A stretch of 64,000 bases of DNA from Rhizobium sp. ACO-34A (GTDB taxonomy: Bacteria; Pseudomonadota; Alphaproteobacteria; Rhizobiales; Rhizobiaceae), in assembly GCA_002600635.1 (NCBI GenBank), contig CP021371.1, positions 2,235,001 to 2,299,000 on the forward strand, written 5' to 3'. Below are positions 1 to 64,000 of this stretch, piece after piece. How positions within the stretch are numbered: the stretch's first letter is position 1; each line of letters opens with the position of its first letter. The translations under genes and the position numbers were made by a program. Under the pieces are notes generated by a model. That model was not told the DNA's origin and made no database searches. It saw only the letters and a list, made by a program, of their open reading frames with translations.

Positions 1-1335
1 CTGGCCGCGATCTGGACGGCGATCGCCGTCGCGGACCGGATCGTCCGGCCGATCCGCCTGCTGATCGGTGCTGCCGATAACGTTGCCTCGGGCAACATGA
101 ACGTAATCGTGCCGGTTCGTTCCGCCGATGGCGACGTCGGCAGCCTGTCGCGCACCTTCAACAAGATGATTACCCAGATCCGCAGCCAGCGAGATGAAAT
201 CCTTGAGGCCAAGGACGAGGTGGACGACCGTCGGCGCTTCATCGAAGCCGTGCTTTCAGGTGTGACCGCGGCGGTTATCGGCGTGGAGGATGACGGCGTC
301 ATCACCATCGTCAATCCCTCAGCGGAATACTTCCTCGCGACGGCTTCCGAGGATCTGATCGGCCAGAAGCTCAGTCTCGTCGCGCCCGAAGTGGACCGGG
401 TTCTGGCCGAAGCCGCCGTGCGCCATCGCGGCGAATACCGCGAGCAGATCAACCTGATCCGGGGCGGCAAGGAGCGGACACTGAACGTGCAGGTCACGCG
501 CGAGGAAACCCGCGGTTCCGAAGATTCCTACGTGATCACGCTCGACGACATCACGGATCTGGTTATCGCCCAGCGCTCCACCGCGTGGGCGGACGTCGCG
601 CGCCGTATCGCCCACGAGATCAAGAACCCGCTCACCCCGATCCAGCTTTCCGCCGAACGCCTCAAGCGCCGCTACGGCAAGCATATCGCCGAGGACGACC
701 GGGCCGTTTTCGACCAGTGCACCGACACCATCGTCCGTCAGGTCGAGGACATCGGGCGCATGGTCGACGAGTTCTCCGCCTTCGCCCGGATGCCGAAGCC
801 GGCAAAGCAGAGTTCGGACCTGCGCGACGTGCTTCGCGATGCCGTATTCCTGCGCGAGATGGGCACGCACGGCATCAAGTTCACCCGCGAATTCGGCGAT
901 GAGCCGCTACAGGGCAGCTTCGATGCCCGGATGCTGGCGCAGGCTGTCGGTAACATCATCAAGAATGCGGTCGAGGCGATCGAGGCCGTGCCGAGCGAGG
1001 AGCTGCCGGATGGCGGCAGAATCACGGTGCGTTCATCCTTCGATCACCAGCAGGATCGTTTCGTCGTCGATGTGATCGACAATGGGCGCGGCCTTCCGGT
1101 GGAGAATCGGCACCGCATTCTCGAGCCCTACATGACGATGCGGGAGAAAGGCACAGGCCTGGGCCTCGCCATCGTGAAGAAGATTATTGAAGAACATGGT
1201 GGTCAGCTGGAGTTGCATGACGCTCCGGCCGATTTCGATCGGGGCAGGGGCGCGATGATCCGCATCGTCCTGCCGCGTCTTGAGACGACCGCCATGGACA
1301 ATGAAAGCGATAAGGAAAAGGTCCATGGCCTCTGA
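1..1335 (+). CDS. ntrY: Nitrogen regulation sensor histidine kinase NtrY (3' part)
   Basis: The gene is open from the first base, so its N-terminal periplasmic and membrane part lies outside the window. What remains reads as a HAMP linker (bases 1 to about 200), a PAS sensor domain (about 230-560), and a full kinase core. The dimerisation H-box AHEIKNPLTPIQ has its phospho-acceptor His at 613-615. The N box (IKNAVEAIE, near 958) and the G boxes DNGRGLP and GTGLGLAIV follow, so the catalytic ATPase domain is complete. NtrY is known in alphaproteobacteria as the membrane sensor partner of NtrX in nitrogen and redox signalling. The stop overlaps the start of ntrX by 11 bases, which implies translational coupling. 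Identity is firm from motif order and neighbour. Confidence 0.95.
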   Translation: MAAIWTAIAVADRIVRPIRLLIGAADNVASGNMNVIVPVRSADGDVGSLSRTFNKMITQIRSQRDEILEAKDEVDDRRRFIEAVLSGVTAAVIGVEDDGVITIVNPSAEYFLATASEDLIGQKLSLVAPEVDRVLAEAAVRHRGEYREQINLIRGGKERTLNVQVTREETRGSEDSYVITLDDITDLVIAQRSTAWADVARRIAHEIKNPLTPIQLSAERLKRRYGKHIAEDDRAVFDQCTDTIVRQVEDIGRMVDEFSAFARMPKPAKQSSDLRDVLRDAVFLREMGTHGIKFTREFGDEPLQGSFDARMLAQAVGNIIKNAVEAIEAVPSEELPDGGRITVRSSFDHQQDRFVVDVIDNGRGLPVENRHRILEPYMTMREKGTGLGLAIVKKIIEEHGGQLELHDAPADFDRGRGAMIRIVLPRLETTAMDNESDKEKVHGL

Positions 1336-2689
1336 TATTCTGGTAGTCGACGACGAAGAGGATATCCGCGAGATCGTCTCCGGCATCCTCAGCGATGAGG
1401 GGCATGAGACCCGCACCGCCCACGATGCCGACAGCGCACTGGCCGCGATTTCGGATCGCGCGCCGCGTCTCGTTTTTCTCGATATCTGGATGCAGGGCAG
1501 CCGGCTTGATGGCCTGTCGCTGCTGGACGAGATAAAGACGCGGCATCCCGATCTTCCCGTCGTGATGATTTCCGGTCACGGCAACATCGAGACGGCAGTC
1601 TCGGCGATCAAGCGCGGCGCTTTCGATTTCATCGAGAAGCCGTTTAAGGCGGATCGTCTGATCCTGATCGCGGAGCGTGCGCTTGAGAATTCCAAGCTCA
1701 AACGTGAGGTTTCGGAGCTGAAAAAGCGTACGGGCGATGCGGTCGAGCTGATCGGCACCTCCGTTGCCGTTTCGCAGCTTCGCCAGACGATCGACAAGGT
1801 CGCTCCGACCAACAGCCGCATCATGATTTTCGGCCCGTCCGGTTCCGGCAAGGAACTGGTTGCGCGCATGATCCACAAGCGATCGAGCCGTGCGAGCGGT
1901 CCCTTTGTGACGCTCAATGCAGCCGCGATCACTCCTGACAGGATGGAGGTCGCGCTGTTCGGCACCGAGGGCACGCCCGGCCAGCCACGTCGCATCGGTG
2001 CGCTCGAGGAGGCCCACCGGGGTATCCTCTATCTCGATGAGATCGGCGAGATGCCGCGCGAGACCCAGAACAAGATCCTTCGGGTTCTGGTCGAGCAGCA
2101 GTTCGAACGCGTCGGTGGTTCCAAGCGTGTCAAGGTCGATGTGCGGGTCATCTCGTCTTCCGCCTACAACCTCGAAGGCATGATCGCGGAAGGCCAATTC
2201 CGGGAAGACCTGTTCCACCGGCTTGCCGTCGTGCCGATCAAGGTCCCGGCGCTCGCAGAGCGGCGCGAGGACATCCCCTTCCTCGTCGACATGTTCATGC
2301 GCCAGGTCTCCGAGCAGGCCGGCATCCGTCAGCGGCGGATCGGCGATGATGCGATGGCGGTGCTGCAGGCCAATGACTGGCCGGGAAACATCCGCCAGCT
2401 GCGCAACAACATCGAGCGCCTGATGATCCTTGCGCAGGGGGACAGCCCGGATACGCCGATTTCCGCCGAGATCCTGCCGCAGGACCTGTCGGAAATGCTG
2501 CCGAAGGTCTCGACCCGCAACGATACCCATATCATGACGCTGCCCCTGCGCGAGGCGCGTGAAATGTTCGAACGCGATTACCTGATCGCGCAGATCAACC
2601 GTTTTGGCGGGAATATCTCACGCACGGCCGAGTTTGTCGGCATGGAACGCTCTGCGCTTCATCGCAAACTGAAGTCGCTTGGCGTATAA
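1325..2689 (+). CDS. ntrX: Nitrogen assimilation response regulator NtrX
   Basis: A 454-residue response regulator. The start ATG at 1325 gives the normal receiver N-terminus MASDILVVDDEEDI; the longer open frame upstream only adds sequence that overlaps ntrY. The receiver domain has acidic residues 9-10 and phospho-acceptor Asp53 (FLDIWM). An AAA+ ATPase domain follows, with Walker A GPSGSGKE and Walker B ILYLDEIGE, and a Fis-type helix-turn-helix ends the protein (NISRTAEFVGMERSALHRKL). Between the Walker motifs, the sigma-54 contact loop GAFTGA is absent and the segment reads EGTPGQ. Activation of sigma-54 holoenzyme in the usual way is therefore unlikely, which agrees with what is known for NtrX proteins. 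It is cotranscribed with ntrY. Confidence 0.96.
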   Translation: MASDILVVDDEEDIREIVSGILSDEGHETRTAHDADSALAAISDRAPRLVFLDIWMQGSRLDGLSLLDEIKTRHPDLPVVMISGHGNIETAVSAIKRGAFDFIEKPFKADRLILIAERALENSKLKREVSELKKRTGDAVELIGTSVAVSQLRQTIDKVAPTNSRIMIFGPSGSGKELVARMIHKRSSRASGPFVTLNAAAITPDRMEVALFGTEGTPGQPRRIGALEEAHRGILYLDEIGEMPRETQNKILRVLVEQQFERVGGSKRVKVDVRVISSSAYNLEGMIAEGQFREDLFHRLAVVPIKVPALAERREDIPFLVDMFMRQVSEQAGIRQRRIGDDAMAVLQANDWPGNIRQLRNNIERLMILAQGDSPDTPISAEILPQDLSEMLPKVSTRNDTHIMTLPLREAREMFERDYLIAQINRFGGNISRTAEFVGMERSALHRKLKSLGV

Positions 2690-2748
2690 GTCATGCGGCG
2701 GGGCGGCCCTGATCGGGCCGCCTGATTCCCATCGCTTGAAGAGGCATC

Positions 2749-4125
2749 ATGAAAGTCATCATCTGCGGGGCGGGACAGGTCGGCTACGGTATCGCGGAGC
2801 GCTTGTCCCAGGAGGACAATGACGTCTCGGTGATCGATACCTCGGCGTCTCTGGTCGCGCATATCACGGAGACGCTCGACGTCCGTGGTTATGTCGGCCA
2901 CGGCGCTCATCCCGACATGCTGGCGAAGGCCGGCGCCGACGATGCTGACATGATCATCGCTGTGACGCTCTACGACGAGGTGAATATCGTCGCCTGCGAG
3001 GTCGCGCATGCGCTTTTCAACGTGCCGACCAAGATCGCACGCATCCGCGCCCAGAATTACATGCGGCCGGAATATGCCGACCTCTTCAGCCGGGAACACA
3101 TCTCGATCGACGTGACGATCTCGCCGGAGATCGAAGTGGGCAAGATGGTCCTGAGGCGTATCTCTTTCCCCGGCGCGACGGATATCGTCCGCTTTGCGGA
3201 AGATCATATTGCCATGGTTGCCATCGAATGCATGGAGGATTGCCCGGTCCTCAATACGCCTCTGCATCAGTTGAGCCAGCTGTTCCCGGACCTGATGGCG
3301 ACGGTGACAGCGATCTATCGCAACGGCAGGCTTCATGTCGCGCAATCCAACGACCAGTTGCTGGTCGGCGATCTTGCCTATGTCATCTGCCAGCGCGACC
3401 ATACGCGCCGCACACTTGGTCTGTTCGGTCATGACGAGCAGGAAGCCGGCCGTATCATCATCGCCGGCGGCGGCAATATCGGGCAATACGTCGCTCGCAC
3501 GATCGAGAAGATGCAACCGCGGACGCGGATCAAGATCATCGAAAGCGACCGCGAACGGGCGGTCGCGATTTCGGAAAAGCTGAAGAGCACCATTGTCCTT
3601 CATGGTTCCGCGCTCGATCAGGCGATCCTGCAGCAGGCCGATATTCAGGAAGCCGATCTGATGGTGACCCTCACCAACAACGATCAGATCAATATTCTCG
3701 GGGCTGCCATGGCCAAGCGCATGGGCTGCCGCTCGACCATGGCGCTGATCAACAATCCGGGTTTTCAGGAACTGGCAACGGGCGTCGGTATCGACGCCCA
3801 CATCAATCCGCGCGCCGTGACGATCTCGCGTGTTCTCCAGCATGTCCGCAAGGGGCGTATCCTGTCGGTCTACGCTGTGCAGAAGGGCATGGCGGAGGTG
3901 ATCGAGGCCGAAGCGCTGGAGACCTCTCCGCTTGTCGGACGGCCTTTCCGCGATCTCGACCTGCCGCCGGGGCTTCGCATCGGTGCGATCTATCGCGACA
4001 AGGCGGTGATCCGGCCGAACGGCGACACGCGGATCAAGGCGAAGGACAGGGTGGTCATGTTCGCCACCGCCGATGCCGTCCGCGTTGTCGAACAGATGTT
4101 CCGCGTTTCCATCCAGTATTTCTAG
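2749..4125 (+). CDS. trkA: Trk potassium transport regulatory protein TrkA
   Basis: A 458-residue peripheral membrane protein that binds NAD(H) and gates Trk-type potassium channels. It has two tandem RCK modules. The first Rossmann motif GAGQVGYG is at residues 7-14; the second, GGGNIGQY, begins near residue 239. Each is followed by an RCK_C ligand-binding segment, and the length matches the family. A GAAGAGG ribosome site sits just upstream of the ATG. The gene lies 59 bases after ntrX in the same direction, the usual order in Rhizobiales, so it may be read from the ntr operon. No TrkH partner is in the window. Confidence 0.95.
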   Translation: MKVIICGAGQVGYGIAERLSQEDNDVSVIDTSASLVAHITETLDVRGYVGHGAHPDMLAKAGADDADMIIAVTLYDEVNIVACEVAHALFNVPTKIARIRAQNYMRPEYADLFSREHISIDVTISPEIEVGKMVLRRISFPGATDIVRFAEDHIAMVAIECMEDCPVLNTPLHQLSQLFPDLMATVTAIYRNGRLHVAQSNDQLLVGDLAYVICQRDHTRRTLGLFGHDEQEAGRIIIAGGGNIGQYVARTIEKMQPRTRIKIIESDRERAVAISEKLKSTIVLHGSALDQAILQQADIQEADLMVTLTNNDQINILGAAMAKRMGCRSTMALINNPGFQELATGVGIDAHINPRAVTISRVLQHVRKGRILSVYAVQKGMAEVIEAEALETSPLVGRPFRDLDLPPGLRIGAIYRDKAVIRPNGDTRIKAKDRVVMFATADAVRVVEQMFRVSIQYF

Positions 4126-4221
4126 AGCATAATCCGACCGGAGTGAAACGAGGATCGACAAGATTATGCTTCAAAAAGAAAACCTTAGAGCGCCGACCTG
4201 ATTCCATCGGATCGGCGCTCT
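4126..4221. repeat. Double-hairpin intergenic palindrome (RIME-like)
   Basis: Two inverted repeats sit back to back in the trkA-dat gap. The first has perfect 9-base arms, AGCATAATC (4126-4134) and GATTATGCT (4162-4170). The second has perfect 10-base arms, AGAGCGCCGA (4187-4196) and TCGGCGCTCT (4212-4221). This layout, opening with AGAGCAT just after a stop codon, resembles the mosaic palindromic elements scattered between genes in rhizobial genomes. It may also act as a transcription barrier or mRNA stabiliser after trkA. The assignment to a repeat family is from memory, and no second copy was found by eye in this window. Confidence 0.6.
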
Positions 4222-4253
4222 AATCTCGAAAATCCAGTTTCCGGAAGGCCGTC

Positions 4254-5117
4254 ATGCCGAGAATTGCCTATGTCAATGGTCGCTATGTCCAGCATAACAA
4301 GGCCAGTGTTCACATTGAGGACCGCGGTTACCAGCTCGCCGATGGCGTCTATGAAGTCTGTGAGATTCGTCACGGGCTGATCGTGGATCTGACCCGGCAT
4401 CTCGATCGTCTCGACCGTTCCCTTTCGGAAATCCGCATTCGCCCGCCGATGTCGCGCGCGGCGCTGGTGCAGGTGATCCGCGAGGTTGCCCGTCGCAATC
4501 ATGTGAAGAACGGATTGTTCTATCTGCAGGTGACGCGCGGAGTTGCGAGGCGTGACCACGCCTTTCCGTCTGCGGATACACCGGCGTCGCTGGTGGTGAC
4601 GGCCAAGAGTACCGATCCCTCGGTGATCGCCAGCAAGAACGCCACCGGTATCAAGGCGATCACCTTGCCGGACAACCGTTGGGACCGCGTGGATATCAAG
4701 ACGGTCGGCCTCCTGCCCAATGCGCTCGCCCGTCAGACGGCAAAGGAAGCAGGAGCACAGGAGGCGATTTTCATCGATGCCCGGGGCATGGTGACGGAGG
4801 GCGCGGCGACCAATGTCTGGATCGTCGACGCTGAAGGTCATCTCGTCACCCGACCGGCTGAACACGGTATCCTGCGTGGCATCACGCGCACGACGCTGAT
4901 GGACGTGGCAAAGACGTTGGGGATCTCGATCCACGAACGGGAATTCTCGCGCGAGGAAATGCTTGAAGCGCGCGAGGTGTTCATTACCGCTGCGACCAGT
5001 ATTTGCTTTCCAATCGTCGAAATCGACGGGATTTCTATCGCTAATGGCCATCCCGGAACGATTTCGGAGAAAATCCGCGGCGCCTTTTTCGAGATTGCGG
5101 AAAAGACGGCGATTTGA
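4254..5117 (+). CDS. dat: D-amino-acid transaminase (PLP class IV)
   Basis: A 287-residue fold-type IV PLP aminotransferase, most like D-alanine transaminase, which exchanges amino groups between D-amino acids and 2-oxo acids. Visible family signatures are the N-terminal YVNGRYV and EDRGYQLADGVYEV segments, the probable Schiff-base lysine in DIKTVGLL (Lys149), and the C-terminal phosphate-binding stretch TEGAATNVWIVD. Length is typical. It stands between trkA and hfq, a conserved spot in rhizobia. D-alanine made here could feed peptidoglycan, but branched-chain or aminodeoxychorismate activity cannot be fully excluded from sequence alone. Confidence 0.88.
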   Translation: MPRIAYVNGRYVQHNKASVHIEDRGYQLADGVYEVCEIRHGLIVDLTRHLDRLDRSLSEIRIRPPMSRAALVQVIREVARRNHVKNGLFYLQVTRGVARRDHAFPSADTPASLVVTAKSTDPSVIASKNATGIKAITLPDNRWDRVDIKTVGLLPNALARQTAKEAGAQEAIFIDARGMVTEGAATNVWIVDAEGHLVTRPAEHGILRGITRTTLMDVAKTLGISIHEREFSREEMLEAREVFITAATSICFPIVEIDGISIANGHPGTISEKIRGAFFEIAEKTAI

Positions 5118-5226
5118 TACCACCTTCACGGTGAAGGGCCTATCAGGGACAGTCCTTACAAGGCTGATAAGCTTAAAGAATAATTATACCGGCCAATGAG
5201 CCGGCAAGAAAGAAAGAAGCGACGCT

Positions 5227-5478
5227 ATGGCGGAACGTTCTCAGAATCTGCAGGATCTATTTCTCAACACCGTCCGCAAACAGAAGATTTCGTTGACGAT
5301 CTTCCTGATCAACGGCGTCAAGCTCACCGGCGTTGTGACCTCCTTCGACAATTTCTGCGTTCTGCTGCGTCGCGACGGTCATTCGCAACTGGTCTACAAG
5401 CACGCCATCTCGACCATCATGCCGGGCCAGCCCATGCAGATGTTTGAAAGCGAAGATAACGCTTCGTCACAGGATTGA
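5227..5478 (+). CDS. hfq: RNA chaperone Hfq
   Basis: An 83-residue Sm-like protein that forms a hexameric ring and pairs small RNAs with mRNAs. The Sm1 region ([20 protein letters not shown], residues 19-38) and the Sm2 signature YKHAISTI are intact. The C-terminal tail is short and acidic ([10 protein letters not shown]), as usual in alphaproteobacteria. The coding sequence follows a 109-base gap with an A/T-rich stretch that could hold its promoter. Its 3' end overlaps the longest open frame of hflX. The hfq-hflX order is widely conserved. Confidence 0.98.
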
Positions 5479-6874
5479 AGCCATAACCACTCGCGACACC
5501 AAAAACGATTCGATCATCCCGGAAAATGAAAAGCACCGGGATGACATGTGCGCCGTTGTCATCGTACCCGTCCTGAAGCAGGCGCGGGGCGGGGCTGGAG
5601 CCGAAACGGTTGCTCCCACGCGTTCCAATGAGAGCCGGCTGGAAGAGGCCATCGGTCTTGCAAGGGCCATCGACCTCACGATTGCCGCGGGCATCATCGT
5701 GCCCGTCAACCAGCCGCGGCCGGCAACGCTTCTCGGAACCGGCAAGATCGAGGAAGTGTCGGCGCTTCTCGATGAGCACAATGCCGGCCTTGTGATCGTA
5801 GATCATCCCTTGACGCCCGTACAACAGCGCAACCTCGAGAAGGAATGGCGCGCCAAGGTCATCGACCGCACCGGTCTCATTCTGGAAATCTTCGGCCGCC
5901 GCGCCTCCACCAAGGAAGGCACGCTGCAGGTCGAGCTTGCCCACCTCAACTACCAGAAGGGCCGACTGGTCCGAAGCTGGACCCACCTTGAGCGCCAGCG
6001 CGGTGGTGCCGGCTTCATGGGTGGTCCGGGTGAAACCCAGATCGAAGCCGACCGCCGTCTCTTGCAGGACCGGATCGTCCGGCTCGAACGCGAACTGGAA
6101 CAGGTCGTCCGGACGCGCCAGCTGCATCGTGCCAAGCGCCGCAAGGTACCGCATCCTATCGTGGCGCTGGTCGGCTACACCAACGCAGGCAAGTCGACGC
6201 TGTTCAACCGTATCACCGGTGCCGGGGTGCTGGCCGAGGACATGCTGTTCGCGACGCTTGATCCCACTTTGCGCCGCATGAAGCTGCCTCATGGCCGCAC
6301 GGTCATCCTCTCTGATACGGTAGGCTTCATCTCCGACCTGCCGACCCATCTGGTCGCCGCCTTCCGAGCCACGCTCGAAGAGGTATTGGAAGCCGACCTC
6401 ATCCTGCACGTGCGGGATATGTCGGACCCGGATAATGCGGCGCAATCCACGGACGTGCTGCGCATTCTCGACGATCTCGGCATCGACGAGAAGGAGAGGG
6501 CGGAGCGTATTATCGAGGTCTGGAACAAGATCGACCGCCTCGATCCGGAAAGCCATGACGCGATCCTGCAGAAGGCCCAGAGCCGGGAGAACGTCATTCC
6601 TGCGTCTGCGATGTCGGGCGAGGGCGTCGATCGGTTGATGGACGTGATTTCCGAGCGCCTTTCGGGTGTCCTGACCGAAACGACGGTCGTCGTTCCTGCG
6701 GACAAGCATGCGTTGATTTCCTGGGCCTATGAAAACGCCATCGTCGACAGTCGAGAGGACCACGAAGACGGCACCGTCAGCCTCGATCTGCGCCTCACGG
6801 AACGTCAGGCGCTGGAACTCGAGCGCAAGCTCGGCGGTGGCCCGAAGCGGGAAAAGGAAGACTGGGAGCGGTAG
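5444..6874 (+). CDS. hflX: Ribosome-associated GTPase HflX
   Basis: A GTPase that binds the large ribosomal subunit and helps split or rescue stalled ribosomes. An N-terminal HflX domain and a glycine-rich linker ([15 protein letters not shown]) precede the G domain, which carries G1 [10 protein letters not shown]3 DTVGF and G4 NKID. The longest frame starts at 5444, inside hfq, and gives 476 residues. A later ATG at 5546 (residue 35) begins [12 protein letters not shown], where the conserved part starts, so the true start may be there or at an intermediate codon. It is cotranscribed with hfq. The 3' end faces mazG across 30 bases. Confidence 0.93.
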
Positions 6875-6904
6875 TGCCGGGCTTCGGGCTCGGATCTTTG
6901 GGCG

Positions 6905-7741
6905 TCAGTCCAGCTGACGCTCGATCGCCTTCGCAGCCTGCCAGAGCTCTTCCATTCGCTCCAGCGTCGCATCTTCCAGTGTTTCAGAATTTTCTTTAAG
7001 AGAATTTTCTATATAACTGAAACGGCGGCGGAACTTGGTATTCGTTCCGCGGAGTGCCTGTTCCGGGTCCGCATCCACATGGCGGCCGATGTTGACGAGG
7101 GCGAAGATCAGGTCGCCGAGTTCGTCGGTGATCTTTTCCGGCTTTCCTTCGGCCAGCGCCTCGCGCAGTTCGGTGATTTCCTCCTCGATCTTGTCGAGGA
7201 TCGGTTCTGGTTCCGACCAGTCGAAGCCGACCTTGGCGGCGCGCTCCTGCAGCTTCAATGCTTCGGTGAGCGCCGGGAAGCTCCGCTGCACGTCACCGAG
7301 GTGACCGGCCTTCACGTCGTGTTCGGCGGTACCGCGCAGCGCCCGCCGTTCGGCCCGTTCTCGCTTTTCCTGCCGCTTGATCTCATCCCATTGAGCTTTC
7401 ACGCTTTCCGGCGTGTCCGCGTCGGAGACGGCGAAAACATGCGGATGCCGGCGGATCATCTTTCGCGTGATGGCCTCGACCACGTCACCGAAGGAGAAAA
7501 GACCTGCCTCTTCGCCCATGCGGGCATGGAACACCACCTGAAGCAACAGGTCACCCAGCTCCTCGCAGAGATCGTCGGGATCGTTGCGTTCGATGGCGTC
7601 GGCAACCTCATAAGCTTCCTCGACCGTATAAGGCTTGATGGTCTCGAAGGTCTGGACAATGTCCCACGGGCAGCCGGTTTTCGGATCGCGAAGCGCTGCC
7701 ATGATCTCGATCAGGCGTGAGATGTCCTTGGAGGGTTCCAT
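6905..7741 (-). CDS. mazG: Nucleoside triphosphate pyrophosphohydrolase MazG
   Basis: A 278-residue all-alpha NTP pyrophosphatase that hydrolyses (d)NTPs to monophosphates as a housekeeping activity. Two MazG domains are visible: an N-terminal one opening with RDPKTGCPWD and carrying the EEAYEVADAIE and EELGDLLLQVV acidic helices, and a C-terminal one with EEEITELREAL and DELGDLIFALVN. The EExxE plus ExxD arrangement for magnesium is complete in both. The gene is convergent with hflX, and the next gene upstream on the same strand ends 17 bases before its start, so the pair may be one transcript. Confidence 0.95.
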   Translation of the reverse strand: MEPSKDISRLIEIMAALRDPKTGCPWDIVQTFETIKPYTVEEAYEVADAIERNDPDDLCEELGDLLLQVVFHARMGEEAGLFSFGDVVEAITRKMIRRHPHVFAVSDADTPESVKAQWDEIKRQEKRERAERRALRGTAEHDVKAGHLGDVQRSFPALTEALKLQERAAKVGFDWSEPEPILDKIEEEITELREALAEGKPEKITDELGDLIFALVNIGRHVDADPEQALRGTNTKFRRRFSYIENSLKENSETLEDATLERMEELWQAAKAIERQLD

Positions 7742-7758
7742 GCGGTCGTCCTGCCTGC

Positions 7759-8358
7759 TCAGTTGAGCGGAATGTCGTTATCCGATTTCCCGGACTGATA
7801 CTGCCCGGAGAGGCGGTCGTAGATCGCGCGAATGCGCCTGGACTGTTCCCTCAGGCTCTCCCGTTCCGCCGTGTCCTTCACGGCCACCAGATCGGACAGC
7901 GCATAGGAATTCCAGAAGGCGTTCGACTTGCGATAGCCGCCGGGCTCCAACCCGAAGACCTCCTTGAGAATCTTCAGGTCATGCGGGATCGCGAAAGCAT
8001 CGCGGCTGTCCTCGTGACTGAAGAAGTAATAGAAATTGTCGAAACCGGCCCAGGTGATCGCCGACATGCACATGGTGCAGGGTTCGTGAGTCGAGAGAAA
8101 AATCAGGTCCTTGGTCGAAGGCTTTTCGCCGAGTTCGTAGAAGCGTTTCAGCGTATGGACTTCGCCATGCCACAACGGATTCTCGAGCTCATTGTTGGTT
8201 TCCGCCAGCACCAGCGACAGGTCGGATTTCCTGAGGATCGCCGCACCGAAAACCTTGTTGCCGGCCGCAACTCCCGCCTCCGTCAGGGGGAGGATGTCGT
8301 GCTCGATGACATCGAGCAGGCGAGAAGTGATATCCGTCATATGTAGCTGTGTCCCCAT
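7759..8358 (-). CDS. CMP/dCMP-type zinc-dependent deaminase
   Basis: A 199-residue protein of the cytidine/deoxycytidylate deaminase fold. The zinc-binding elements are present: HGE (in LWHGEVHTL, near residue 69) and PCTMC (near residue 93), giving one His and two Cys ligands plus the catalytic Glu. It is longer than TadA or guanine deaminases, with an extra C-terminal helix region (residues 150-199), so the substrate is not evident. The first ATG gives MGTQLHMTDITS; a second in-frame ATG at residue 7 is equally plausible. It sits 17 bases upstream of mazG on the same strand. Both act on nucleotides, which suggests but does not prove a shared salvage or sanitation role. Confidence 0.8.
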   Translation of the reverse strand: MGTQLHMTDITSRLLDVIEHDILPLTEAGVAAGNKVFGAAILRKSDLSLVLAETNNELENPLWHGEVHTLKRFYELGEKPSTKDLIFLSTHEPCTMCMSAITWAGFDNFYYFFSHEDSRDAFAIPHDLKILKEVFGLEPGGYRKSNAFWNSYALSDLVAVKDTAERESLREQSRRIRAIYDRLSGQYQSGKSDNDIPLN

Positions 8359-8475
8359 GGCTTGCTGCGGTGCGATCCTATCGTCGGCCTGATGGGGTCG
8401 AAAGGAAAAAACATCGTTTGTCGCCAGCTTTTTTCAATACGAAATCCCAATTAACCGATAGAAATTGTAGATTTA

Positions 8476-8585
8476 TCACCCTTCGGTGACTTTTGCTCGC
8501 ATCCGTGGAAAGCCTAGCAAAGAAATGTGCGGTGCCGAGCGACGGGGGATTTCTGTTTCTTCTATCACCTGCTCAAAAAGGTGAT
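8476..8585. promoter_or_regulatory. Candidate operator pair upstream of cysG
   Basis: The 253-base gap between the deaminase and cysG contains two inverted repeats built from the same half-site. One is TCACC-N4-GGTGA (8476-8489). The other is ATCACCT-N8-AGGTGAT (8564-8585), ending 26 bases before the GTG at 8612. Two copies of ATCACC/GGTGAT about 95 bases apart upstream of a sulfur-assimilation operon suggest regulator binding, though either could be a simple RNA hairpin. The regulator is not identifiable here. Confidence 0.4.
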
Positions 8586-8611
8586 ATTGGCGCTCACTAC
8601 ACAACTGGATC

Positions 8612-10057
8612 GTGACCATGGGCGCAGGCCATAACAAGCTTTCGGTTTTCCCGGCCTTCTTCAAGGTCGAGGATGCGGCTGTCGCCATTTTTGGCGACGG
8701 TGCGGAAGCTTTTGCCAAGGCACGTCTGCTGCGCAACACCAGGGCGCGCATCATCGCCCATGCCGTTGCTCCCGAAGCAGACTACGCCGATTTCCTGGAG
8801 CGTCACGCGATCGAGCGGGTGGCGCAGTCTTTCCATTCCGGCCAGGTTGATGGCGCCGCGCTGGTCTTTGCCGCGACGGGCGATGCGGAGCTGGACCGGA
8901 GGATTGTCTCTGCCGCTCGTGCGCGCCGGATCCCGGCCAATGCGGTCGATCAGCCCGAGTTCTGTGATTTCTATACGCCCGCTCTGGTGAACCGCGCGCC
9001 GATCGCGGTTGCCATCGGAACGGAAGGTGCCGGCCCGGTTCTCGCGCAGATGATCCGCGCCGAAATCGATCGCCGCCTGCCTCGGTCGCTCGGCCGTCTT
9101 GCCCGGCTGGCGGAAGAGTTTCGTGCCAGTGTGGAGCGCAGCGTTCCGCGCGGCACCATGCGTCGCAAGTTCTGGCGGCGTTTCTTCAGCGGTGATGTCG
9201 CCGATGCCGTGGGTGAGGGTGATATCGCCCATGCCCGGCGCAACGCCGTGCGCCTGATCGCCGAGAGCGGGGAGCGCGAACCCGGTCGGGTGTTTCTCGT
9301 TGGCGCCGGTCCGGGCGCCGAGGATCTGCTGACTCTGCGCGCGCATAGGTTGCTGATGGAAGCCGATGTCATCGTCCATGATGCCCTGGTGCCGCAGGCC
9401 GTTATCGATATGGGCCGGCGGGATGCCGATCGCATTGCTGTCGGCAAGCGAAAGGGCTGCCATTCGAAGTCGCAGGAAGAAATCAACGACCTGCTGGTCG
9501 AGCTTGGTCGCGAGGGCAAGCGCGTCGTTCGCCTGAAGTCTGGCGATCCGCTGGTCTTCGGTCGTGCCGGCGAGGAAATGGCGGCGCTGCGCGCCGCGGG
9601 CGTCGCTTATGAAATCGTGCCGGGTATCACCTCGGCCTTCGCCGCGGCCGCCGATTTCGAACTGCCGCTGACGCTTCGCGGCGTTGCGTCCTCGCTGGTC
9701 TTCACCACCGGGCATGACCTGCATGGCGAAACTCTGCCAGACTGGGCGCGTCTTGCTCTCTCGGGTGCAACGGTCGCGGTCTATATGGGCCGCAGTGTTG
9801 CGGCATCGGTCGCCACCCGGCTGATGGCGGCAGGCCTTGATCGGGATACCACCGTTGCGGTCGTCGAAAATGCCGGTCGCGCCTATAACCGACTGTTTCA
9901 TGGCACGCTGGATGAATTGCCGGTGCTTGAAGATCGCACCGAGCTGACCGGCCCGGTGATGGTCATCATCGGCGATGCCGTTGCCGGCGGCAATTTCTCC
10001 CGTTCCGAACCGCTGCGCGGCAAGATCGCCAGCCTTTCCCCCTTCGAGAGGACCTGA
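8612..10057 (+). CDS. cysG: Siroheme synthase CysG (multifunctional)
   Basis: A 481-residue fusion that makes siroheme from uroporphyrinogen III for sulfite reductase. The N-terminal part (about 1-210) is the precorrin-2 dehydrogenase/ferrochelatase, with a degenerate nucleotide loop IFGDGAEAFAKA. The C-terminal part (about 215-470) is the SAM-dependent methyltransferase, recognised by VFLVGAGPGAEDLLTLRA and RLKSGDPLVFGRAGEE. The first start is GTG at 8612, with ATG at 8618 as a close alternative. Next come DUF2849, cysI and DUF934 with gaps of 1-10 bases, so this is one operon that supplies both the cofactor and the enzyme. Confidence 0.94.
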   Translation: MTMGAGHNKLSVFPAFFKVEDAAVAIFGDGAEAFAKARLLRNTRARIIAHAVAPEADYADFLERHAIERVAQSFHSGQVDGAALVFAATGDAELDRRIVSAARARRIPANAVDQPEFCDFYTPALVNRAPIAVAIGTEGAGPVLAQMIRAEIDRRLPRSLGRLARLAEEFRASVERSVPRGTMRRKFWRRFFSGDVADAVGEGDIAHARRNAVRLIAESGEREPGRVFLVGAGPGAEDLLTLRAHRLLMEADVIVHDALVPQAVIDMGRRDADRIAVGKRKGCHSKSQEEINDLLVELGREGKRVVRLKSGDPLVFGRAGEEMAALRAAGVAYEIVPGITSAFAAAADFELPLTLRGVASSLVFTTGHDLHGETLPDWARLALSGATVAVYMGRSVAASVATRLMAAGLDRDTTVAVVENAGRAYNRLFHGTLDELPVLEDRTELTGPVMVIIGDAVAGGNFSRSEPLRGKIASLSPFERT

Positions 10058-10058
10058 C

Positions 10059-10373
10059 ATGGCCCAGAAAGTCTTGACCGCCAACCGCCTTGGCGACGGC
10101 ATCGCCGTCTGGCTCGATGCCAGTGGCCAGTGGACGGAAAAACTGCAGGATGCCTTCGTCGCCCGGCATGCCGAAGCGATTGCCGCGCTCGAAGAGGCTG
10201 GACGCAAGGCCTTCGCCAGCAACATCGTGCTTGACGTCAATGTCATCGATGTCGAGGAGAAGGACGGTGTGCTCTGGCCGCTGCGTCTGCGCGAACGCAT
10301 CCGCGCCGAAGGTCCCACCATCCCCTATGCGGACGGCCATGGCCATGCCGATCCTGATTTCATTGCCGCCTGA
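10059..10373 (+). CDS. DUF2849 protein of the sulfite-reduction operon
   Basis: A 104-residue soluble protein starting MAQKVLTANRLGDG, one base after the cysG stop and preceded by GAGAGGA. It matches the DUF2849 family, which in alphaproteobacteria is almost always found between cysG and cysI. No enzyme motif is visible. The C-terminal segment has several histidines and acidic residues (YADGHGHADPDF). Its fixed position suggests a helper role in sulfite reduction, such as an assembly or electron-transfer accessory, but this is only inference from context. The longer open frame starting upstream overlaps cysG and is not used. Confidence 0.85.
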   Translation: MAQKVLTANRLGDGIAVWLDASGQWTEKLQDAFVARHAEAIAALEEAGRKAFASNIVLDVNVIDVEEKDGVLWPLRLRERIRAEGPTIPYADGHGHADPDFIAA

Positions 10374-10381
10374 GGACAGAC

Positions 10382-12052
<1,671 letters not shown>

Positions 12053-12062
12053 GGAATAAGAA

Positions 12063-12575
12063 ATGAGCAAGATCTGGAAGGAAACCGGCTTCGTCGAGAA
12101 TGACCGCTGGGTGATCGAAACCGAGGAACGCAAGGCCGGCGACGGTGAGCGCGCCATCCTCGGTCTGGAGGCGTTCATCGCGGCCGCCGACGAGACCAAT
12201 GAAGGCGGTTTCGGCGTGTTGGTGGCTCCTGCCGACGATGTGACCCGGCTGGAGCCCTATCTGGACCGCATCGACCTGATTGCCGTCGCATTTCCGGCGT
12301 TCAATGACGGTCGGGGTTTCAGTCATGCGACGCTGCTGCGCCAGCGGTTGGGCTTTGCTGGTGAAGTCCGCGCCGTGGGCGATGTCCTGATCGACCAGAT
12401 CCCCTTGATGCTGCGCACCGGTTTCGATGGTTTTTCGGTAACCAATGCCGTGGCGTTGAAGCGACTGGAAGAAGGACGCTTGCCGGGCATCGCCGAGCAT
12501 TATCAGCCGACCGCCAGAGATTCTGCTATCGTCGGTGGGTTCAGCTGGCGTCGTCTCGGAACTGCTGGTGCATAA
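12063..12575 (+). CDS. DUF934 protein linked to sulfite reductase
   Basis: A 170-residue protein of the DUF934 family, 10 bases after cysI and in the same operon. The family is regularly encoded beside cysI in alpha- and betaproteobacteria. The family core is visible as the VAFPAFNDGRGFSHATLLRQRLGF segment (split here: AFPAFNDGRGFS then HATLLRQRLGF) followed by GEVRAVGDVLIDQIPLMLR. No cofactor motif is seen. A role in sulfite reduction is supported by location only; some annotations call it an oxidoreductase without direct proof. Confidence 0.87.
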   Translation: MSKIWKETGFVENDRWVIETEERKAGDGERAILGLEAFIAAADETNEGGFGVLVAPADDVTRLEPYLDRIDLIAVAFPAFNDGRGFSHATLLRQRLGFAGEVRAVGDVLIDQIPLMLRTGFDGFSVTNAVALKRLEEGRLPGIAEHYQPTARDSAIVGGFSWRRLGTAGA

Positions 12576-12749
12576 AGATATAAAATAGGATATGTGAGCG
12601 GCGACCTTTGAGGGAAGTCAAGGACGCTGCGATATCCATCGTGCATGGGATCGGTACCAAGACTTCATCCTGTGCAATTGTGGAATGTAGCAGTCTAGTT
12701 TATAGGCTGTTCGCGACTGGATCGAAAGACGGATAGGATCGACAAGCCT

Positions 12750-13562
12750 ATGAATGCTCCTGCCAAGACCGATAATGCGGAACTGATCGTGCCGGAAGGC
12801 GTGTTTGCCGAGACCGTGCTCAGCGTTACGCACTATACCGATCACCTGTTCCGTTTCCGAATGACCCGTCCGGCTGGTTTCCGCTTCCGCTCCGGCGAGT
12901 TCGCCATGATCGGATTGATGGTCGGCGAAAAGCCCGTTTACCGCGCCTATTCGATCGCGAGCCCGGCCTGGGACGAGGAACTGGAGTTCTTCTCGATCAA
13001 GGTTCCGGACGGTCCGCTGACCCAGCATCTCCAGCGAATCCAGCCGGGTGATCGGGTGCTGATGCGCAAGAAGCCGACCGGTACGCTGGTGCTTGACGCA
13101 CTGACCCCCGGCAAGCGCCTCTACATGTTTTCGACCGGCACGGGCATTGCACCCTTTGCAAGCCTGATTCGCGATCCGGAAACCTATGAAAAGTTCGAGG
13201 AAGTGATCCTCACCCATACCTGCCGCGAGGTTGCCGAGTTGAAATACGGATTCGACCTCGTCGAGGAGATCCGCAACCACGAATTCCTCAATGAAATCGT
13301 TGGCGACAAGCTCAAGCATTACGCGACCGTTACGCGTGAGGACTATCCGTTCAAGGGCCGCATCACCGACCTGATGGAGAGCGGCAAGCTTTATTCCGAC
13401 CTGGGCGTTCCGTCGCTGGATCCGGCCATCGACCGTGGCATGATCTGCGGTTCCTCGGCCATGCTGAAGGATACCAAGGCCCTGTTGGAAAAGGCGGGCC
13501 TGAACGAAGGCGCCAATAACAAGCCTGCCGAATTCGTCATCGAGCGCGCATTCGTGGGCTGA
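12750..13562 (+). CDS. fpr: Ferredoxin-NADP+ reductase
   Basis: A 270-residue FAD enzyme that moves electrons between NADPH and ferredoxin or flavodoxin. The FAD-binding RAYSIASP motif (about residues 69-76), the NADP-binding FSTGTGIAPF stretch (about 130-139) and the C-terminal VERAFVG-type end (VIERAFVG) mark the bacterial FprA class. It has its own 174-base upstream gap, so it may carry its own promoter, although it follows the cys operon in the same direction. As the only obvious reductase nearby, it is the likely electron source for CysI via ferredoxin. It ends at a strong hairpin terminator. Confidence 0.94.
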   Translation: MNAPAKTDNAELIVPEGVFAETVLSVTHYTDHLFRFRMTRPAGFRFRSGEFAMIGLMVGEKPVYRAYSIASPAWDEELEFFSIKVPDGPLTQHLQRIQPGDRVLMRKKPTGTLVLDALTPGKRLYMFSTGTGIAPFASLIRDPETYEKFEEVILTHTCREVAELKYGFDLVEEIRNHEFLNEIVGDKLKHYATVTREDYPFKGRITDLMESGKLYSDLGVPSLDPAIDRGMICGSSAMLKDTKALLEKAGLNEGANNKPAEFVIERAFVG

Positions 13563-13582
13563 TCACCGTCTATCATCTCGAT

Positions 13583-13611
13583 GAAACGCCCGGTCTTTTG
13601 CCGGGCGTTTC
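13583..13611. terminator. Bidirectional terminator between fpr and gntR gene
   Basis: A perfect 11-base stem, GAAACGCCCGG (13583-13593) and CCGGGCGTTTC (13601-13611), with a 7-base loop. It lies 20 bases after the fpr stop and 10 bases beyond the 3' end of the convergent GntR gene, so it can end transcription from both sides. Confidence 0.85.
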
Positions 13612-13621
13612 TGTTTCCGCG

Positions 13622-14245
13622 TCAGTTTTCGGCGAGATAGTCGATAAGCGCCTGCATTGCAGTTTCCGCTTCGTTGCCATCTTCCTGCTGGATGGCGCGG
13701 ATGACCGCCACATGCAGCGACACGGAACGGTCCATTCTGCTGTTCGTGGCTTTCGCGAACCAGAGACGGCGCGAGTGGGAAAGCAGAGGCTCAAGCGCCG
13801 AGATCAGGAAGCTGTTGGGGCAGGCGTTCTCGATGATTTCATCGAACTGCTTGTCGGCGGTGAAGAAGGCATCGAAATCGCCGGCGGTTGCGGCTCCGGT
13901 CATCGCCTTGGCGCACTCGACAAGCGCGGCGCGGTGATCGGTGTCGGCATTCTCCGCCACCAGTCTTGCCACGTAAGGCTCCAGGCGACGCCTGACCGCC
14001 ATGATCGCCTGATGATCCTCGTTATGGATTTCCGATATCTGGAGGCCGACCCGCGGCTTCACGACAATCAGCCCCTGCCACTCCAGTTTCTGGATGGCCT
14101 CGCGCACCGGTGTGCGGCCGAAGCCTGACAATTCGATCAGCTGCCGTTCATTCACCAGCGCGCCGGGCGCGAGCTTCAACATGACGATCTGTTGCTCGAG
14201 CGAAAGATAGGCGAGGTGACTATGCGAGCCGGAAGGTTTTGTCAT
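13622..14245 (-). CDS. GntR-family (FCD domain) transcriptional regulator
   Basis: A 207-residue repressor-type protein: N-terminal winged helix (ERQLIELSGFGRTPVREAIQKLE, split as ERQLIELSGFG and RTPVREAIQKLE) and C-terminal FCD ligand domain with conserved Arg/His metal-site positions. I chose the ATG at 14245 over the longer frame start at 14278. The 14245 start has a strong GGAGGA ribosome site 5 bases upstream, while the 14278 start has none. The longer start would also put an operator inside the coding region. FCD regulators usually sense organic acids or amino-acid derivatives; the ligand is unknown. Two identical palindromes upstream point to autoregulation. Confidence 0.85.
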   Translation of the reverse strand: MTKPSGSHSHLAYLSLEQQIVMLKLAPGALVNERQLIELSGFGRTPVREAIQKLEWQGLIVVKPRVGLQISEIHNEDHQAIMAVRRRLEPYVARLVAENADTDHRAALVECAKAMTGAATAGDFDAFFTADKQFDEIIENACPNSFLISALEPLLSHSRRLWFAKATNSRMDRSVSLHVAVIRAIQQEDGNEAETAMQALIDYLAEN

Positions 14246-14257
14246 GGTATCCTCCGC

Positions 14258-14267
14258 TGATATATCA
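14258..14267. promoter_or_regulatory. GntR operator 1 (TGATATATCA)
   Basis: A perfect 10-base palindrome TGATATATCA lying directly upstream of the ribosome site of the GntR gene. An identical copy is found 47 bases further upstream. Short palindromes of this type are typical GntR/FCD operators, and the spacing of about 4.5 helical turns would let two dimers interact. Position so close to the ribosome site suggests blocking of transcription initiation or early elongation. Confidence 0.65.
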
Positions 14268-14304
14268 AGCTTTGCCATGCCGCATTCGAAACAGCAAGCC
14301 GAAT

Positions 14305-14314
14305 TGATATATCA
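14305..14314. promoter_or_regulatory. GntR operator 2 (TGATATATCA)
   Basis: The second identical palindrome, extended on one side as TTGATATATCAGC. It lies 60 bases upstream of the chosen GntR start codon, in the likely promoter zone. There is no convincing gene on the plus strand here, so the pair probably serves only gntR itself in this locus. Confidence 0.65.
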
Positions 14315-14483
14315 GCGTTGATCGACAGTGTCTTCAATAGCTTTTACCCTATCGGAGGCATGCTCCGGTACCGCAGAAATCAGGGGGGTAAGGGCATCTT
14401 GTGCCGCACCTGTGAACGTGGGGTATCGATTCGTCGAGGCCAGGACAGGCGGTTTCCGTCCGCCTGCCTTGCCGAGAGGCTGA

Positions 14484-15431
14484 TTACCGCGTCTCCGACG
14501 GCGTTTCGTCTTCCGGCTTGATTGCAAGCGCGGCCTGGCTGTTGCCCGCGACAGGTGGCGGCAGGGGAACGCCACGCGTCCGTTCCCGCGAGATTGTGAG
14601 GAGACCGGACCCCACGATCAGCGCGATACCGACCAGCATCGGCACGTCGACATGGTCGCCGAAGATCAGGTAGCCGAAAAGGATCGCCCAGAGCATCTGG
14701 CTGTACTGCGTCGGACCGATGACGGCTGCAGGCGCATAAAAGGCCGCATACATCAGCAGCACGTTACCAAGCGCGGCAAGCAGACCGTAACCCGCAAGCA
14801 GAAGCCATTCCTCCCCGCTTGGCCAGGAGAAATACGGGATCATGGCGAGGCCGCAGACCAGAAGCGTTCCGAGAAGGCCCGCGCCGTAAAGCGAGATGTT
14901 CTTTTCGGACGGTCCGATCGCACGGAAGATGACGATGGACAGCGCGCCGCCAAGGCCGGCGAAGACCGCACCGAGATGTCCGATAGACAACTCACGGAAG
15001 CCCGGACGAAGGACCACGAGAACACCGAGGAACCCGACAATGACGGCGCTCCAGCGTTTGATCCCGACGGCTTCCTTCAGGAAGATCACCGACATGATGG
15101 TGACGAAGGACGGCAGCAGGAAGATCAGACAGAAGGCTTCGGCCATGGAGAGGTGCGTGAAGGCCGTCACGCTGCCGATGGTGCCGAGCCCCGCGGAGAC
15201 GAAGCGAAGGATCCAGAGCGGCCTGTTGGTCGTCCTGACGATATCGAGCCATTTGTCATTGCGCTTCAGAAGGAAGGGCAGGGCAAACAGGCCGAAACAG
15301 GCACCGAAGAAACCGGATTCGAGTGGGGAGAGACGCCCTTCGATCAGCTTGACGCTGGCATCGCTGATGGAGAACGCGGCAAAGGATGCGAAGGCAATAA
15401 GAATGCCTCGTAGGATGAAATCTGAGCGCAC
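14484..15431 (-). CDS. EamA/DMT-family transporter
   Basis: A 315-residue inner-membrane protein with about ten hydrophobic helices in two EamA repeats, the second ending near residue 285 (MLVGIALIVGSGLLTI). The drug/metabolite transporter superfamily exports amino acids, metabolites or drugs by proton exchange; the substrate cannot be read from sequence. The C-terminal 25 residues are polar and likely cytosolic. It ends 238 bases from the start of gntR. Between the two lies a 7-base inverted repeat (CAGGCGG/CCGCCTG, 14446-14466) that might be a weak terminator. The DsbA-like gene upstream on the same strand ends 57 bases away, so co-expression is possible. Confidence 0.85.
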   Translation of the reverse strand: MRSDFILRGILIAFASFAAFSISDASVKLIEGRLSPLESGFFGACFGLFALPFLLKRNDKWLDIVRTTNRPLWILRFVSAGLGTIGSVTAFTHLSMAEAFCLIFLLPSFVTIMSVIFLKEAVGIKRWSAVIVGFLGVLVVLRPGFRELSIGHLGAVFAGLGGALSIVIFRAIGPSEKNISLYGAGLLGTLLVCGLAMIPYFSWPSGEEWLLLAGYGLLAALGNVLLMYAAFYAPAAVIGPTQYSQMLWAILFGYLIFGDHVDVPMLVGIALIVGSGLLTISRERTRGVPLPPPVAGNSQAALAIKPEDETPSETR

Positions 15432-15488
15432 GGCGATTGAAGTCCTGGGGGAGGATGAATCCGTGCTTAGGATCGTTCCGGCCGCGCG

Positions 15489-16160
15489 TCAATTGAGTTT
15501 TGCAAGCGCTTCGGATTTCATTCTCGCAATATCACGCAATGCATTGACGAGCACGTCAGGCGTCTGGGCGCCGCTGACCGCATATTGCTGGTCGAAGATG
15601 AAGAACGGTACGCCGTTGACACCCATTTGCCGGGCTGCGTCGATTTCGCCGACGACTTCCGCCTTGTCGGAATCGCTTTCCAGCAGCTGCGCGATCACGG
15701 TGCGATCAAGACCTGCCGATTCGGCGATATCAGCCAGGACGGCCTTGTCCCCGACGTTGCGACCCTCTTCGAAATTGGCCTTGAACAGCGCGGATACGAC
15801 ACGTTCCTGCACCTCGCGTCCTTCGACGCCGGCCCAATGGATCAGACGGTGAGCGTCAAGTGTGTTCGGTCCAACCTTGATCGCCTCGAAATTGAAGGCG
15901 ATGCCGACTTCGCGACCGAGCGCGCTCAGCTGCTCATGGCCTCGATCCATATTGGCCTTGCCGCCGAGCTTTTTTGCGAGCTCGACCTGCTGGTCCACAC
16001 CTTCCGGCGGATAGTCGGGATTGAGCTGGTAGGGGCGCCAGTTGATGTCCACGCCGATCTCGTCCTGTACCTCGGCGATTGCGAGGTCCAGCCTTGCCTT
16101 GCCAAGGTAGCACCAGGGGCAGACGACGTCGGAAACGAGGTCGATGGTGATACGCAGCAT
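15489..16160 (-). CDS. DsbA-family oxidoreductase (FrnE-like)
   Basis: A 223-residue thioredoxin-fold protein starting MLRITIDLVSDVVCPWCYLG. The active site is C-P-W-C (residues 14-17), as in the FrnE/2-hydroxychromene-2-carboxylate isomerase-like group. No signal peptide is present, so it acts in the cytosol, perhaps as a disulfide isomerase or reductase under stress. The longer open frame adds 20 residues, but the ATG at 16160 has a good AAGGAA ribosome site and starts where homologues start. It lies upstream of the EamA gene on the same strand. Confidence 0.87.
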   Translation of the reverse strand: MLRITIDLVSDVVCPWCYLGKARLDLAIAEVQDEIGVDINWRPYQLNPDYPPEGVDQQVELAKKLGGKANMDRGHEQLSALGREVGIAFNFEAIKVGPNTLDAHRLIHWAGVEGREVQERVVSALFKANFEEGRNVGDKAVLADIAESAGLDRTVIAQLLESDSDKAEVVGEIDAARQMGVNGVPFFIFDQQYAVSGAQTPDVLVNALRDIARMKSEALAKLN

Positions 16161-16282
16161 GCTGGTTCCTTTCCGGCGGCGGGGTCGCGAATGGCATTCG
16201 TTGTCGCGAAGTAGGGTCAATCTGCACTTATTTCAACCGGTTACCGTCAAGTAACTATCTGACGTTCCGGCTTTTCCGATCC

Positions 16283-18085
16283 TTATTGTACCCGTGCATC
16301 CCACCACACCGGCAACTGATAACCGTAGAGCGGAGTTTTTTCCGGCCGTCCCACATGTTTCCAGCGCGCCATCCATTGCTCGCCGATATGATACAGCGGC
16401 ACCACGTAATGACCAGCGACGAGAAGGCGGTCATAGGCCCGGACGGCTGCGCGGAAATCCTCGGCACTGCGGGCATTGACGAGAGCGTCGATCATGCGAT
16501 CGATATCCGGATCGGCGACGCCGGCATAGTTGAAGCTGCCTTGCGCGTCGCGCGATGACGAGCCCCACCGGTTGATCTGCTCGGCGCCCGGTGAAAGCGA
16601 CGAGGTGTAGGCCTTGACGATCATGTCGTAGTCGAAGCTGTTGGAACGCGCCTGATACTGGGCGTCGTCCACGGTGCGGATCGACATGGCGATACCGATG
16701 AGGGAGAGGGCGCGCTGATAGGCGATCGCCATTTTTTCCTGGCCCTCGTTCTGGGTCATCACCTCGAAAGCGAGCTGCCTCCCGGAAGCGTCCAACATCT
16801 TGCCGCCCTTGATGGCATAGCCCGCCTTTTTGAGCAGGTCGACCGCCTGGCGCAGGACCTTGCGGTCCGCGCCAGAACCATCGGTCACAGGCATTGCATA
16901 GGTGCCGGCGAGGATTGCCGGATCGATACGATCCTTTGCCGAACCGAGAAGCGCGATCTCCCGTTCGTCGGCCGCATTGCCGAATGCGCCGAGGGCGGAG
17001 TTCTGCCAGAAACTCTGGCTGCGCTTGAAGGCGCCACTGTAGAGGTTCTTGTTCACCCATTCGAAGTCGAAGGCGAGCGACAGCGCCTCGCGTACGTCCT
17101 CGTTGGCAAAAAGCGGACGCCGCGTATTGAAGACGAAGCCGAGCATGCCGGAGGGAAGACCGGGCTGGAACGTCTCCTTCACGACATCGCCATTTTGCGC
17201 GGCCGGGAAGTCATAGGCGCGCGCCCAATGGCCGGAATCGCCTTCGGGATAGACATCAATGTCACCCTTCTTGAAGGCTTCGAACAGCGTCGAATCCTGC
17301 AGGAAGTAAGTGACGGAGATTTCGTCGTAATTATCGAAACCGGCCTTGGACGGCAGATCCTTGCCCCAATAGTTCGGGTCTCGTTCCCAGGTGATCTTTT
17401 CACCGGGCTTGATCGTCTTGATCTTGTAAGGGCCAGACGCCACCGGAACGGTCAGCGAACTCTGCTCGAAGGTGGCCACATCCGTTGCATGCTTCGGCAG
17501 GATCGGCGACATGGCGATCATCAGCGGCGTTTCGCGATTGGCCTTGTCGTTGAAGGTGAAGCGGATGCCGTTGTCTCCGACCTTTTCCAGCTTGTCGACC
17601 ACGGCCATGCGCCGGTTATAGGGGGGGCGCCCTTTTTCCTGCAGCAGGTTGAAGGAGAAGATTACGTCCTCGGGCGTTACCGGCTTGCCGTCCTGCCAAT
17701 GGGCCTTGGGATTGAGATTGAACTGGATGTAGGTCCGGTCGGCATCCATCTCTACCGTCTCGGCGAGAAGGCCATAAAGGGAGAAAGGCTCGTCGCTCGA
17801 TCGCGTCATCAGCGATTCGTAGAACAGGTTTCCGTATTCGGGATCCCATATGCCGCGGGCCGTGGTGCGCATGCCCTTGAGCACGAACGGATTGAGGCTG
17901 TCGAACGTTCCGACGACGCCGTAATTGATCTTTCCGCCCTTTTTTGCCTGTGCATTGGCATAGGGGAAACTCTGGTAGCCGGCGCTCAGAGCCGGTTCGC
18001 CATGCATCGCTATGCCGTGGACCGGCTCGGCTTGGGCCAAACCGCAAAAGGGGAGAAAAATCAGACCGAGTAGCAGTCGACGCAC
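16283..18085 (-). CDS. ABC transporter periplasmic binding protein, family 5 (YejA-like)
   Basis: A 600-residue SBP_bac_5 protein, probably binding peptides or related solutes in the periplasm. I place the start at the GTG at 18085: it has an AGAGGAAA ribosome site and gives an immediate signal peptide (VRRLLLGLIFLPFCGLAQA, cleaved after AQA). The longer frame would bury that signal. Family features include GGKINYG, ADRTYIQFNL and the ERDPNYWGKDLP segment. Length and the MHGEPAL N-terminus resemble YejA. No permease or ATPase gene is adjacent, so its membrane partners are elsewhere, or it works as an orphan receptor. Confidence 0.86.
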   Translation of the reverse strand: MRRLLLGLIFLPFCGLAQAEPVHGIAMHGEPALSAGYQSFPYANAQAKKGGKINYGVVGTFDSLNPFVLKGMRTTARGIWDPEYGNLFYESLMTRSSDEPFSLYGLLAETVEMDADRTYIQFNLNPKAHWQDGKPVTPEDVIFSFNLLQEKGRPPYNRRMAVVDKLEKVGDNGIRFTFNDKANRETPLMIAMSPILPKHATDVATFEQSSLTVPVASGPYKIKTIKPGEKITWERDPNYWGKDLPSKAGFDNYDEISVTYFLQDSTLFEAFKKGDIDVYPEGDSGHWARAYDFPAAQNGDVVKETFQPGLPSGMLGFVFNTRRPLFANEDVREALSLAFDFEWVNKNLYSGAFKRSQSFWQNSALGAFGNAADEREIALLGSAKDRIDPAILAGTYAMPVTDGSGADRKVLRQAVDLLKKAGYAIKGGKMLDASGRQLAFEVMTQNEGQEKMAIAYQRALSLIGIAMSIRTVDDAQYQARSNSFDYDMIVKAYTSSLSPGAEQINRWGSSSRDAQGSFNYAGVADPDIDRMIDALVNARSAEDFRAAVRAYDRLLVAGHYVVPLYHIGEQWMARWKHVGRPEKTPLYGYQLPVWWDARVQ

Positions 18086-18353
18086 GTCGTTTCCTCTTTG
18101 CCGTAACCGAAGAATCTGCGGAAAACTATCATGAACACCATAAAACCAACACACCGCGTCCGGAAAATGGCGTCAGGTCGCGGGGTCTGGCCAAAGAAGG
18201 ACTGGATATTCCGCACCGCGCGATGTAACAGGTGGTCCCGACAACCAAGGTCATGTATTTGCCTCATTTGAACGACAGTTGACGGGCAACTGACCAGGCA
18301 GTGCCGCGGAGGGTCGCGGTCTCGATACCGGTTTTCAGGAGACGGATTAGGTT

Positions 18354-18989
18354 ATGATGTTCAAAGCAAGCAAAGTTACGCGGACGGCCCTGTCTGCTCT
18401 GGTTCTGACGCTTGGCGCCGCTGCGGTTCCGACCGTCTCGCAGGCTCAGGAAGCGGCAGCTCCGGGCGCACCGTCCAAGTGGTTCAAGACCTGCACCAAG
18501 CAGGAAGACGCCGACGTCTGTGTGGTTCAGAACCAGCAGACCGCTCAGAACGGTCAGCTCATCACGGCTGTCGGCCTGATCTCGATCGAAGGCAAGGTCA
18601 ACCGCAAGCTTCTGCAGGTTACCGTTCCCTCGGCACGTCTGATCCCCCCGGGTATCATGATGCAGATCGACGGCGCCAAGGGCACCAAGCTCGACTACAC
18701 GGTCTGCCTGCCGGATCGCTGCACCGCTGAAATTCCGCTGACCGACGCTCTGATCGCAAGCCTGAAGAAGGGCAACGAAGTCGTCTTCACCTCGATCAAC
18801 TTCCGCCGCGCCCCGAACCCGATCAAGATCGCGCTTGAGGGCTTTACCGGTGCCTATGACGGCGAGGCCATGACCCAGTCGCAGGCCGAGGAACGCCAGC
18901 GCCTGCTGCAGGAAGCCATGCAGAAGAAGCAGGAAGAGCGTAACAAGGCGATCAACGACGCCCAGAACGCTGCCAAGCAGGGCCAGTAA
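18354..18989 (+). CDS. Invasion-associated locus B (IalB) family protein
   Basis: A 211-residue secreted protein. A signal peptide (residues 1 to about 31, ending SQA-QE) is followed by the IalB domain, with paired cysteines (FKTCTKQEDADVC and YTVCLPDRC) and conserved W43 (SKWFKTC). The last 40 residues are a charged Gln/Glu/Lys-rich helix. IalB is known from Bartonella invasion of red cells, but the family is common in free-living Rhizobiales, where the role is unknown; envelope stress or host contact is possible. The start may be at 18354 or the adjacent ATG at 18357. The 268-base upstream gap would hold its promoter. A strong terminator follows. Confidence 0.88.
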   Translation: MMFKASKVTRTALSALVLTLGAAAVPTVSQAQEAAAPGAPSKWFKTCTKQEDADVCVVQNQQTAQNGQLITAVGLISIEGKVNRKLLQVTVPSARLIPPGIMMQIDGAKGTKLDYTVCLPDRCTAEIPLTDALIASLKKGNEVVFTSINFRRAPNPIKIALEGFTGAYDGEAMTQSQAEERQRLLQEAMQKKQEERNKAINDAQNAAKQGQ

Positions 18990-19015
18990 GCTCGCTTCAA
19001 TGACTGCAAATGATA

Positions 19016-19039
19016 AAAGGCCCGCTCGCGCGGGCCTTT
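19016..19039. terminator. Rho-independent terminator after ialB-family gene
   Basis: A perfect 10-base stem, AAAGGCCCGC (19016-19025) and GCGGGCCTTT (19030-19039), with a 4-base loop and a following GTTTTT run. It ends the ialB transcript, and it may also stop the convergent hspQ transcript. Confidence 0.92.
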
Positions 19040-19101
19040 GTTTTTATAGGGCTTCTCGCCACCCCGGGTACTTGTAACCGGATCGCGCCGTCGACATATC
19101 G

Positions 19102-19431
19102 TCAGTGGGCGAAGTTCTGCCTGGGGCGGTAATGTCCGGCCGGTTCCTGGACGAAGATCTGCTGCACATGTGGATTGCGCAGCGGCTCGTCGCTGGTGTC
19201 GCGCTCCAAGTTCTGTTCCGAGACATAGGCGACATATTCGGTGTCGGCGTTTTCTGCGAGCAGGTGGTAGAAGGGTTGATCCTTGCTCGGGCGCACTTCC
19301 GCGGGAATGGCATTCCACCATTCCTCGGTATTGGCAAACTCCGGATCCACATCGAACACGACGCCGCGGAACGGAAAGACCTTGTGACGGACAACTTCCC
19401 CGATACCAAATTTAGCGTTTCGTTGTTTCAT
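19102..19431 (-). CDS. hspQ: Heat shock protein HspQ
   Basis: A 109-residue protein of the HspQ/YccV hemimethylated-DNA-binding fold. The family core FGIGEVVRHKVFPFRGVVFDVDPEF (seen as IGEVVRHKVFPFRGVVFDV) and the YHLLAENADTEYVAYVSEQNL region are intact. In enterobacteria HspQ is a Lon adaptor and substrate linked to heat shock and DnaA turnover. The start ATG at 19431 has a GGAAGT site upstream. It stands alone between the ialB terminator and the EamA gene. Confidence 0.93.
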   Translation of the reverse strand: MKQRNAKFGIGEVVRHKVFPFRGVVFDVDPEFANTEEWWNAIPAEVRPSKDQPFYHLLAENADTEYVAYVSEQNLERDTSDEPLRNPHVQQIFVQEPAGHYRPRQNFAH

Positions 19432-19506
19432 GGCTCCACTTCCTTTCCATTAATATCTGGGGAGAAATGGAGCGGATATCAAGTCCCCGATACAGGCGGC
19501 CCGAAG

Positions 19507-20445
19507 TCAGGCGGATTTGGCGCTGCTGGCCCGTCGCGGCGCGGTTGCAAGGATCACGCCGCCCGTGACGAGCACGATACCGACCGCATGGTAGATTTCG
19601 AAGCTCTCCCCCAGAAACACGACCGCCATCAGGATCGACATCGGCGGCATCAGATAGAGCGTAATGCCGGCGACCGCGGGGCCAAACACGCGCACGGTGT
19701 GAGTGAAGCAGTAGAACGCGGCGAGCGAGGCGAAAGCGATGATGCCCGCAAGCTTCGTCCAGTCGCTCACGCTGTCGGGAAGCAGCCCGCCGTTCAGGGC
19801 CTCGTAAAGGGCAGGTGGTGCCAGCACCAGCGTGCCGGATAAGGCCAGAAGACCGAACAGGGGCAAAGGCGGCATGGCTCTCGCGGCCGGGTGGCGCAGC
19901 AGCAGCGAATAGATCGCGAAAGCGATTGCCGCCACCAGAATGCCGAGGTCCCCGAGATTGAAGCTGAAATGCAGCAGGGCGTTTATGTCCCCCTTGAGCA
20001 CGATCGCCGTTACGCCGGCAAAGGCGATCAGCATGCCCGCAAGTTCGCCCCGGCTCATCCTGCGGCCATGAAGGAGCCATTGCAGCAGGATGATGAAGAG
20101 CGATGACGTGGTGTAGATCAGCGTTGCGTTCGATGCCGTCGTCAGCGTGAGCGCCCAGTAGACGAAGCCGCCGCAGATTCCCATGCCTAGAAAACCGAGA
20201 AGCAGCCAGAGCCCCTTGTTGGCGCGCACGAAGGCGAGGCAGAGATCTCGCTCCGCATAGACGAACGGAAAGATGATCGCGGCCGAGCCTGCCCATCGCA
20301 GAAAGGCGGTGATGAAGGGCGCGATTTCACCGGTGATGCCGCGTCCGAAAATCAGATTTGTCGAGAAGAATATCGGCGTCAGCAGGAATAGAACCCAGTC
20401 CGAAGATCTTGCTGCGGGCGCTTCTGGCATGGACATGAATGACAC
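19507..20445 (-). CDS. EamA/DMT-family transporter
   Basis: A 312-residue ten-helix membrane protein with two EamA repeats (about residues 15-150 and 165-298). The second repeat ends with AVGIVLVTGGVILAT. It is distinct from the EamA protein at 14484-15431. The first Met is at 20445, and Met4 or Met6 are alternative starts. No substrate can be assigned. Upstream, a 250-base gap separates it from the divergent coiled-coil gene. Confidence 0.85.
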   Translation of the reverse strand: MSFMSMPEAPAARSSDWVLFLLTPIFFSTNLIFGRGITGEIAPFITAFLRWAGSAAIIFPFVYAERDLCLAFVRANKGLWLLLGFLGMGICGGFVYWALTLTTASNATLIYTTSSLFIILLQWLLHGRRMSRGELAGMLIAFAGVTAIVLKGDINALLHFSFNLGDLGILVAAIAFAIYSLLLRHPAARAMPPLPLFGLLALSGTLVLAPPALYEALNGGLLPDSVSDWTKLAGIIAFASLAAFYCFTHTVRVFGPAVAGITLYLMPPMSILMAVVFLGESFEIYHAVGIVLVTGGVILATAPRRASSAKSA

Positions 20446-20695
20446 CGGTCTTGAGGATCTGTGAAGGTGAGATTGCGGTTCGTGTGGCGCACAACGCCGG
20501 CGACACTACAAAGAGCGTGACGGATTGGAAAGCGTCGAATGACCGCAATTCCGTCCAAACCGGCAAGCTTGCATGGCTTGGCAATTCACGCTACCCAACT
20601 GGCTATACGCCGGTCATGGAGTTCGCTCGGAAGCCTTTTCGGGGAATGCGAACTTTCCTTTCACCGGCAGGATTGCGGTCAAGCCGGGAGATGTC

Positions 20696-21754
20696 GTGAG
20701 CAATCAGTGGGGCAGGGACAGTCAGTCCGTTTCGGCGCGCGGCGCGTCGTCAGCGTCTGCGGTTCTCGCTCTGGTGCTTGGGCTCGCGCTCGGCGGTGGC
20801 GCCGGTTATGGCTATCTGCGGTATATGTCTGGTGATACGGCCGTCCGACTGGCCACAGTGGAGCAGCGCAATTCCGAGCTTGCCGGGGAGCTCGCGGATA
20901 CCAGGCAGAAGCTCGGCCAGGCCCTTGCCGCACCGCAGAAAGGTGAGGCTGGAATCGGCTCCGCCGAAGGCGAGGCCGCGGAGCTGCAAAAGAAGCTGGA
21001 TCTCCAGCGATCGGAACTCGACGCCATGGCCGAAGAGGTCGCCCGTATCAGCGACGCCTTGCAGACGGAAAAAGATCGCTCGAACAGGCTGTCGCAAGAG
21101 CTCGAGGGCGAGCGGAACAAGGTACGTTCGCAGGCCACGGCGATTGCCGAGGCGGAAAAGAACGCAACGGCTTCCCGGGCTGAAGCTGATGCCGCGATCG
21201 CCGATCTTCAGGCGAGAATGGCTGCGCAGCAAGGAGACGGACAGCGGGAAGCAGACCGCCTTCGTGGTGAAGAAATACCGCGTCTCAACAGACAGATTAC
21301 CGAGCTTGCGGACAAGGTTGCGGCAAATGAGGCGGATGTGGCGAAGTTCCAGTCGCAACGGCAATCGCTTGAAAAGGCGCTGGACGGTGCCAGAGGCGAC
21401 GTCGTTGGGCTACAGGCTGCGCTTGAGACCGAGCGGCAGAAGAATGCCGCGTTGACCGCAGAGATGGAGCGGCTGGAGCGCGATGCGGTCAGCCCGTCAG
21501 CGGCAGAGGAGCCTCAGTCGCCGGCCGCCGCTGAAAAACCATCTACTGACGAAACCGCACGGGACGCAGCGCTGGTTGATAAGGTTCTCGCTGGTACGCC
21601 GGGTATCGACCGGCTGACGTCCGGAAACCGGCAGCATTTGCGCGATATGCTGGTGTCTGGCCAGTGCGTGACGACCGGTCTCCGGGAGGTTTTTCCAAAT
21701 GTTCCGGTCGTGACGCTTCGAAACCTGATGCGCGATCTGAAAAGCGACTGTTGA
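20696..21754 (+). CDS. Membrane-anchored coiled-coil protein of unknown function
   Basis: A 352-residue protein not recognised as a named family. I place the start at GTG 20696, with GGGAG 5 bases upstream; the longer frame's first 41 residues look unlike protein. Near the N-terminus is one glycine-rich transmembrane helix (ASAVLALVLGLALGGGAGYG). A long heptad-rich, Glu/Lys/Gln/Ala helix follows (about residues 45-260), then a disordered stretch, and a conserved-looking C-terminal domain (about 290-352) with LVDKVLAGTPGIDRL and two cysteines (SGQCVTTG and the last residue). It could be a bacterial envelope or division scaffold. It is directly followed by the TAXI protein, 17 bases later. Confidence 0.7.
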   Translation: MSNQWGRDSQSVSARGASSASAVLALVLGLALGGGAGYGYLRYMSGDTAVRLATVEQRNSELAGELADTRQKLGQALAAPQKGEAGIGSAEGEAAELQKKLDLQRSELDAMAEEVARISDALQTEKDRSNRLSQELEGERNKVRSQATAIAEAEKNATASRAEADAAIADLQARMAAQQGDGQREADRLRGEEIPRLNRQITELADKVAANEADVAKFQSQRQSLEKALDGARGDVVGLQAALETERQKNAALTAEMERLERDAVSPSAAEEPQSPAAAEKPSTDETARDAALVDKVLAGTPGIDRLTSGNRQHLRDMLVSGQCVTTGLREVFPNVPVVTLRNLMRDLKSDC

Positions 21755-21771
21755 ACGAGGGAGTATTGCCA

Positions 21772-22812
21772 ATGGTATCGAGACTGTCTGCAATTCTTGG
21801 TGCCGTGGCGATATCGCTTGTCGCGGGCGTTGCTTCCGCCGATAACTTTGAACGCAACATCATGACCGGTGGGCCGAGCGGGACCTATATCCGTATCGGC
21901 CGAGACATCGCTGCGCTGGGCGCAAGCTGCGGCATGAACCTCAATGTGGTGGAAAGCGCTGGCTCGCTGGAAAACTTCGTCGGTGTCCGCAATCGCCGCA
22001 ACACCCAGTTCGGTATCGTCCAGAGCGATGTGCTTGAATATCTGAAGACCTTCGAGGCCAATGATCCAGAAGTGCAGCAGGCGGTGCGCGGTGTGCGCAT
22101 CATGTTCCCGCTCTACAATGAAGAGGTCCACGTCCTCGCCAGAACGGATATCGCCGATCTCAAGGGACTGGCCGACCGCAAGGTCGCCATGGGCAAGGCG
22201 GATAGCGGCACCTATCTCACCGCAACGCTGATGCTCGACATCCTCCAGGTGAAGGCCGCCGAGCGGTTGACCATCAATCCTGACGAAGCGCTGCCGAAAC
22301 TCCTGTCCGGCGAAATCGACGCGCTCTTCTATGTCGCCGGCGCTCCGGCCCAACTCTTCGCTAATACGGCGATAGATCCCGGCAAGTTCCATCTTTTGCC
22401 GATCAAGGACACGCCTCTTCTCGCGACCTATACGCCAGTCACCGTTCCCGCCGCCACCTACAGTTTCCAGCAACAGCCGGTCGATCTGGTCGCGGTCAAA
22501 GCCGTTCTGATGACTTACGATTATGATCCAAAGAAGAATGCCTACCATCGCGACAGTTGCCGCTCCGTGTCAGACTTCTCAAACCTGATCCTGAATGGCT
22601 TGCCGAAACTGGAAGAGACCGGCCATCCCAAATGGAAGTCGGTAGACCTTGGTGCGTTGCCCCCGGGCTGGCAGGTCGGAAGTTGCGTGAAGGTCGGAAT
22701 GGCTCTCGATTACAAGCCGAACTGCACGGCGCCTGCACCTGCGGCTTCCGCGGCTCCTGATGCCAATGAGGAGTACCTGAATCTCCTGAAGCAACGCCTT
22801 AAAAAGCAGTAG
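21772..22812 (+). CDS. TAXI-family TRAP transporter solute-binding protein
   Basis: A 346-residue periplasmic binding protein. The ATG at 21772, after GAGGGAG, gives a clean signal peptide (MVSRLSAILGAVAISLVAG..ASA). The TAXI signature follows at once: NIMTGGPSGTYIRIGRDIA. The C-terminal region has two Cys pairs (DSCRS, GSCVKV) and a Pro/Ala linker. Most TAXI proteins work with a fused TRAP permease; none is present in this window, so it is an orphan. It is close behind the coiled-coil gene and likely cotranscribed, which raises the possibility of an envelope-sensing pair instead of a transport system. Confidence 0.82.
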   Translation: MVSRLSAILGAVAISLVAGVASADNFERNIMTGGPSGTYIRIGRDIAALGASCGMNLNVVESAGSLENFVGVRNRRNTQFGIVQSDVLEYLKTFEANDPEVQQAVRGVRIMFPLYNEEVHVLARTDIADLKGLADRKVAMGKADSGTYLTATLMLDILQVKAAERLTINPDEALPKLLSGEIDALFYVAGAPAQLFANTAIDPGKFHLLPIKDTPLLATYTPVTVPAATYSFQQQPVDLVAVKAVLMTYDYDPKKNAYHRDSCRSVSDFSNLILNGLPKLEETGHPKWKSVDLGALPPGWQVGSCVKVGMALDYKPNCTAPAPAASAAPDANEEYLNLLKQRLKKQ

Positions 22813-22860
22813 CAACAATTAGTTATTTCTGAAGAATAGTGAGTTCGATCTTCTCGAAAC

Positions 22861-22898
22861 GAGAAAGGCGGCGGTTCATTGGAACCGCCGCCTTTCTC
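22861..22898. terminator. Strong bidirectional terminator (17-base stem)
   Basis: A perfect 17-base inverted repeat, arms 22861-22877 and 22882-22898, with a 4-base loop (ATTG). It is centred on GGCGGCGG/CCGCCGCC with A/T-rich ends giving a T-tract either way. It separates the TAXI gene from convergent glnA and would end both transcripts. Confidence 0.92.
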
Positions 22899-22939
22899 TT
22901 GCCGGGTGCCGGTCTGCATTGCGCAGACCGGCGAATTGA

Positions 22940-24349
22940 TCAGACCGAGTAGTACATGTCGTACTCGACCGGATGCGGGGTCATTTCGAAACGCATGACT
23001 TCCTGCATCTTCAGTTCGATGAAGGCATCGATCTGGTCGTCGTCGAAAACGCCGCCGGCGGTCAGGAACTTGCGGTCCTTGTCCAGGCTTTCCAGTGCTT
23101 CGCGCAGCGAGCCGCAAACCGTCGGGATCTTCTTCAGTTCCTTCGGCGGCAGATCATAGAGATCCTTGTCCATGGCCTTGCCCGGATGGATCTTGTTCTT
23201 GATGCCGTCGAGGCCGGCCATCAGCATGGCGGCGAAACCGAGATAGGGGTTTGCGGTCGGGTCGGGGAAGCGGATTTCGACGCGCTTTGCCTTCGGGTTC
23301 GAGCCGAACGGAATGCGGCACGAAGCAGAGCGGTTGCGGGCCGAATAGGCGAGCAGAACCGGAGCCTCATAGCCCGGGACCAGACGCTTGTAGGAGTTGG
23401 TCGACGGGTTGGTGAAGGCGTTGATCGCCTTGGCATGCTTGATGATGCCGCCGATGTAGTAGAGGCAGCTTTCCGACAGGCCTGCATATTCGTCGCCGGC
23501 GAAGGTCGGCTTGCCGTCCTTCCAGATCGACATGTGGACGTGCATGCCAGAGCCGTTGTCGCCAAAGATCGGCTTCGGCATGAAGGTTGCGGTTTTGCCG
23601 TAGGCGTTCGCGACCTGATGGACCACATACTTGTAGATCTGCATCTTGTCGGCGTTGCGAACCAACGCATCGAACTTGATACCGAGTTCGTGCTGGGCAG
23701 CAGCCACTTCGTGGTGATGCTTTTCGACGACGACGCCCATTTCGGTGAGAACCGTCAGCATTTCAGAACGCATGTCCTGGCAGCTGTCGACCGGCGGAAC
23801 CGGGAAATAGCCACCCTTGACGCGCGGACGGTGACCGAGGTTGCCGGTCTCGTAATCGGTGTCGTCATTGGATGGCAGTTCGGTCGAGTCGAGCTTGAAG
23901 CCTGTATTGTAGGGGTCGGCCTTGTACTTGACGTCGTCGAAGATGAAGAATTCGGCTTCCGGACCGACGAAGATGGTGTCGCCGATACCCGATGCCTTCA
24001 GATAGGCTTCAGCCTTCTTGGCGGTGCCGCGCGGGTCGCGGTTGTAGGCCTCACCGGAAACCGGGTCGAGAATATCGCAGATGATGACCATGGTCGACTG
24101 CGCGAAGAAGGGGTCCATGTGGACCGTATCCGTGTCGGGCATGAGCACCATGTCGGACTCGTTGATTGCCTTCCAGCCGCCGATCGAGGAACCGTCGAAC
24201 ATGACGCCATCCGCGAACATGTCTTCGTCGACGCACGATACGTCCATCGTCACGTGCTGCAGCTTGCCCTTCGGATCGGTAAAGCGCAGGTCGACGAACT
24301 TGACGTCGTTGTCCCTGATTTGTTTCAGAATTTCATTTGCGGTCGTCAT
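22940..24349 (-). CDS. glnA: Glutamine synthetase type I
   Basis: A 469-residue GSI subunit that makes glutamine from glutamate, ammonia and ATP in the cytosol as a dodecamer. Standard segments are present: DGSSIGGWK, the ATP-site region [16 protein letters not shown] (seen as [13 protein letters not shown]), NRSASCRIP, and the adenylylation loop DLYDLPP with Tyr398, so it should be controlled by GlnE. It follows glnB by 61 bases on the same strand; the glnBA operon is normal in rhizobia, with transcription from the sigma-54-like site upstream of glnB. Confidence 0.97.
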
Positions 24350-24410
24350 TTTTCGAATTCCTTGAGTGAGATGACGATATTACGACCCGGCCCGGGGGGC
24401 TGGGACATTG

Positions 24411-25095
<685 letters not shown>

Positions 25096-26673
25096 ATGGA
25101 AAATGAGCGTTACAGAAGCCTTCTGACGCCGACGGCAATGGCCGCAGTCGATGCTGCTGCGGCGGCCTCGGGGATCAATTCCTTCGGTCTCATGCAGAAA
25201 GCCGGCTGCGCGGTGGCGGCAGCGGCCCTGAAGCTTCATCCGGGCGCCCTTCGTTTCGTCGTTCTTTGCGGGCCGGGAAACAATGGCGGCGACGGCTATG
25301 TGGCTGCCAGCGCGCTGCAGGATGCCGGCGCCAATGTCGCCCTTTACCACCTTGGCGATCCGCAGCGGCTGAAGGGGGATGCTGCGACCGCCCATGCTCT
25401 TTGCCATGTGACGGGATCGCCTCTGGCCAACTATGAGCCTGATACGGGCGATGTCGTTATCGATGCCATATTCGGTGCAGGGCTGGCGCGCGATGTGCCG
25501 CAGGAGGTCGCGGATAGCATTGCCGCGGTCGAGCGCGCCGGCTTACCGGTCATCGCCGTGGATCTTCCTTCAGGTCTTGACGGCCGGACGGGCAGGGTGC
25601 TTGGCGCAGCCTTCCGGGCCGGCCATACCGTGACGTTCATGACCCGGAAGCCCGGTCATCTCCTGCTGCCGGGACGGCAGTTGTGTGGCGAGGTCGAGGT
25701 CTACGACATCGGCATTCCCTGGCGCATCGTCAGTCAGCATGCGGATGGCGTGTCCGTGAACACTCCCGCGGCCTGGGCTTCGGCGCTTCCCTCTCTCTCG
25801 GTGGATGCCCACAAATTCCGTCGCGGTCATCTCACCGTTTTTTCCGGCCCGGCGACGGCAACGGGCGCCGCGCGGCTCTCGGCCGAGGCGGGATTGAAGA
25901 GCGGAGCAGGGCTTGTGACGCTTGCATCTCCCGCGGAGGCGCTCGCTGTCAATGCCGCGCATGCCACGGCCGTCATGCTGAAACCGGTCGAGGACGGAGC
26001 CGCATTGGCGGAATATCTCACCGACGAACGACGCACCGCCTTTGTGCTTGGCCCCGGTTTCGGCGTGGGCACGAAAGCCCGCACCTTCGCACTCGCGCTG
26101 TGGAACCGGCGGTTGGTGCTGGATGCCGATGGCATCACTTCGTTCCGTGAGGAACCGCAGGCACTGTTCGGTGCGTTCGAAAGCGGTGAAACCCGACTTG
26201 TCCTCACACCGCACGAAGGCGAGTTTGCGCGGCTCTTTCCGGATATCGCCGCCGATTCGGGTCTGAGCAAGATCGATATGGCGCTTGCCGCGGCCAAACG
26301 CGCCAATGCCGCCATCGTTTACAAAGGGGCCGACACGGTGATTGCCGGCCCCGATGGCCGGGCGCTGGTCAACGAGAACGCGCCGCCATGGCTTGCCACC
26401 GCGGGCTCGGGTGACGTGCTGGCAGGCATCATCGGCGGACTGATGGCCCAGGGCGTTCCGGCTTTCGAGGCAGCCGCAGCCGGCGTCTGGCTGCATGGGG
26501 AGGCTGGAAGTCGTGCCGGGCAGGGGATGACCGCCGAGGATCTTCTTGCGGCGGTGCGGCCGCTGGAGCATTTCCAGCAAAAGTGTGCCACGGTTTTGCG
26601 TCCGGAAATGCGTAAACAAAAAGAGATAGAGAATTTTCGCGATTCGAAGAAAAGCGGAAATTCTCTAGAGTAG
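25096..26673 (+). CDS. nnr: Bifunctional NAD(P)H-hydrate epimerase/dehydratase
   Basis: A 525-residue repair enzyme that restores damaged hydrated NAD(P)H. The N-terminal YjeF_N epimerase half (about 1-210) has VVLCGPGNNGGDGYVAA; the C-terminal ADP/ATP-dependent dehydratase half (about 225-500) has FVLGPGFGVG, LTPHEGEFARLFP and the P-loop-like ATAGSGDVLAGIIGGLMAQG. The start is uncertain: ATG 25096 matches where the family begins (MENERYRSLLTPTAM), but ATG 25069 is also in frame, and neither has a clear ribosome site. Its 3' end overlaps the convergent Na/Pi gene by 9 bases. Confidence 0.92.
   Translation: MENERYRSLLTPTAMAAVDAAAAASGINSFGLMQKAGCAVAAAALKLHPGALRFVVLCGPGNNGGDGYVAASALQDAGANVALYHLGDPQRLKGDAATAHALCHVTGSPLANYEPDTGDVVIDAIFGAGLARDVPQEVADSIAAVERAGLPVIAVDLPSGLDGRTGRVLGAAFRAGHTVTFMTRKPGHLLLPGRQLCGEVEVYDIGIPWRIVSQHADGVSVNTPAAWASALPSLSVDAHKFRRGHLTVFSGPATATGAARLSAEAGLKSGAGLVTLASPAEALAVNAAHATAVMLKPVEDGAALAEYLTDERRTAFVLGPGFGVGTKARTFALALWNRRLVLDADGITSFREEPQALFGAFESGETRLVLTPHEGEFARLFPDIAADSGLSKIDMALAAAKRANAAIVYKGADTVIAGPDGRALVNENAPPWLATAGSGDVLAGIIGGLMAQGVPAFEAAAAGVWLHGEAGSRAGQGMTAEDLLAAVRPLEHFQQKCATVLRPEMRKQKEIENFRDSKKSGNSLE
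26629..26665. terminator. Hairpin shared by the convergent 3' ends of nnr and Na/Pi gene
   Basis: A 12-base stem with one G-T wobble, arms 26629-26640 and 26654-26665, overlaps the last codons of nnr and touches the stop of the convergent Na/Pi gene. A/T-rich arm ends give short T runs. Because it lies inside coding sequence it is an economical bidirectional terminator, but no function is proven. Confidence 0.45.
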
Positions 26674-28311
26674 CCGGCTGTGCCTCAGCAGGCCTTCCTG
26701 CTCAAGCAGGGGATAGGCGATTGAGGCAAACAGCGAATTGATTTCCTTGAGGTCGCGCATGGTGTCGATGTGCAGGGAACTCGATTCGAAGCTCGCGGCA
26801 TTGCCGCTGCGCAGGCGTTGCAGATGCTGTTCCTCGCTGGTGCGCACGAGGTTGCGCACGGCTTCCTTCCGGTCGACGAGCTGACGAGCGTGCTCGATGT
26901 CGCGATTGACGAGCAGGTTGAAGGCGAGGCGGGCGTTCTTCACCACTTCGATGTGCATCGCCGAGAGTTCAGTCCATCCTTCCGTTGAAAAGGCGGTGTT
27001 GCGGTCGTGTTTCTTGCGCGCGCGTGTCAGCATGTTCTGCGAGATGATGTCCGCCGCCTGCTCGATCTTGATCGTGGCGCCAAGCAGGTTCTGGCATTGC
27101 GCGGCCGATTGTTCGTCCAATGCAGTCTGTGAAATGCGCGCGAGATAGAACTTGATGTCTCGATGGATCGTGTCGATCTCGTCGTCGAGCGCCTCGATCC
27201 GCTGCATCTTCTTCGGATCCCAATGCTCGTAGAGTTCGAAGATCCAGTTCAGCATGACCTCCGTCTTTTCGCAGACGGTCAGAACCTCGCGGGTGGCGTT
27301 GCTGATTGCCTGCCTCGGATTGGAGAGGTCGGCCGGATTGAGCGCCGAAAGCCGCGTCTGCTCGTTGGTCTTGGCTGCGGGTGCCGCAAGCAGTCTTTCC
27401 AGCCACTTCGCCACGATGCCGCTGAACGGCAGGCCGAAGACCAGCACGGCCGCGTTGATGGCCAGATGCACGTAGACGACGGCGTCACCCGGCTGGCTTG
27501 AAAAGCGCTCGGGATGGAGGATGAGGGCGTATTGCAGCGCCAGCGCGACGATCGTGCCGAACCCGCGGATCGCGACATTGCCAAGCGGCACGACACGAGC
27601 GCTTCTTTCAGCATTTTTCGTCAGGATCGCGCCGATTACGGCAGCGCCGAAATTCGCGCCCAGCACCAGCGGAATGATCAGCGGAGGCGGCAGCAGATGC
27701 TTGTCTGCGAGCGAGGCGAAAAGCAGGATGGTCGCGACGCTGGAGTGGAAGGCCCAGGCGAGCAGCGCCGCAAGCAGGAAGGCGGTGATCCAGTCGCGCG
27801 AGAGATAGTTGAAGATGATCGGCAGGATCTCGCTGCTGCGCAACGGTTCCGAGGATTCTCCGATCAGGCGGAGCGAAAGCAGCAGAAGGCCAAGCCCGAA
27901 CAGGATGCGACCCGCCTGACGCCAGTCGCGTGCTTCTGAAGCGCGAAAGGCGATCGTGCCCATCAGCAGCAGGACCGGAATCAGCAGGGAGAGATCGTAG
28001 CGCAGGACCCGGACCACGAAGGCCGAACCGAGATCCGCGCCGAGCAGCGTGGCGATGCCGATGGCCGAGCTGACATAGCCGCCAGCGACGAAGGAGGAGA
28101 TAATCAGCGCGACGGCGGTCGCGCTTTGCAGAGCAATCGCAAAGAAAAAGCCGGCAATGGCCGCCGTGACACGATTGCCGAGCGCAAGTCGCAGCTTTTC
28201 CTTGAGAACATTGCCATAGGCACGCTCGATACCGGTCCGCACCATTCGCGTCGCCCACAGAAGCAGGGCGACCGCGCCGGCAAGATTGATGAAAACGGCA
28301 ATGCCCGACAT
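26665..28311 (-). CDS. Na/Pi cotransporter family protein
   Basis: A 548-residue inner-membrane protein of the PNaS (NptA/YjbB) type. The N-terminal half has about eight hydrophobic helices with the two inverted signature segments (ALQSATAVALIISSF, QSS-like; and HSSVATILLFASLA). The C-terminal 210 residues are a soluble PhoU-like helical domain. The family moves phosphate out or in with sodium; direction is not predictable from sequence. The gene has its own 160-base upstream gap and is not in an obvious operon. Confidence 0.88.
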   Translation of the reverse strand: MSGIAVFINLAGAVALLLWATRMVRTGIERAYGNVLKEKLRLALGNRVTAAIAGFFFAIALQSATAVALIISSFVAGGYVSSAIGIATLLGADLGSAFVVRVLRYDLSLLIPVLLLMGTIAFRASEARDWRQAGRILFGLGLLLLSLRLIGESSEPLRSSEILPIIFNYLSRDWITAFLLAALLAWAFHSSVATILLFASLADKHLLPPPLIIPLVLGANFGAAVIGAILTKNAERSARVVPLGNVAIRGFGTIVALALQYALILHPERFSSQPGDAVVYVHLAINAAVLVFGLPFSGIVAKWLERLLAAPAAKTNEQTRLSALNPADLSNPRQAISNATREVLTVCEKTEVMLNWIFELYEHWDPKKMQRIEALDDEIDTIHRDIKFYLARISQTALDEQSAAQCQNLLGATIKIEQAADIISQNMLTRARKKHDRNTAFSTEGWTELSAMHIEVVKNARLAFNLLVNRDIEHARQLVDRKEAVRNLVRTSEEQHLQRLRSGNAASFESSSLHIDTMRDLKEINSLFASIAYPLLEQEGLLRHSRLL

Positions 28312-28472
28312 GATACCTCGATGACAGAAGCAACAGCCGACGACGCACCAGCGGCTCGGCCAAAGAGCGCGAGTTTCAACCGTTTCAGGGTGAATGTGAT
28401 CGTCTCTGCGACTGAACCTAGTCCAGATTCGCCATTGTCACAATTTGCCGCCGATTGGTGGCGCTTAAGGCT

Positions 28473-29273
28473 TTAGCTTACTTTCGATTGCAGGAGGCGC
28501 GCGCCGTTCGGTGCATTCACCTTGCCGCCGGTGATGAAGAAGGCGAAGACATCGCGAGGTTTCTTTTCGACTTTCCGCTCCGGCGCGATCAAGGACAGAT
28601 CGCTGGGAACACCACCATCCGCATAGGCCTTGAAACGCTTTGCCCATTCGCCGATTTCCTTTTCAGGATAACAGCTTGGCGTTTCGTCCGTTCCTTTCTG
28701 AAGACGGGAATAGACGAAATCCGCGGTGACATCCGGAAACATCGGATAGTCGTGATGGTCGGCGCAGACGACCGCGACATTGTACTTCGCCAGCAGGTCG
28801 ACAAATTCCGGGGTGCGGAAACTGTCGTGACGCGGCTCCACCACATGACGGAGCGCAATGCCATCCTGCGCCTTGGGCAGGAGCGCGAGGAATGCCTCGA
28901 AATCCTCTGGTTCGAATTTCTTCGTACCCATGAATTGCCAGAGGATAGGCCCGAGATGCTTGCCGAGTTCGGTGATGCCCTGGGTGAGAAACTTCTCGAT
29001 GGAGGGGCCAGCTTCGGCCAGTATCTTGCGGTTGGTGCAGAAGCGGCTTGCCTTGAGCGAGAAGATGAAATCCTCAGGCACCTCCGAAGCCCACTTCGCG
29101 AAGGTCGCGGGCTTCTGGCTGGAATAATAGGTGCCGTTCACCTCGATGGCTGTCAGCTGGCGGCTCGCATATTCGAGCTGCCGTTTCTTTGCGAGGTCGG
29201 ATGGATAAAAGGTGCCTTCCCACGGATCGAAGGTCCAGCCGCCGATCCCGGTGCGGATTGTTCCTGCCGACAT
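28473..29273 (-). CDS. DUF72 family protein (YecE-like)
   Basis: A 266-residue TIM-barrel-like protein of the DUF72/YecE family. The typical start RTGIGGWTFDPWEGTFYP is present, then EVNGTYYSSQKPATFAKWA, the phenylalanine/lysine segment FSLKASRF and the end VFAFFITGGKVNAPNGA. The biochemical activity of the family is not established. It follows uvrA on the same strand with 24 bases between them, so it may be co-expressed with this DNA-repair gene. Confidence 0.88.
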   Translation of the reverse strand: MSAGTIRTGIGGWTFDPWEGTFYPSDLAKKRQLEYASRQLTAIEVNGTYYSSQKPATFAKWASEVPEDFIFSLKASRFCTNRKILAEAGPSIEKFLTQGITELGKHLGPILWQFMGTKKFEPEDFEAFLALLPKAQDGIALRHVVEPRHDSFRTPEFVDLLAKYNVAVVCADHHDYPMFPDVTADFVYSRLQKGTDETPSCYPEKEIGEWAKRFKAYADGGVPSDLSLIAPERKVEKKPRDVFAFFITGGKVNAPNGARLLQSKVS

Positions 29274-29297
29274 GCCTGTCCTCCTCCTCGTGTTGTC

Positions 29298-32225
<2,928 letters not shown>

Positions 32226-32357
32226 GGCTCGGATGGAAAGAGGGTGTCTCGGGAGGAGAACAGTCCTTATTTAGTGATCTGTCGGCCCCTGTCGAGGCGG
32301 AAGGATGTTTTGTTGGCCGGAATGCGATTCTATTGACAGCATCTTAGCCAATCTCTA

Positions 32358-32372
32358 GAACAAATAAAGAAC
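32358..32372. promoter_or_regulatory. LexA (SOS) box between uvrA and ssb
   Basis: The plus strand reads GAAC-N7-GAAC, which on the minus strand is GTTC-N7-GTTC, the direct-repeat LexA operator established for alphaproteobacteria. It stands midway in the 270-base divergent gap, 133 bases from uvrA and 124 from ssb, so it can control one or both promoters. Confidence 0.85.
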
Positions 32373-32495
32373 ATTTTCGCTGTGGATTACATAGCATGAC
32401 GCCCCATTCGCGCCTTCGGATGGGATTTCTGATGGGATAAGGTAAAAACTGATTAGGTTTTTGGACGCCGCATTTGCGGCAGCAAGGTGAGTAAT

Positions 32496-33038
32496 ATGGC
32501 TGGTAGCGTCAACAAGGTAATTTTGATCGGCAATCTCGGGGCCGACCCGGAAATCCGCCGTACCCAGGACGGTCGCCCGATTGCCAACCTGCGCATCGCG
32601 ACGTCGGAAAGCTGGCGCGACCGCAACTCCGGCGAGCGCAAGGAAAAGACCGAATGGCACACCGTTGTGATCTTCAATGAAGGTCTCTGCAAGGTGGCCG
32701 AACAGTATCTGCGCAAGGGCTCGACGGTCTATGTCGAAGGTCAGCTTCAGACCCGCAAGTGGCAGGACCAGAACGGTCAGGATCGCTATTCGACCGAAGT
32801 GGTGCTGCAGGGCTTCAATTCGAACCTGACCATGCTCGGCGGTCGCGGCGAAGGCGGTGGGCAGGGCGCTTCCCGCGGTGGTGACTTCGGCGGCGGCGGT
32901 TATGGCGACGACTACGGTTCTTCCGCTCCATCGCGTGGTGGCTCGTCCGGTTCCGGCTCGGGTGGTCGTGGCGGTTCGAGCGCGCCGTCCGGCGGCGGTG
33001 GCTTCTCCCGCGATATGGACGACGACATTCCGTTCTGA
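32496..33038 (+). CDS. ssb: Single-stranded DNA-binding protein
   Basis: A 180-residue SSB. The OB fold (about 1-110) starts [19 protein letters not shown] and has the [15 protein letters not shown] strand region. A Gly/Ser-rich flexible linker follows, then the acidic interaction tail DMDDDIPF that recruits repair and replication proteins. I chose ATG 32496 because AAGGTGAG lies 5 bases upstream; the GTG at 32487 adds only MSN and lacks such a site. A small GCCGC-ATTT-GCGGC hairpin (32467-32480) sits just before the ribosome site and may affect translation. Confidence 0.97.
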
Positions 33039-33079
33039 GGCACGCTGCCATCCGGCAGAGTTTTGTCTGTGAGATCAAA

Positions 33080-33111
33080 GGGCCGCTTCACGATGATGTC
33101 GTGGGCGGCTC
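33080..33111 (+). terminator. Terminator after ssb
   Basis: An outer stem GGGCCGC/GCGGCTC (one G-T pair) with an inner CACG/CGTG stem, arms 33080-33086 and 33105-33111, followed by TTTTG. It lies 41 bases after the ssb stop, ahead of the convergent marC gene. Confidence 0.75.
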
Positions 33112-33204
33112 TTTTGTGTGTTGGGGGTTACTGGGGCTCTGAATGCACCGGTGGGTGACGCCTGTTTGTCCCTCCGGTATGCGACAAGCGGCTTGTGGAG
33201 ACCG

Positions 33205-33834
33205 TCAGACCCCGAAGGCCGACTTTACGCCATCGACTACGAACTGCACTGAAAGAGCCGCGAGAAGCACACCGAGCAGGCGGGTCAGAAGCGCCCGGCC
33301 GGTGACGCCGAGGAAGCGGTTGAGCGGTTCGGCAAGGCTGAGTGCCAGCAGAACCAGCGCAAGGCAGACTCCGATGACGCCGATCAGCTGCGCCTTGCCG
33401 GTAATGCCTTCCATCGTGCCGGCGATCAGCACCGTCGCCGAGATGGCGCCCGGTCCGGCGATCAGCGGAATGGCCAGCGGGAAGACGGCGAGGTTGTGGA
33501 TGTGATCCTTGGTGATGGCGTTATCCGTGGTCTTCTCTTTGCGCTCATTGCGTTTCTCGAAGATCATTTCGAACGCGATGGCGAAGAGCATCAGCCCGCC
33601 GGCGATGCGGAACGCGCCCATGGAAATGCCGAGCGCTGCAAGGATGCCGGCACCGAAGAGTGCGAAGACCGCAAGGATGGCAAAGGCGATGACGGAACCG
33701 CGCACGGCCACCTGCCGGCGTTGCGCCGTACTCATGCCCTGGGTCATCGCAAGGAACAGCGGGGCGAGCCCCGGCGGGTCTACAGTCACCAGAAGGGTGG
33801 TGAATGCGTTGATCATCGCGTCTGCGCCAGCCAT
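33205..33834 (-). CDS. MarC family inner-membrane protein
   Basis: A 209-residue polytopic protein (six hydrophobic helices) of the MarC/UPF0056 family, once linked to multiple antibiotic resistance but of unknown function. The conserved start FTTLLVTVDPPGLAPLFLAMT and the internal LAVFPLAIPLIAGPGAIS signature are clear. The chosen ATG 33834 has a G-rich ribosome site and begins MAGADAMINAF; the longer frame's N-terminus is charged and not membrane-like. It is convergent with ssb and divergent from gyrA. Confidence 0.9.
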   Translation of the reverse strand: MAGADAMINAFTTLLVTVDPPGLAPLFLAMTQGMSTAQRRQVAVRGSVIAFAILAVFALFGAGILAALGISMGAFRIAGGLMLFAIAFEMIFEKRNERKEKTTDNAITKDHIHNLAVFPLAIPLIAGPGAISATVLIAGTMEGITGKAQLIGVIGVCLALVLLALSLAEPLNRFLGVTGRALLTRLLGVLLAALSVQFVVDGVKSAFGV

Positions 33835-34021
33835 CTCGTCCCCCGTTTTCCGGCGATTTAAATGCGAGCCTGCCCCGCTTGGCAAGCGATACGGCAAGTT
33901 CTTGATCGTTTTGCCTTTCCACCGCCGCAAAAGCTGTTCAAAACCCGGGGCGAAATTGGCGCTTCTGTGCCCTTTCGGCTATAAACTCTCCAGTGATTCC
34001 GAACAGAGATCGTGACCTGAT

Positions 34022-36841
34022 TTGACTGAGCAAAGCACTCCCGGCGGTGGCAAGTTCCCGCAAGGCATCGAGCCGATTTCCATCATGGAAGAAATGCAGC
34101 GGTCGTATCTCGACTACGCGATGAGCGTAATCGTGAGCCGCGCGCTTCCCGATGTCCGAGACGGACTGAAGCCTGTGCACCGGCGTATTCTCTTCTCCAT
34201 GAGCGAGATGGGGGTCGACTGGAACAAGAAATACGTGAAGTCGGCCCGCGTTACCGGTGACGTGATGGGTAAATACCATCCGCACGGCGACGCCGCGATT
34301 TATGACGCGCTCGCCCGTATGGCGCAGGACTGGTCGCTCCGCCTTCCGCTGATCGACGGTCAGGGCAACTTCGGCTCCGTCGACGGCGACCCGCCGGCCG
34401 CGCAGCGTTATACGGAGTGCCGTCTGGAGAAGGCGGCTCACGCCCTTCTCGATGACCTCGACAAGGAAACCATCGATTTCCGCGAGAACTATGACGGCAC
34501 CCTGCAGGAGCCTGTCGTCGTCCCCGCCAAGTTCCCGAACCTGCTCGTCAACGGGGCAGGCGGCATCGCCGTCGGTATGGCGACGAACATTCCGCCGCAC
34601 AATCTTTCTGAAGTGGTCGACGGCTGTATTGCGGTCATCGATAATCCGGCAATCGAGCTTGCGGAACTGATGGAGATCATTCCGGGACCGGACTTCCCGA
34701 CCGGCGCCATGATCCTCGGTCGCTCCGGCATCAGGTCGGCCTATGAGACCGGCCGCGGCTCCGTCATCATGCGCGGCGTTGCGCGCATCGAGCCGATGCG
34801 CGGCGATCGCGAGCAGATCATCATCAGCGAAATTCCCTATCAGGTGAACAAGGCGACGATGATCGAGAAGATGGCCGAACTGGTGCGCGACAAGCGCATC
34901 GAGGGCATCTCCGACCTGCGCGACGAATCCGACCGCGAAGGCTACCGCGTTGTCATCGAACTCAAGCGCGACGCCAATGCCGACGTCATCCTGAACCAGC
35001 TCTATCGTTACACCCCGCTGCAGACCTCCTTTGGCTGCAATATGGTGGCGCTGAACGGCGGCAAGCCCGAACAGCTCTCGCTGCTCGACATGCTGCGCGC
35101 CTTCGTCGCCTTCCGCGAGGATGTTGTTAGCCGGCGAACGAAATATCTTCTGCGCAAGGCGCGTGACCGAGCCCATGTCTTGGTCGGTCTCGCTATTGCT
35201 GTTGCCAACATCGACGAAGTCATCAGCCTCATTCGCCGCGCACCGGATCCGCAGACGGCGCGCGAGCAGTTGATGGAGCGCCGCTGGCCGGCCCATGATG
35301 TGGATGCGCTGATCCGCCTGATCGACGATCCGCGTCACCGTATCAACGAGGACAATACCTACAACCTCTCGGAAGAGCAGGCCCGTGCCATCCTCGAACT
35401 GCGTCTGGCTCGTCTGACGGCCCTCGGCCGCGACGAAATCGACGAAGAACTGAACAAGATCGGCGCGGAAATCTCGGATTATCTCGATATCCTGTCGTCG
35501 CGCCTTCGCATCCAGACCATCGTCAAGGACGAGCTTACCGCGGTACGCGACGAGTTCGGCACGCCGCGTCGTACACAGATCATCGACGGCGGCCTGGAGA
35601 TGGACGACGAAGACCTGATCGCGCGCGAAGACATGGTCGTGACGGTTTCGCACCTCGGCTATATCAAGCGCGTGCCGCTGACGACCTACCGCGCGCAGCG
35701 CCGCGGCGGCAAGGGCCGCTCCGGCATGGCGACCCGTGACGAGGATTTTGTTACCCGGCTATTCGTTGCCAACACGCACACCCCGGTTCTGTTCTTCTCC
35801 TCGCGTGGCATCGTCTACAAGGAGAAGGTCTGGCGCCTGCCGATCGGTACCCCGACGTCGCGCGGCAAGGCGCTCATCAACATGCTGCCGCTGGAACCCG
35901 GCGAACGCATTACCACCATCATGCCGCTGCCCGAGGACGAAAGCACCTGGGACAATCTCGATGTGATGTTCTCGACCACGCGCGGTACGGTGCGCCGTAA
36001 CAAGCTGTCCGACTTCGTGCAGGTCAACCGCAACGGCAAGATCGCCATGAAGCTCGAGGAAGAGGGTGATGAAATCCTCTCCGTCGAGACCTGTACGGCG
36101 CCGAACCGTGATCTTGGCATCCCCGGCGACGACGTTCTGCTGACGACGGCGCTTGGCCAGGCAATCCGCTTCCCGGTCGATGAAGTCCGTGTATTCGCGG
36201 GCCGCAATTCGATCGGTGTCCGCGGCATTTCGCTGGCCGATGGCGACCGCATTATCTCGATGACCATCGTCAGCCATGTCGATGCGGAACCGTGGGAACG
36301 TGCCGCCTATCTGAAGCGCTCGGCCGCCGAGCGTCGTGCTGCCGGCGTCGATGAAGAGGATATCGCTCTCGTTGGCGAGGAAGTGGTGGAAGAAGGGCAG
36401 CTGTCCGACGAACGCTACGAATACCTCAAGGAGCGTGAACAGTTCGTACTGACCGTCTCCGTAAAGGGATATGGCAAGCGCTCGTCCTCCTACGATTTCC
36501 GCACCTCGGGCCGTGGCGGCAAGGGTATCCGCGCCACCGACACCTCGAAGACTTCGGAAATCGGCGAACAGGTCGCGGCCTTCCCGGTCGACGAAAAGGA
36601 CCAGATCATGCTGGTCTCCGATGGCGGCCAGCTGATCCGTGTTCCCGTGGATGGTATCCGCATTGCAAGCCGCGCCACCAAGGGCGTTACCATCTTCTCC
36701 ACAGCCAAGGACGAGAAGGTCGTTTCCGTTGAACGGATTTCCGAACCGGAATCCGATGAGGATGACGATGCGACGCTCGGTGAGGAAACGGATGCCGTGA
36801 CCGAGGCGTCTGATGGTTCTACGGATGGCTCCGAGGAATAA
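34022..36841 (+). CDS. gyrA: DNA gyrase subunit A
   Basis: A 939-residue type II topoisomerase subunit that introduces negative supercoils with GyrB. It starts at TTG 34022 ([18 protein letters not shown]), matching the family N-terminus in rhizobia. The catalytic tyrosine is Tyr130 (QRYTEC). The quinolone region reads [11 protein letters not shown]: Ala91 stands at the E. coli Ser83 position and Asp95 at the Asp87 position. Alanine here is linked to intrinsically lower fluoroquinolone susceptibility in alphaproteobacteria. The C-terminal DNA-wrapping domain contains the GyrA box QRRGGKG, and a second similar SGRGGKG. The last 35 residues are acidic. Confidence 0.98.
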
Positions 36842-36910
36842 GGAGCCTGGCGCATCGGCCTGAAAATCGGAATCGATTTTCGGAAAGCTTGATGGGCAGA
36901 TTGAAAATGT

Positions 36911-36946
36911 TATGGCGCCGGCGTCCACTTGGACGCCGGCGCCATA
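36911..36946 (+). terminator. Perfect 16-base hairpin downstream of gyrA
   Basis: Arms TATGGCGCCGGCGTCC (36911-36926) and its exact complement (36931-36946) with a 4-base loop. No T-tract follows at once, so it may protect the gyrA mRNA 3' end or pause polymerase before the next hairpin. Confidence 0.6.
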
Positions 36947-36960
36947 AAGAACAAAAGAAA

Positions 36961-36985
36961 AGCCCGCTGGACAATCCGGCGGGCT
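36961..36985 (+). terminator. Rho-independent terminator after gyrA
   Basis: Stem AGCCCGCTGG/CCGGCGGGCT (one G-T pair, 36961-36985) followed directly by TTTTTC. It is 14 bases past the larger hairpin. On the minus strand, small-gene transcripts from 37068-37664 run toward it. Confidence 0.85.
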
Positions 36986-37067
36986 TTTTCTTTGGAGGTC
37001 TGTGAAACTCTTCGCGCCGCTCGTGTGGATCCGACCGGCTTTTGTCGGCGAGACAGGTCTCGCCGGA

Positions 37068-37202
37068 TCAGAACGCCCTGTGGCGTTCGATCAGGGCCTT
37101 GTAGTCATCACTCTCGCGCCGAAGCGCGGAGATCGTCGAGGCGACCGAGGCAACGAACATGCCGCTGATCAAGGCAGCAAGTACTGTCAGTGTTATGAAC
37201 AT
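37068..37202 (-). CDS. Small membrane protein (44 aa), unknown
   Basis: A 44-residue frame, MFITLTVLAALISGMFVASV and on, ending ESDDYKALIERHRAF. It is well below usual gene-finder limits. The support is a perfect-looking ribosome site (AAAGGAAG, 4 bases before the ATG), one transmembrane helix in the first 20 residues, and a charged amphipathic tail. It would have the helix first and a cytosolic C-terminus. The function is unknown. Two other small membrane frames lie upstream on the same strand. Confidence 0.6.
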   Translation of the reverse strand: MFITLTVLAALISGMFVASVASTISALRRESDDYKALIERHRAF

Positions 37203-37260
37203 GGACTTCCTTTCTTTTTCGCGGCGGTTGAACGTTTAGCGCGAATGTTTTTATTTCGGA

Positions 37261-37410
37261 TTAATGGCCGAAGGTGTGATAGCGCGCCGTCATCGGCGGG
37301 CCGAACTGGCCCTTGCTGTTGTCAGCCATGTAGAAGGTCATGGAGGTGGCAACCATTGCCGTCATCATCAACATCCAGACCACATTGATCAGGGTTACTT
37401 TGTCGGGCAT
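37261..37410 (-). CDS. Small membrane protein (49 aa), unknown
   Basis: A 49-residue frame starting MPDKVTLINVVWMLMMTAMV and ending TARYHTFGH. An AAAGGA ribosome site sits 8 bases before the ATG. The middle of the protein is a Met-rich hydrophobic helix (about residues 6-28). The C-terminal 20 residues are polar with aromatic and His residues, possibly periplasmic. It lies 58 bases before the 44-residue gene on the same strand, so the two may be one transcript. No homologue was recognised by eye. Confidence 0.6.
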   Translation of the reverse strand: MPDKVTLINVVWMLMMTAMVATSMTFYMADNSKGQFGPPMTARYHTFGH

Positions 37411-37490
37411 AGTCGTGATCCTTTCGAAAACGGCAGATTTGCCGTGAAAATGCGCTGGCGGATTATTGGTTCCGTAGCGACTGGACGCTG

Positions 37491-37664
37491 TTAATAGAGA
37501 GGTGCATCTGAAACGCGCCTTAACGGCCCGTTCATCTGGCGTTCATCTTTGCTGCTGCCGTTCGAGGGCGCTTCGCCGGTGGCCAGAAAGGCGCGGACGA
37601 GAAGAACGACCATTTCCAGGAGGTAGGAGATGGCGATTGCGAGGATGGACAGGACAGCGAGCAT
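37491..37664 (-). CDS. Small membrane protein (57 aa), unknown
   Basis: A 57-residue frame beginning MLAVLSILAIAISYLLEMVV. One long helix (residues 2-27) is followed by a basic/polar tail (KDERQMNGPLRRVSDAPLY). A TGAGG element is 9 bases before the ATG. A much longer open frame reads through this region from inside coaD, but its N-terminal part is antisense to coaD and unlikely. Support is weaker than for the other two small genes. Confidence 0.45.
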   Translation of the reverse strand: MLAVLSILAIAISYLLEMVVLLVRAFLATGEAPSNGSSKDERQMNGPLRRVSDAPLY

Positions 37665-37864
37665 GAAAAGGGGCCTCAGGTGGGCTGGTTCCGGTGAACC
37701 AGTATGGGCACTATGGATCCCCCCGGCTGAAGCGCCCTTGAATGCTCCATTCAGCGGCTGTTCATCTTGCCGGCGCGGTTTCGAGGCGCTGGAGCACCGG
37801 GCCAAATCACTTGCGGCGGGCGCTCTTCCATGACAAAAGGCGACGACACAACCATCGGGCTGCC

Positions 37865-38359
37865 ATGACGACCGCTTTTTATCCAGGTTCCTTCGATCCG
37901 ATGACCAATGGTCACCTCGACGTGCTGGTCCAGTCGCTGAACGTCGTCTCCAGGGTGATCGTGGCGATCGGCATTCATCCTGGAAAGACACCGCTGTTCA
38001 GCTACGATGAACGGGCCGAACTGATCCGCCGTTCGCTGGCGGATGCCCTTCCGGGACGCGCGGCGGATATCGACGTGGTTTCATTCGACAATCTTGCCGT
38101 GGATGCGGCGCGCGCCAACGGCGCAACCCTGCTGCTGCGTGGCCTACGCGACGGAACCGATCTCGATTATGAAATGCAGATGGCCGGTATGAACTATCAG
38201 ATGGCGCCGGACCTGCAGACCATTTTCCTGCCTGCCGGAACCGCTTCGCGGCCTATTACCGCCACATTGGTTCGCCAGATCGCTGCGATGGGGGGCGATG
38301 TCAGTGCTTTCGTGCCGCCGGCAGTGCTGGCAGCGCTGAAATCGAAGCTCGGCCGCTGA
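37865..38359 (+). CDS. coaD: Pantetheine-phosphate adenylyltransferase
   Basis: A 164-residue nucleotidyltransferase for the penultimate step of coenzyme A synthesis. The start [20 protein letters not shown] gives the HxGH-class motif (TNGH, residues 15-18). The ISSTxxR-like end is [11 protein letters not shown]. The longer upstream frame adds a non-conserved N-terminus, so ATG 37865 is used. No clear ribosome site is seen. It is followed by the two cyclophilin genes with short gaps. Confidence 0.96.
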
Positions 38360-38391
38360 GGCCCTTTCTTGTTTTAGTCTTTGGAGTGACC

Positions 38392-38961
38392 ATGAAACTC
38401 TTTCGTATTGCCGCCGCGCTCGTCGTGGCCTTCGCGACCGCCGGTTCGGTGCGTGCCGCATCCAACGATGACTATCTGACGATCCAGCTCAAGGACGGCC
38501 CGGTCGTCATCGAACTCATGCCGGACGTCGCGCCGAAGCATGTCGCGCAGATCAAGGAGCTGACGAAGAAGGGCGAATACGACAACGTCGCCTTCCATCG
38601 CGTGATCGATGGTTTCATGGCCCAGACCGGTGACGTCCAGTACGGCGACATGAACGACGGTTACGACGCGAAGCTTGCCGGCACCGGCGGTTCCAGCCTG
38701 CCGGATCTTCCGGCCGAGTTCTCCAGCGTTCCCTTCGAGCGTGGCACCATTGGCATGGCGCGCGCTCAGGATCCGAACTCCGCCAATTCGCAGTTCTTCA
38801 TTATGTTCGCCGATGGCGGCTTCCTGAACGGCCAGTACACGGTCGTCGGCAAGGTCGTGGCGGGCATGGAATATGTCGACAAGATCAAGCGCGGTCAGGG
38901 CGGAAACGGCGAAGTTTCCGATCCGGATCGCATGATCAAGGTAACTGTCGGCAGAAACTGA
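38392..38961 (+). CDS. Periplasmic peptidyl-prolyl cis-trans isomerase (cyclophilin)
   Basis: A 189-residue cyclophilin with a signal peptide (MKLFRIAAALVVAFATAGSVRAA). The catalytic core has FHRVIDGFMAQTGD (Arg and Phe of the active site) and NSANSQFFIMF. ATG 38392 follows GGAG; the GTG six bases earlier is an alternative. It folds proteins in the periplasm. It is 32 bases after coaD and 32 bases before a cytosolic paralogue of the same family. Confidence 0.93.
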   Translation: MKLFRIAAALVVAFATAGSVRAASNDDYLTIQLKDGPVVIELMPDVAPKHVAQIKELTKKGEYDNVAFHRVIDGFMAQTGDVQYGDMNDGYDAKLAGTGGSSLPDLPAEFSSVPFERGTIGMARAQDPNSANSQFFIMFADGGFLNGQYTVVGKVVAGMEYVDKIKRGQGGNGEVSDPDRMIKVTVGRN

Positions 38962-38993
38962 GGGCCGAGGCCCGCAAACAGGGAGTAAAGACT

Positions 38994-39503
38994 ATGGCCG
39001 AGATCAAGGATCCGGAAAACACCGTCATCATGGAAACCACGAAGGGTCGCGTCGTGATTTCTCTTTTCCCGGACCTGGCTCCCGGCCATGTCGAGCGGAT
39101 CAAGGAACTGTCGCGCGAAGGCGCCTATGACGGCGTCGTCTTCCACCGCGTCATCGAGGACTTCATGGCCCAGACGGGCGACGTTCAGTTCGGCAAGCAG
39201 GGCGGCGACAGCTTCAACCCGGCACGCGCCGGCATGGGCGGCTCTTCGAAGCCGGACCTGAAGGCTGAATTCTCCGCCACCTCGCATGTGCGCGGCACCT
39301 GCTCTATGGCCCGTTCGCAGAATCCGAACTCCGCAAACTCGCAGTTCTTCATCTGCTTCACCGATGCACCGTGGCTGAACAAGCAGTATTCGGTCTGGGG
39401 TCAGGTCATCGAGGGCATGGAAGTCATCGACCAGATCAAGCGCGGCGAACCCGTGCGCGATCCCGACTCCATCGTTTCGATGAAGGTCGCTGCCGACGCC
39501 TGA
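38994..39503 (+). CDS. ppiB: Cytosolic peptidyl-prolyl cis-trans isomerase (cyclophilin B type)
   Basis: A 169-residue cyclophilin without a signal peptide, close in sequence to the gene just before it, so the pair looks like a tandem duplication with different cellular location. Active-site segments FHRVIEDFMAQTGD and NSANSQFFICF are intact, and PWLNKQYSVWG matches the family. It ends at a strong terminator. Confidence 0.95.
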   Translation: MAEIKDPENTVIMETTKGRVVISLFPDLAPGHVERIKELSREGAYDGVVFHRVIEDFMAQTGDVQFGKQGGDSFNPARAGMGGSSKPDLKAEFSATSHVRGTCSMARSQNPNSANSQFFICFTDAPWLNKQYSVWGQVIEGMEVIDQIKRGEPVRDPDSIVSMKVAADA

Positions 39504-39519
39504 TCGTCCGGAAAAACGG

Positions 39520-39552
39520 AACCCGCCCCGGCGTTTTGCGCCCGGGCGGGTT
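39520..39552 (+). terminator. Terminator after ppiB
   Basis: Stem AACCCGCCC (39520-39528) and GGGCGGGTT (39544-39552), followed by TTCG. It separates the coaD-cyclophilin group from queA. Confidence 0.8.
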
Positions 39553-39578
39553 TTCGCGTTTGATGAAATGATGTTGCC

Positions 39579-40664
39579 ATGCGTGTAGACGAATTCGATT
39601 TCGACCTTCCGGAAGAAAGCATTGCGCTGAGGCCTGCGAGCCCGCGTGACCACGCGCGCCTGCTGGTCGTGCGTCCCGACGGTGTTCCGTTGCTGGAAGA
39701 CAGAAATGTCTATGACCTCGCTTCCTTCCTTAAGCCGGGTGACGCTTTGGTCTTCAACGACACCAAGGTCATCCCGGCCCAGCTCGAAGGTGTCCGCTTG
39801 CGGGAAGGAGCGGAGCGCACTCCGGTGTCCTGCACCCTGCATATGCGCGTTGCCGCCAATCGCTGGAGGGCCTTTGCCCGTCCCGGCAAGCGTATCAAGG
39901 CCGGTGACCGTATCGAATTCGGCCATTCCGGAGAAACCTGCCTGCTCGGCACGCTCGTGGCGACCGTGGCGGAGAAGGGCGAAGCCGGCGAAATCGAACT
40001 GGCTTTCGACCTGTCGGGGCCGGATCTCGACCAGGCCATCGCCTCCGTCGGCCATATTCCGCTGCCGCCCTATATCGCCGCCAAGCGACCGGAAGACAGC
40101 CAGGACCGCAAGGACTATCAGACCATATATGCCCGGGAAGAGGGGGCTGTTGCTGCTCCGACTGCCGGGCTTCATTTCACGCCCGCACTCTTCGAAAAGC
40201 TCGATGCCGCCAGCGTCGAGCGGCATTTCGTGACCCTGCATGTCGGTGCGGGCACCTTCCTGCCGGTCAAGGCAGACGATACCGCCGATCATAAGATGCA
40301 TCACGAGATCGGTTATGTGTCTGCCAATACTGCAGCCGCACTCAATGCCGTGAAGGCGAGGGGCGGACGCATCGTCTGTGTCGGCACCACCTCGCTCCGG
40401 CTGCTGGAGAGCGCCACGACCGAGGCGGGCGAGGTGTTGGCATGGTCCGGCGCGACCGATATCTTCATCACGCCGGGCTATCGCTTCCGAGCCGTTGATG
40501 TCCTGATGACCAATTTCCACCTGCCGCGTTCGACGCTGTTCATGCTGGTGTCGGCCTTTGCCGGCCTTGAGACCATGCGAGCCGCCTATACCCACGCCAT
40601 TGAAACCGGCTACCGTTTTTACTCCTACGGCGATTCCAGCCTGCTGTTCCGGAAAGACCCCTGA
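39579..40664 (+). CDS. queA: S-adenosylmethionine:tRNA ribosyltransferase-isomerase
   Basis: A 361-residue enzyme that adds the ribosyl part of SAM to preQ1-tRNA to form epoxyqueuosine. Family segments are the start [30 protein letters not shown], and the active region [16 protein letters not shown] and [13 protein letters not shown]. It is followed by tgt after 4 bases, so queuosine insertion and remodelling are made from one transcript. Confidence 0.97.
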
Positions 40665-40668
40665 ACCG

Positions 40669-41799
40669 ATGCAAGAGAAGTTCCAGTTCACCCTCAAGGC
40701 CACATCCGGCAAGGCTCGCCTTGGCGAAGTCGCCATGCCACGTGGTGTGATCCGCACGCCTGCCTTCATGCCGGTCGGCACGGTCGGCACCGTCAAGGCC
40801 ATGTATCTCGATCAGGTCAGGGAAGGGGGCGCCGACATCATTCTCGGCAACACCTATCATCTGATGCTAAGGCCCGGTCCGGAGCGCGTCGCGCGCCTCG
40901 GCGGCCTGCATGAACTGATCCGCTGGCCGCATCCGATCCTCACCGACAGCGGTGGCTTTCAGGTCATGTCGCTCTCGGGCCTGCGCAAGCTCGACGAGCA
41001 GGGCGTAACCTTCAAGAGCCATGTTGATGGCTCGACCCACCACATGTCGCCGGAACGTTCGATCGAGATCCAGGGCCTGCTGGACAGCGACATCCAGATG
41101 CAGCTCGACGAATGTGTGGCGCTCCCGGCGGAGCCCAAGGAAATCGAGCGGGCGATGGAAATGTCCCTGCGCTGGGCCGAGCGCTGCCGCGTTGCCTTCG
41201 GCGAACAGCCGGGCAAGGCGATGTTCGGCATCGTTCAGGGCGGCGACGTCCCGGACCTACGCGTCCGCTCTGCCGAGGGATTGAAGCAACTCGATCTCAA
41301 GGGCTATGCCGTCGGCGGTCTCGCGGTTGGCGAACCGCAGGAAGTCATGCTGAAGATGCTCGACATCACGCTGCCTGTGTTGCCGACGGAAAAGCCGCGT
41401 TACCTGATGGGCGTCGGTACGCCCGATGACATCCTGAAGTCTGTTGCGCAGGGCATCGACATGTTCGACTGCGTGATGCCGACCCGCTCCGGTCGCCACG
41501 GGCTCGCCTTCACCCGGCGCGGCAAGGTCAACATCCGCAATGCCCGCCATGCCGAGGACATGCGGCCGCTGGACGAGGAATCGAATTGCCCGGCTTCCCG
41601 CGATTATTCGCGCGCTTATCTCCATCATCTCGTCCGCTCCAACGAGGCGCTCGGTGGCATGCTGCTGTCGTGGAATAACCTTTCCTATTATCAGGAGCTG
41701 ATGCAGAGCATCCGTAAGTCGATCGAGGAAGGGCGCTTTGCGGATTTCATGGCGGAGACCATGGAAATGTGGGCGAAGGGCGATATCGACGCCCGTTGA
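40669..41799 (+). CDS. tgt: tRNA-guanine transglycosylase
   Basis: A 376-residue TIM-barrel enzyme that swaps guanine 34 for preQ1 in tRNAs with GUN anticodons. The start at 40669 ([14 protein letters not shown]) is supported by the queA stop 4 bases before. The active-site [10 protein letters not shown] and the GIVQGG loop are present. The zinc motif usually read as CxCxxC is altered: here the segment is [16 protein letters not shown], leaving one of three cysteines (second position); the other two are Ser. The His later in the motif (HHL) remains. A zinc-poor variant is implied. Confidence 0.95.
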
Positions 41800-41986
41800 A
41801 ATCCGGTCGCGAAAAAGTGATTGTCGGGAGGCGGATAAAAAGCGCTTCCCGAACAACGGGCAGCATGATTTTCACCTGATGAAAGCGGGGATGTAGACGG
41901 GTTGCGGGGGCTTGCCCGCAACCGCGGTTTGTGCGACGCAATGCGCGCGCATTCCGTGTCAGCCTCCCGTTTTTCGGTCCTCCCCC

Positions 41987-43158
41987 ATGCCTATTCTCGC
42001 GCCGCCGGCGCTGATCTTCTTTTGCAATTCCGTCCTGTTCATTTCCCTGTTCACCCGCCTGCCAAGCATTCAGGCGTCGATGCAGGTAAACAAGGCGACG
42101 CTTGGTCTTGCGCTCCTCGGGGGGCGCTTGGCACAGTTCTGGCGCTGCCGATTGCCGGCAAGATCAACAACTGGCTCTCGCCACGACGCACCGCCGCGCT
42201 CAGCCTGATGATCCTGAGCTTCGTCATGCCGCTGTTGGCCATGGTGCCCTATGCCGGTTTCGTCGCCTGCTTCGTCTTCTTCGCCTTCATCCGCACCATG
42301 CTCGACGTGGCGCAGAACATGATTTCCACCGGCATCGAGCAAACCAGTGGCGTCAAGGTTCTGTCGCGCAGCCATGGCTTCTGGTCGGTGGGCCTGCCTC
42401 TGGGCACGATGGCCTCGAGCTGGGCCGCGGGGCAGGGCATAACGCCGGTCGGTCACCTCGCCGCAATCGGTGTCTTCGTCTTCGTCTGTGCGCTGGTGGT
42501 GTTAAAAATCACGCCGGAGATGAGCAGCTTGACGGCGGCCAGATCGAGCGGAAATACGCCGATCTTCATCCGGCCGACACGCGGCATTCTTCTCGTTGCG
42601 CTCATGCTGTTCGGGCTGGCGATCATCGAAGGCGCGATCTACGACTGGGGCATGTTTCTGATCCGCGAGCGCATCACGACAGATCCGGCAAGGGCAGGGC
42701 TGCTCTTCGCCTTCTTCACCATTGGCATGGGGGTCACCCGCCTTTCCGGCGACTGGTTGCGCGAGATTTTCCGCCCTTCGATCCTGCTGCGCGCTTCGGC
42801 CGTCTCCGTCGCGCTGGGGCTTGGCATCATCCTCAATTTCGAGAATGATTGGCTGGCAGCCATCGCGCTCGCCTTGATCGGTTGTGGGGTGGCCTTCAAC
42901 TATCCGCTGGCAGTCTCCACAATCATTTCGATGCGTAGCGTCAACTCGCCGGCCGAGAACTTGGCCGCGCTGTCCATGGTGATGCTGATCGCAACAATCG
43001 GCATTCCGCCCTTGCTCGGCAGTGTCGCCGAACTCTACGGTATCGCCACAAGCTTCGTCGCAATCCTGCCTTTGACGGTGCTTGCGTTCCTCATGGCGCC
43101 GGTGTCCGAGGGGCGGGGCCTTCACGGAGATGAAGGCGTTGGACAAGAGGCGCGATGA
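41987..43158 (+). pseudogene. MFS transporter, frameshifted near the N-terminus
   Basis: A major facilitator protein whose conserved N-terminus and remainder are in different frames. The true start appears to be ATG 41987 (MPILAPPALIFFCNSVLFIS), giving the first helix and loop up to GLALLG. The rest, from ALGTVLALPIAGK to the end, is one base out of frame. The break is at a run of six G (42119-42124); adding one G restores LLGGALGTVLALP. It may be a real mutation, a phase-variable tract, or a sequencing error. If intact, the protein would be about 390 residues with 12 helices. It overlaps recX by 4 bases (ATGA). Confidence 0.8.
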
Positions 43159-43718
43159 ACGAGAGCGACGACGCTGAGCCCGAGGCAACGGTTCCGACCC
43201 CACGTATGCTGGCATGGGTGAAGAATTCCGCTGCCTACCGATTGTCGCGCAAGATGATGACCGAGCACGAGCTCTCGACAGCGATTGCCCGCAAGGCACG
43301 CCAGAAGTTCGAGGGCATTTCTGAAGCGCAGATCACGGCTCTGTCGGTTGCCGCCGTCGAATTCGGCCGTCAGATGCGCGCGTTGGATGATCAGTCCTAT
43401 GCAGAGGTGAGGGTGCGTTCCTCGACGGCTGCCGGTAAATCGCGACGTATCATCGCGCGTAAGCTTGCGGAAAAAGGCGTTGACCGCCAGATCATAGCAG
43501 ACGCGCTGGAGGACACCGATGATTTTCGCGCAGCGCTCGTCTTCGCGCGCAAGCGTGCCTTTGGACCGTTTCGTCGCGTGGAACTGGACGAGAAGCGCAA
43601 GGCGAAGGAGTTTTCCGCATTTGCCCGCAACGGCTTCAGTTTCGAATTCGGTACCAGGATTATGAACATGTCGTTCGAGGAAGCCGAGGAATTACTGGGC
43701 GAGCCGCCGTTGGGGTGA
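43155..43718 (+). CDS. recX: RecA regulatory protein RecX
   Basis: A 187-residue helical protein of the RecX family that binds RecA filaments and restrains recombinase activity. The three-helix repeats are recognisable (YRLSRKMMTEHELSTAI; RRIIARKLAEKGVDRQIIADAL; RAALVFARKRAFGPF). It lies apart from recA, which is not in this window, and its start overlaps the stop of the MFS gene by the ATGA sequence. Confidence 0.88.
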   Translation: MNESDDAEPEATVPTPRMLAWVKNSAAYRLSRKMMTEHELSTAIARKARQKFEGISEAQITALSVAAVEFGRQMRALDDQSYAEVRVRSSTAAGKSRRIIARKLAEKGVDRQIIADALEDTDDFRAALVFARKRAFGPFRRVELDEKRKAKEFSAFARNGFSFEFGTRIMNMSFEEAEELLGEPPLG

Positions 43719-43815
43719 GAGCCGGGCGGGTGGTCGCATCCACGAATAGGAAGCTTGGCGGGAAAGGTGTAGACCGGTTCCCGAGCATAGCGACAACCAG
43801 ATTCGAGGATATTCC

Positions 43816-44622
43816 ATGCCTGCGCCGAAAAACCACTTCAAACAGGCTCTCAGGGAAAAGCGGACACAGATCGGGTTCTGGCAGGCGCTCGCCAATCCCT
43901 ATACCGTGGAGATATCCGCTGGCGTCGGATACGACTGGCTGCTGATCGACGGCGAGCATGCGCCGAACGATATCCCGATGATGGTCTCCCAGCTTCTGGC
44001 GATAAAGGGCTCCAGGAGCCATGCCGTAATCCGTCCACCGATCGGAGAGACATGGATTATCAAGCAGTTGCTCGATATTGGTGCGCAAAGCCTTCTCGTG
44101 CCCATGGTGCACAGTCGGGAGCAGGCGGAAGCCATGGTTCAGGCGGTCCGCTATCCGCCGCATGGTGTACGTGGTGTCGGTGCGGCCATTGCCCGCGCGT
44201 CGGATTTCAACCGCATCGAAGATTACGTTCAGACCGCCAATGACGAGATCTGCCTGCTGCTGCAGGTCGAGAGCCGGGCAGGCCTTGCCGCGCTCGATGA
44301 TATCGCCTCGACCGAGGGTGTGGATGGCGTCTTCATCGGTCCGGCCGATCTGGCGGCCGATATGGGCTATCTCGGCAATCCCGGCGCGCCTGAGGTGCAG
44401 GAGGCTGTCGAAAAGGCAATCCTGAAGATCCAGTCGCACGGCAAGGCGGCAGGCATCCTGATCGGTGACCTCGCATTGTCGAAGCGTTATGTCGAACTTG
44501 GCGCGACCTTCGTGGCCATCGGCAATGACGTGACGCTCTTCGCGGAAGCCGCCGCAAAGCTGCTGGCCGATTTTCATGTCATCGAGGCTGCCAAGGGCTC
44601 GGCCGGCGCGAAAGTCTACTAG
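43816..44622 (+). CDS. hpaI: HpcH/HpaI family aldolase
   Basis: A 268-residue class II (metal-dependent) aldolase, most like 4-hydroxy-2-oxoheptanedioate aldolase, which splits a hydroxy-keto acid to pyruvate and an aldehyde. Conserved parts are the start IGFWQALANPYTVEI, catalytic-base region IDGEHAPND (His49), metal ligand Glu in LLLQVESRAG, and FIGPADLAADMG. No other aromatic-degradation gene is nearby, so the substrate may be a different 2-keto acid. The 98-base upstream gap could hold its promoter. Confidence 0.9.
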   Translation: MPAPKNHFKQALREKRTQIGFWQALANPYTVEISAGVGYDWLLIDGEHAPNDIPMMVSQLLAIKGSRSHAVIRPPIGETWIIKQLLDIGAQSLLVPMVHSREQAEAMVQAVRYPPHGVRGVGAAIARASDFNRIEDYVQTANDEICLLLQVESRAGLAALDDIASTEGVDGVFIGPADLAADMGYLGNPGAPEVQEAVEKAILKIQSHGKAAGILIGDLALSKRYVELGATFVAIGNDVTLFAEAAAKLLADFHVIEAAKGSAGAKVY

Positions 44623-44768
44623 CGTTCGTGAATTTATTTGCGATTTCAGTCTCTTGTGGCTAAATATATCCCCGTTGGCACCGTCCATCTGACAAAAAAC
44701 AATGAAGCGCCGCGCGTTATTCCGCACCGTCGGAAGCGTGTTGTGGCTTCCAGGATGGAGATTCTGCG

Positions 44769-45146
44769 ATGAAAGAGATCGCTGATCACGGTGTCCGTTT
44801 CGGACGAATTGCCGCTATGGTTCCCGTCACCGATATGGACAAGGCCTACGATTTCTACGCCAATGTTCTGGGTTTCACCAAGGTTTTCGAGAACGGAAGT
44901 CCCGTTGGCTTCATGATCCTGAAGCGCGATGCCGGAGAACTGCATCTGACCTTGCAGCGAAACCACAAGGCGGCTGCCTTCAATGTAGCGCATATGATGG
45001 TGGACGACGTCGACGCTCTGCATGCTCGTTGCAAGCAGAACGGGGCACGGATCATAAAAGGCCTCAAGGACCAGGAATATGGTCTGCGCGCCTTCGTCTT
45101 CGAAGACCCGTTCGGCAACCGTATAGATGTCGGGCAGGCTATCTAG
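44769..45146 (+). CDS. VOC family protein (glyoxalase/bleomycin-resistance fold)
   Basis: A 125-residue protein of the vicinal oxygen chelate fold with one visible beta-alpha-beta-beta-beta repeat pair: IAAMVPVTDMDKAYDFYANVLGF, and VFEDPFGNRIDVGQA at the end. Metal ligands are likely His (HLTLQ, HMMVDD) and Glu (FEDPFGN). Function is not predictable; the family includes bleomycin-resistance proteins and dioxygenases. It stands alone with a ribosome site GGATGGAG before the ATG. Confidence 0.82.
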   Translation: MKEIADHGVRFGRIAAMVPVTDMDKAYDFYANVLGFTKVFENGSPVGFMILKRDAGELHLTLQRNHKAAAFNVAHMMVDDVDALHARCKQNGARIIKGLKDQEYGLRAFVFEDPFGNRIDVGQAI

Positions 45147-45371
45147 CACTTTGCGCTTTGGTGGGCCCGGGCGGAATACGTCCGGGTCTCATCAGAAACG
45201 GTTTCACGATATCGTCCGGACCCTTCAGGAAACACATCCGGCGTGCCGCGCACATCGAGAGGCGAGAACGCCGGGATACCAATTCAATCTGAAAACAAAG
45301 ATCGCATAAGATAGATTATGGAACTAAAATCCATAAGTCGAACCAGATGCTTATAGCTGCGCACCCGCAGA

Positions 45372-45692
45372 TTAGTTGTCCGTGGACACCTTCATCAGGA
45401 CCAGACCCGCAATGATCAGGACTGCCGCAAGGATGCGCATGGCGCTTGCCTGTTCGCCAAGCACGATGATTCCGACGAGAAACGCGCCGACGGCTCCGAT
45501 GCCTGTCCAGATCGTATAGGCCGTGCCGAGCGGCAGCGTTCGCATGGAAAACGACAGCAGCAGAATGCTCGCGCCCATCGCGACCGCCGTGATGGCCGTC
45601 GGCACCACGCGCGTAAAGCCCGCGGACTGCTTCATGAAATAAGCCCACACGACTTCAAGAATGCCGGCCGCAACGAGAATGATCCAGGCCAG
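45372..45692 (-). CDS. Small multidrug resistance (SMR) exporter, apparent CTG start
   Basis: A four-helix SMR protein (EmrE/SugE type). The ATG at 45650 would give only 92 residues and cut off the first half of helix 1 with its essential Glu. Reading further upstream, the frame gives AWIILVAAGILEVVWAYFM, the normal SMR N-terminus with membrane Glu, for a total of 106 residues. The codon where Met is expected is CTG (45692-45690), preceded by GGAGGGAG at a 6-base distance. No ATG, GTG or TTG exists in that place. The signature TAYTIWTGIGAVGAF is intact. A CTG start is therefore the best reading. Confidence 0.82.
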   Translation of the reverse strand: MAWIILVAAGILEVVWAYFMKQSAGFTRVVPTAITAVAMGASILLLSFSMRTLPLGTAYTIWTGIGAVGAFLVGIIVLGEQASAMRILAAVLIIAGLVLMKVSTDN

Positions 45693-45773
45693 GATAAGCT
45701 CCCTCCGATGAAAGGAAGTTGTTTGAAATCAATGTGATATGGCCGTATTTTCAGGCGCGTTCGACATTGACAT

Positions 45774-46586
45774 CTAAACGTCGACTTCAAATATCATCTG
45801 GTCGTAGGCCGGCTCCACATGCGGCGGTGTCTCGGCCAGCACGGTCTCGTAATCGAGCGGCACATGCATGTGCGTAAGGATGGCGCGTCCGGGCTTCAGC
45901 CGCTCGATCCAGCCAAGTGCCTGTTCCAGAGAAAAATGGCTCGGATGATGCCGGTATTGCAGCGCGTCGATGATCAGGACCGAGAGACCACCGAGCTTTG
46001 CGACCGTTTCTTCCGGAAACCCGCTGACATCGCAACAATAGGCAACGTCACCGATCCTGAGGCCAAGCGAAACGATATCGCCATGCTGTTGTACCAGCGG
46101 CTGCAGCCGAATGGTGCCGCCCGCGCCGCTGATTTCGATCGGCCTGTCCAGATCCTCGATCACGACTGGTTCGACGATCGGCGGATAATTGCTGCCATCG
46201 GGTGTTTCGAGGCAATAGCCGAAACCCTGACGAATGCGTCGCATGGTCTCGGGTTCCGCATGGATCGGAATGCGCCGGTTCTGCGTGACGAAGTATCCGC
46301 GCAGATCGTCGATCCCGTGCAAATGATCAGCATGGGCGTGGGTGTAGAACACGGCATCGATGTGCTGGACCCGGGCGGCGATCATCTGCTCGCGAAAATC
46401 CGGTCCCGTATCGACCACGACCGTCGTCATGCCGCCGTCAGGACCGATCTGCTGGATCAGAAAGGACGCGCGGGTGCGCCGGTTGCGCGGGTTGTTCGGA
46501 TCGCATGCGCCCCAGTCTCCATTGATGCGCGGTACGCCCGGAGACGACGAGCAGCCAAGGATGGTGAAGCGCTGCCGATAACTCAT
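45774..46586 (-). CDS. MBL-fold metallo-hydrolase
   Basis: A 270-residue metallo-beta-lactamase-fold hydrolase. The metal motif THAHADHLHG (HxHxDH, about residues 82-91) is followed by a further ligand Asp in CCDVSGFP and His in LTHMHVPLDYE. It resembles the PhnP/RNase Z-like phosphodiesterase group, often encoded next to tatD. It overlaps tatD by 4 bases, and metG lies just upstream of tatD, so the three form an operon. Confidence 0.87.
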   Translation of the reverse strand: MSYRQRFTILGCSSSPGVPRINGDWGACDPNNPRNRRTRASFLIQQIGPDGGMTTVVVDTGPDFREQMIAARVQHIDAVFYTHAHADHLHGIDDLRGYFVTQNRRIPIHAEPETMRRIRQGFGYCLETPDGSNYPPIVEPVVIEDLDRPIEISGAGGTIRLQPLVQQHGDIVSLGLRIGDVAYCCDVSGFPEETVAKLGGLSVLIIDALQYRHHPSHFSLEQALGWIERLKPGRAILTHMHVPLDYETVLAETPPHVEPAYDQMIFEVDV

Positions 46587-47365
46587 GCAAGCCTCGGCAT
46601 CTTGGAGAAGATGCGGAATGCATTGTCGGTCGTGATCCGGGCCATCTCTTCGAAGCTGACGCCCATGGTTTCAGCCAGCACTTCGGCGGTATTGACCACG
46701 TATGAAGGTTCGTTGCGCTTTCCGCGCCAGCGCTTCGGCGCAAGATACGGCGCGTCGGTTTCGACCAGCAACCGGTCGAGCGGCAGGCCCTTGGCGATAT
46801 CGCGAAGTTCCGTCGATTTCGGGAAGGTCAGGATGCCGGAGAACGAGACGTAACCGCCGAGTTCGATACCGGTCTTCGCCAGCGCTTCGCCGGAAGAAAA
46901 GCAATGCAGGATGAAAGGGAAGGCCCCCTTCCCTGTTTCTTCCGTCAGGATGGCCGCCATGTCGTCGTCGGCGCTGCGGCTGTGGATCACCAGCGGCAGC
47001 CCGGTTTCGCGCGCAGCCGCGATGTGGCGCAGAAGCCCGGTCTTCTGATCCTCGGGCTTCTGGGTGTCATAGAAATAATCGAGACCCGCTTCGCCGATCG
47101 CCACGACCTTCGGATGGGCCGCTAGCCGCACCAGATCCTCGCTGGTGATATCCAGTTCTTCGTTCGCATTGTTCGGATGGGTTCCGACCGAGCAGAACAC
47201 GGTCGGAAAACGCTCGGTCAGCGCCAGCAGCGTGTCGAGTTTCCTGACACGGGTCGAGATCGTCACCATCTGCGATACGCCGGCCGCGTGAGCCCGCGCG
47301 ACCAGTTCGTCGCGCTCCGCTTCGAAGTCGGCAAAGTCGAGGTGGCAATGGGTATCGATCAGCAT
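46583..47365 (-). CDS. tatD: TatD family hydrolase
   Basis: A 260-residue metal-dependent DNase/hydrolase. The metal ligands are visible as DTHCHLDF (residues 4-11), GEAGLDYF, HSRSADDD, HCFSSGE and ETDAPYLAPK. TatD nucleases trim DNA ends and repair or degrade DNA. It starts 5 bases after the metG stop, and is translationally coupled to the MBL gene. Confidence 0.95.
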   Translation of the reverse strand: MLIDTHCHLDFADFEAERDELVARAHAAGVSQMVTISTRVRKLDTLLALTERFPTVFCSVGTHPNNANEELDITSEDLVRLAAHPKVVAIGEAGLDYFYDTQKPEDQKTGLLRHIAAARETGLPLVIHSRSADDDMAAILTEETGKGAFPFILHCFSSGEALAKTGIELGGYVSFSGILTFPKSTELRDIAKGLPLDRLLVETDAPYLAPKRWRGKRNEPSYVVNTAEVLAETMGVSFEEMARITTDNAFRIFSKMPRLA

Positions 47366-47370
47366 GGTGG

Positions 47371-48927
47371 TCAGGCCTTCGCGTCCGGATCCGGAGCCAC
47401 GTAACGCGGGAAGACCGGCGTCGGGGCCTTGAGCACGGTTCCGGGCGTCAGACGACCAGCCTCGCCGAGGAAGGCAAAGCTGCGCTTTTCTTCCGGTACC
47501 GCGACGAGATCCAGCAGCTTGGCCGAGGACGCCGGCATGATCGGTTGGAACAGGATGGCGATCTGGCGCACCACTTCAGCCGTGACGTAGAGCACGGTCG
47601 CCATGCGGGCCGTATCGGTCTTGCGCAGAACCCAGGGCTCCTGAGCGGCGAAATAGCGGTCGGCCTCGTTCACCGTGCCGATGATGGTCGCGACGATCTT
47701 GTGGATCGCCAGACGGCTCATTTCTTCGCGGCAGGTGGCGATCATTGCGTCGGCGGTCGCCAGCATGGCCTTGTCGGCATCCGTCAGTTCGCCCGGTTCC
47801 GGGATCTTCGCATCGCAGTTCTTGACGATCATCGACAGCGATCGGCTGGCGAGGTTGCCGATGCCGTTGGCGAGGTCCGCATTGATGCGGGTCGCGATCG
47901 CTTCCTCGCTATAGCTGCCGTCCTGCCCGAAGGAGACTTCGCGCAGCAAGAAGTAACGCACCTGGTCGAGGCCGAAATGGTTCACCAGGTTTGCCGGATC
48001 GACCACGTTGCCGAGCGACTTCGACATCTTCTCGCCCTTGTTGAGCAGGAAGCCATGGGCGAAGACCTTCTTCGGCAGCGGCAGGCCGGCGGACATCAGG
48101 AAGGCCGGCCAGTAGACGGCGTGGAAGCGGATGATGTCCTTGCCGATGATATGAACATCGGCCGGCCAGTATTTCGCCCGAGGGCCGTTCTGGTCGGTCA
48201 GGTAGCCGGTAGCCGTGATGTAGTTGGTCAGGGCATCGACCCAGACATACATGACGTGCTTCGGATCATCCGGCACCTTGATGCCCCAGTCGAACGTCGT
48301 GCGCGAGATCGAAAGGTCCTTGAGGCCCGACTTCACGAAGGAAACGACCTCGTTCTTGCGCTCGACCGGACCGATGAAATCGGGCTGATCCTCATAGAGC
48401 TTCAGCAGCTTGTCCTCATAGGCGGAAAGCTTGAAGAAGTAACTCTCCTCTTCCACCCATTCGACCGGCGTGCCCTGTGGTCCGTAGCGAACGCCGTCGG
48501 CGCGCAGCTGGGTTTCGTCCTCGGCGTAATAGGCTTCGTCGCGCACGGAGTACCAGCCGGCATAGCTGTCCTTGTAGATGTCGCCATTGGCGGCCATCCG
48601 CTTCCAGATCTCCTGCGATGCTTCGTGGTGACGGGGCTCGGTCGTGCGGATGAAATCGTCGTTGGACGAGTTCAGCATCTTGCCCATCGCCCGGAATTCG
48701 TTGGAATTCCGCTCGGCCAGCTCTTCGGTCGAGATACCCTCTGCCCGCGCCGTCTGCTGCATCTTCTGGCCATGTTCATCCGTTCCGGTCAGGAAGAAGA
48801 CGTCCTTCCCGTCAAGCCGCTGGAACCGCGCCATGGCGTCGGTTGCGATCAGCTCGTAGGCGTGGCCAATATGCGGCTTGCCGTTCGGATAGGCGATGGC
48901 GGTGGTGATGTAGAACTTTTCGGTCAT
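47371..48927 (-). CDS. metG: Methionyl-tRNA synthetase (zinc-free type)
   Basis: A 518-residue class I synthetase that charges tRNA-Met. HIGH-like [10 protein letters not shown] (residues 19-28) and the KMSKS loop [10 protein letters not shown] are intact. The region that often carries a four-cysteine zinc knuckle (after [11 protein letters not shown]) has no cysteines, so this is the zinc-lacking form common in Rhizobiales. It is too short for the dimerisation domain found in E. coli MetG. It heads the metG-tatD-MBL operon, and holB and tmk lie just upstream. Confidence 0.97.
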
Positions 48928-49066
48928 GGCTGATCTTGTTGTCCGCGTCGATTGCGCTTTTATGAAATCATGCCGCTCTTAGAGCATTCTTGCGCCTTTA
49001 GAAACAGCAAGTTTTGCGAACGGCAGACGTGGCGCAGGCGCATAAGTCCCGGCATGCCGCCGGATT

Positions 49067-50095
49067 TCAGGCCTGTGATATCTGGGTCAGTGCGTCGAGG
49101 ATGGTCTGCTTGCGATCCAGATTGTAGGCACCGGCCGTTGCAAACTGCTCGTTGATGGAGGTCGAAAGGCGCGCATAGCGCTCCGCCCGGCCGAGATCGC
49201 CGCCAAGCGCCAGCCGCCGGGCGGTTTCCACCAGGTATTCGCTCAGGTGTTCCGAGAAGAAACCGAAGGCGACCTCGCGATCCTTGCCGCTCAAGGCATC
49301 AGCAAGCTGGTACATCGTCTTGCGCGCCGCCGGGCCTTCGGTGGTGAGAACCTTCTCGAAGGCCTCGATAATGTCGGCCCCACCGTAATTGACGATCTTG
49401 AGCGCCTGCGCCACGCTTCCCTTTGCAAGGGACAAGACCGCTCCGGCCTGCGCCTCTCCGATCGAAAGGCCGAGTTGCCCGAGCGCCCGCCGCATCGCAT
49501 CCTCCGGAAGAGCGTCAAGTTTCAGCGGCAGACAGCGGGAACGGATCGTCGGCAGCAGGCGGCCCGGCGCATGCGAAAGCACGAGGAACATCGCCCGCCT
49601 CGGCGGCTCCTCGAGGATCTTGAGAATAGCGTTCGCCGCATTGCGGTTGAGATCGTCGGCCGGGTCGATGATGACGATGCGCCAGTTGCCGGTGCCTGAT
49701 GTCTGAGAGAAGAAGTGTCCTGCCCGCCGAACCTCGTCCACCGTGATCGCGCTCTTGGCGCGGCCGGTCTTCTCGTCCACCGGCCGCGTCAGATGCAGGA
49801 GGTTGTGGCTTGCGCCGCCCGCGATCTGCCGGCTGATCGATGACTGCGGATCAGGATCGGCGATCCGCTCCGGCGCGTTCAATGGATTGGGATTGGAGAG
49901 AACGTGATTGGCGAAGCGAAAGGCGAGCGTCGCCTTGCCGATCCCTTCCGGGCCTTCGATCAGGATCGCATGGTGTCCCTTGCCTGACCGGTAGGTGCCG
50001 GCGAGAAAGCTTTCCGCCTCCTCGTGGCCAAAAAGCTTCGTGTTCAGGGCAGGTGCGATTGCCCCTTCCAACACTCCGTAGCGTTCTTCGCTCAT
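49067..50095 (-). CDS. holB: DNA polymerase III subunit delta'
   Basis: A 342-residue AAA+ clamp-loader subunit. The degenerate P-loop EGPEGIGKAT (residues 43-52) and the SRC motif (TIRSRCLPL) are typical of delta', which contacts delta and the beta clamp but does not hydrolyse ATP itself. It overlaps tmk by 4 bases (tmk upstream). The C-terminal collar domain is present. Confidence 0.93.
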   Translation of the reverse strand: MSEERYGVLEGAIAPALNTKLFGHEEAESFLAGTYRSGKGHHAILIEGPEGIGKATLAFRFANHVLSNPNPLNAPERIADPDPQSSISRQIAGGASHNLLHLTRPVDEKTGRAKSAITVDEVRRAGHFFSQTSGTGNWRIVIIDPADDLNRNAANAILKILEEPPRRAMFLVLSHAPGRLLPTIRSRCLPLKLDALPEDAMRRALGQLGLSIGEAQAGAVLSLAKGSVAQALKIVNYGGADIIEAFEKVLTTEGPAARKTMYQLADALSGKDREVAFGFFSEHLSEYLVETARRLALGGDLGRAERYARLSTSINEQFATAGAYNLDRKQTILDALTQISQA

Positions 50096-50784
50096 TGGGC
50101 GCCGACCTGCTCTGTAATGGCCTGCGACTTCAAGACCAGAAGCGGCTCGATCAGGCCGAGAACATAGTCGCCGATCTCGACGACGGGGCGCTGGGCATCG
50201 ACGACGCGGCAGCGTTCGGGATGGGAGCCGGCGATGTCGAGAAACGCCTGACGCCGCTTTTCATGGGTCTCGACCTCTTCCTTCTCGAAGCGGTCCGGTT
50301 CGGCGGCATTGCCGAGATGCGGCTGCAATCGGCCGCGTGCGCGTTCGAGGCCGACGGACGCCGGCAGGTCGAAGATCAGCGTCAGGTCCGGCACGATACC
50401 ATCGACGGCGACGCGTTCCAGCGTGTCGATGAAGTCTGGCTCGAGATTGCCTGTGACGCCCTGATAGACCCGCGAGGAATCCATGAAGCGATCGCAGAGC
50501 ACGACGAAACCCTTGGAGAGCGCCGGCCGGATGACCGTCTCGACATGGTCGTTGCGGGCGGCTGCGAAAAGCAGGGCTTCCATGCGTACGCCGTAGGATT
50601 CGGCCGCACCGGACAGCAGCACATGGCGCAGCGCTTCCGCGCCGGCCGAACCACCGGGCTCGCGCGTGGTGATCACATCGAGACCGCGGCGTCTCAGCGC
50701 GTCTGCGAGCCGACGAATCTGGGTGGACTTGCCGGCCCCCTCTCCGCCCTCGAAACTCACGAACAATCCCTTACCGCTCGACAC
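50092..50784 (-). CDS. tmk: Thymidylate kinase
   Basis: A 230-residue dTMP kinase that makes dTDP. The P-loop FEGGEGAGKST (residues 9-19), the DRF motif in CDRFMDSSRVYQG and the lid region LERARGRL are present. A tmk-holB pair, with tmk first, is widely conserved and couples dTTP supply with the clamp loader. The 112-base gap to the DacC-like gene upstream should hold the promoter. Confidence 0.96.
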   Translation of the reverse strand: MSSGKGLFVSFEGGEGAGKSTQIRRLADALRRRGLDVITTREPGGSAGAEALRHVLLSGAAESYGVRMEALLFAAARNDHVETVIRPALSKGFVVLCDRFMDSSRVYQGVTGNLEPDFIDTLERVAVDGIVPDLTLIFDLPASVGLERARGRLQPHLGNAAEPDRFEKEEVETHEKRRQAFLDIAGSHPERCRVVDAQRPVVEIGDYVLGLIEPLLVLKSQAITEQVGAQ

Positions 50785-50896
50785 TCTCTCTGCTCCGACC
50801 TCTGCGAATAAAAACTAATATAGGTAATCTATGCCTCAATAGCGTAATCGCCATATCAGTTAAACTGCAAACCGGTCGGGAAAATTTCCTGTCCGG

Positions 50897-52054
50897 TCAA
50901 AGCCAGAAGAACAGAAGTTCGAAGATCGCGTCGAAGGCTTTCTGACGCAGCGTCCCCTCACCCACCGGTTCCGCGCTTTTCAGCGCCAGTTCGCGCAGCG
51001 GCCGTTCGCCCGAATAGATCGTCAGATTGCCGACATCCGCGCCCTCAGCCACAGGCGCCCTGAGCGGCCAGTGATAGACGATCTTCGCCTGCAGCCGTTC
51101 GGGGTTGTTGATCGGCACGTAGACGTCGACCGGAAGCGGTGTCACCAGCGCCACCTTGCCCTTGTCTCCGCCATAGACGCTTGCCTCGCCGACGGTTTCC
51201 CCGGCCTTGAAGAGATTGCGCATTTCAAAGGTGGTGAAACCCCAGTCCAGCAACCTGTTGGCCTCTTCCGTGCGTTCCTTGTCGCTGGCGACACCGTTCA
51301 TCGCCAGGAAAAGCCGCCTGCCCTGCCGTTCCGCGGACGTCAGGATGGAATAGCCTGCTCCCTCGGCAAAGCCGGTCGCGAGGCCGTCAGCGCCGGAAGC
51401 CAGCATCGGGTTGCGATTGCGCTGTAGGATCTTGTTCCACTCGAATTCCGGCTGCGACAGCAACCGGTAGAAATCCGGATAGGTCGTCTGCAGGTGGCGC
51501 GCCAGCCGCATCATGTCCGATAGCGTTGTCTTGTTATCCGGATGAGGCAGCCCGGTGGAGTTGGCGAAATAGCTTCCCGTCAAGCCGAGAGCCTTCGCCC
51601 GTTCGTTCATGCGTTCGGTAAACTTCGCTTCGCTCCCAGTCATGCCCTCGGCAAGGATGATGCAGCCGTCATTGGCCATCTGGACGGCGATGCCCTTCAC
51701 CAGATCCTCGACGCGGATGTCCGATTTCAGCGCGGCAAACATCGTCGAGGTGCGCGAAGGTGCGCCGCCGGTGCGCCACGCATATTCCGAAACCCGATAG
51801 ATCGTATCGAGGCTGATCTCGCCGCGCGTCAGCGCATCGAACACCACTTCCAGTGTCATCATCTTGGCAAGCGATGCAGGAGGGAAAGGCGTGTCCTCTC
51901 CCTTCGAAAGCAGGACGGTACCGGTTGAAGCTTCGATCAGCAGGACCTGTGCCGCCTTCGTCTCGAAAATCGGACTGGGCGCCTTCTGCGCCATGGTGCC
52001 TATCGGGAGAAGAAAGCCCAGGATGAGGACGGCAAGGGCAAGGCTCTGTCGCAT
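50897..52054 (-). CDS. D-alanyl-D-alanine carboxypeptidase-like protein with altered active-site motifs
   Basis: A 385-residue penicillin-binding protein of the DacA/DacC (PBP5/6) type. It has a signal peptide (MRQSLALAVLILGFLLPIGTM, cleaved after AQ), the carboxypeptidase domain and a C-terminal PBP5-like beta domain. The final FELLFFWL stretch could act as a short membrane anchor. The catalytic SxxK is intact (SLAK in PPASLAKMMT). The usual SxN triad is replaced by M-A-N in AVQMANDGCI, and KTG by A-T-G in DGLATGFAEG. Both were checked in the DNA, so neither is a read error in translation. Activity may be reduced or altered. Confidence 0.88.
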   Translation of the reverse strand: MRQSLALAVLILGFLLPIGTMAQKAPSPIFETKAAQVLLIEASTGTVLLSKGEDTPFPPASLAKMMTLEVVFDALTRGEISLDTIYRVSEYAWRTGGAPSRTSTMFAALKSDIRVEDLVKGIAVQMANDGCIILAEGMTGSEAKFTERMNERAKALGLTGSYFANSTGLPHPDNKTTLSDMMRLARHLQTTYPDFYRLLSQPEFEWNKILQRNRNPMLASGADGLATGFAEGAGYSILTSAERQGRRLFLAMNGVASDKERTEEANRLLDWGFTTFEMRNLFKAGETVGEASVYGGDKGKVALVTPLPVDVYVPINNPERLQAKIVYHWPLRAPVAEGADVGNLTIYSGERPLRELALKSAEPVGEGTLRQKAFDAIFELLFFWL

Positions 52055-52110
52055 GGTCCTCTTCTGCTGCTCCTGCCTGCATCAGCGGCAGGCATACTCG
52101 ACGATAGCAC

Positions 52111-53157
52111 TTAGCGGCTGCCGGAAAGCTTGGTGGCGCCGCGTCTGACCGAAGCGAGAATCGATGCTTCCGTCAGGCCGTCATTGCGCACCATAATGGC
52201 GTCGAAGGCAAGCGCGGAGCGGGGAACGGTGGCGCCTTCCGCATAGGCGGCGGCAGGAACGCCGGCCGGCAGGCGCAGGTAATGGCCGTCAAGCGGACGT
52301 GGATACGGCATGGGGCCGTATTCAGGCAGAAGTACGAACTGGTCGAAGGCCGCCACGGCCGGAGCAACCGGCTGCGCGGCCGCAACCGGCCCGCCGGAAG
52401 GTGTCTGTCCGGCAAGGCTTGTCTGGATCGCGGGCGCCTGCAGCGTCATGCTCTGCGGTATAGTGTTGCGGGCGGAGGCGACCATGACACCACTGGCGAT
52501 CTGGCCCTGCGGACTGATGGCCGGGAAGCGGTCGCCCTTCTTGCTGTAGGAGGCCATCAGGTAGGGCATGTCGTTGCCGTCCATGCGTGCCGGGCCGACA
52601 TATTGCACGCGAACCTTGCCGGTGCCGCTATGGGCCATGTCGAGCATGTCGGCGGTCTTGTTGGAAAGGTCGATGATGCGATCCGAATGGAAAGGACCAC
52701 GATCATTGATGCGAACGATGACGGATGTGCCGTTGTCGATATTGGTCACGCGCGCATAGCTTGGCAGCGGCAGCGTGGGATGCGCCGCGGAGAGGTAATA
52801 CTGGTCATAGAGCTCGCCGTTCGCCGTCAGGCGGCCGTGAAAGGCTGAACCATACCAGGACGCCATGCCGACCTTGTCGTAATTCGGATTGTCGTCGGGA
52901 ACGTAGACCTTGCCCTTCACTGTGTATGGCTTGCCGACCATGTAGCGGCCACCGCCCTTGGGCACCGGGCCGTTGGCGACGAGGCGCGGGCTTGCCTTCA
53001 CGCCGTATTCCGATTCGGAGAAGTATTCCTTGCCGTGTTTTTTGGGCTTTTTCTCGTTGCTGGTCGTGGAGCATGAGGCAACGGAAACACAAAGAAGTGA
53101 CAAAGCGAGCCATTTGGCTCCGATGACCAGAGATCCGCTGCCTGTCTTGATTTTCAT
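52111..53157 (-). CDS. rlpA: Septal ring lytic transglycosylase RlpA family lipoprotein
   Basis: A 348-residue protein with a lipoprotein signal (LLCVSVASC, lipid-attached Cys at the end). The double-psi beta-barrel is clear: MASWYGSAFHGRLTANGE, ARVTNIDNGTSVIVRINDRGPF and RIIDLSNKTADML. RlpA enzymes cleave glycan strands lacking stem peptides at division sites. No SPOR domain is seen at the C-terminus, which is Pro/Ala-rich instead. ATG 53157 is preferred over the GTG nine bases upstream. It lies 56 bases upstream of the DacC-like gene on the same strand. Confidence 0.9.
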   Translation of the reverse strand: MKIKTGSGSLVIGAKWLALSLLCVSVASCSTTSNEKKPKKHGKEYFSESEYGVKASPRLVANGPVPKGGGRYMVGKPYTVKGKVYVPDDNPNYDKVGMASWYGSAFHGRLTANGELYDQYYLSAAHPTLPLPSYARVTNIDNGTSVIVRINDRGPFHSDRIIDLSNKTADMLDMAHSGTGKVRVQYVGPARMDGNDMPYLMASYSKKGDRFPAISPQGQIASGVMVASARNTIPQSMTLQAPAIQTSLAGQTPSGGPVAAAQPVAPAVAAFDQFVLLPEYGPMPYPRPLDGHYLRLPAGVPAAAYAEGATVPRSALAFDAIMVRNDGLTEASILASVRRGATKLSGSR

Positions 53158-53485
53158 GTGTCCCACTTATTCCATTAGTCTTGCCGCGGCGTCCCCGACC
53201 GCTGCCGGAAAGAAACGACGTTTCCACCCGACTGGCTATCTGCAATGGTAAAAAGAAAGCTTTGACAACGTGGCGGAATTGAGAAAAATCTGTGCATGTA
53301 GTCGCCATTCGTTGTTTATGGTTAACGAACGGTAAATCGAATACTCTGTCGTAATGGACTGTTACTTGCGGTCTCCCCGCGACGGGTTCGCAGCGGCTAT
53401 CAACGGGACAACACCTCTTCTCATCTGAGCAGGACGGAAATCCAGCTTGCCAAGTGCGGCAGCTTTGCGCATAACGCGAACGTCC
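53158..53485. other. Noncoding gap between rlpA and tRNA-Ser
   Basis: A 328-base stretch with no convincing gene. It should contain the rlpA promoter on the minus strand and the tRNA promoter on the plus strand. An element TTAA-N7-TAAA at 53322-53336 is close to but does not match the CtrA consensus. No other structure was recognised. Confidence 0.55.
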
Positions 53486-53575
53486 GGATGGGTGGCCGAG
53501 CGGTTTAAGGCACCGGTCTTGAAAACCGGCGTAGGTGAGAGCCTACCGTGGGTTCGAATCCCACCCCATCCGCCA
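53486..53575 (+). tRNA. tRNA-Ser(UGA)
   Basis: A 90-base class II tRNA with encoded CCA. The acceptor stem GGATGGG pairs with CCCATCC, the anticodon loop CTTGAAA carries TGA between CCGGT/ACCGG, a long variable arm follows, and the T arm is GTGGG-TTCGAAT-CCCAC. Its 3' end overlaps the antisense end of the serine recombinase gene, and the element beyond it begins here, so it serves as the integration site. Confidence 0.98.
53543..53575. other. Candidate attachment site (attL) in the tRNA-Ser 3' end
   Basis: The recombinase reading frame enters the tRNA gene antisense, and its last ten codons plus the TAG stop are encoded by tRNA sequence. That places the junction between chromosome and element within or right at the tRNA 3' end. 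A duplicate of part of this segment should be at the far end of the element, outside the window. Confidence 0.65.
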
Positions 53576-55192
53576 CTTCGGTACAAAACCGGGAACGCCG
53601 ATTCCCGCCGACTTCCCTCCTTTAGCGGCCACAAGTGTCCTCAACAGGGTGCCTTTGCTCCCTTTGATGTAGATTGCGTCGTCGGCGACCTCGACGCGCT
53701 GGGCGAAGGCCCGGACGTGATCCCGCCGATAGCCGCCCTCTACGAGACGAAGCCGGCTGCGCGCCTCGGTCGCCAGTTCCCGCACCGCCGCGCCCGTGAG
53801 GGCGTTGTGTGTCGAGCTTTGGAGCATGGCTTCGATCCGGGCGGCGTCGGCCCGCGCCTGATCTCGAATCGCCGTGAGACCGGCAATGCGCTCGGAAAGG
53901 GCAGATTCGGCCGGATCGAGCGAACCCGCCTCGATGGCGTCGTAGAGACGATTGAGGCGGTGATCGGCCTCGGTCGCGCGCTGGCGCAACTCCCCAATAT
54001 GCTGGCTGCGCCGCTCGACGCCTTCCTGCCGGCGATCCAGAAGCGAGGCGAGCACGACTTCGATCCGCTCGGGGTCGAGAACCCGTTCCTCAAGATGAGC
54101 CACTACCATGCGGTCCAGCTTGTCCATGGGGATCGCTCGGCCCTTGCAGCCGATTTCGCCCTGTCGCGCCTTGATGGAGCAGGCATAGTAGCGATAGCGG
54201 CCGTTCTTGCCGGTGCGCAGCGTCATGGCCCCGCCGCACTTGCCGCAGTAGCAGATGCCGGTGAGCAGGTTCGGGCTACTGACGACGCGCGGCGGCGTCA
54301 CCTTCGGGTTGCGAGCCTGCAAGCACTGCTGGATAACCTCGAACGTCTCAAGGTCGATCAGCGGCGGCACCTGGACGGTGACGACTTCCTCCTTGGGTTT
54401 CAGCTCCTTTGCCTTGGAGCGCATGTTGAACTGATGCTCGCCGATATAGGTGCGCCGCGTCAGGACGCGATGAAGCTGACCGATGCCCCAACGTCCACCG
54501 TTGCGGGTCATGATGCGGTTTTTGTTCAGGTGATTGACGATAGCCTTCACACCCAACGGGCCGGAGGTGCCGTCGCCTTCCGACGCAAGGCGGAAGATCA
54601 GCCGCACGGTGTCGGCGTGCAGCGGGTCGATTTCCAGCTTCTTCTTGATCTTTGCGCCGCGCTGCTCGGCATCGACGACGCGATAGCCGATGGGCGGCAG
54701 GGAGCCGTTCCAGAAGCCTTGCCGGGCATTCTCCTTCAAGGCGCGCAGGACGTGCTTAGCGTTCTCCTTCGACTGGTATTCGTCGAAGAGCGACATGATC
54801 CGCCGCATCATCTGGTGGATCGGATCGTCACCAAGCTCCTGCGTCATGGAAACGAGCTTGACGCCGTTCTTCGCCAATTTCCGGTAATAGTATTCCATCT
54901 CAAATTCGTCGCGGAAGAAGCGCGAGAAGCTGTGAACCACGACAATATCGAAGGGCGCGGGCTTGGACGTGCCTGCCTCGATCATGCGCTGGAACTCCGG
55001 GCGCTTGTCATTCGTGGCCGACGCGCCCGGTTCAACAAAAGTCTCCACGAGATGATACCCGCGTTCCTGGCAATACGCCTCGCCCTGCCGCTTCTGGTCG
55101 GGGATCGACACGTCATGCTCGGCCTGTCGCGCCGTCGAGACGCGCAGGTAGAGGGCGGCGCGCACAGCGACATGAGGGCTCTGGATGTTCAT
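53543..55192 (-). CDS. Large serine recombinase (integrase)
   Basis: A 549-residue recombinase. The N-terminal resolvase domain (about 10-160) contains the nucleophile Ser19 in YLRVSTARQ. The recombinase domain (about 170-280) and the zinc ribbon (CYCGKCGG ... YYACSIKARQGEIGC, about 315-350) follow, then a coiled coil used to control integration direction. The last residues, WRMGWDSNPR, come from antisense tRNA-Ser sequence. The start overlaps the TumA-like gene by 4 bases. It likely catalyses integration and excision of the element at the tRNA-Ser gene; a separate directionality factor is not identified here. Confidence 0.93.
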   Translation of the reverse strand: MNIQSPHVAVRAALYLRVSTARQAEHDVSIPDQKRQGEAYCQERGYHLVETFVEPGASATNDKRPEFQRMIEAGTSKPAPFDIVVVHSFSRFFRDEFEMEYYYRKLAKNGVKLVSMTQELGDDPIHQMMRRIMSLFDEYQSKENAKHVLRALKENARQGFWNGSLPPIGYRVVDAEQRGAKIKKKLEIDPLHADTVRLIFRLASEGDGTSGPLGVKAIVNHLNKNRIMTRNGGRWGIGQLHRVLTRRTYIGEHQFNMRSKAKELKPKEEVVTVQVPPLIDLETFEVIQQCLQARNPKVTPPRVVSSPNLLTGICYCGKCGGAMTLRTGKNGRYRYYACSIKARQGEIGCKGRAIPMDKLDRMVVAHLEERVLDPERIEVVLASLLDRRQEGVERRSQHIGELRQRATEADHRLNRLYDAIEAGSLDPAESALSERIAGLTAIRDQARADAARIEAMLQSSTHNALTGAAVRELATEARSRLRLVEGGYRRDHVRAFAQRVEVADDAIYIKGSKGTLLRTLVAAKGGKSAGIGVPGFVPKWRMGWDSNPR

Positions 55193-55587
55193 CGCCGGCC
55201 TCCCGCCGCCTTCCGAGGCTCCGCGCGGTCGATCAAGGGCAACACCAACTCCACCCGGTCATGGACGACCTTGGGCGCAAGCTTGCGGCCCTGACCCTTC
55301 TCCAAGCGAACAAGGCCATAGCTCTCCATCGTCTTCATGGTGCGAGACAGGTTGGATATGGCCCGGCCGGTGATCTCGGCGAGTTCCTCCAGCGAGCCCG
55401 GCGCTTTCTCGGCGATGATACGCAGCAGCTCGCGGTTCTCGGTGGAGAGAACCTGGGCAAAGGATTTTGTGGAGGTGAACCACACTTTCGGATCGCCCGG
55501 CGCTGGCTTTTCCTCGCCGCGCGCGATCCGCATGGTGCGGGCTTTCATTTCTTCGTAGTCGGCAATCCCGACTTTCAGTGTGGTCAT
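55189..55587 (-). CDS. TumA-like antitoxin (MarR-type winged helix)
   Basis: A 132-residue DNA-binding protein starting MTTLKVGIADYEEMKART. The winged helix (about residues 58-105) contains GSLEELAEITGRAISNLSRTM, with wing LEKGQGRKLAPKVV. The family (HVO_A0114-type putative DNA-binding proteins) is regularly found next to TumE-type toxins as the probable antitoxin and autorepressor. A much longer open frame is unlikely because its first 89 residues are antisense-like Arg/Gly-rich sequence overlapping tumE. Its ATG overlaps the tumE stop by 4 bases, and its stop overlaps the recombinase start by 4 bases. Confidence 0.8.
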   Translation of the reverse strand: MTTLKVGIADYEEMKARTMRIARGEEKPAPGDPKVWFTSTKSFAQVLSTENRELLRIIAEKAPGSLEELAEITGRAISNLSRTMKTMESYGLVRLEKGQGRKLAPKVVHDRVELVLPLIDRAEPRKAAGGRR

Positions 55588-55937
55588 AGCACGCCTCGCT
55601 CCTTCAACACCGCGTCCACCGCCTGCCAGAAGTCGGCCAGCAGCGTGGCCGCGTCCTCGTAGGCGTAGGGCTTCACGGTCTGGAGGCGGTGCCGGTGGTC
55701 CAACGGCTTGCCGCGCCTGCCCCGGCCGACCGGATGGGCGTTGTCGAAGCCGACCAACCGTTCGCCCGAAGGCCCGTGAAGCGTGAGCGAGTAATCGAGG
55801 CCGTGCGGCTTCTCCGACGACGCCGGAACGCGGGTGACGATGAACTTCACCCAATGGCCGCCCTCGGGATCGACAACGAGCACCTGACTGTCGAGGTCCA
55901 GAAGCGTGTCGAGGCTCGGATCACGATCCTCGCTCAT
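55584..55937 (-). CDS. TumE-like toxin (formerly DUF6516 type)
   Basis: A 117-residue protein matching the TumE toxin family as I recall it: a beta-rich core (SQVLVVDPEGGHWVKFIV, HGLDYSLTLHG, RLVGFDNAHPV), a histidine-rich turn DHRHRLQTVKPYAYE and a C-terminal helix ATLLADFWQAVDAVL. The His/Arg cluster and the PYxYxDAxxLLxDFW segment are the visible signature. The toxin target is not stated here. It sits between the 105-residue unknown gene and TumA-like antitoxin, with 4-base overlaps on both sides. Confidence 0.78.
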   Translation of the reverse strand: MSEDRDPSLDTLLDLDSQVLVVDPEGGHWVKFIVTRVPASSEKPHGLDYSLTLHGPSGERLVGFDNAHPVGRGRRGKPLDHRHRLQTVKPYAYEDAATLLADFWQAVDAVLKERGVL

Positions 55938-56251
55938 GGCTTTTTCTTATCACTTGCTGATAAGAAATTCAAACCCTTTTCGGGGTCGTTGATAGGGCCG
56001 AACAGGCGGTCGAGCACATCGCCGAAGTAGCGCTCGAAGATGTCGATTTCTTCCTCGGTGATCGGCACCTTCTCCGGCCAGTCGTCGAAGACCGGCAGCT
56101 TCTCCACATCGAAGGCGTCGGGCGGACTTCCGCGCGGCGTGCCGAAGCGCGGCGTGGGTTCGTCATCGTAATCATAGAGGTCATCGGGGAGTGTCTTCGG
56201 GATGGGCTGTCGAGGGCGTCCTTTTCGGACGCGACGGCGCTTCGCGCACAT
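55934..56251 (-). CDS. Unknown 105-residue protein heading the TA-recombinase operon
   Basis: The start ATG 56251 follows a strong GGAGGA ribosome site. The N-terminus is very basic (MCAKRRRVRKGRPRQP), the middle is Pro/Asp-rich, and the C-terminal 50 residues are acidic and probably helical (ITEEEIDIFERYFGDVLDRLFG). No known domain is recognised. Its stop overlaps the tumE start by 4 bases, so the three small genes and the recombinase are translated as a chain. It could bind DNA at the attachment site, or be a third TA component; both are speculation. Confidence 0.7.
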   Translation of the reverse strand: MCAKRRRVRKGRPRQPIPKTLPDDLYDYDDEPTPRFGTPRGSPPDAFDVEKLPVFDDWPEKVPITEEEIDIFERYFGDVLDRLFGPINDPEKGLNFLSASDKKKP

Positions 56252-56412
56252 GGAATCCTCCGTGGTTCGTTGCTGGATTCCGGGCGGCTGGAAGCCCGGA
56301 ACTAGGCGAACCTTGGAGGGCAATCGGCGGCCTGTAGCGTGCCGCATTTGCGGCTACACGCTGGCGGCACCCCCTGCTATCGGTGATGCGAAGACGGATT
56401 TGCAGAGGAGAG

Positions 56413-57342
56413 CTACCCTACGCTTCCGGCAAACCGCTCGGCTAGGCGGCCCCGTTTGAACGCCTCCGCAACCAGATCAACGAACGTTCGCGTCTTGGCC
56501 GGCAGGAGTGTGCGCGAGGCATAATAGAGCGAAATCGCTCCCGCATCGGAATACCAACGCGGGAGGAGGCGAACGAGGCTGCCGTTCTCAAGCTCTGGCA
56601 ACACGTCGGGCACCGCGAGCATCGCCACACCGAGGCCGAGCCTTGCGGCCTCGCGCATCGCGGCCGGGTCATTGACCACGATCTTTTCGGGCAACGTCGC
56701 CATCATTTCGGCTCCCGCTGCGTCCCGCATTGCCCAATGACGGATGCGGCCGGTCCTGAGTGAGCGCATGACGATTCCGTCGAAGTGCGATAGCCCGGCC
56801 GGATCGGTCGGCGGTGTGTGCTCCGCCATGTAGGCAGGCGACGCCACGGCGACGATGTGGGCGGGTGCCAGCGTCCGGGCGACGATGCCCGGAGCAAGAT
56901 CGAAGCCCCCGCCGATCGCTACGTCATAGCCCTCGGCGACAAGATCGACCGGGCGGTTCTCGAAATGCCATTCCGGCCGGATGAGCGGGTATCGGCGCAA
57001 GAGTTCCGGCAGCAGTGGCAGGATGTGAGTGACGCCGAAGGTGGGGCTGAGGCTGACCTTCAGCACGCCCGCCGGCTCGGATGCACCGGACGAGGCATCG
57101 GCGATAGCCGCTTGTAGGGCGTCGAGATTGCCGCCGATCGACTGGAGAAAGCGTTCACCAGCCTCGGTCAGCATGAGCTTGCGGGTGGAGCGCTGGAACA
57201 GCCGCACGCCAAGGTTCCGCTCCAGCATCGCCACGTTGCGGCTGACGGCGGCCGGGGTGAGTGCCATGCGCCGCGCCGCCTCCGAGAAGCTGGAGGTTTC
57301 CGCGCTTTTGACGAAGCTTTCGAGGTTGGCCAGCGTCTCCAT
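56413..57342 (-). CDS. LysR-family transcriptional regulator
   Basis: A 309-residue LTTR. The N-terminal winged helix (METLANLESFVKSAETSSFS, recognition helix RRMALTPAAVSRNVAMLE) and the C-terminal ligand domain (about 90-290, with VSLSPTFGV) are clear. It is of the CrgA-like group common among redox and quinone-responsive regulators. It is divergent from an SDR gene, with a 5-base-arm palindrome between them, so it most likely controls that gene and itself. The ligand is unknown. Confidence 0.9.
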   Translation of the reverse strand: METLANLESFVKSAETSSFSEAARRMALTPAAVSRNVAMLERNLGVRLFQRSTRKLMLTEAGERFLQSIGGNLDALQAAIADASSGASEPAGVLKVSLSPTFGVTHILPLLPELLRRYPLIRPEWHFENRPVDLVAEGYDVAIGGGFDLAPGIVARTLAPAHIVAVASPAYMAEHTPPTDPAGLSHFDGIVMRSLRTGRIRHWAMRDAAGAEMMATLPEKIVVNDPAAMREAARLGLGVAMLAVPDVLPELENGSLVRLLPRWYSDAGAISLYYASRTLLPAKTRTFVDLVAEAFKRGRLAERFAGSVG

Positions 57343-57359
57343 ACTTCTTTCAACGATCG

Positions 57360-57376
57360 CTTGAAATCAGATCAAG
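57360..57376. promoter_or_regulatory. LysR-type operator (T-N11-A) between lysR and SDR genes
   Basis: CTTGA-N7-TCAAG with perfect 5-base arms (57360-57376), embedding the TTGA-N7-TCAA/T-N11-A pattern of LysR binding sites. It sits 18 bases from the lysR start and about 73 bases from the SDR start, a normal activator position. Confidence 0.6.
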
Positions 57377-57448
57377 AGATTACTCACTAATCGGAAGGAA
57401 ATAAACAGGCCATCTTCGCTCCATCGAAACGCAAACGGAGTGAAGACA

Positions 57449-58201
57449 ATGACCAACACCACCCATTCCCTGACCGGCAAGGTCGCTCTCGTCACCGGCG
57501 GCTCGCGCTCGATCGGTGCGGCCATCGCCAGGAAACTCGCCGCCGATGGTGCGGCAGTTGCCATCACTTACAGCGCTTCGCCCGACAGGGCCGCCCAGGT
57601 CGTCGCCGACATCGAGGCGGCAGGCGGCAAGGCCATCGCTATCGCGGCTGACGCCGGCAGCCCCGAAGCCGTTCGGGGTGCTGTGGCTCAGACCGTCTCG
57701 GCCTTCGGCGGCATCGACATCCTCGTCAACAATGCCGGTGTAGCGGTGAACGCCCCTATCGAGGACTTCAAGTTCGAAGACTATGAGCGGATGATCGCCG
57801 TCAACGTCACCGGCGTTTTCGTCGCCACCCAGGAGGCGGTGCGGCACATGACGCCGGGCGGGCGCATCATCCATATCGGCTCGTCCATGACGCGCTATGC
57901 GGCGTTTCCGACCGCCTCGGTCTATACGCTGACCAAGGGCGCGATCACCGGCTTCAACCGCAGCCTCGTGCGCGACCTCGGCCCGAAGGGCATCACCGTC
58001 AACACGGTCCATCCTGGCCCTACCGATACCGACATGAACCCGGCAGACGGCCCGGTGGCCGCCATCGTCGGCCCCGGCATGGCGATCGGCCGCTACGGCC
58101 AGCCCGCCGAGATCGCCAGCGTCGTCGCCTTCCTCGCCAGCCCTGATGCCGCTTTCGTCACAGGCGCGGACATCGTTGCCGACGGCGGTCTGACTGCCTG
58201 A
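57449..58201 (+). CDS. Short-chain dehydrogenase/reductase (SDR)
   Basis: A 250-residue NAD(P)-dependent oxidoreductase of the classical SDR type. Cofactor motif TGGSRSIGAAIA (about residues 16-27), the NNAGVAV segment, catalytic Ser in GSSMTRY, and YxxxK in VYTLTKGAI are intact. It resembles 3-oxoacyl-ACP reductase-like alcohol dehydrogenases, but the substrate is open. ATG 57449 follows CGGAG. It is read away from the LysR gene and followed 36 bases later by the reductase-like gene. Confidence 0.92.
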   Translation: MTNTTHSLTGKVALVTGGSRSIGAAIARKLAADGAAVAITYSASPDRAAQVVADIEAAGGKAIAIAADAGSPEAVRGAVAQTVSAFGGIDILVNNAGVAVNAPIEDFKFEDYERMIAVNVTGVFVATQEAVRHMTPGGRIIHIGSSMTRYAAFPTASVYTLTKGAITGFNRSLVRDLGPKGITVNTVHPGPTDTDMNPADGPVAAIVGPGMAIGRYGQPAEIASVVAFLASPDAAFVTGADIVADGGLTA

Positions 58202-58237
58202 TCCCCCTGATACTCGAACCTTTGAAAGGACTCTGCC

Positions 58238-58840
58238 ATGAACAGCATCGGCATCATCGGCGCTGGCAATATCGGCCGCGCCTTCGCAACGGCTCTTGCC
58301 AACAACAACATCCGCGCCACGCTTTCCAACAGCCGTGGCCCGGACAGCCTGAAGGATGTGGTCAACGCCATCGGCTCGACAATCGAGGCCGGAACCCGTG
58401 AGGAAGCGGCGTCGAAGGACATCGTGCTCGTCGCAGTCAACTGGTCGAAGCTTCCGGCGGCGCTCGCCGGCCTGCCGGACTTCGGCGGCCGCATCGTCAT
58501 CGACGCCAACAATCCGATCGAAGCGCCGCTGTTCAAGCCCGCCGAACTCAATGGCCGGCTTTCAAGCGAAATCTTCGCGGGTCTTGTTCCCGGCGCGCGC
58601 GTGGTCAAAGCCTTCAATCACCTGCAACCGCACCTGCTATCGGGCGATCCGCGCGCCGAAGGTGGCCGCCGTGTGTTGTTCTATTCTGGCGATGACGCCG
58701 GATCGAAGGCCGAGGTCGGTGCGCTGATCGACCGGCTCGGCTTCTTCGGCATCGACCTCGGGCCGATCTCGGTCGGCGGACGCCTCGTCCAGTTCCCCGG
58801 TGGACCGCTTCCGGCGCTTAACCTCGTGAAGTTCGACTGA
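58238..58840 (+). CDS. NADPH-dependent F420 reductase-like oxidoreductase
   Basis: A 200-residue protein with an N-terminal Rossmann motif GIIGAGNIGRAFATAL (residues 4-19) and a helical C-terminal half, the fold of NADPH:F420 reductases and related dinucleotide enzymes. In bacteria without F420, members use NADPH with other substrates. With the SDR and the LysR regulator it forms a small redox cargo block on the mobile element. The 147-base gap after it ends at convergent DUF2274. Confidence 0.82.
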   Translation: MNSIGIIGAGNIGRAFATALANNNIRATLSNSRGPDSLKDVVNAIGSTIEAGTREEAASKDIVLVAVNWSKLPAALAGLPDFGGRIVIDANNPIEAPLFKPAELNGRLSSEIFAGLVPGARVVKAFNHLQPHLLSGDPRAEGGRRVLFYSGDDAGSKAEVGALIDRLGFFGIDLGPISVGGRLVQFPGGPLPALNLVKFD

Positions 58841-58987
58841 TCGCACGTTGCCCTTCGTATGAACACATCTTCTCCCAGCCGGCAGCCAAGATCTTGGAGG
58901 GCATGGCCGCCTCCCGAAAAAGTTGGCGCTATACGATCGACTTTTTGCGACAAGCTGAACCACCGTCCAGCGTTCTACATCGGCCCT

Positions 58988-59230
58988 TTAAGATGATGAT
59001 TTCACGACTGGGCTCGTTTGCCGCCGTGCCTTGGCGAAGCCCCGATCCGTGGCGATGAATCGCTCCAACATGGGCGCGATAAGACGCACGGGGTCGGCGG
59101 CGGGCTGGCACGTCTCGCGGGCTAGAACTTCGGCGTAAGCGACAAGATCGCGGTGGAGCGGCGCGGGCAGCTCCACCGTCACCTTGACGGGCTTGTCGTC
59201 GGGGATCGGGCCGAGTTTTAGCTTTGCCAT
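58988..59230 (-). CDS. DUF2274 protein of the trb cluster
   Basis: An 80-residue protein of the DUF2274 family, which is nearly always located next to trbI in Tn4371-like conjugative elements. The core VTVELPAPLHRDLVAYAEVLARE and the PVRLIAPMLERFIATDRGF segment (in pieces here) suggest a ribbon-helix-helix or small helical fold. It starts 2 bases after the trbI stop. It may be a regulator of the tra operon, but this is not shown. Confidence 0.8.
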   Translation of the reverse strand: MAKLKLGPIPDDKPVKVTVELPAPLHRDLVAYAEVLARETCQPAADPVRLIAPMLERFIATDRGFAKARRQTSPVVKSSS

Positions 59231-59232
59231 GG

Positions 59233-60384
59233 TCAGCCTCCGTAGGGTTCGAGGACAAGATCGCGTGTAACCACAATCATGACTGGGAAGCCCGGCCGGA
59301 TGGTCAGCGTCGGCGCGACATTGAGCTGGCGGCGGATGATCTGCTGGCCGGCGTCGTTGATGGTGTCCTGGCCGCCATTGCGGATGGCGCTCAACAGACG
59401 GTCATCGTCATCGACGGCAAGTTCGGCCCCTACCGAGAGCAGCGTCGAGAGGCCGGCGGCCTTGGCCAAATCCCACCAATGATAATCGACGCCATCCTCC
59501 AGGCCGGCATAGCCCTGTGCATCCGAGCCGGGTTGCCGCTCCAGAACGATGGAACGTCCATTCGGCAGAATGAGGCGATTCCAGACGAGCAGGACGCGGC
59601 GCTGACCGAACTGCACGTTGTTGTCATACTGGCCGATGATCCGCGTGCCCTGTGGGATCAGGAGCAGGTTGCCGGTCGGACTGTCATAGACGCTTTCCGT
59701 TACCTGCGCCGTGATCTGCCCCGGAAGATCGGAGCGTATGCCGGTGATGAGCGCTGCCGGGATGACTGCTCCGGCCTGGAGCACGAAAGGCGATGCCGGC
59801 GGCATCACGCGATCTGATGCCGTGGTGCGCCGATCAACGGGCGCATTGAGAAAGGCGGCTTGCCTGTCCTGCGCGGTCTGCTGGCCGGGCTGCCCTGTCA
59901 GGCCCGCGAGGTCGAGGCCGGGCATGGTCGAACCGCTCGATGCTCCGGTTGGGCTCCCGGTGCGTGCCTCGGTCTGGAAAAACACGCGGCTGACGCGCGC
60001 GGCTTCCTCTTCGGCTACGCGGCGCTGCTCCGCCGCGTCCACCGTGGGGGTCGTCATCGTCGGCGGTGCGACGGGCTGACCTCTGTTCTGCGCGCCCAAG
60101 ATAGGGCGGCCGAGGTCGCCTGGAAGCGGCGGTCCCAGGACCGGCCCGGTATAGTCGCGCGGCAGGCCCGCGAGCCCATCGGCGGTTTGCCGGTTGTTGG
60201 TCGAGTAGAGTTCTTCGCCCCCCGCGTCGCCGTCGCGGGTCTGGAGAGCATAGATCAGCGCGCTCCCGATACCGACCAGCGCGACGGCCGTCACGCTGGC
60301 GAGCACCTTGCGGGACAGGCGGGTGACGCGCGGCGGCTCGGCGCGAAGCCTCATCGGCGCTACGTTGGTTTCGGTATCGGTCAT
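59233..60384 (-). CDS. trbI: Conjugal transfer protein TrbI (VirB10-like)
   Basis: A 383-residue protein of the type IV secretion channel. One N-terminal transmembrane helix (about 27-47) and a long Pro/Thr/Gln-rich periplasmic stretch precede the conserved VirB10/TrbI domain (about 190-383), with FVLQAGAVIPAALITGIRSD and LLIPQGTRIIGQYDN. It links the inner and outer membrane parts of the channel. It overlaps trbG by 4 bases in the order trbL-trbF-trbG-trbI. Confidence 0.95.
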   Translation of the reverse strand: MTDTETNVAPMRLRAEPPRVTRLSRKVLASVTAVALVGIGSALIYALQTRDGDAGGEELYSTNNRQTADGLAGLPRDYTGPVLGPPLPGDLGRPILGAQNRGQPVAPPTMTTPTVDAAEQRRVAEEEAARVSRVFFQTEARTGSPTGASSGSTMPGLDLAGLTGQPGQQTAQDRQAAFLNAPVDRRTTASDRVMPPASPFVLQAGAVIPAALITGIRSDLPGQITAQVTESVYDSPTGNLLLIPQGTRIIGQYDNNVQFGQRRVLLVWNRLILPNGRSIVLERQPGSDAQGYAGLEDGVDYHWWDLAKAAGLSTLLSVGAELAVDDDDRLLSAIRNGGQDTINDAGQQIIRRQLNVAPTLTIRPGFPVMIVVTRDLVLEPYGG

Positions 60385-61337
60385 GACGATGGCCTCCCGT
60401 CCGCGCGGACAATCCTGACGGTCTGCTGGCGCTCGCCGCTGCCAAGGCGCAGCTCGGCCGCGCCGAACAGGCGGTCCACGATCAGGATGTGTTGGTGAAT
60501 GCGGCTGTTGACGATCTGCGCCTCGCCGTCCGCGCCGAGAACGAAGATGGGCGGCATCTCGCCCTGCACGACGCCGCGCGGGAACTCGACATAGACCCTG
60601 CGGCCATCGTCATAGACCGCGACCGGCTTCCACGGCGGATTGTCGCCGGTCAGGCCATAGCGATAGTTGCGCGCGGCGACGGCCGGGATGACCGGCGTGG
60701 CAGGCACGCTCTGGCGCTGCCCGGCCGGCGGCTGCGGATAGGCCCAGGCAACGGCGGGCATATAGGGGGTCTCGCCGGAACGCAGCTCCAGCATGTAAAC
60801 GCGGCGGTCGGTCGTCACGACGAGATTGGTCGTGATGTCCGGCCGGGTCGGTTTGACGAGGATGTGGACGCGGCGCGCAATGCCTGAACCGGATTCCGTG
60901 TCGCCGATGATCCAGCGGGCGGTGTCGCCCGCCGCAATCGGTCCCGCGCCGGTCAGGCTCTCTCCGGGCTCCAGAGCGATGTTGGTGATCTGCCCAACGG
61001 CAGCATAGACCTGATAGAGCGCGCCTTCGCTCCACGGGTAAATCTGGATCGAATTGTAGTAGCCTTCACGGCGCGGCTGGACGCGGGCCGCCGCATTGGC
61101 GTTCTCGACACGAGCGGTCGGCGTGCCGGCAGCCGTGCCACCGCGCGCAACCGTCCAAGCAGGCGGGACATGCAATGGCCGCGGCCGGTCGTCGGTGACG
61201 GCCGCGGGCACGGCCGGCAATGGCGGCACGTTGGCGTCGTAGCCGATCTGCGGCGGTTTGTAAGTTGCGCAACCCGCAAGCATGGTCGCCGACAGCAGGA
61301 CAACCGCCAGTGCGGACGTGTGGGTCGTCGCTCTCAT
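60381..61337 (-). CDS. trbG: Conjugal transfer lipoprotein TrbG (VirB9-like)
   Basis: A 318-residue outer-membrane-associated protein. ATG 61337 gives a lipoprotein signal (TMLAGC, lipid-attached Cys23) and overlaps the trbF stop by 4 bases, so the longer frame is rejected. The VirB9/CagX domain (about 90-310) has IQIYPWSEGALYQVYAAVGQ and PKPTRPDITTNLVVTTDRR-type segments (KPTRPDITTNLVVTTDRR). It forms the outer ring with TrbI. Confidence 0.94.
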   Translation of the reverse strand: MRATTHTSALAVVLLSATMLAGCATYKPPQIGYDANVPPLPAVPAAVTDDRPRPLHVPPAWTVARGGTAAGTPTARVENANAAARVQPRREGYYNSIQIYPWSEGALYQVYAAVGQITNIALEPGESLTGAGPIAAGDTARWIIGDTESGSGIARRVHILVKPTRPDITTNLVVTTDRRVYMLELRSGETPYMPAVAWAYPQPPAGQRQSVPATPVIPAVAARNYRYGLTGDNPPWKPVAVYDDGRRVYVEFPRGVVQGEMPPIFVLGADGEAQIVNSRIHQHILIVDRLFGAAELRLGSGERQQTVRIVRADGRPSS

Positions 61338-62023
61338 TGGCTCATCTCCCGCGACCATGAAATTGCATTGACGTAGATGCCGAGCGGATTGGCGCGCAGC
61401 CGGTCGGCGTCGCGCGGCGGCTGGATGACGATGGTCAAGATCGCGGTCCATCGTTCAGTCGTGGAGAGCTGGCCATTCTCGTATCGCCGTTCGGTCCAGG
61501 CGACGCGGAAGGAACCCGGCGAGGCGCGGATGACGCTCGATACCTCAACGGCGATTTGCTCCTTCCCGACCTTGGTGAACGGGTCGTTGGCGCGGGCATA
61601 GTCGTTGAGCGCCGCCGCGCCCCGGTCGGTCGTCCACTCGTAGGCGCGTAGCCAGTTCTGCCGGACAATGATCGGATCGGCGGGGATGCTCCTGACCTGC
61701 TCAATGAAGCGGCCGAGATGCCACGCCACCTGTGGGTCGGTCGGGCGATAGTTGGCCGTGGCCGGCGCGACGGTCTGCGCCTGGCCCATGCGATCCACCT
61801 GAACAACCCACGGCACGACGGTCCCGCGCGCCGACTGCCAGACAAGGGCGGCGGCGAAGCCGGCTGAAAGGATCAGCGATCCGAAGGCCATGTATCGCCA
61901 GTTCTTCGCCTGCACGCGGGCCGAGCCGATCCGCTCGTCCCAAACCTGCGCGGCGCGCTGGTATGGTGTTTCGGGTTGTGGGGTCTTGCCGTAGTGCACG
62001 GCGGGTCGTTTGAAGATGCTCAT
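61334..62023 (-). CDS. trbF: Conjugal transfer protein TrbF (VirB8-like)
   Basis: A 229-residue inner-membrane protein of the T4SS. It has an N-terminal cytosolic part with YQRAAQVWDERIGS, one transmembrane helix (about 45-62), and a VirB8-like periplasmic domain with RPTDPQVAWHLGRFIEQVRS. It overlaps trbL and trbG by 4 bases each. Confidence 0.94.
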   Translation of the reverse strand: MSIFKRPAVHYGKTPQPETPYQRAAQVWDERIGSARVQAKNWRYMAFGSLILSAGFAAALVWQSARGTVVPWVVQVDRMGQAQTVAPATANYRPTDPQVAWHLGRFIEQVRSIPADPIIVRQNWLRAYEWTTDRGAAALNDYARANDPFTKVGKEQIAVEVSSVIRASPGSFRVAWTERRYENGQLSTTERWTAILTIVIQPPRDADRLRANPLGIYVNAISWSREMSQ

Positions 62024-63378
62024 GAACGATCACTTTCGGAGAGGTTGACGGAAGAGCCGGAGCCATGGCTGTCGCCGGAACGGACGGCGTGTGCGGCGGT
62101 CTGGACGGCGTGCCCCATGTGGCCGCCACGGCGCATTCGCTGCGCCCAGGCGGGCGGCGTGCCGGAAGCCTGCGAGGATGCGGACGCGGCCTCGGCCGCG
62201 CCGCTGGCCGATCCCGTGGAGGACGTGCCGCCGCTCGCGCCGAATCCGGCCTTTACGCCATCGGAGAAGCTGGACTTGACGCTTTCAGAGGCGCGCGCGA
62301 CGGCGCGCTTGAGGGGCGAGACAGCGGCGGAGCCAGCCGCACGCGCCACGCCGCCCATGCCGGAAGCGACGCCAGCCGCGCCGGACTGGCCGAGCGAGCC
62401 GAGGCTGTAGGCGGCGGAGGCTGCGCCGGCCGCTGTCGCGCCACCGCGCACGGCGGCGACTCCACCTGACAACGCGGCAGCGCCTCCCTTGACGGCAAGC
62501 CCGGCCGCGCCGCCTGCGGCAAGCGCTGCGCCGCCAACGGCAAGGCCCGTGCCGACGGCCGCGCCGGCGCCGAGCTGTGGGCCGCCGCTGACAAGGCCGG
62601 ACGCGATGCCGGGGCCGAAGATGCCAAGGCCGACGAGCGACAGCGCCGCGAGCACGATGGCCATTGCGTCGTCTATACTCGGGGTCTGGCTGCCGAAACC
62701 TCGCGTGAACTGGCTGAACAGCGTCGAGCCGATGCCGACAATGACTGCGAGCACCAGAACCTTGATGCCGCTGGAAATCACGTTGCCCAGCACGCGCTCG
62801 GCCATGAAGGCGGTCTTGCCGAACAGGCCGAACGGGATCAGCACAAAGCCGGCCAGCGTGGACAACTTGAACTCGATCAGCGTCACGAAAAGCTGGATCG
62901 CCAAAATGAAGAAGGCGAGAATGACGAGCGCCCAAGCGAAGAGCAGGCACGCGATCTGGATGAAGTTCTCGAAGAATGCGATCCAGCCCATCAGGTTGGA
63001 AATAGAGTCGAGCAGCGGCCGTGCGGCGTCGAGCCCGGTTTGCGCCACCTTGCCGGGCCGCATCAAATCCTGTGCGGTGAAGCCGGTGCCGGAGGCTTTC
63101 AAGCCCAGGCCGGCGAAGCTGTCGAAGACGATCTTCGCGAGATTGTTCCAGTTGCCGATGAGATAGGCGAAGACACCGACGAACAGCGTCTTCTTCACCA
63201 ACCTCGCAATGATGTCGTCATCCGCGCTCCAGCTCCAGAACAGGGCCGCAAGCGTCACGTCGATGACAATGAGCGTGGTGGCGATGAACGCCACCTCGCC
63301 GCCGAGAAGCCCGAACCCGCTGTCGATGTAGCGGGTGAAGGTGCCGAGAAAGTTGTCGATGACGCCCGCGCCGCCCAT
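62020..63378 (-). CDS. trbL: Conjugal transfer protein TrbL (VirB6-like)
   Basis: A 452-residue polytopic inner-membrane protein. The N-terminal 300 residues have about six helices, beginning IDNFLGTFTRYIDSGFGLLG. The C-terminal 150 residues are low complexity, rich in Gly/Ala/Ser, as in other TrbL proteins, and probably cytosolic. It is thought to build the inner channel. It overlaps trbF by 4 bases. Confidence 0.94.
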   Translation of the reverse strand: MGGAGVIDNFLGTFTRYIDSGFGLLGGEVAFIATTLIVIDVTLAALFWSWSADDDIIARLVKKTLFVGVFAYLIGNWNNLAKIVFDSFAGLGLKASGTGFTAQDLMRPGKVAQTGLDAARPLLDSISNLMGWIAFFENFIQIACLLFAWALVILAFFILAIQLFVTLIEFKLSTLAGFVLIPFGLFGKTAFMAERVLGNVISSGIKVLVLAVIVGIGSTLFSQFTRGFGSQTPSIDDAMAIVLAALSLVGLGIFGPGIASGLVSGGPQLGAGAAVGTGLAVGGAALAAGGAAGLAVKGGAAALSGGVAAVRGGATAAGAASAAYSLGSLGQSGAAGVASGMGGVARAAGSAAVSPLKRAVARASESVKSSFSDGVKAGFGASGGTSSTGSASGAAEAASASSQASGTPPAWAQRMRRGGHMGHAVQTAAHAVRSGDSHGSGSSVNLSESDRS

Positions 63379-63381
63379 GCG

Positions 63382-63669
63382 TCACCGCCCTTCACTGGAG
63401 GATGGCGATGCGGGCGCAGGCGTCCGGCCGAGAAAACGGTCACGGGTTTCGGCCCAGACGCGCAGGCATTCGGCGTCATTGGCGGCCTGCTGCCCAAGCT
63501 GCTGGCAGCGGCGCTGCCCCTCGCGCAGCGGATCGCGTTCGGGCTGGAGAAGACGGGCCGGCGTCTCCAGCGGCGCGTCGTCCTTGCGGGTCATTTCGAT
63601 GGCGGTCGCCGTGATGGCGATGGCCACGAATACGATTGCGCCCAGCCGGGCCAGCATCTTGCCGTCCAT
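63382..63669 (-). CDS. Putative entry exclusion protein TrbK-like
   Basis: A 95-residue protein with one N-terminal transmembrane helix (LGAIVFVAIAITATAIEM) and a soluble domain with two cysteines (RRCQQLGQQAANDAECLRVWAE). It matches the TrbK-alt type found between trbJ and trbL in Tn4371-like elements. Entry exclusion stops redundant transfer between cells with the same element. It lies 3 bases from trbL and 10 bases from trbJ. Confidence 0.82.
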   Translation of the reverse strand: MDGKMLARLGAIVFVAIAITATAIEMTRKDDAPLETPARLLQPERDPLREGQRRCQQLGQQAANDAECLRVWAETRDRFLGRTPAPASPSSSEGR

Positions 63670-63679
63670 AGCCGCGCCC

Positions 63680-64000
63680 TCAGTTGCCGTTGTTGAACAT
63701 CTGCGCGTTGCCCGGCTGGTAGCCCGAGCCCGGCGTCAGGAAGCGGCGTCGTTGTTCGCGTCCCTGTTCGGCGGCGGCGGCGCGCTCCGCCTCGGTCAAC
63801 GCACCGGCCCGGCCGTTGGCGGCGAGCAACGCGATCAGGTCGGAAAGCTGCTGCGATTGCAGGGCGAGAAGCTGGTTGCCCGCCTGCGCCGCCTGCAACG
63901 CGCCCGACGCCCCTTGGCTCTGGCCGACAAGCTCCGACATCTGCGTGCGGTTGGTGTCGATATTGCCGACGACGCCAGCCTGTACCCGCATCGCGTCCTG
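63680..64000 (-). CDS. trbJ: Conjugal transfer protein TrbJ (3' part)
   Basis: The C-terminal 106 codons of TrbJ, open to the window edge. The visible part is a Gln/Ala-rich coiled-coil helix (QMSELVGQSQGASGALQAA, LLALQSQQLSDLIALLAA) ending FLTPGSGYQPGNAQMFNNGN, the normal TrbJ end. TrbJ is a VirB5-like component with a signal peptide expected upstream. The gene order trbJ-trbK-trbL-trbF-trbG-trbI is the Tn4371 type. Confidence 0.9.
   Translation of the reverse strand, partial: QDAMRVQAGVVGNIDTNRTQMSELVGQSQGASGALQAAQAGNQLLALQSQQLSDLIALLAANGRAGALTEAERAAAAEQGREQRRRFLTPGSGYQPGNAQMFNNGN

Follow-up and report, generated by a model that had tools for sequence, protein, structure and literature searches.

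Results

A large serine recombinase gene ends inside a tRNA gene

The window analysed here is a 64-kb stretch of the Rhizobium sp. ACO-34A genome (G000:C1:2235001-2299000), and the only tRNA gene that ARAGORN detected within it is a tRNA-Ser with the anticodon TGA. The features at this locus, in window coordinates, are the following.

53486..53575, plus strand: tRNA-Ser(UGA), the integration target (ARAGORN, TGA anticodon; flank and tRNA are common to the empty-site relative G019)
53543..53569, minus strand: tRNA-encoded tail MGWDSNPR and stop codon TAG of the integrated recombinase (ORF reading)
53546..55192, minus strand: large serine recombinase, integrated form, 549 aa (ORF with stop 53543-55192; Pfam domains, PDB relatives)
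53570..53575, no strand: core CCGCCA common to attL and attR, with TGG CGG as the recombinase codons W-R (comparison of attL, attR and the empty site)
53576..64000, no strand: left part of an element of about 45.2 kb that continues to C1:2333820 (empty site in G019)
55189..55587, minus strand: winged-helix protein (HVO_A0114-like), 132 aa (Pfam on the longer ORF; start chosen by reading ORFs)
55584..55937, minus strand: TumE-like or DUF6516-type small protein, upstream of the winged-helix gene (Pfam TumE, 3.5e-8)
59233..63378, minus strand: trb-type conjugation genes, namely TrbI, CagX/TrbG, VirB8/TrbF and TrbL (Pfam)

The 549-codon ORF (53543-55192, minus strand) enters tRNA-Ser from the 3′ end of the tRNA and terminates as W-R-M-G-W-D-S-N-P-R-TAG, its last 33 nt (53543-53575) being tRNA sequence. 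ARAGORN and the ORF reading thus bear out the first-pass annotation, which had described a recombinase reading antisense into tRNA-Ser(UGA), with its final WRMGWDSNPR and TAG supplied by the tRNA. The encoded protein is a large serine recombinase, since it carries the Resolvase, Recombinase and Zn_ribbon_recom domains, all three above the Pfam cut-off; its PDB relatives by sequence include SPbeta integrase and the TP901-1 catalytic domain. The winged-helix gene and the recombinase start overlap by 4 bp, and the winged-helix protein is a candidate directionality factor or regulator. The TumE-like, winged-helix and recombinase genes (55189-55937 region) are joined by 4-bp overlaps each, and this gene order is repeated in loci L175 and L176, where a DUF6516 gene occupies the equivalent position.

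An empty site defines both ends of the element

Comparison with a close relative lacking the element, as the first-pass annotation had proposed, located both element ends. In G019, of the same genus, the flank is 92% identical over 976 bases and tRNA-Ser is unoccupied; its sequence matches our chromosome at the tRNA and then again from 98815 on the window scale (83% over 1.5 kb). This places the element, about 45.2 kb long, at C1:2288576-2333820, with its far end beyond the window, and the tRNA is chromosomal except for the shared core. The sequences attL and attR have just 6 bp in common, CCGCCA, the tRNA 3′ terminus. A core of 6 bp is short for a tRNA-targeting element and ordinary for a serine recombinase.

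The duplicate of the tRNA 3′ segment that had been anticipated on the far side therefore exists as these 6 bp and not as any longer copy. A search of the chromosome with the 25-nt tRNA end, allowing up to 3 mismatches, gave no match at the far end of the element; its matches were the site itself and, elsewhere on the chromosome, three further ends resembling tRNA-Ser. A long tRNA-end repeat at the far side was rejected, as searches found none.

The element also encodes TraG, above the cut-off, and an RlxS-type relaxase at 675 bits, under the curated cut-off of 850. With defined ends, conjugation genes, a coupling protein and a relaxase, it is, by gene content, an integrative conjugative element. 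Among its cargo beyond the window, a GajA-like ATPase/nuclease gene adjoins a GajB-like UvrD helicase gene (L024:4615-7775), and the two may form a Gabija-type defence pair.

The far end of the element encodes a second C-terminus

When read in frame from the core, the far end of the element encodes another tail, WRAGSDETENYVYAIALQNGT followed by a stop (translation of C1:2333755-2333820, outside the window), and the recombinase gene therefore seems to have its own 3′ end stored on the other side of the integrated element. After K-W-R, the attL frame gives MGWDSNPR and a stop, and the mapped attR gives AGSDETENYVYAIALQNGT and a stop; the excised circle is predicted to join the recombinase body to the latter. 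The earlier suggestion that protein tail and stop could differ between the integrated and excised forms is thus upheld at the level of prediction. It had also been supposed that the circular form would be completed by whatever the junction happens to supply; the stretch is, rather, a conserved one, present in most of the relatives examined. Because the attachment site lies inside the integrase gene, insertion should swap this conserved end for an antisense-tRNA peptide. We regard this anatomy, with attP inside the recombinase gene and the native tail stored at the far end, as nearly certain from the compared sequences.

Three stored tails were found in the genome of the window, at G000:C1:2332246-2332314 and 2333755-2333820 (L024:14246-14314 and 15755-15820) and at C2:377342-377396. 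The first two are separated by 1.5 kb at the element's right end, with two genes between them that we take to be DUF2867-like and HxlR-like, and they look as if a small recombinase-less segment had docked there; excision of the element could use either copy. The same genome has a second, distant serine recombinase (L002, G000:C1:4118268-4119578), which reads antisense into tRNA-Met in another frame.

The tRNA overlap is a family trait

Named relatives were taken as the best 80 of 554 loci from a scan of named genomes, and the counts in this section refer to these 80 unless stated otherwise. An antisense tRNA was present at the equivalent place in 69 of the 80, in the same codon frame in all cases (69/69), and for this reason the overlap between recombinase and tRNA is more than chance. 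The 69 targets comprised tRNA-Ser with the anticodons CGA (20), TGA (20), GGA (19) and GCT (6), together with tRNA-Arg (3) and tRNA-Glu (1). A tRNA-Ser target, which had been considered less usual for a large serine recombinase, is hence the norm in the family of this enzyme (65 of 69 tRNA targets). Two of the 69 loci, L124 and L135, have frame-broken recombinases. L002 was excluded from the family count because of its tRNA-Met and different frame, and no tRNA lies in the stretch examined for two other nearby serine recombinases (L061 and L064).

The 11 loci without a counted tRNA consisted of three cut by a contig end and eight without a complete tRNA adjoining the element (L072, L076, L081, L089, L094, L115, L117 and L140). 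In several of these eight the element opens with a piece of a tRNA-Ser 3′ end, roughly 14-35 nt long, before the sequence diverges, a hint that the site needs little of the tRNA.

W-R was found at the core in 78 of the 80 named loci, and the W is invariant across the 52 proteins of alignment A3. The alignments A3, A4 and A5 contain 41, 41 and 28, respectively, of 48 usable loci, two Brucella loci having been excluded. More distant relatives enter other tRNAs in the same frame, namely Ser-GGA, Arg-CCG (twice), Asn, Arg-ACG and Leu; for S. meliloti pSymB the tRNA is Arg-CCG, and for a Sphingomonas plasmid it is Thr. The core varies with the target, being TGGCGC with the tRNA-Arg target in G023, and from the cores seen it seems that the core chooses the target.

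Stored tails occur in most recombinase-bearing genomes

With the right end of our element as a DNA query, tails were reached in 11 of 20 genomes, and two right ends used as DNA queries gave matches in 24/49 and 33/49 genomes. Tails were then sought in 58 other recombinase-bearing genomes of the named loci (best 80 of 554), with a peptide motif as the filter: a homologous tail was present in 47, and in the remaining 11 no motif tail was recovered with the queries used. The motif search likewise yielded no tail in four distant relatives (G098, G012, G028 and G085). A stretch reading WCTGGDDGGNWHTIVYLYA, chosen by eye from a list, lies at G098:C1:4061803 (L334), in an A73-type relative, 9.6 kb from the recombinase, and has 11 nt in common with the tRNA-Arg end; it is a possible stored tail.

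Thirty pairs of a tail and a recombinase on one contig were listed by hand from 27 loci, using best hits and some second hits and leaving out at least one second hit (G128:C1:2163034, for L092, far away). In 26 of these 30 pairs the tail shares the strand of the recombinase and lies on the far side, the exceptions being L072, L097 and the second hits of L117 and L092. The distance from tail to recombinase is 3.8 to 70 kb, and once 197 kb.

As a control, the same two queries matched 10/100 and 4/100 relatives, our own genome included; 8 of these 100 relatives carry the recombinase at E <= 1e-60. Since 7 of the 10 tail-bearing relatives have no recombinase at this threshold, tails also occur alone, and we read such recombinase-less tails as leftovers of elements. 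In G034 (C1:244336-244390, L358), a stop-broken stored tail lies about 2 kb from the same tRNA-Ser with no recombinase, and is probably the leftover of an older element.

These distributions bear on whether the tails are interchangeable, that is, whether any C-terminus after W-R works and the stored tail is merely the ancestral gene end. Among 67 tRNA-tailed loci (best 80 of 554), between 8 and 393 residues follow W-R before the stop, with a median of 36, and a very variable end is therefore tolerated in the integrated state, as interchangeable tails would allow. A dispensable stretch of 15-20 codons should decay, yet the tail is recognisable in 47/58 genomes and persists in an element with a recombinase of just 50% identity. 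We consider interchangeability unlikely.

Coding constraint on the stored tail is moderate

The motif set contained 55 tails from 83 places; because selection by motif and minimum length makes an open frame certain, coding counts were taken from an unfiltered set of 60 distinct tails collected by DNA similarity. Over 51 nt (17 codons), a stop occurred in 2/60 tails in the recombinase frame, compared with 48 and 46 in the other two frames. The synonymous share of single-base codon differences in the 60 tails was 0.426, against 0.275 after column permutation, with 7 of 300 permutations as high (relatedness uncorrected). Each half by itself gave a weak coding signal (16/200 for nt 25-51 and 40/200 for nt 7-24, again uncorrected for relatedness). 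We consider the coding constraint on the stored tail to be moderate.

The same data allow the far-end sequence to be read as an attP DNA arm bound by the recombinase and conserved for that reason only, its coding look being a by-product and the tail playing no part as protein. The core and first codons are necessarily part of attP, the first 18 nt of the S. meliloti tail described below are identical to the tRNA side at 16 of 18 positions, and the weakness of each half alone would fit such an arm. Against it stand the frame, open in 58/60 distinct tails, and the synonymous excess over the whole tail; in the motif-filtered set, moreover, the best-kept residues (Y11, Y13, I15 and L17) lie far from the core, and similarity to the tRNA end beyond the core is near background (0.33 for nt 7-24 and 0.31 for nt 25-51, with a shifted background of 0.27). 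A purely DNA-level role is accordingly very improbable in our estimate, and the likely arrangement is a half-site in the DNA close to the core, continuing into coding sequence.

The tail ends are variable: 32/60 distinct tails stop after residue 17 and 26/60 extend with various residues, our own stored tail with QNGT. This variability bears on a further alternative, in which the native tail is a degradation tag that limits the recombinase in the circular state and is removed by integration, stabilising the protein. The tail (ENYVYAIAL) recalls tmRNA tags, that of its own genome being ANDNNAKGYALAA, and a state-dependent ssrA-like tag is known from phage BPs (PMC4557955). The resemblance is slight, though, no common C-terminal end exists among the 60 distinct tails, and the use of a stabler integrase after integration is unclear. 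A tag seems improbable to us, fitting the variable tail ends less well than a role of the tail in full activity for integration.

An independent filled/empty pair and an unbroken gene

A second filled and empty pair was found in S. meliloti. In strain ml21 a tRNA-Arg of pSymB holds an element whose recombinase has 50% identity with that of the window; in ml66 and other strains the site is empty, and the match starts at the first core base. The tail at the filled left junction of ml21 reads WRAREDETGHSYVIVAPIHF and then stops; the element spans about 38.6 kb, the core is TGGCGC (6 bp), and flank identity is 99.85% and 100%. Behind TGGCGC in G023 (tRNA-Arg), the tail WRAVSGDDENYVYAIAL is found 59 kb away, and G079 has the tail WRAATDSDDHYVHAIALR at a distance of 29 kb.

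An unbroken gene with a native tail was present at L238, on a contig of the genome that contains L083 (an Azospirillaceae MAG), where NSVPTQGLK at the end of the body is joined directly to WRATTDDDEHYVYAVAL and a stop. No tRNA was found on the L238 contig, and the unbroken gene may represent a tandem junction or a circle. The same join of body and tail recurs in L234, a broken recombinase, and in L208, a short remnant.

Matches among plasmid and phage records numbered 16 and 15, respectively; none of the six examined was a natural circular form. Four of the six end in tRNAs (Arg, Ser, Asn and Thr) and two in other DNA. The latter, L175 (pKPC_CAV1176, Enterobacter hormaechei) and L176 (pBH3a, Brevundimonas), have neither a tRNA nor a native tail at the end, and their recombinase copies lie near insertion sequences or resistance genes. 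In 20 close viral-contig copies, W-R was present in 16 and the native tail in none. The natural C-terminus, used as a query against 385 genomes of the class, gave matches in 5, none of which extended to the tail end.

Structure models of the two tails

Models of a native tail and of a tRNA tail were obtained with AlphaFold2 from different proteins, L238 and the window recombinase, respectively. The L238 model matches structures of the SPbeta and Bxb1 integrases; it shows disorder over residues 519-536 and a strand at residues 540-546, in the native tail (pLDDT of the last block, 62). In the window protein, residues 526-549 have a pLDDT under 50 and the tRNA tail has no structure. The comparison gives a weak indication that the native tail comes back to the body as a strand. 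The tail lies outside the range of the known structures, whose alignment reaches about residue 515. The window model also has long helices at 374-421 and 430-459 that fit the coiled coil of large serine recombinases.

Discussion

Our best explanation for the locus as a whole, to which we assign a probability of roughly 80%, is a recombinase gene split by its own integration, with the native tail kept for the enzyme of the circular form. The site attP would lie inside the recombinase coding sequence at the W-R codons, usually about 15-20 codons before the native stop. A conjugating circle entering a cell would make recombinase with the native tail, and attP would then recombine with the CCA end of a tRNA gene, splitting the recombinase gene. 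From then on the integrated body would read into the antisense tRNA, and the native tail (WRA..DETENYVYAIAL..) would lie silent at the far end, 45.2 kb away in the present element. Two C-terminal isoforms, one per DNA state, are expected from this split. The integrated isoform might be weaker or dependent on a helper protein, and excision would rest on the tRNA-tailed isoform, perhaps with help from the product of the adjoining upstream winged-helix gene.

The tail persists across wide divergence even though most copies seen are integrated, so it is probably used in the circular state. That the enzyme of the circular form requires it, most probably for integration, which then removes it, is a proposition to which we give even chances; the simplest use of the native tail would be full activity for integration. 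More tentatively, the tail might be a built-in state sensor, the enzyme with its native, strand-forming tail being competent for integration and the antisense-tRNA tail placing it in a held or excision-only mode.

Among the closest known parallels is DsiB of the Dehalococcoides ssrA islands, whose gene invariably overlaps attL and lacks a stop codon within the island; its authors considered that it is perhaps fully functional only on the circle or beside an island with a 3′ fragment, and found the tail divergent (PMC3146451). Both systems combine a CcrB-type large serine recombinase, a CCA-ended RNA gene, an attL overlap and a stop outside the element. Unlike the present element, the DsiB system targets a tmRNA gene (ssrA) and has a second, small serine recombinase, DsiA (PMC3146451); the genes directly upstream of the window recombinase are winged-helix and TumE-like by Pfam. 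Whereas the DsiB tail was divergent (PMC3146451), the far end of our element holds a conserved in-frame tail.

In archaeal suicidal (SSV-type) integrases, too, the site lies inside the integrase gene and integration, often at a tRNA, splits it, but these are tyrosine recombinases whose catalytic domain becomes separated and whose halves are called inactive (PMC8371274); the window enzyme is a serine recombinase in which only the last 15-20 residues change. Phage BPs likewise has attP in a coding gene, and integration alters the C-terminus of the protein and acts as a switch; there it is the repressor that changes (from 136 to 103 residues), with an ssrA-like tag as the switch (PMC4557955), whereas here attP lies in the recombinase. 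Serine recombinases in the same bacterial class include that of the Paracoccus phage Pami6, in tRNA-Met (PMC6536676), and those of the Mesorhizobium ICE/IMEs (PMC8627217); the portions of both papers available to us describe no tail exchange and, for Mesorhizobium, do not name the sites of the serine elements. The open-licence literature searched, as far as its texts were accessible, held no report of a stored conserved tail beyond the remark on DsiB. What the present family adds to the known systems is thus, at the level of sequence, a conserved, stored C-terminus in a broad group of bacterial serine recombinases.

How large serine recombinases separate integration from excision is a central question, and these enzymes serve as genome-engineering tools. 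A natural family in which integration itself alters the C-terminus of the enzyme permits a direct test of directionality. Database copies of the family are mostly integrated and carry tRNA-derived ends instead of their own C-termini, and enzymes made from such records may therefore lack a part. The stored tail can also be used to locate where such elements end on the far side, for which there is otherwise just a 6-bp repeat. For the elements themselves, the tail swap may allow different forms of the enzyme when the element is free and when it is inserted, and if the tail is indeed a state sensor, direction would be partly set, across a widespread mobile-element family, by the isoform that the DNA state permits.
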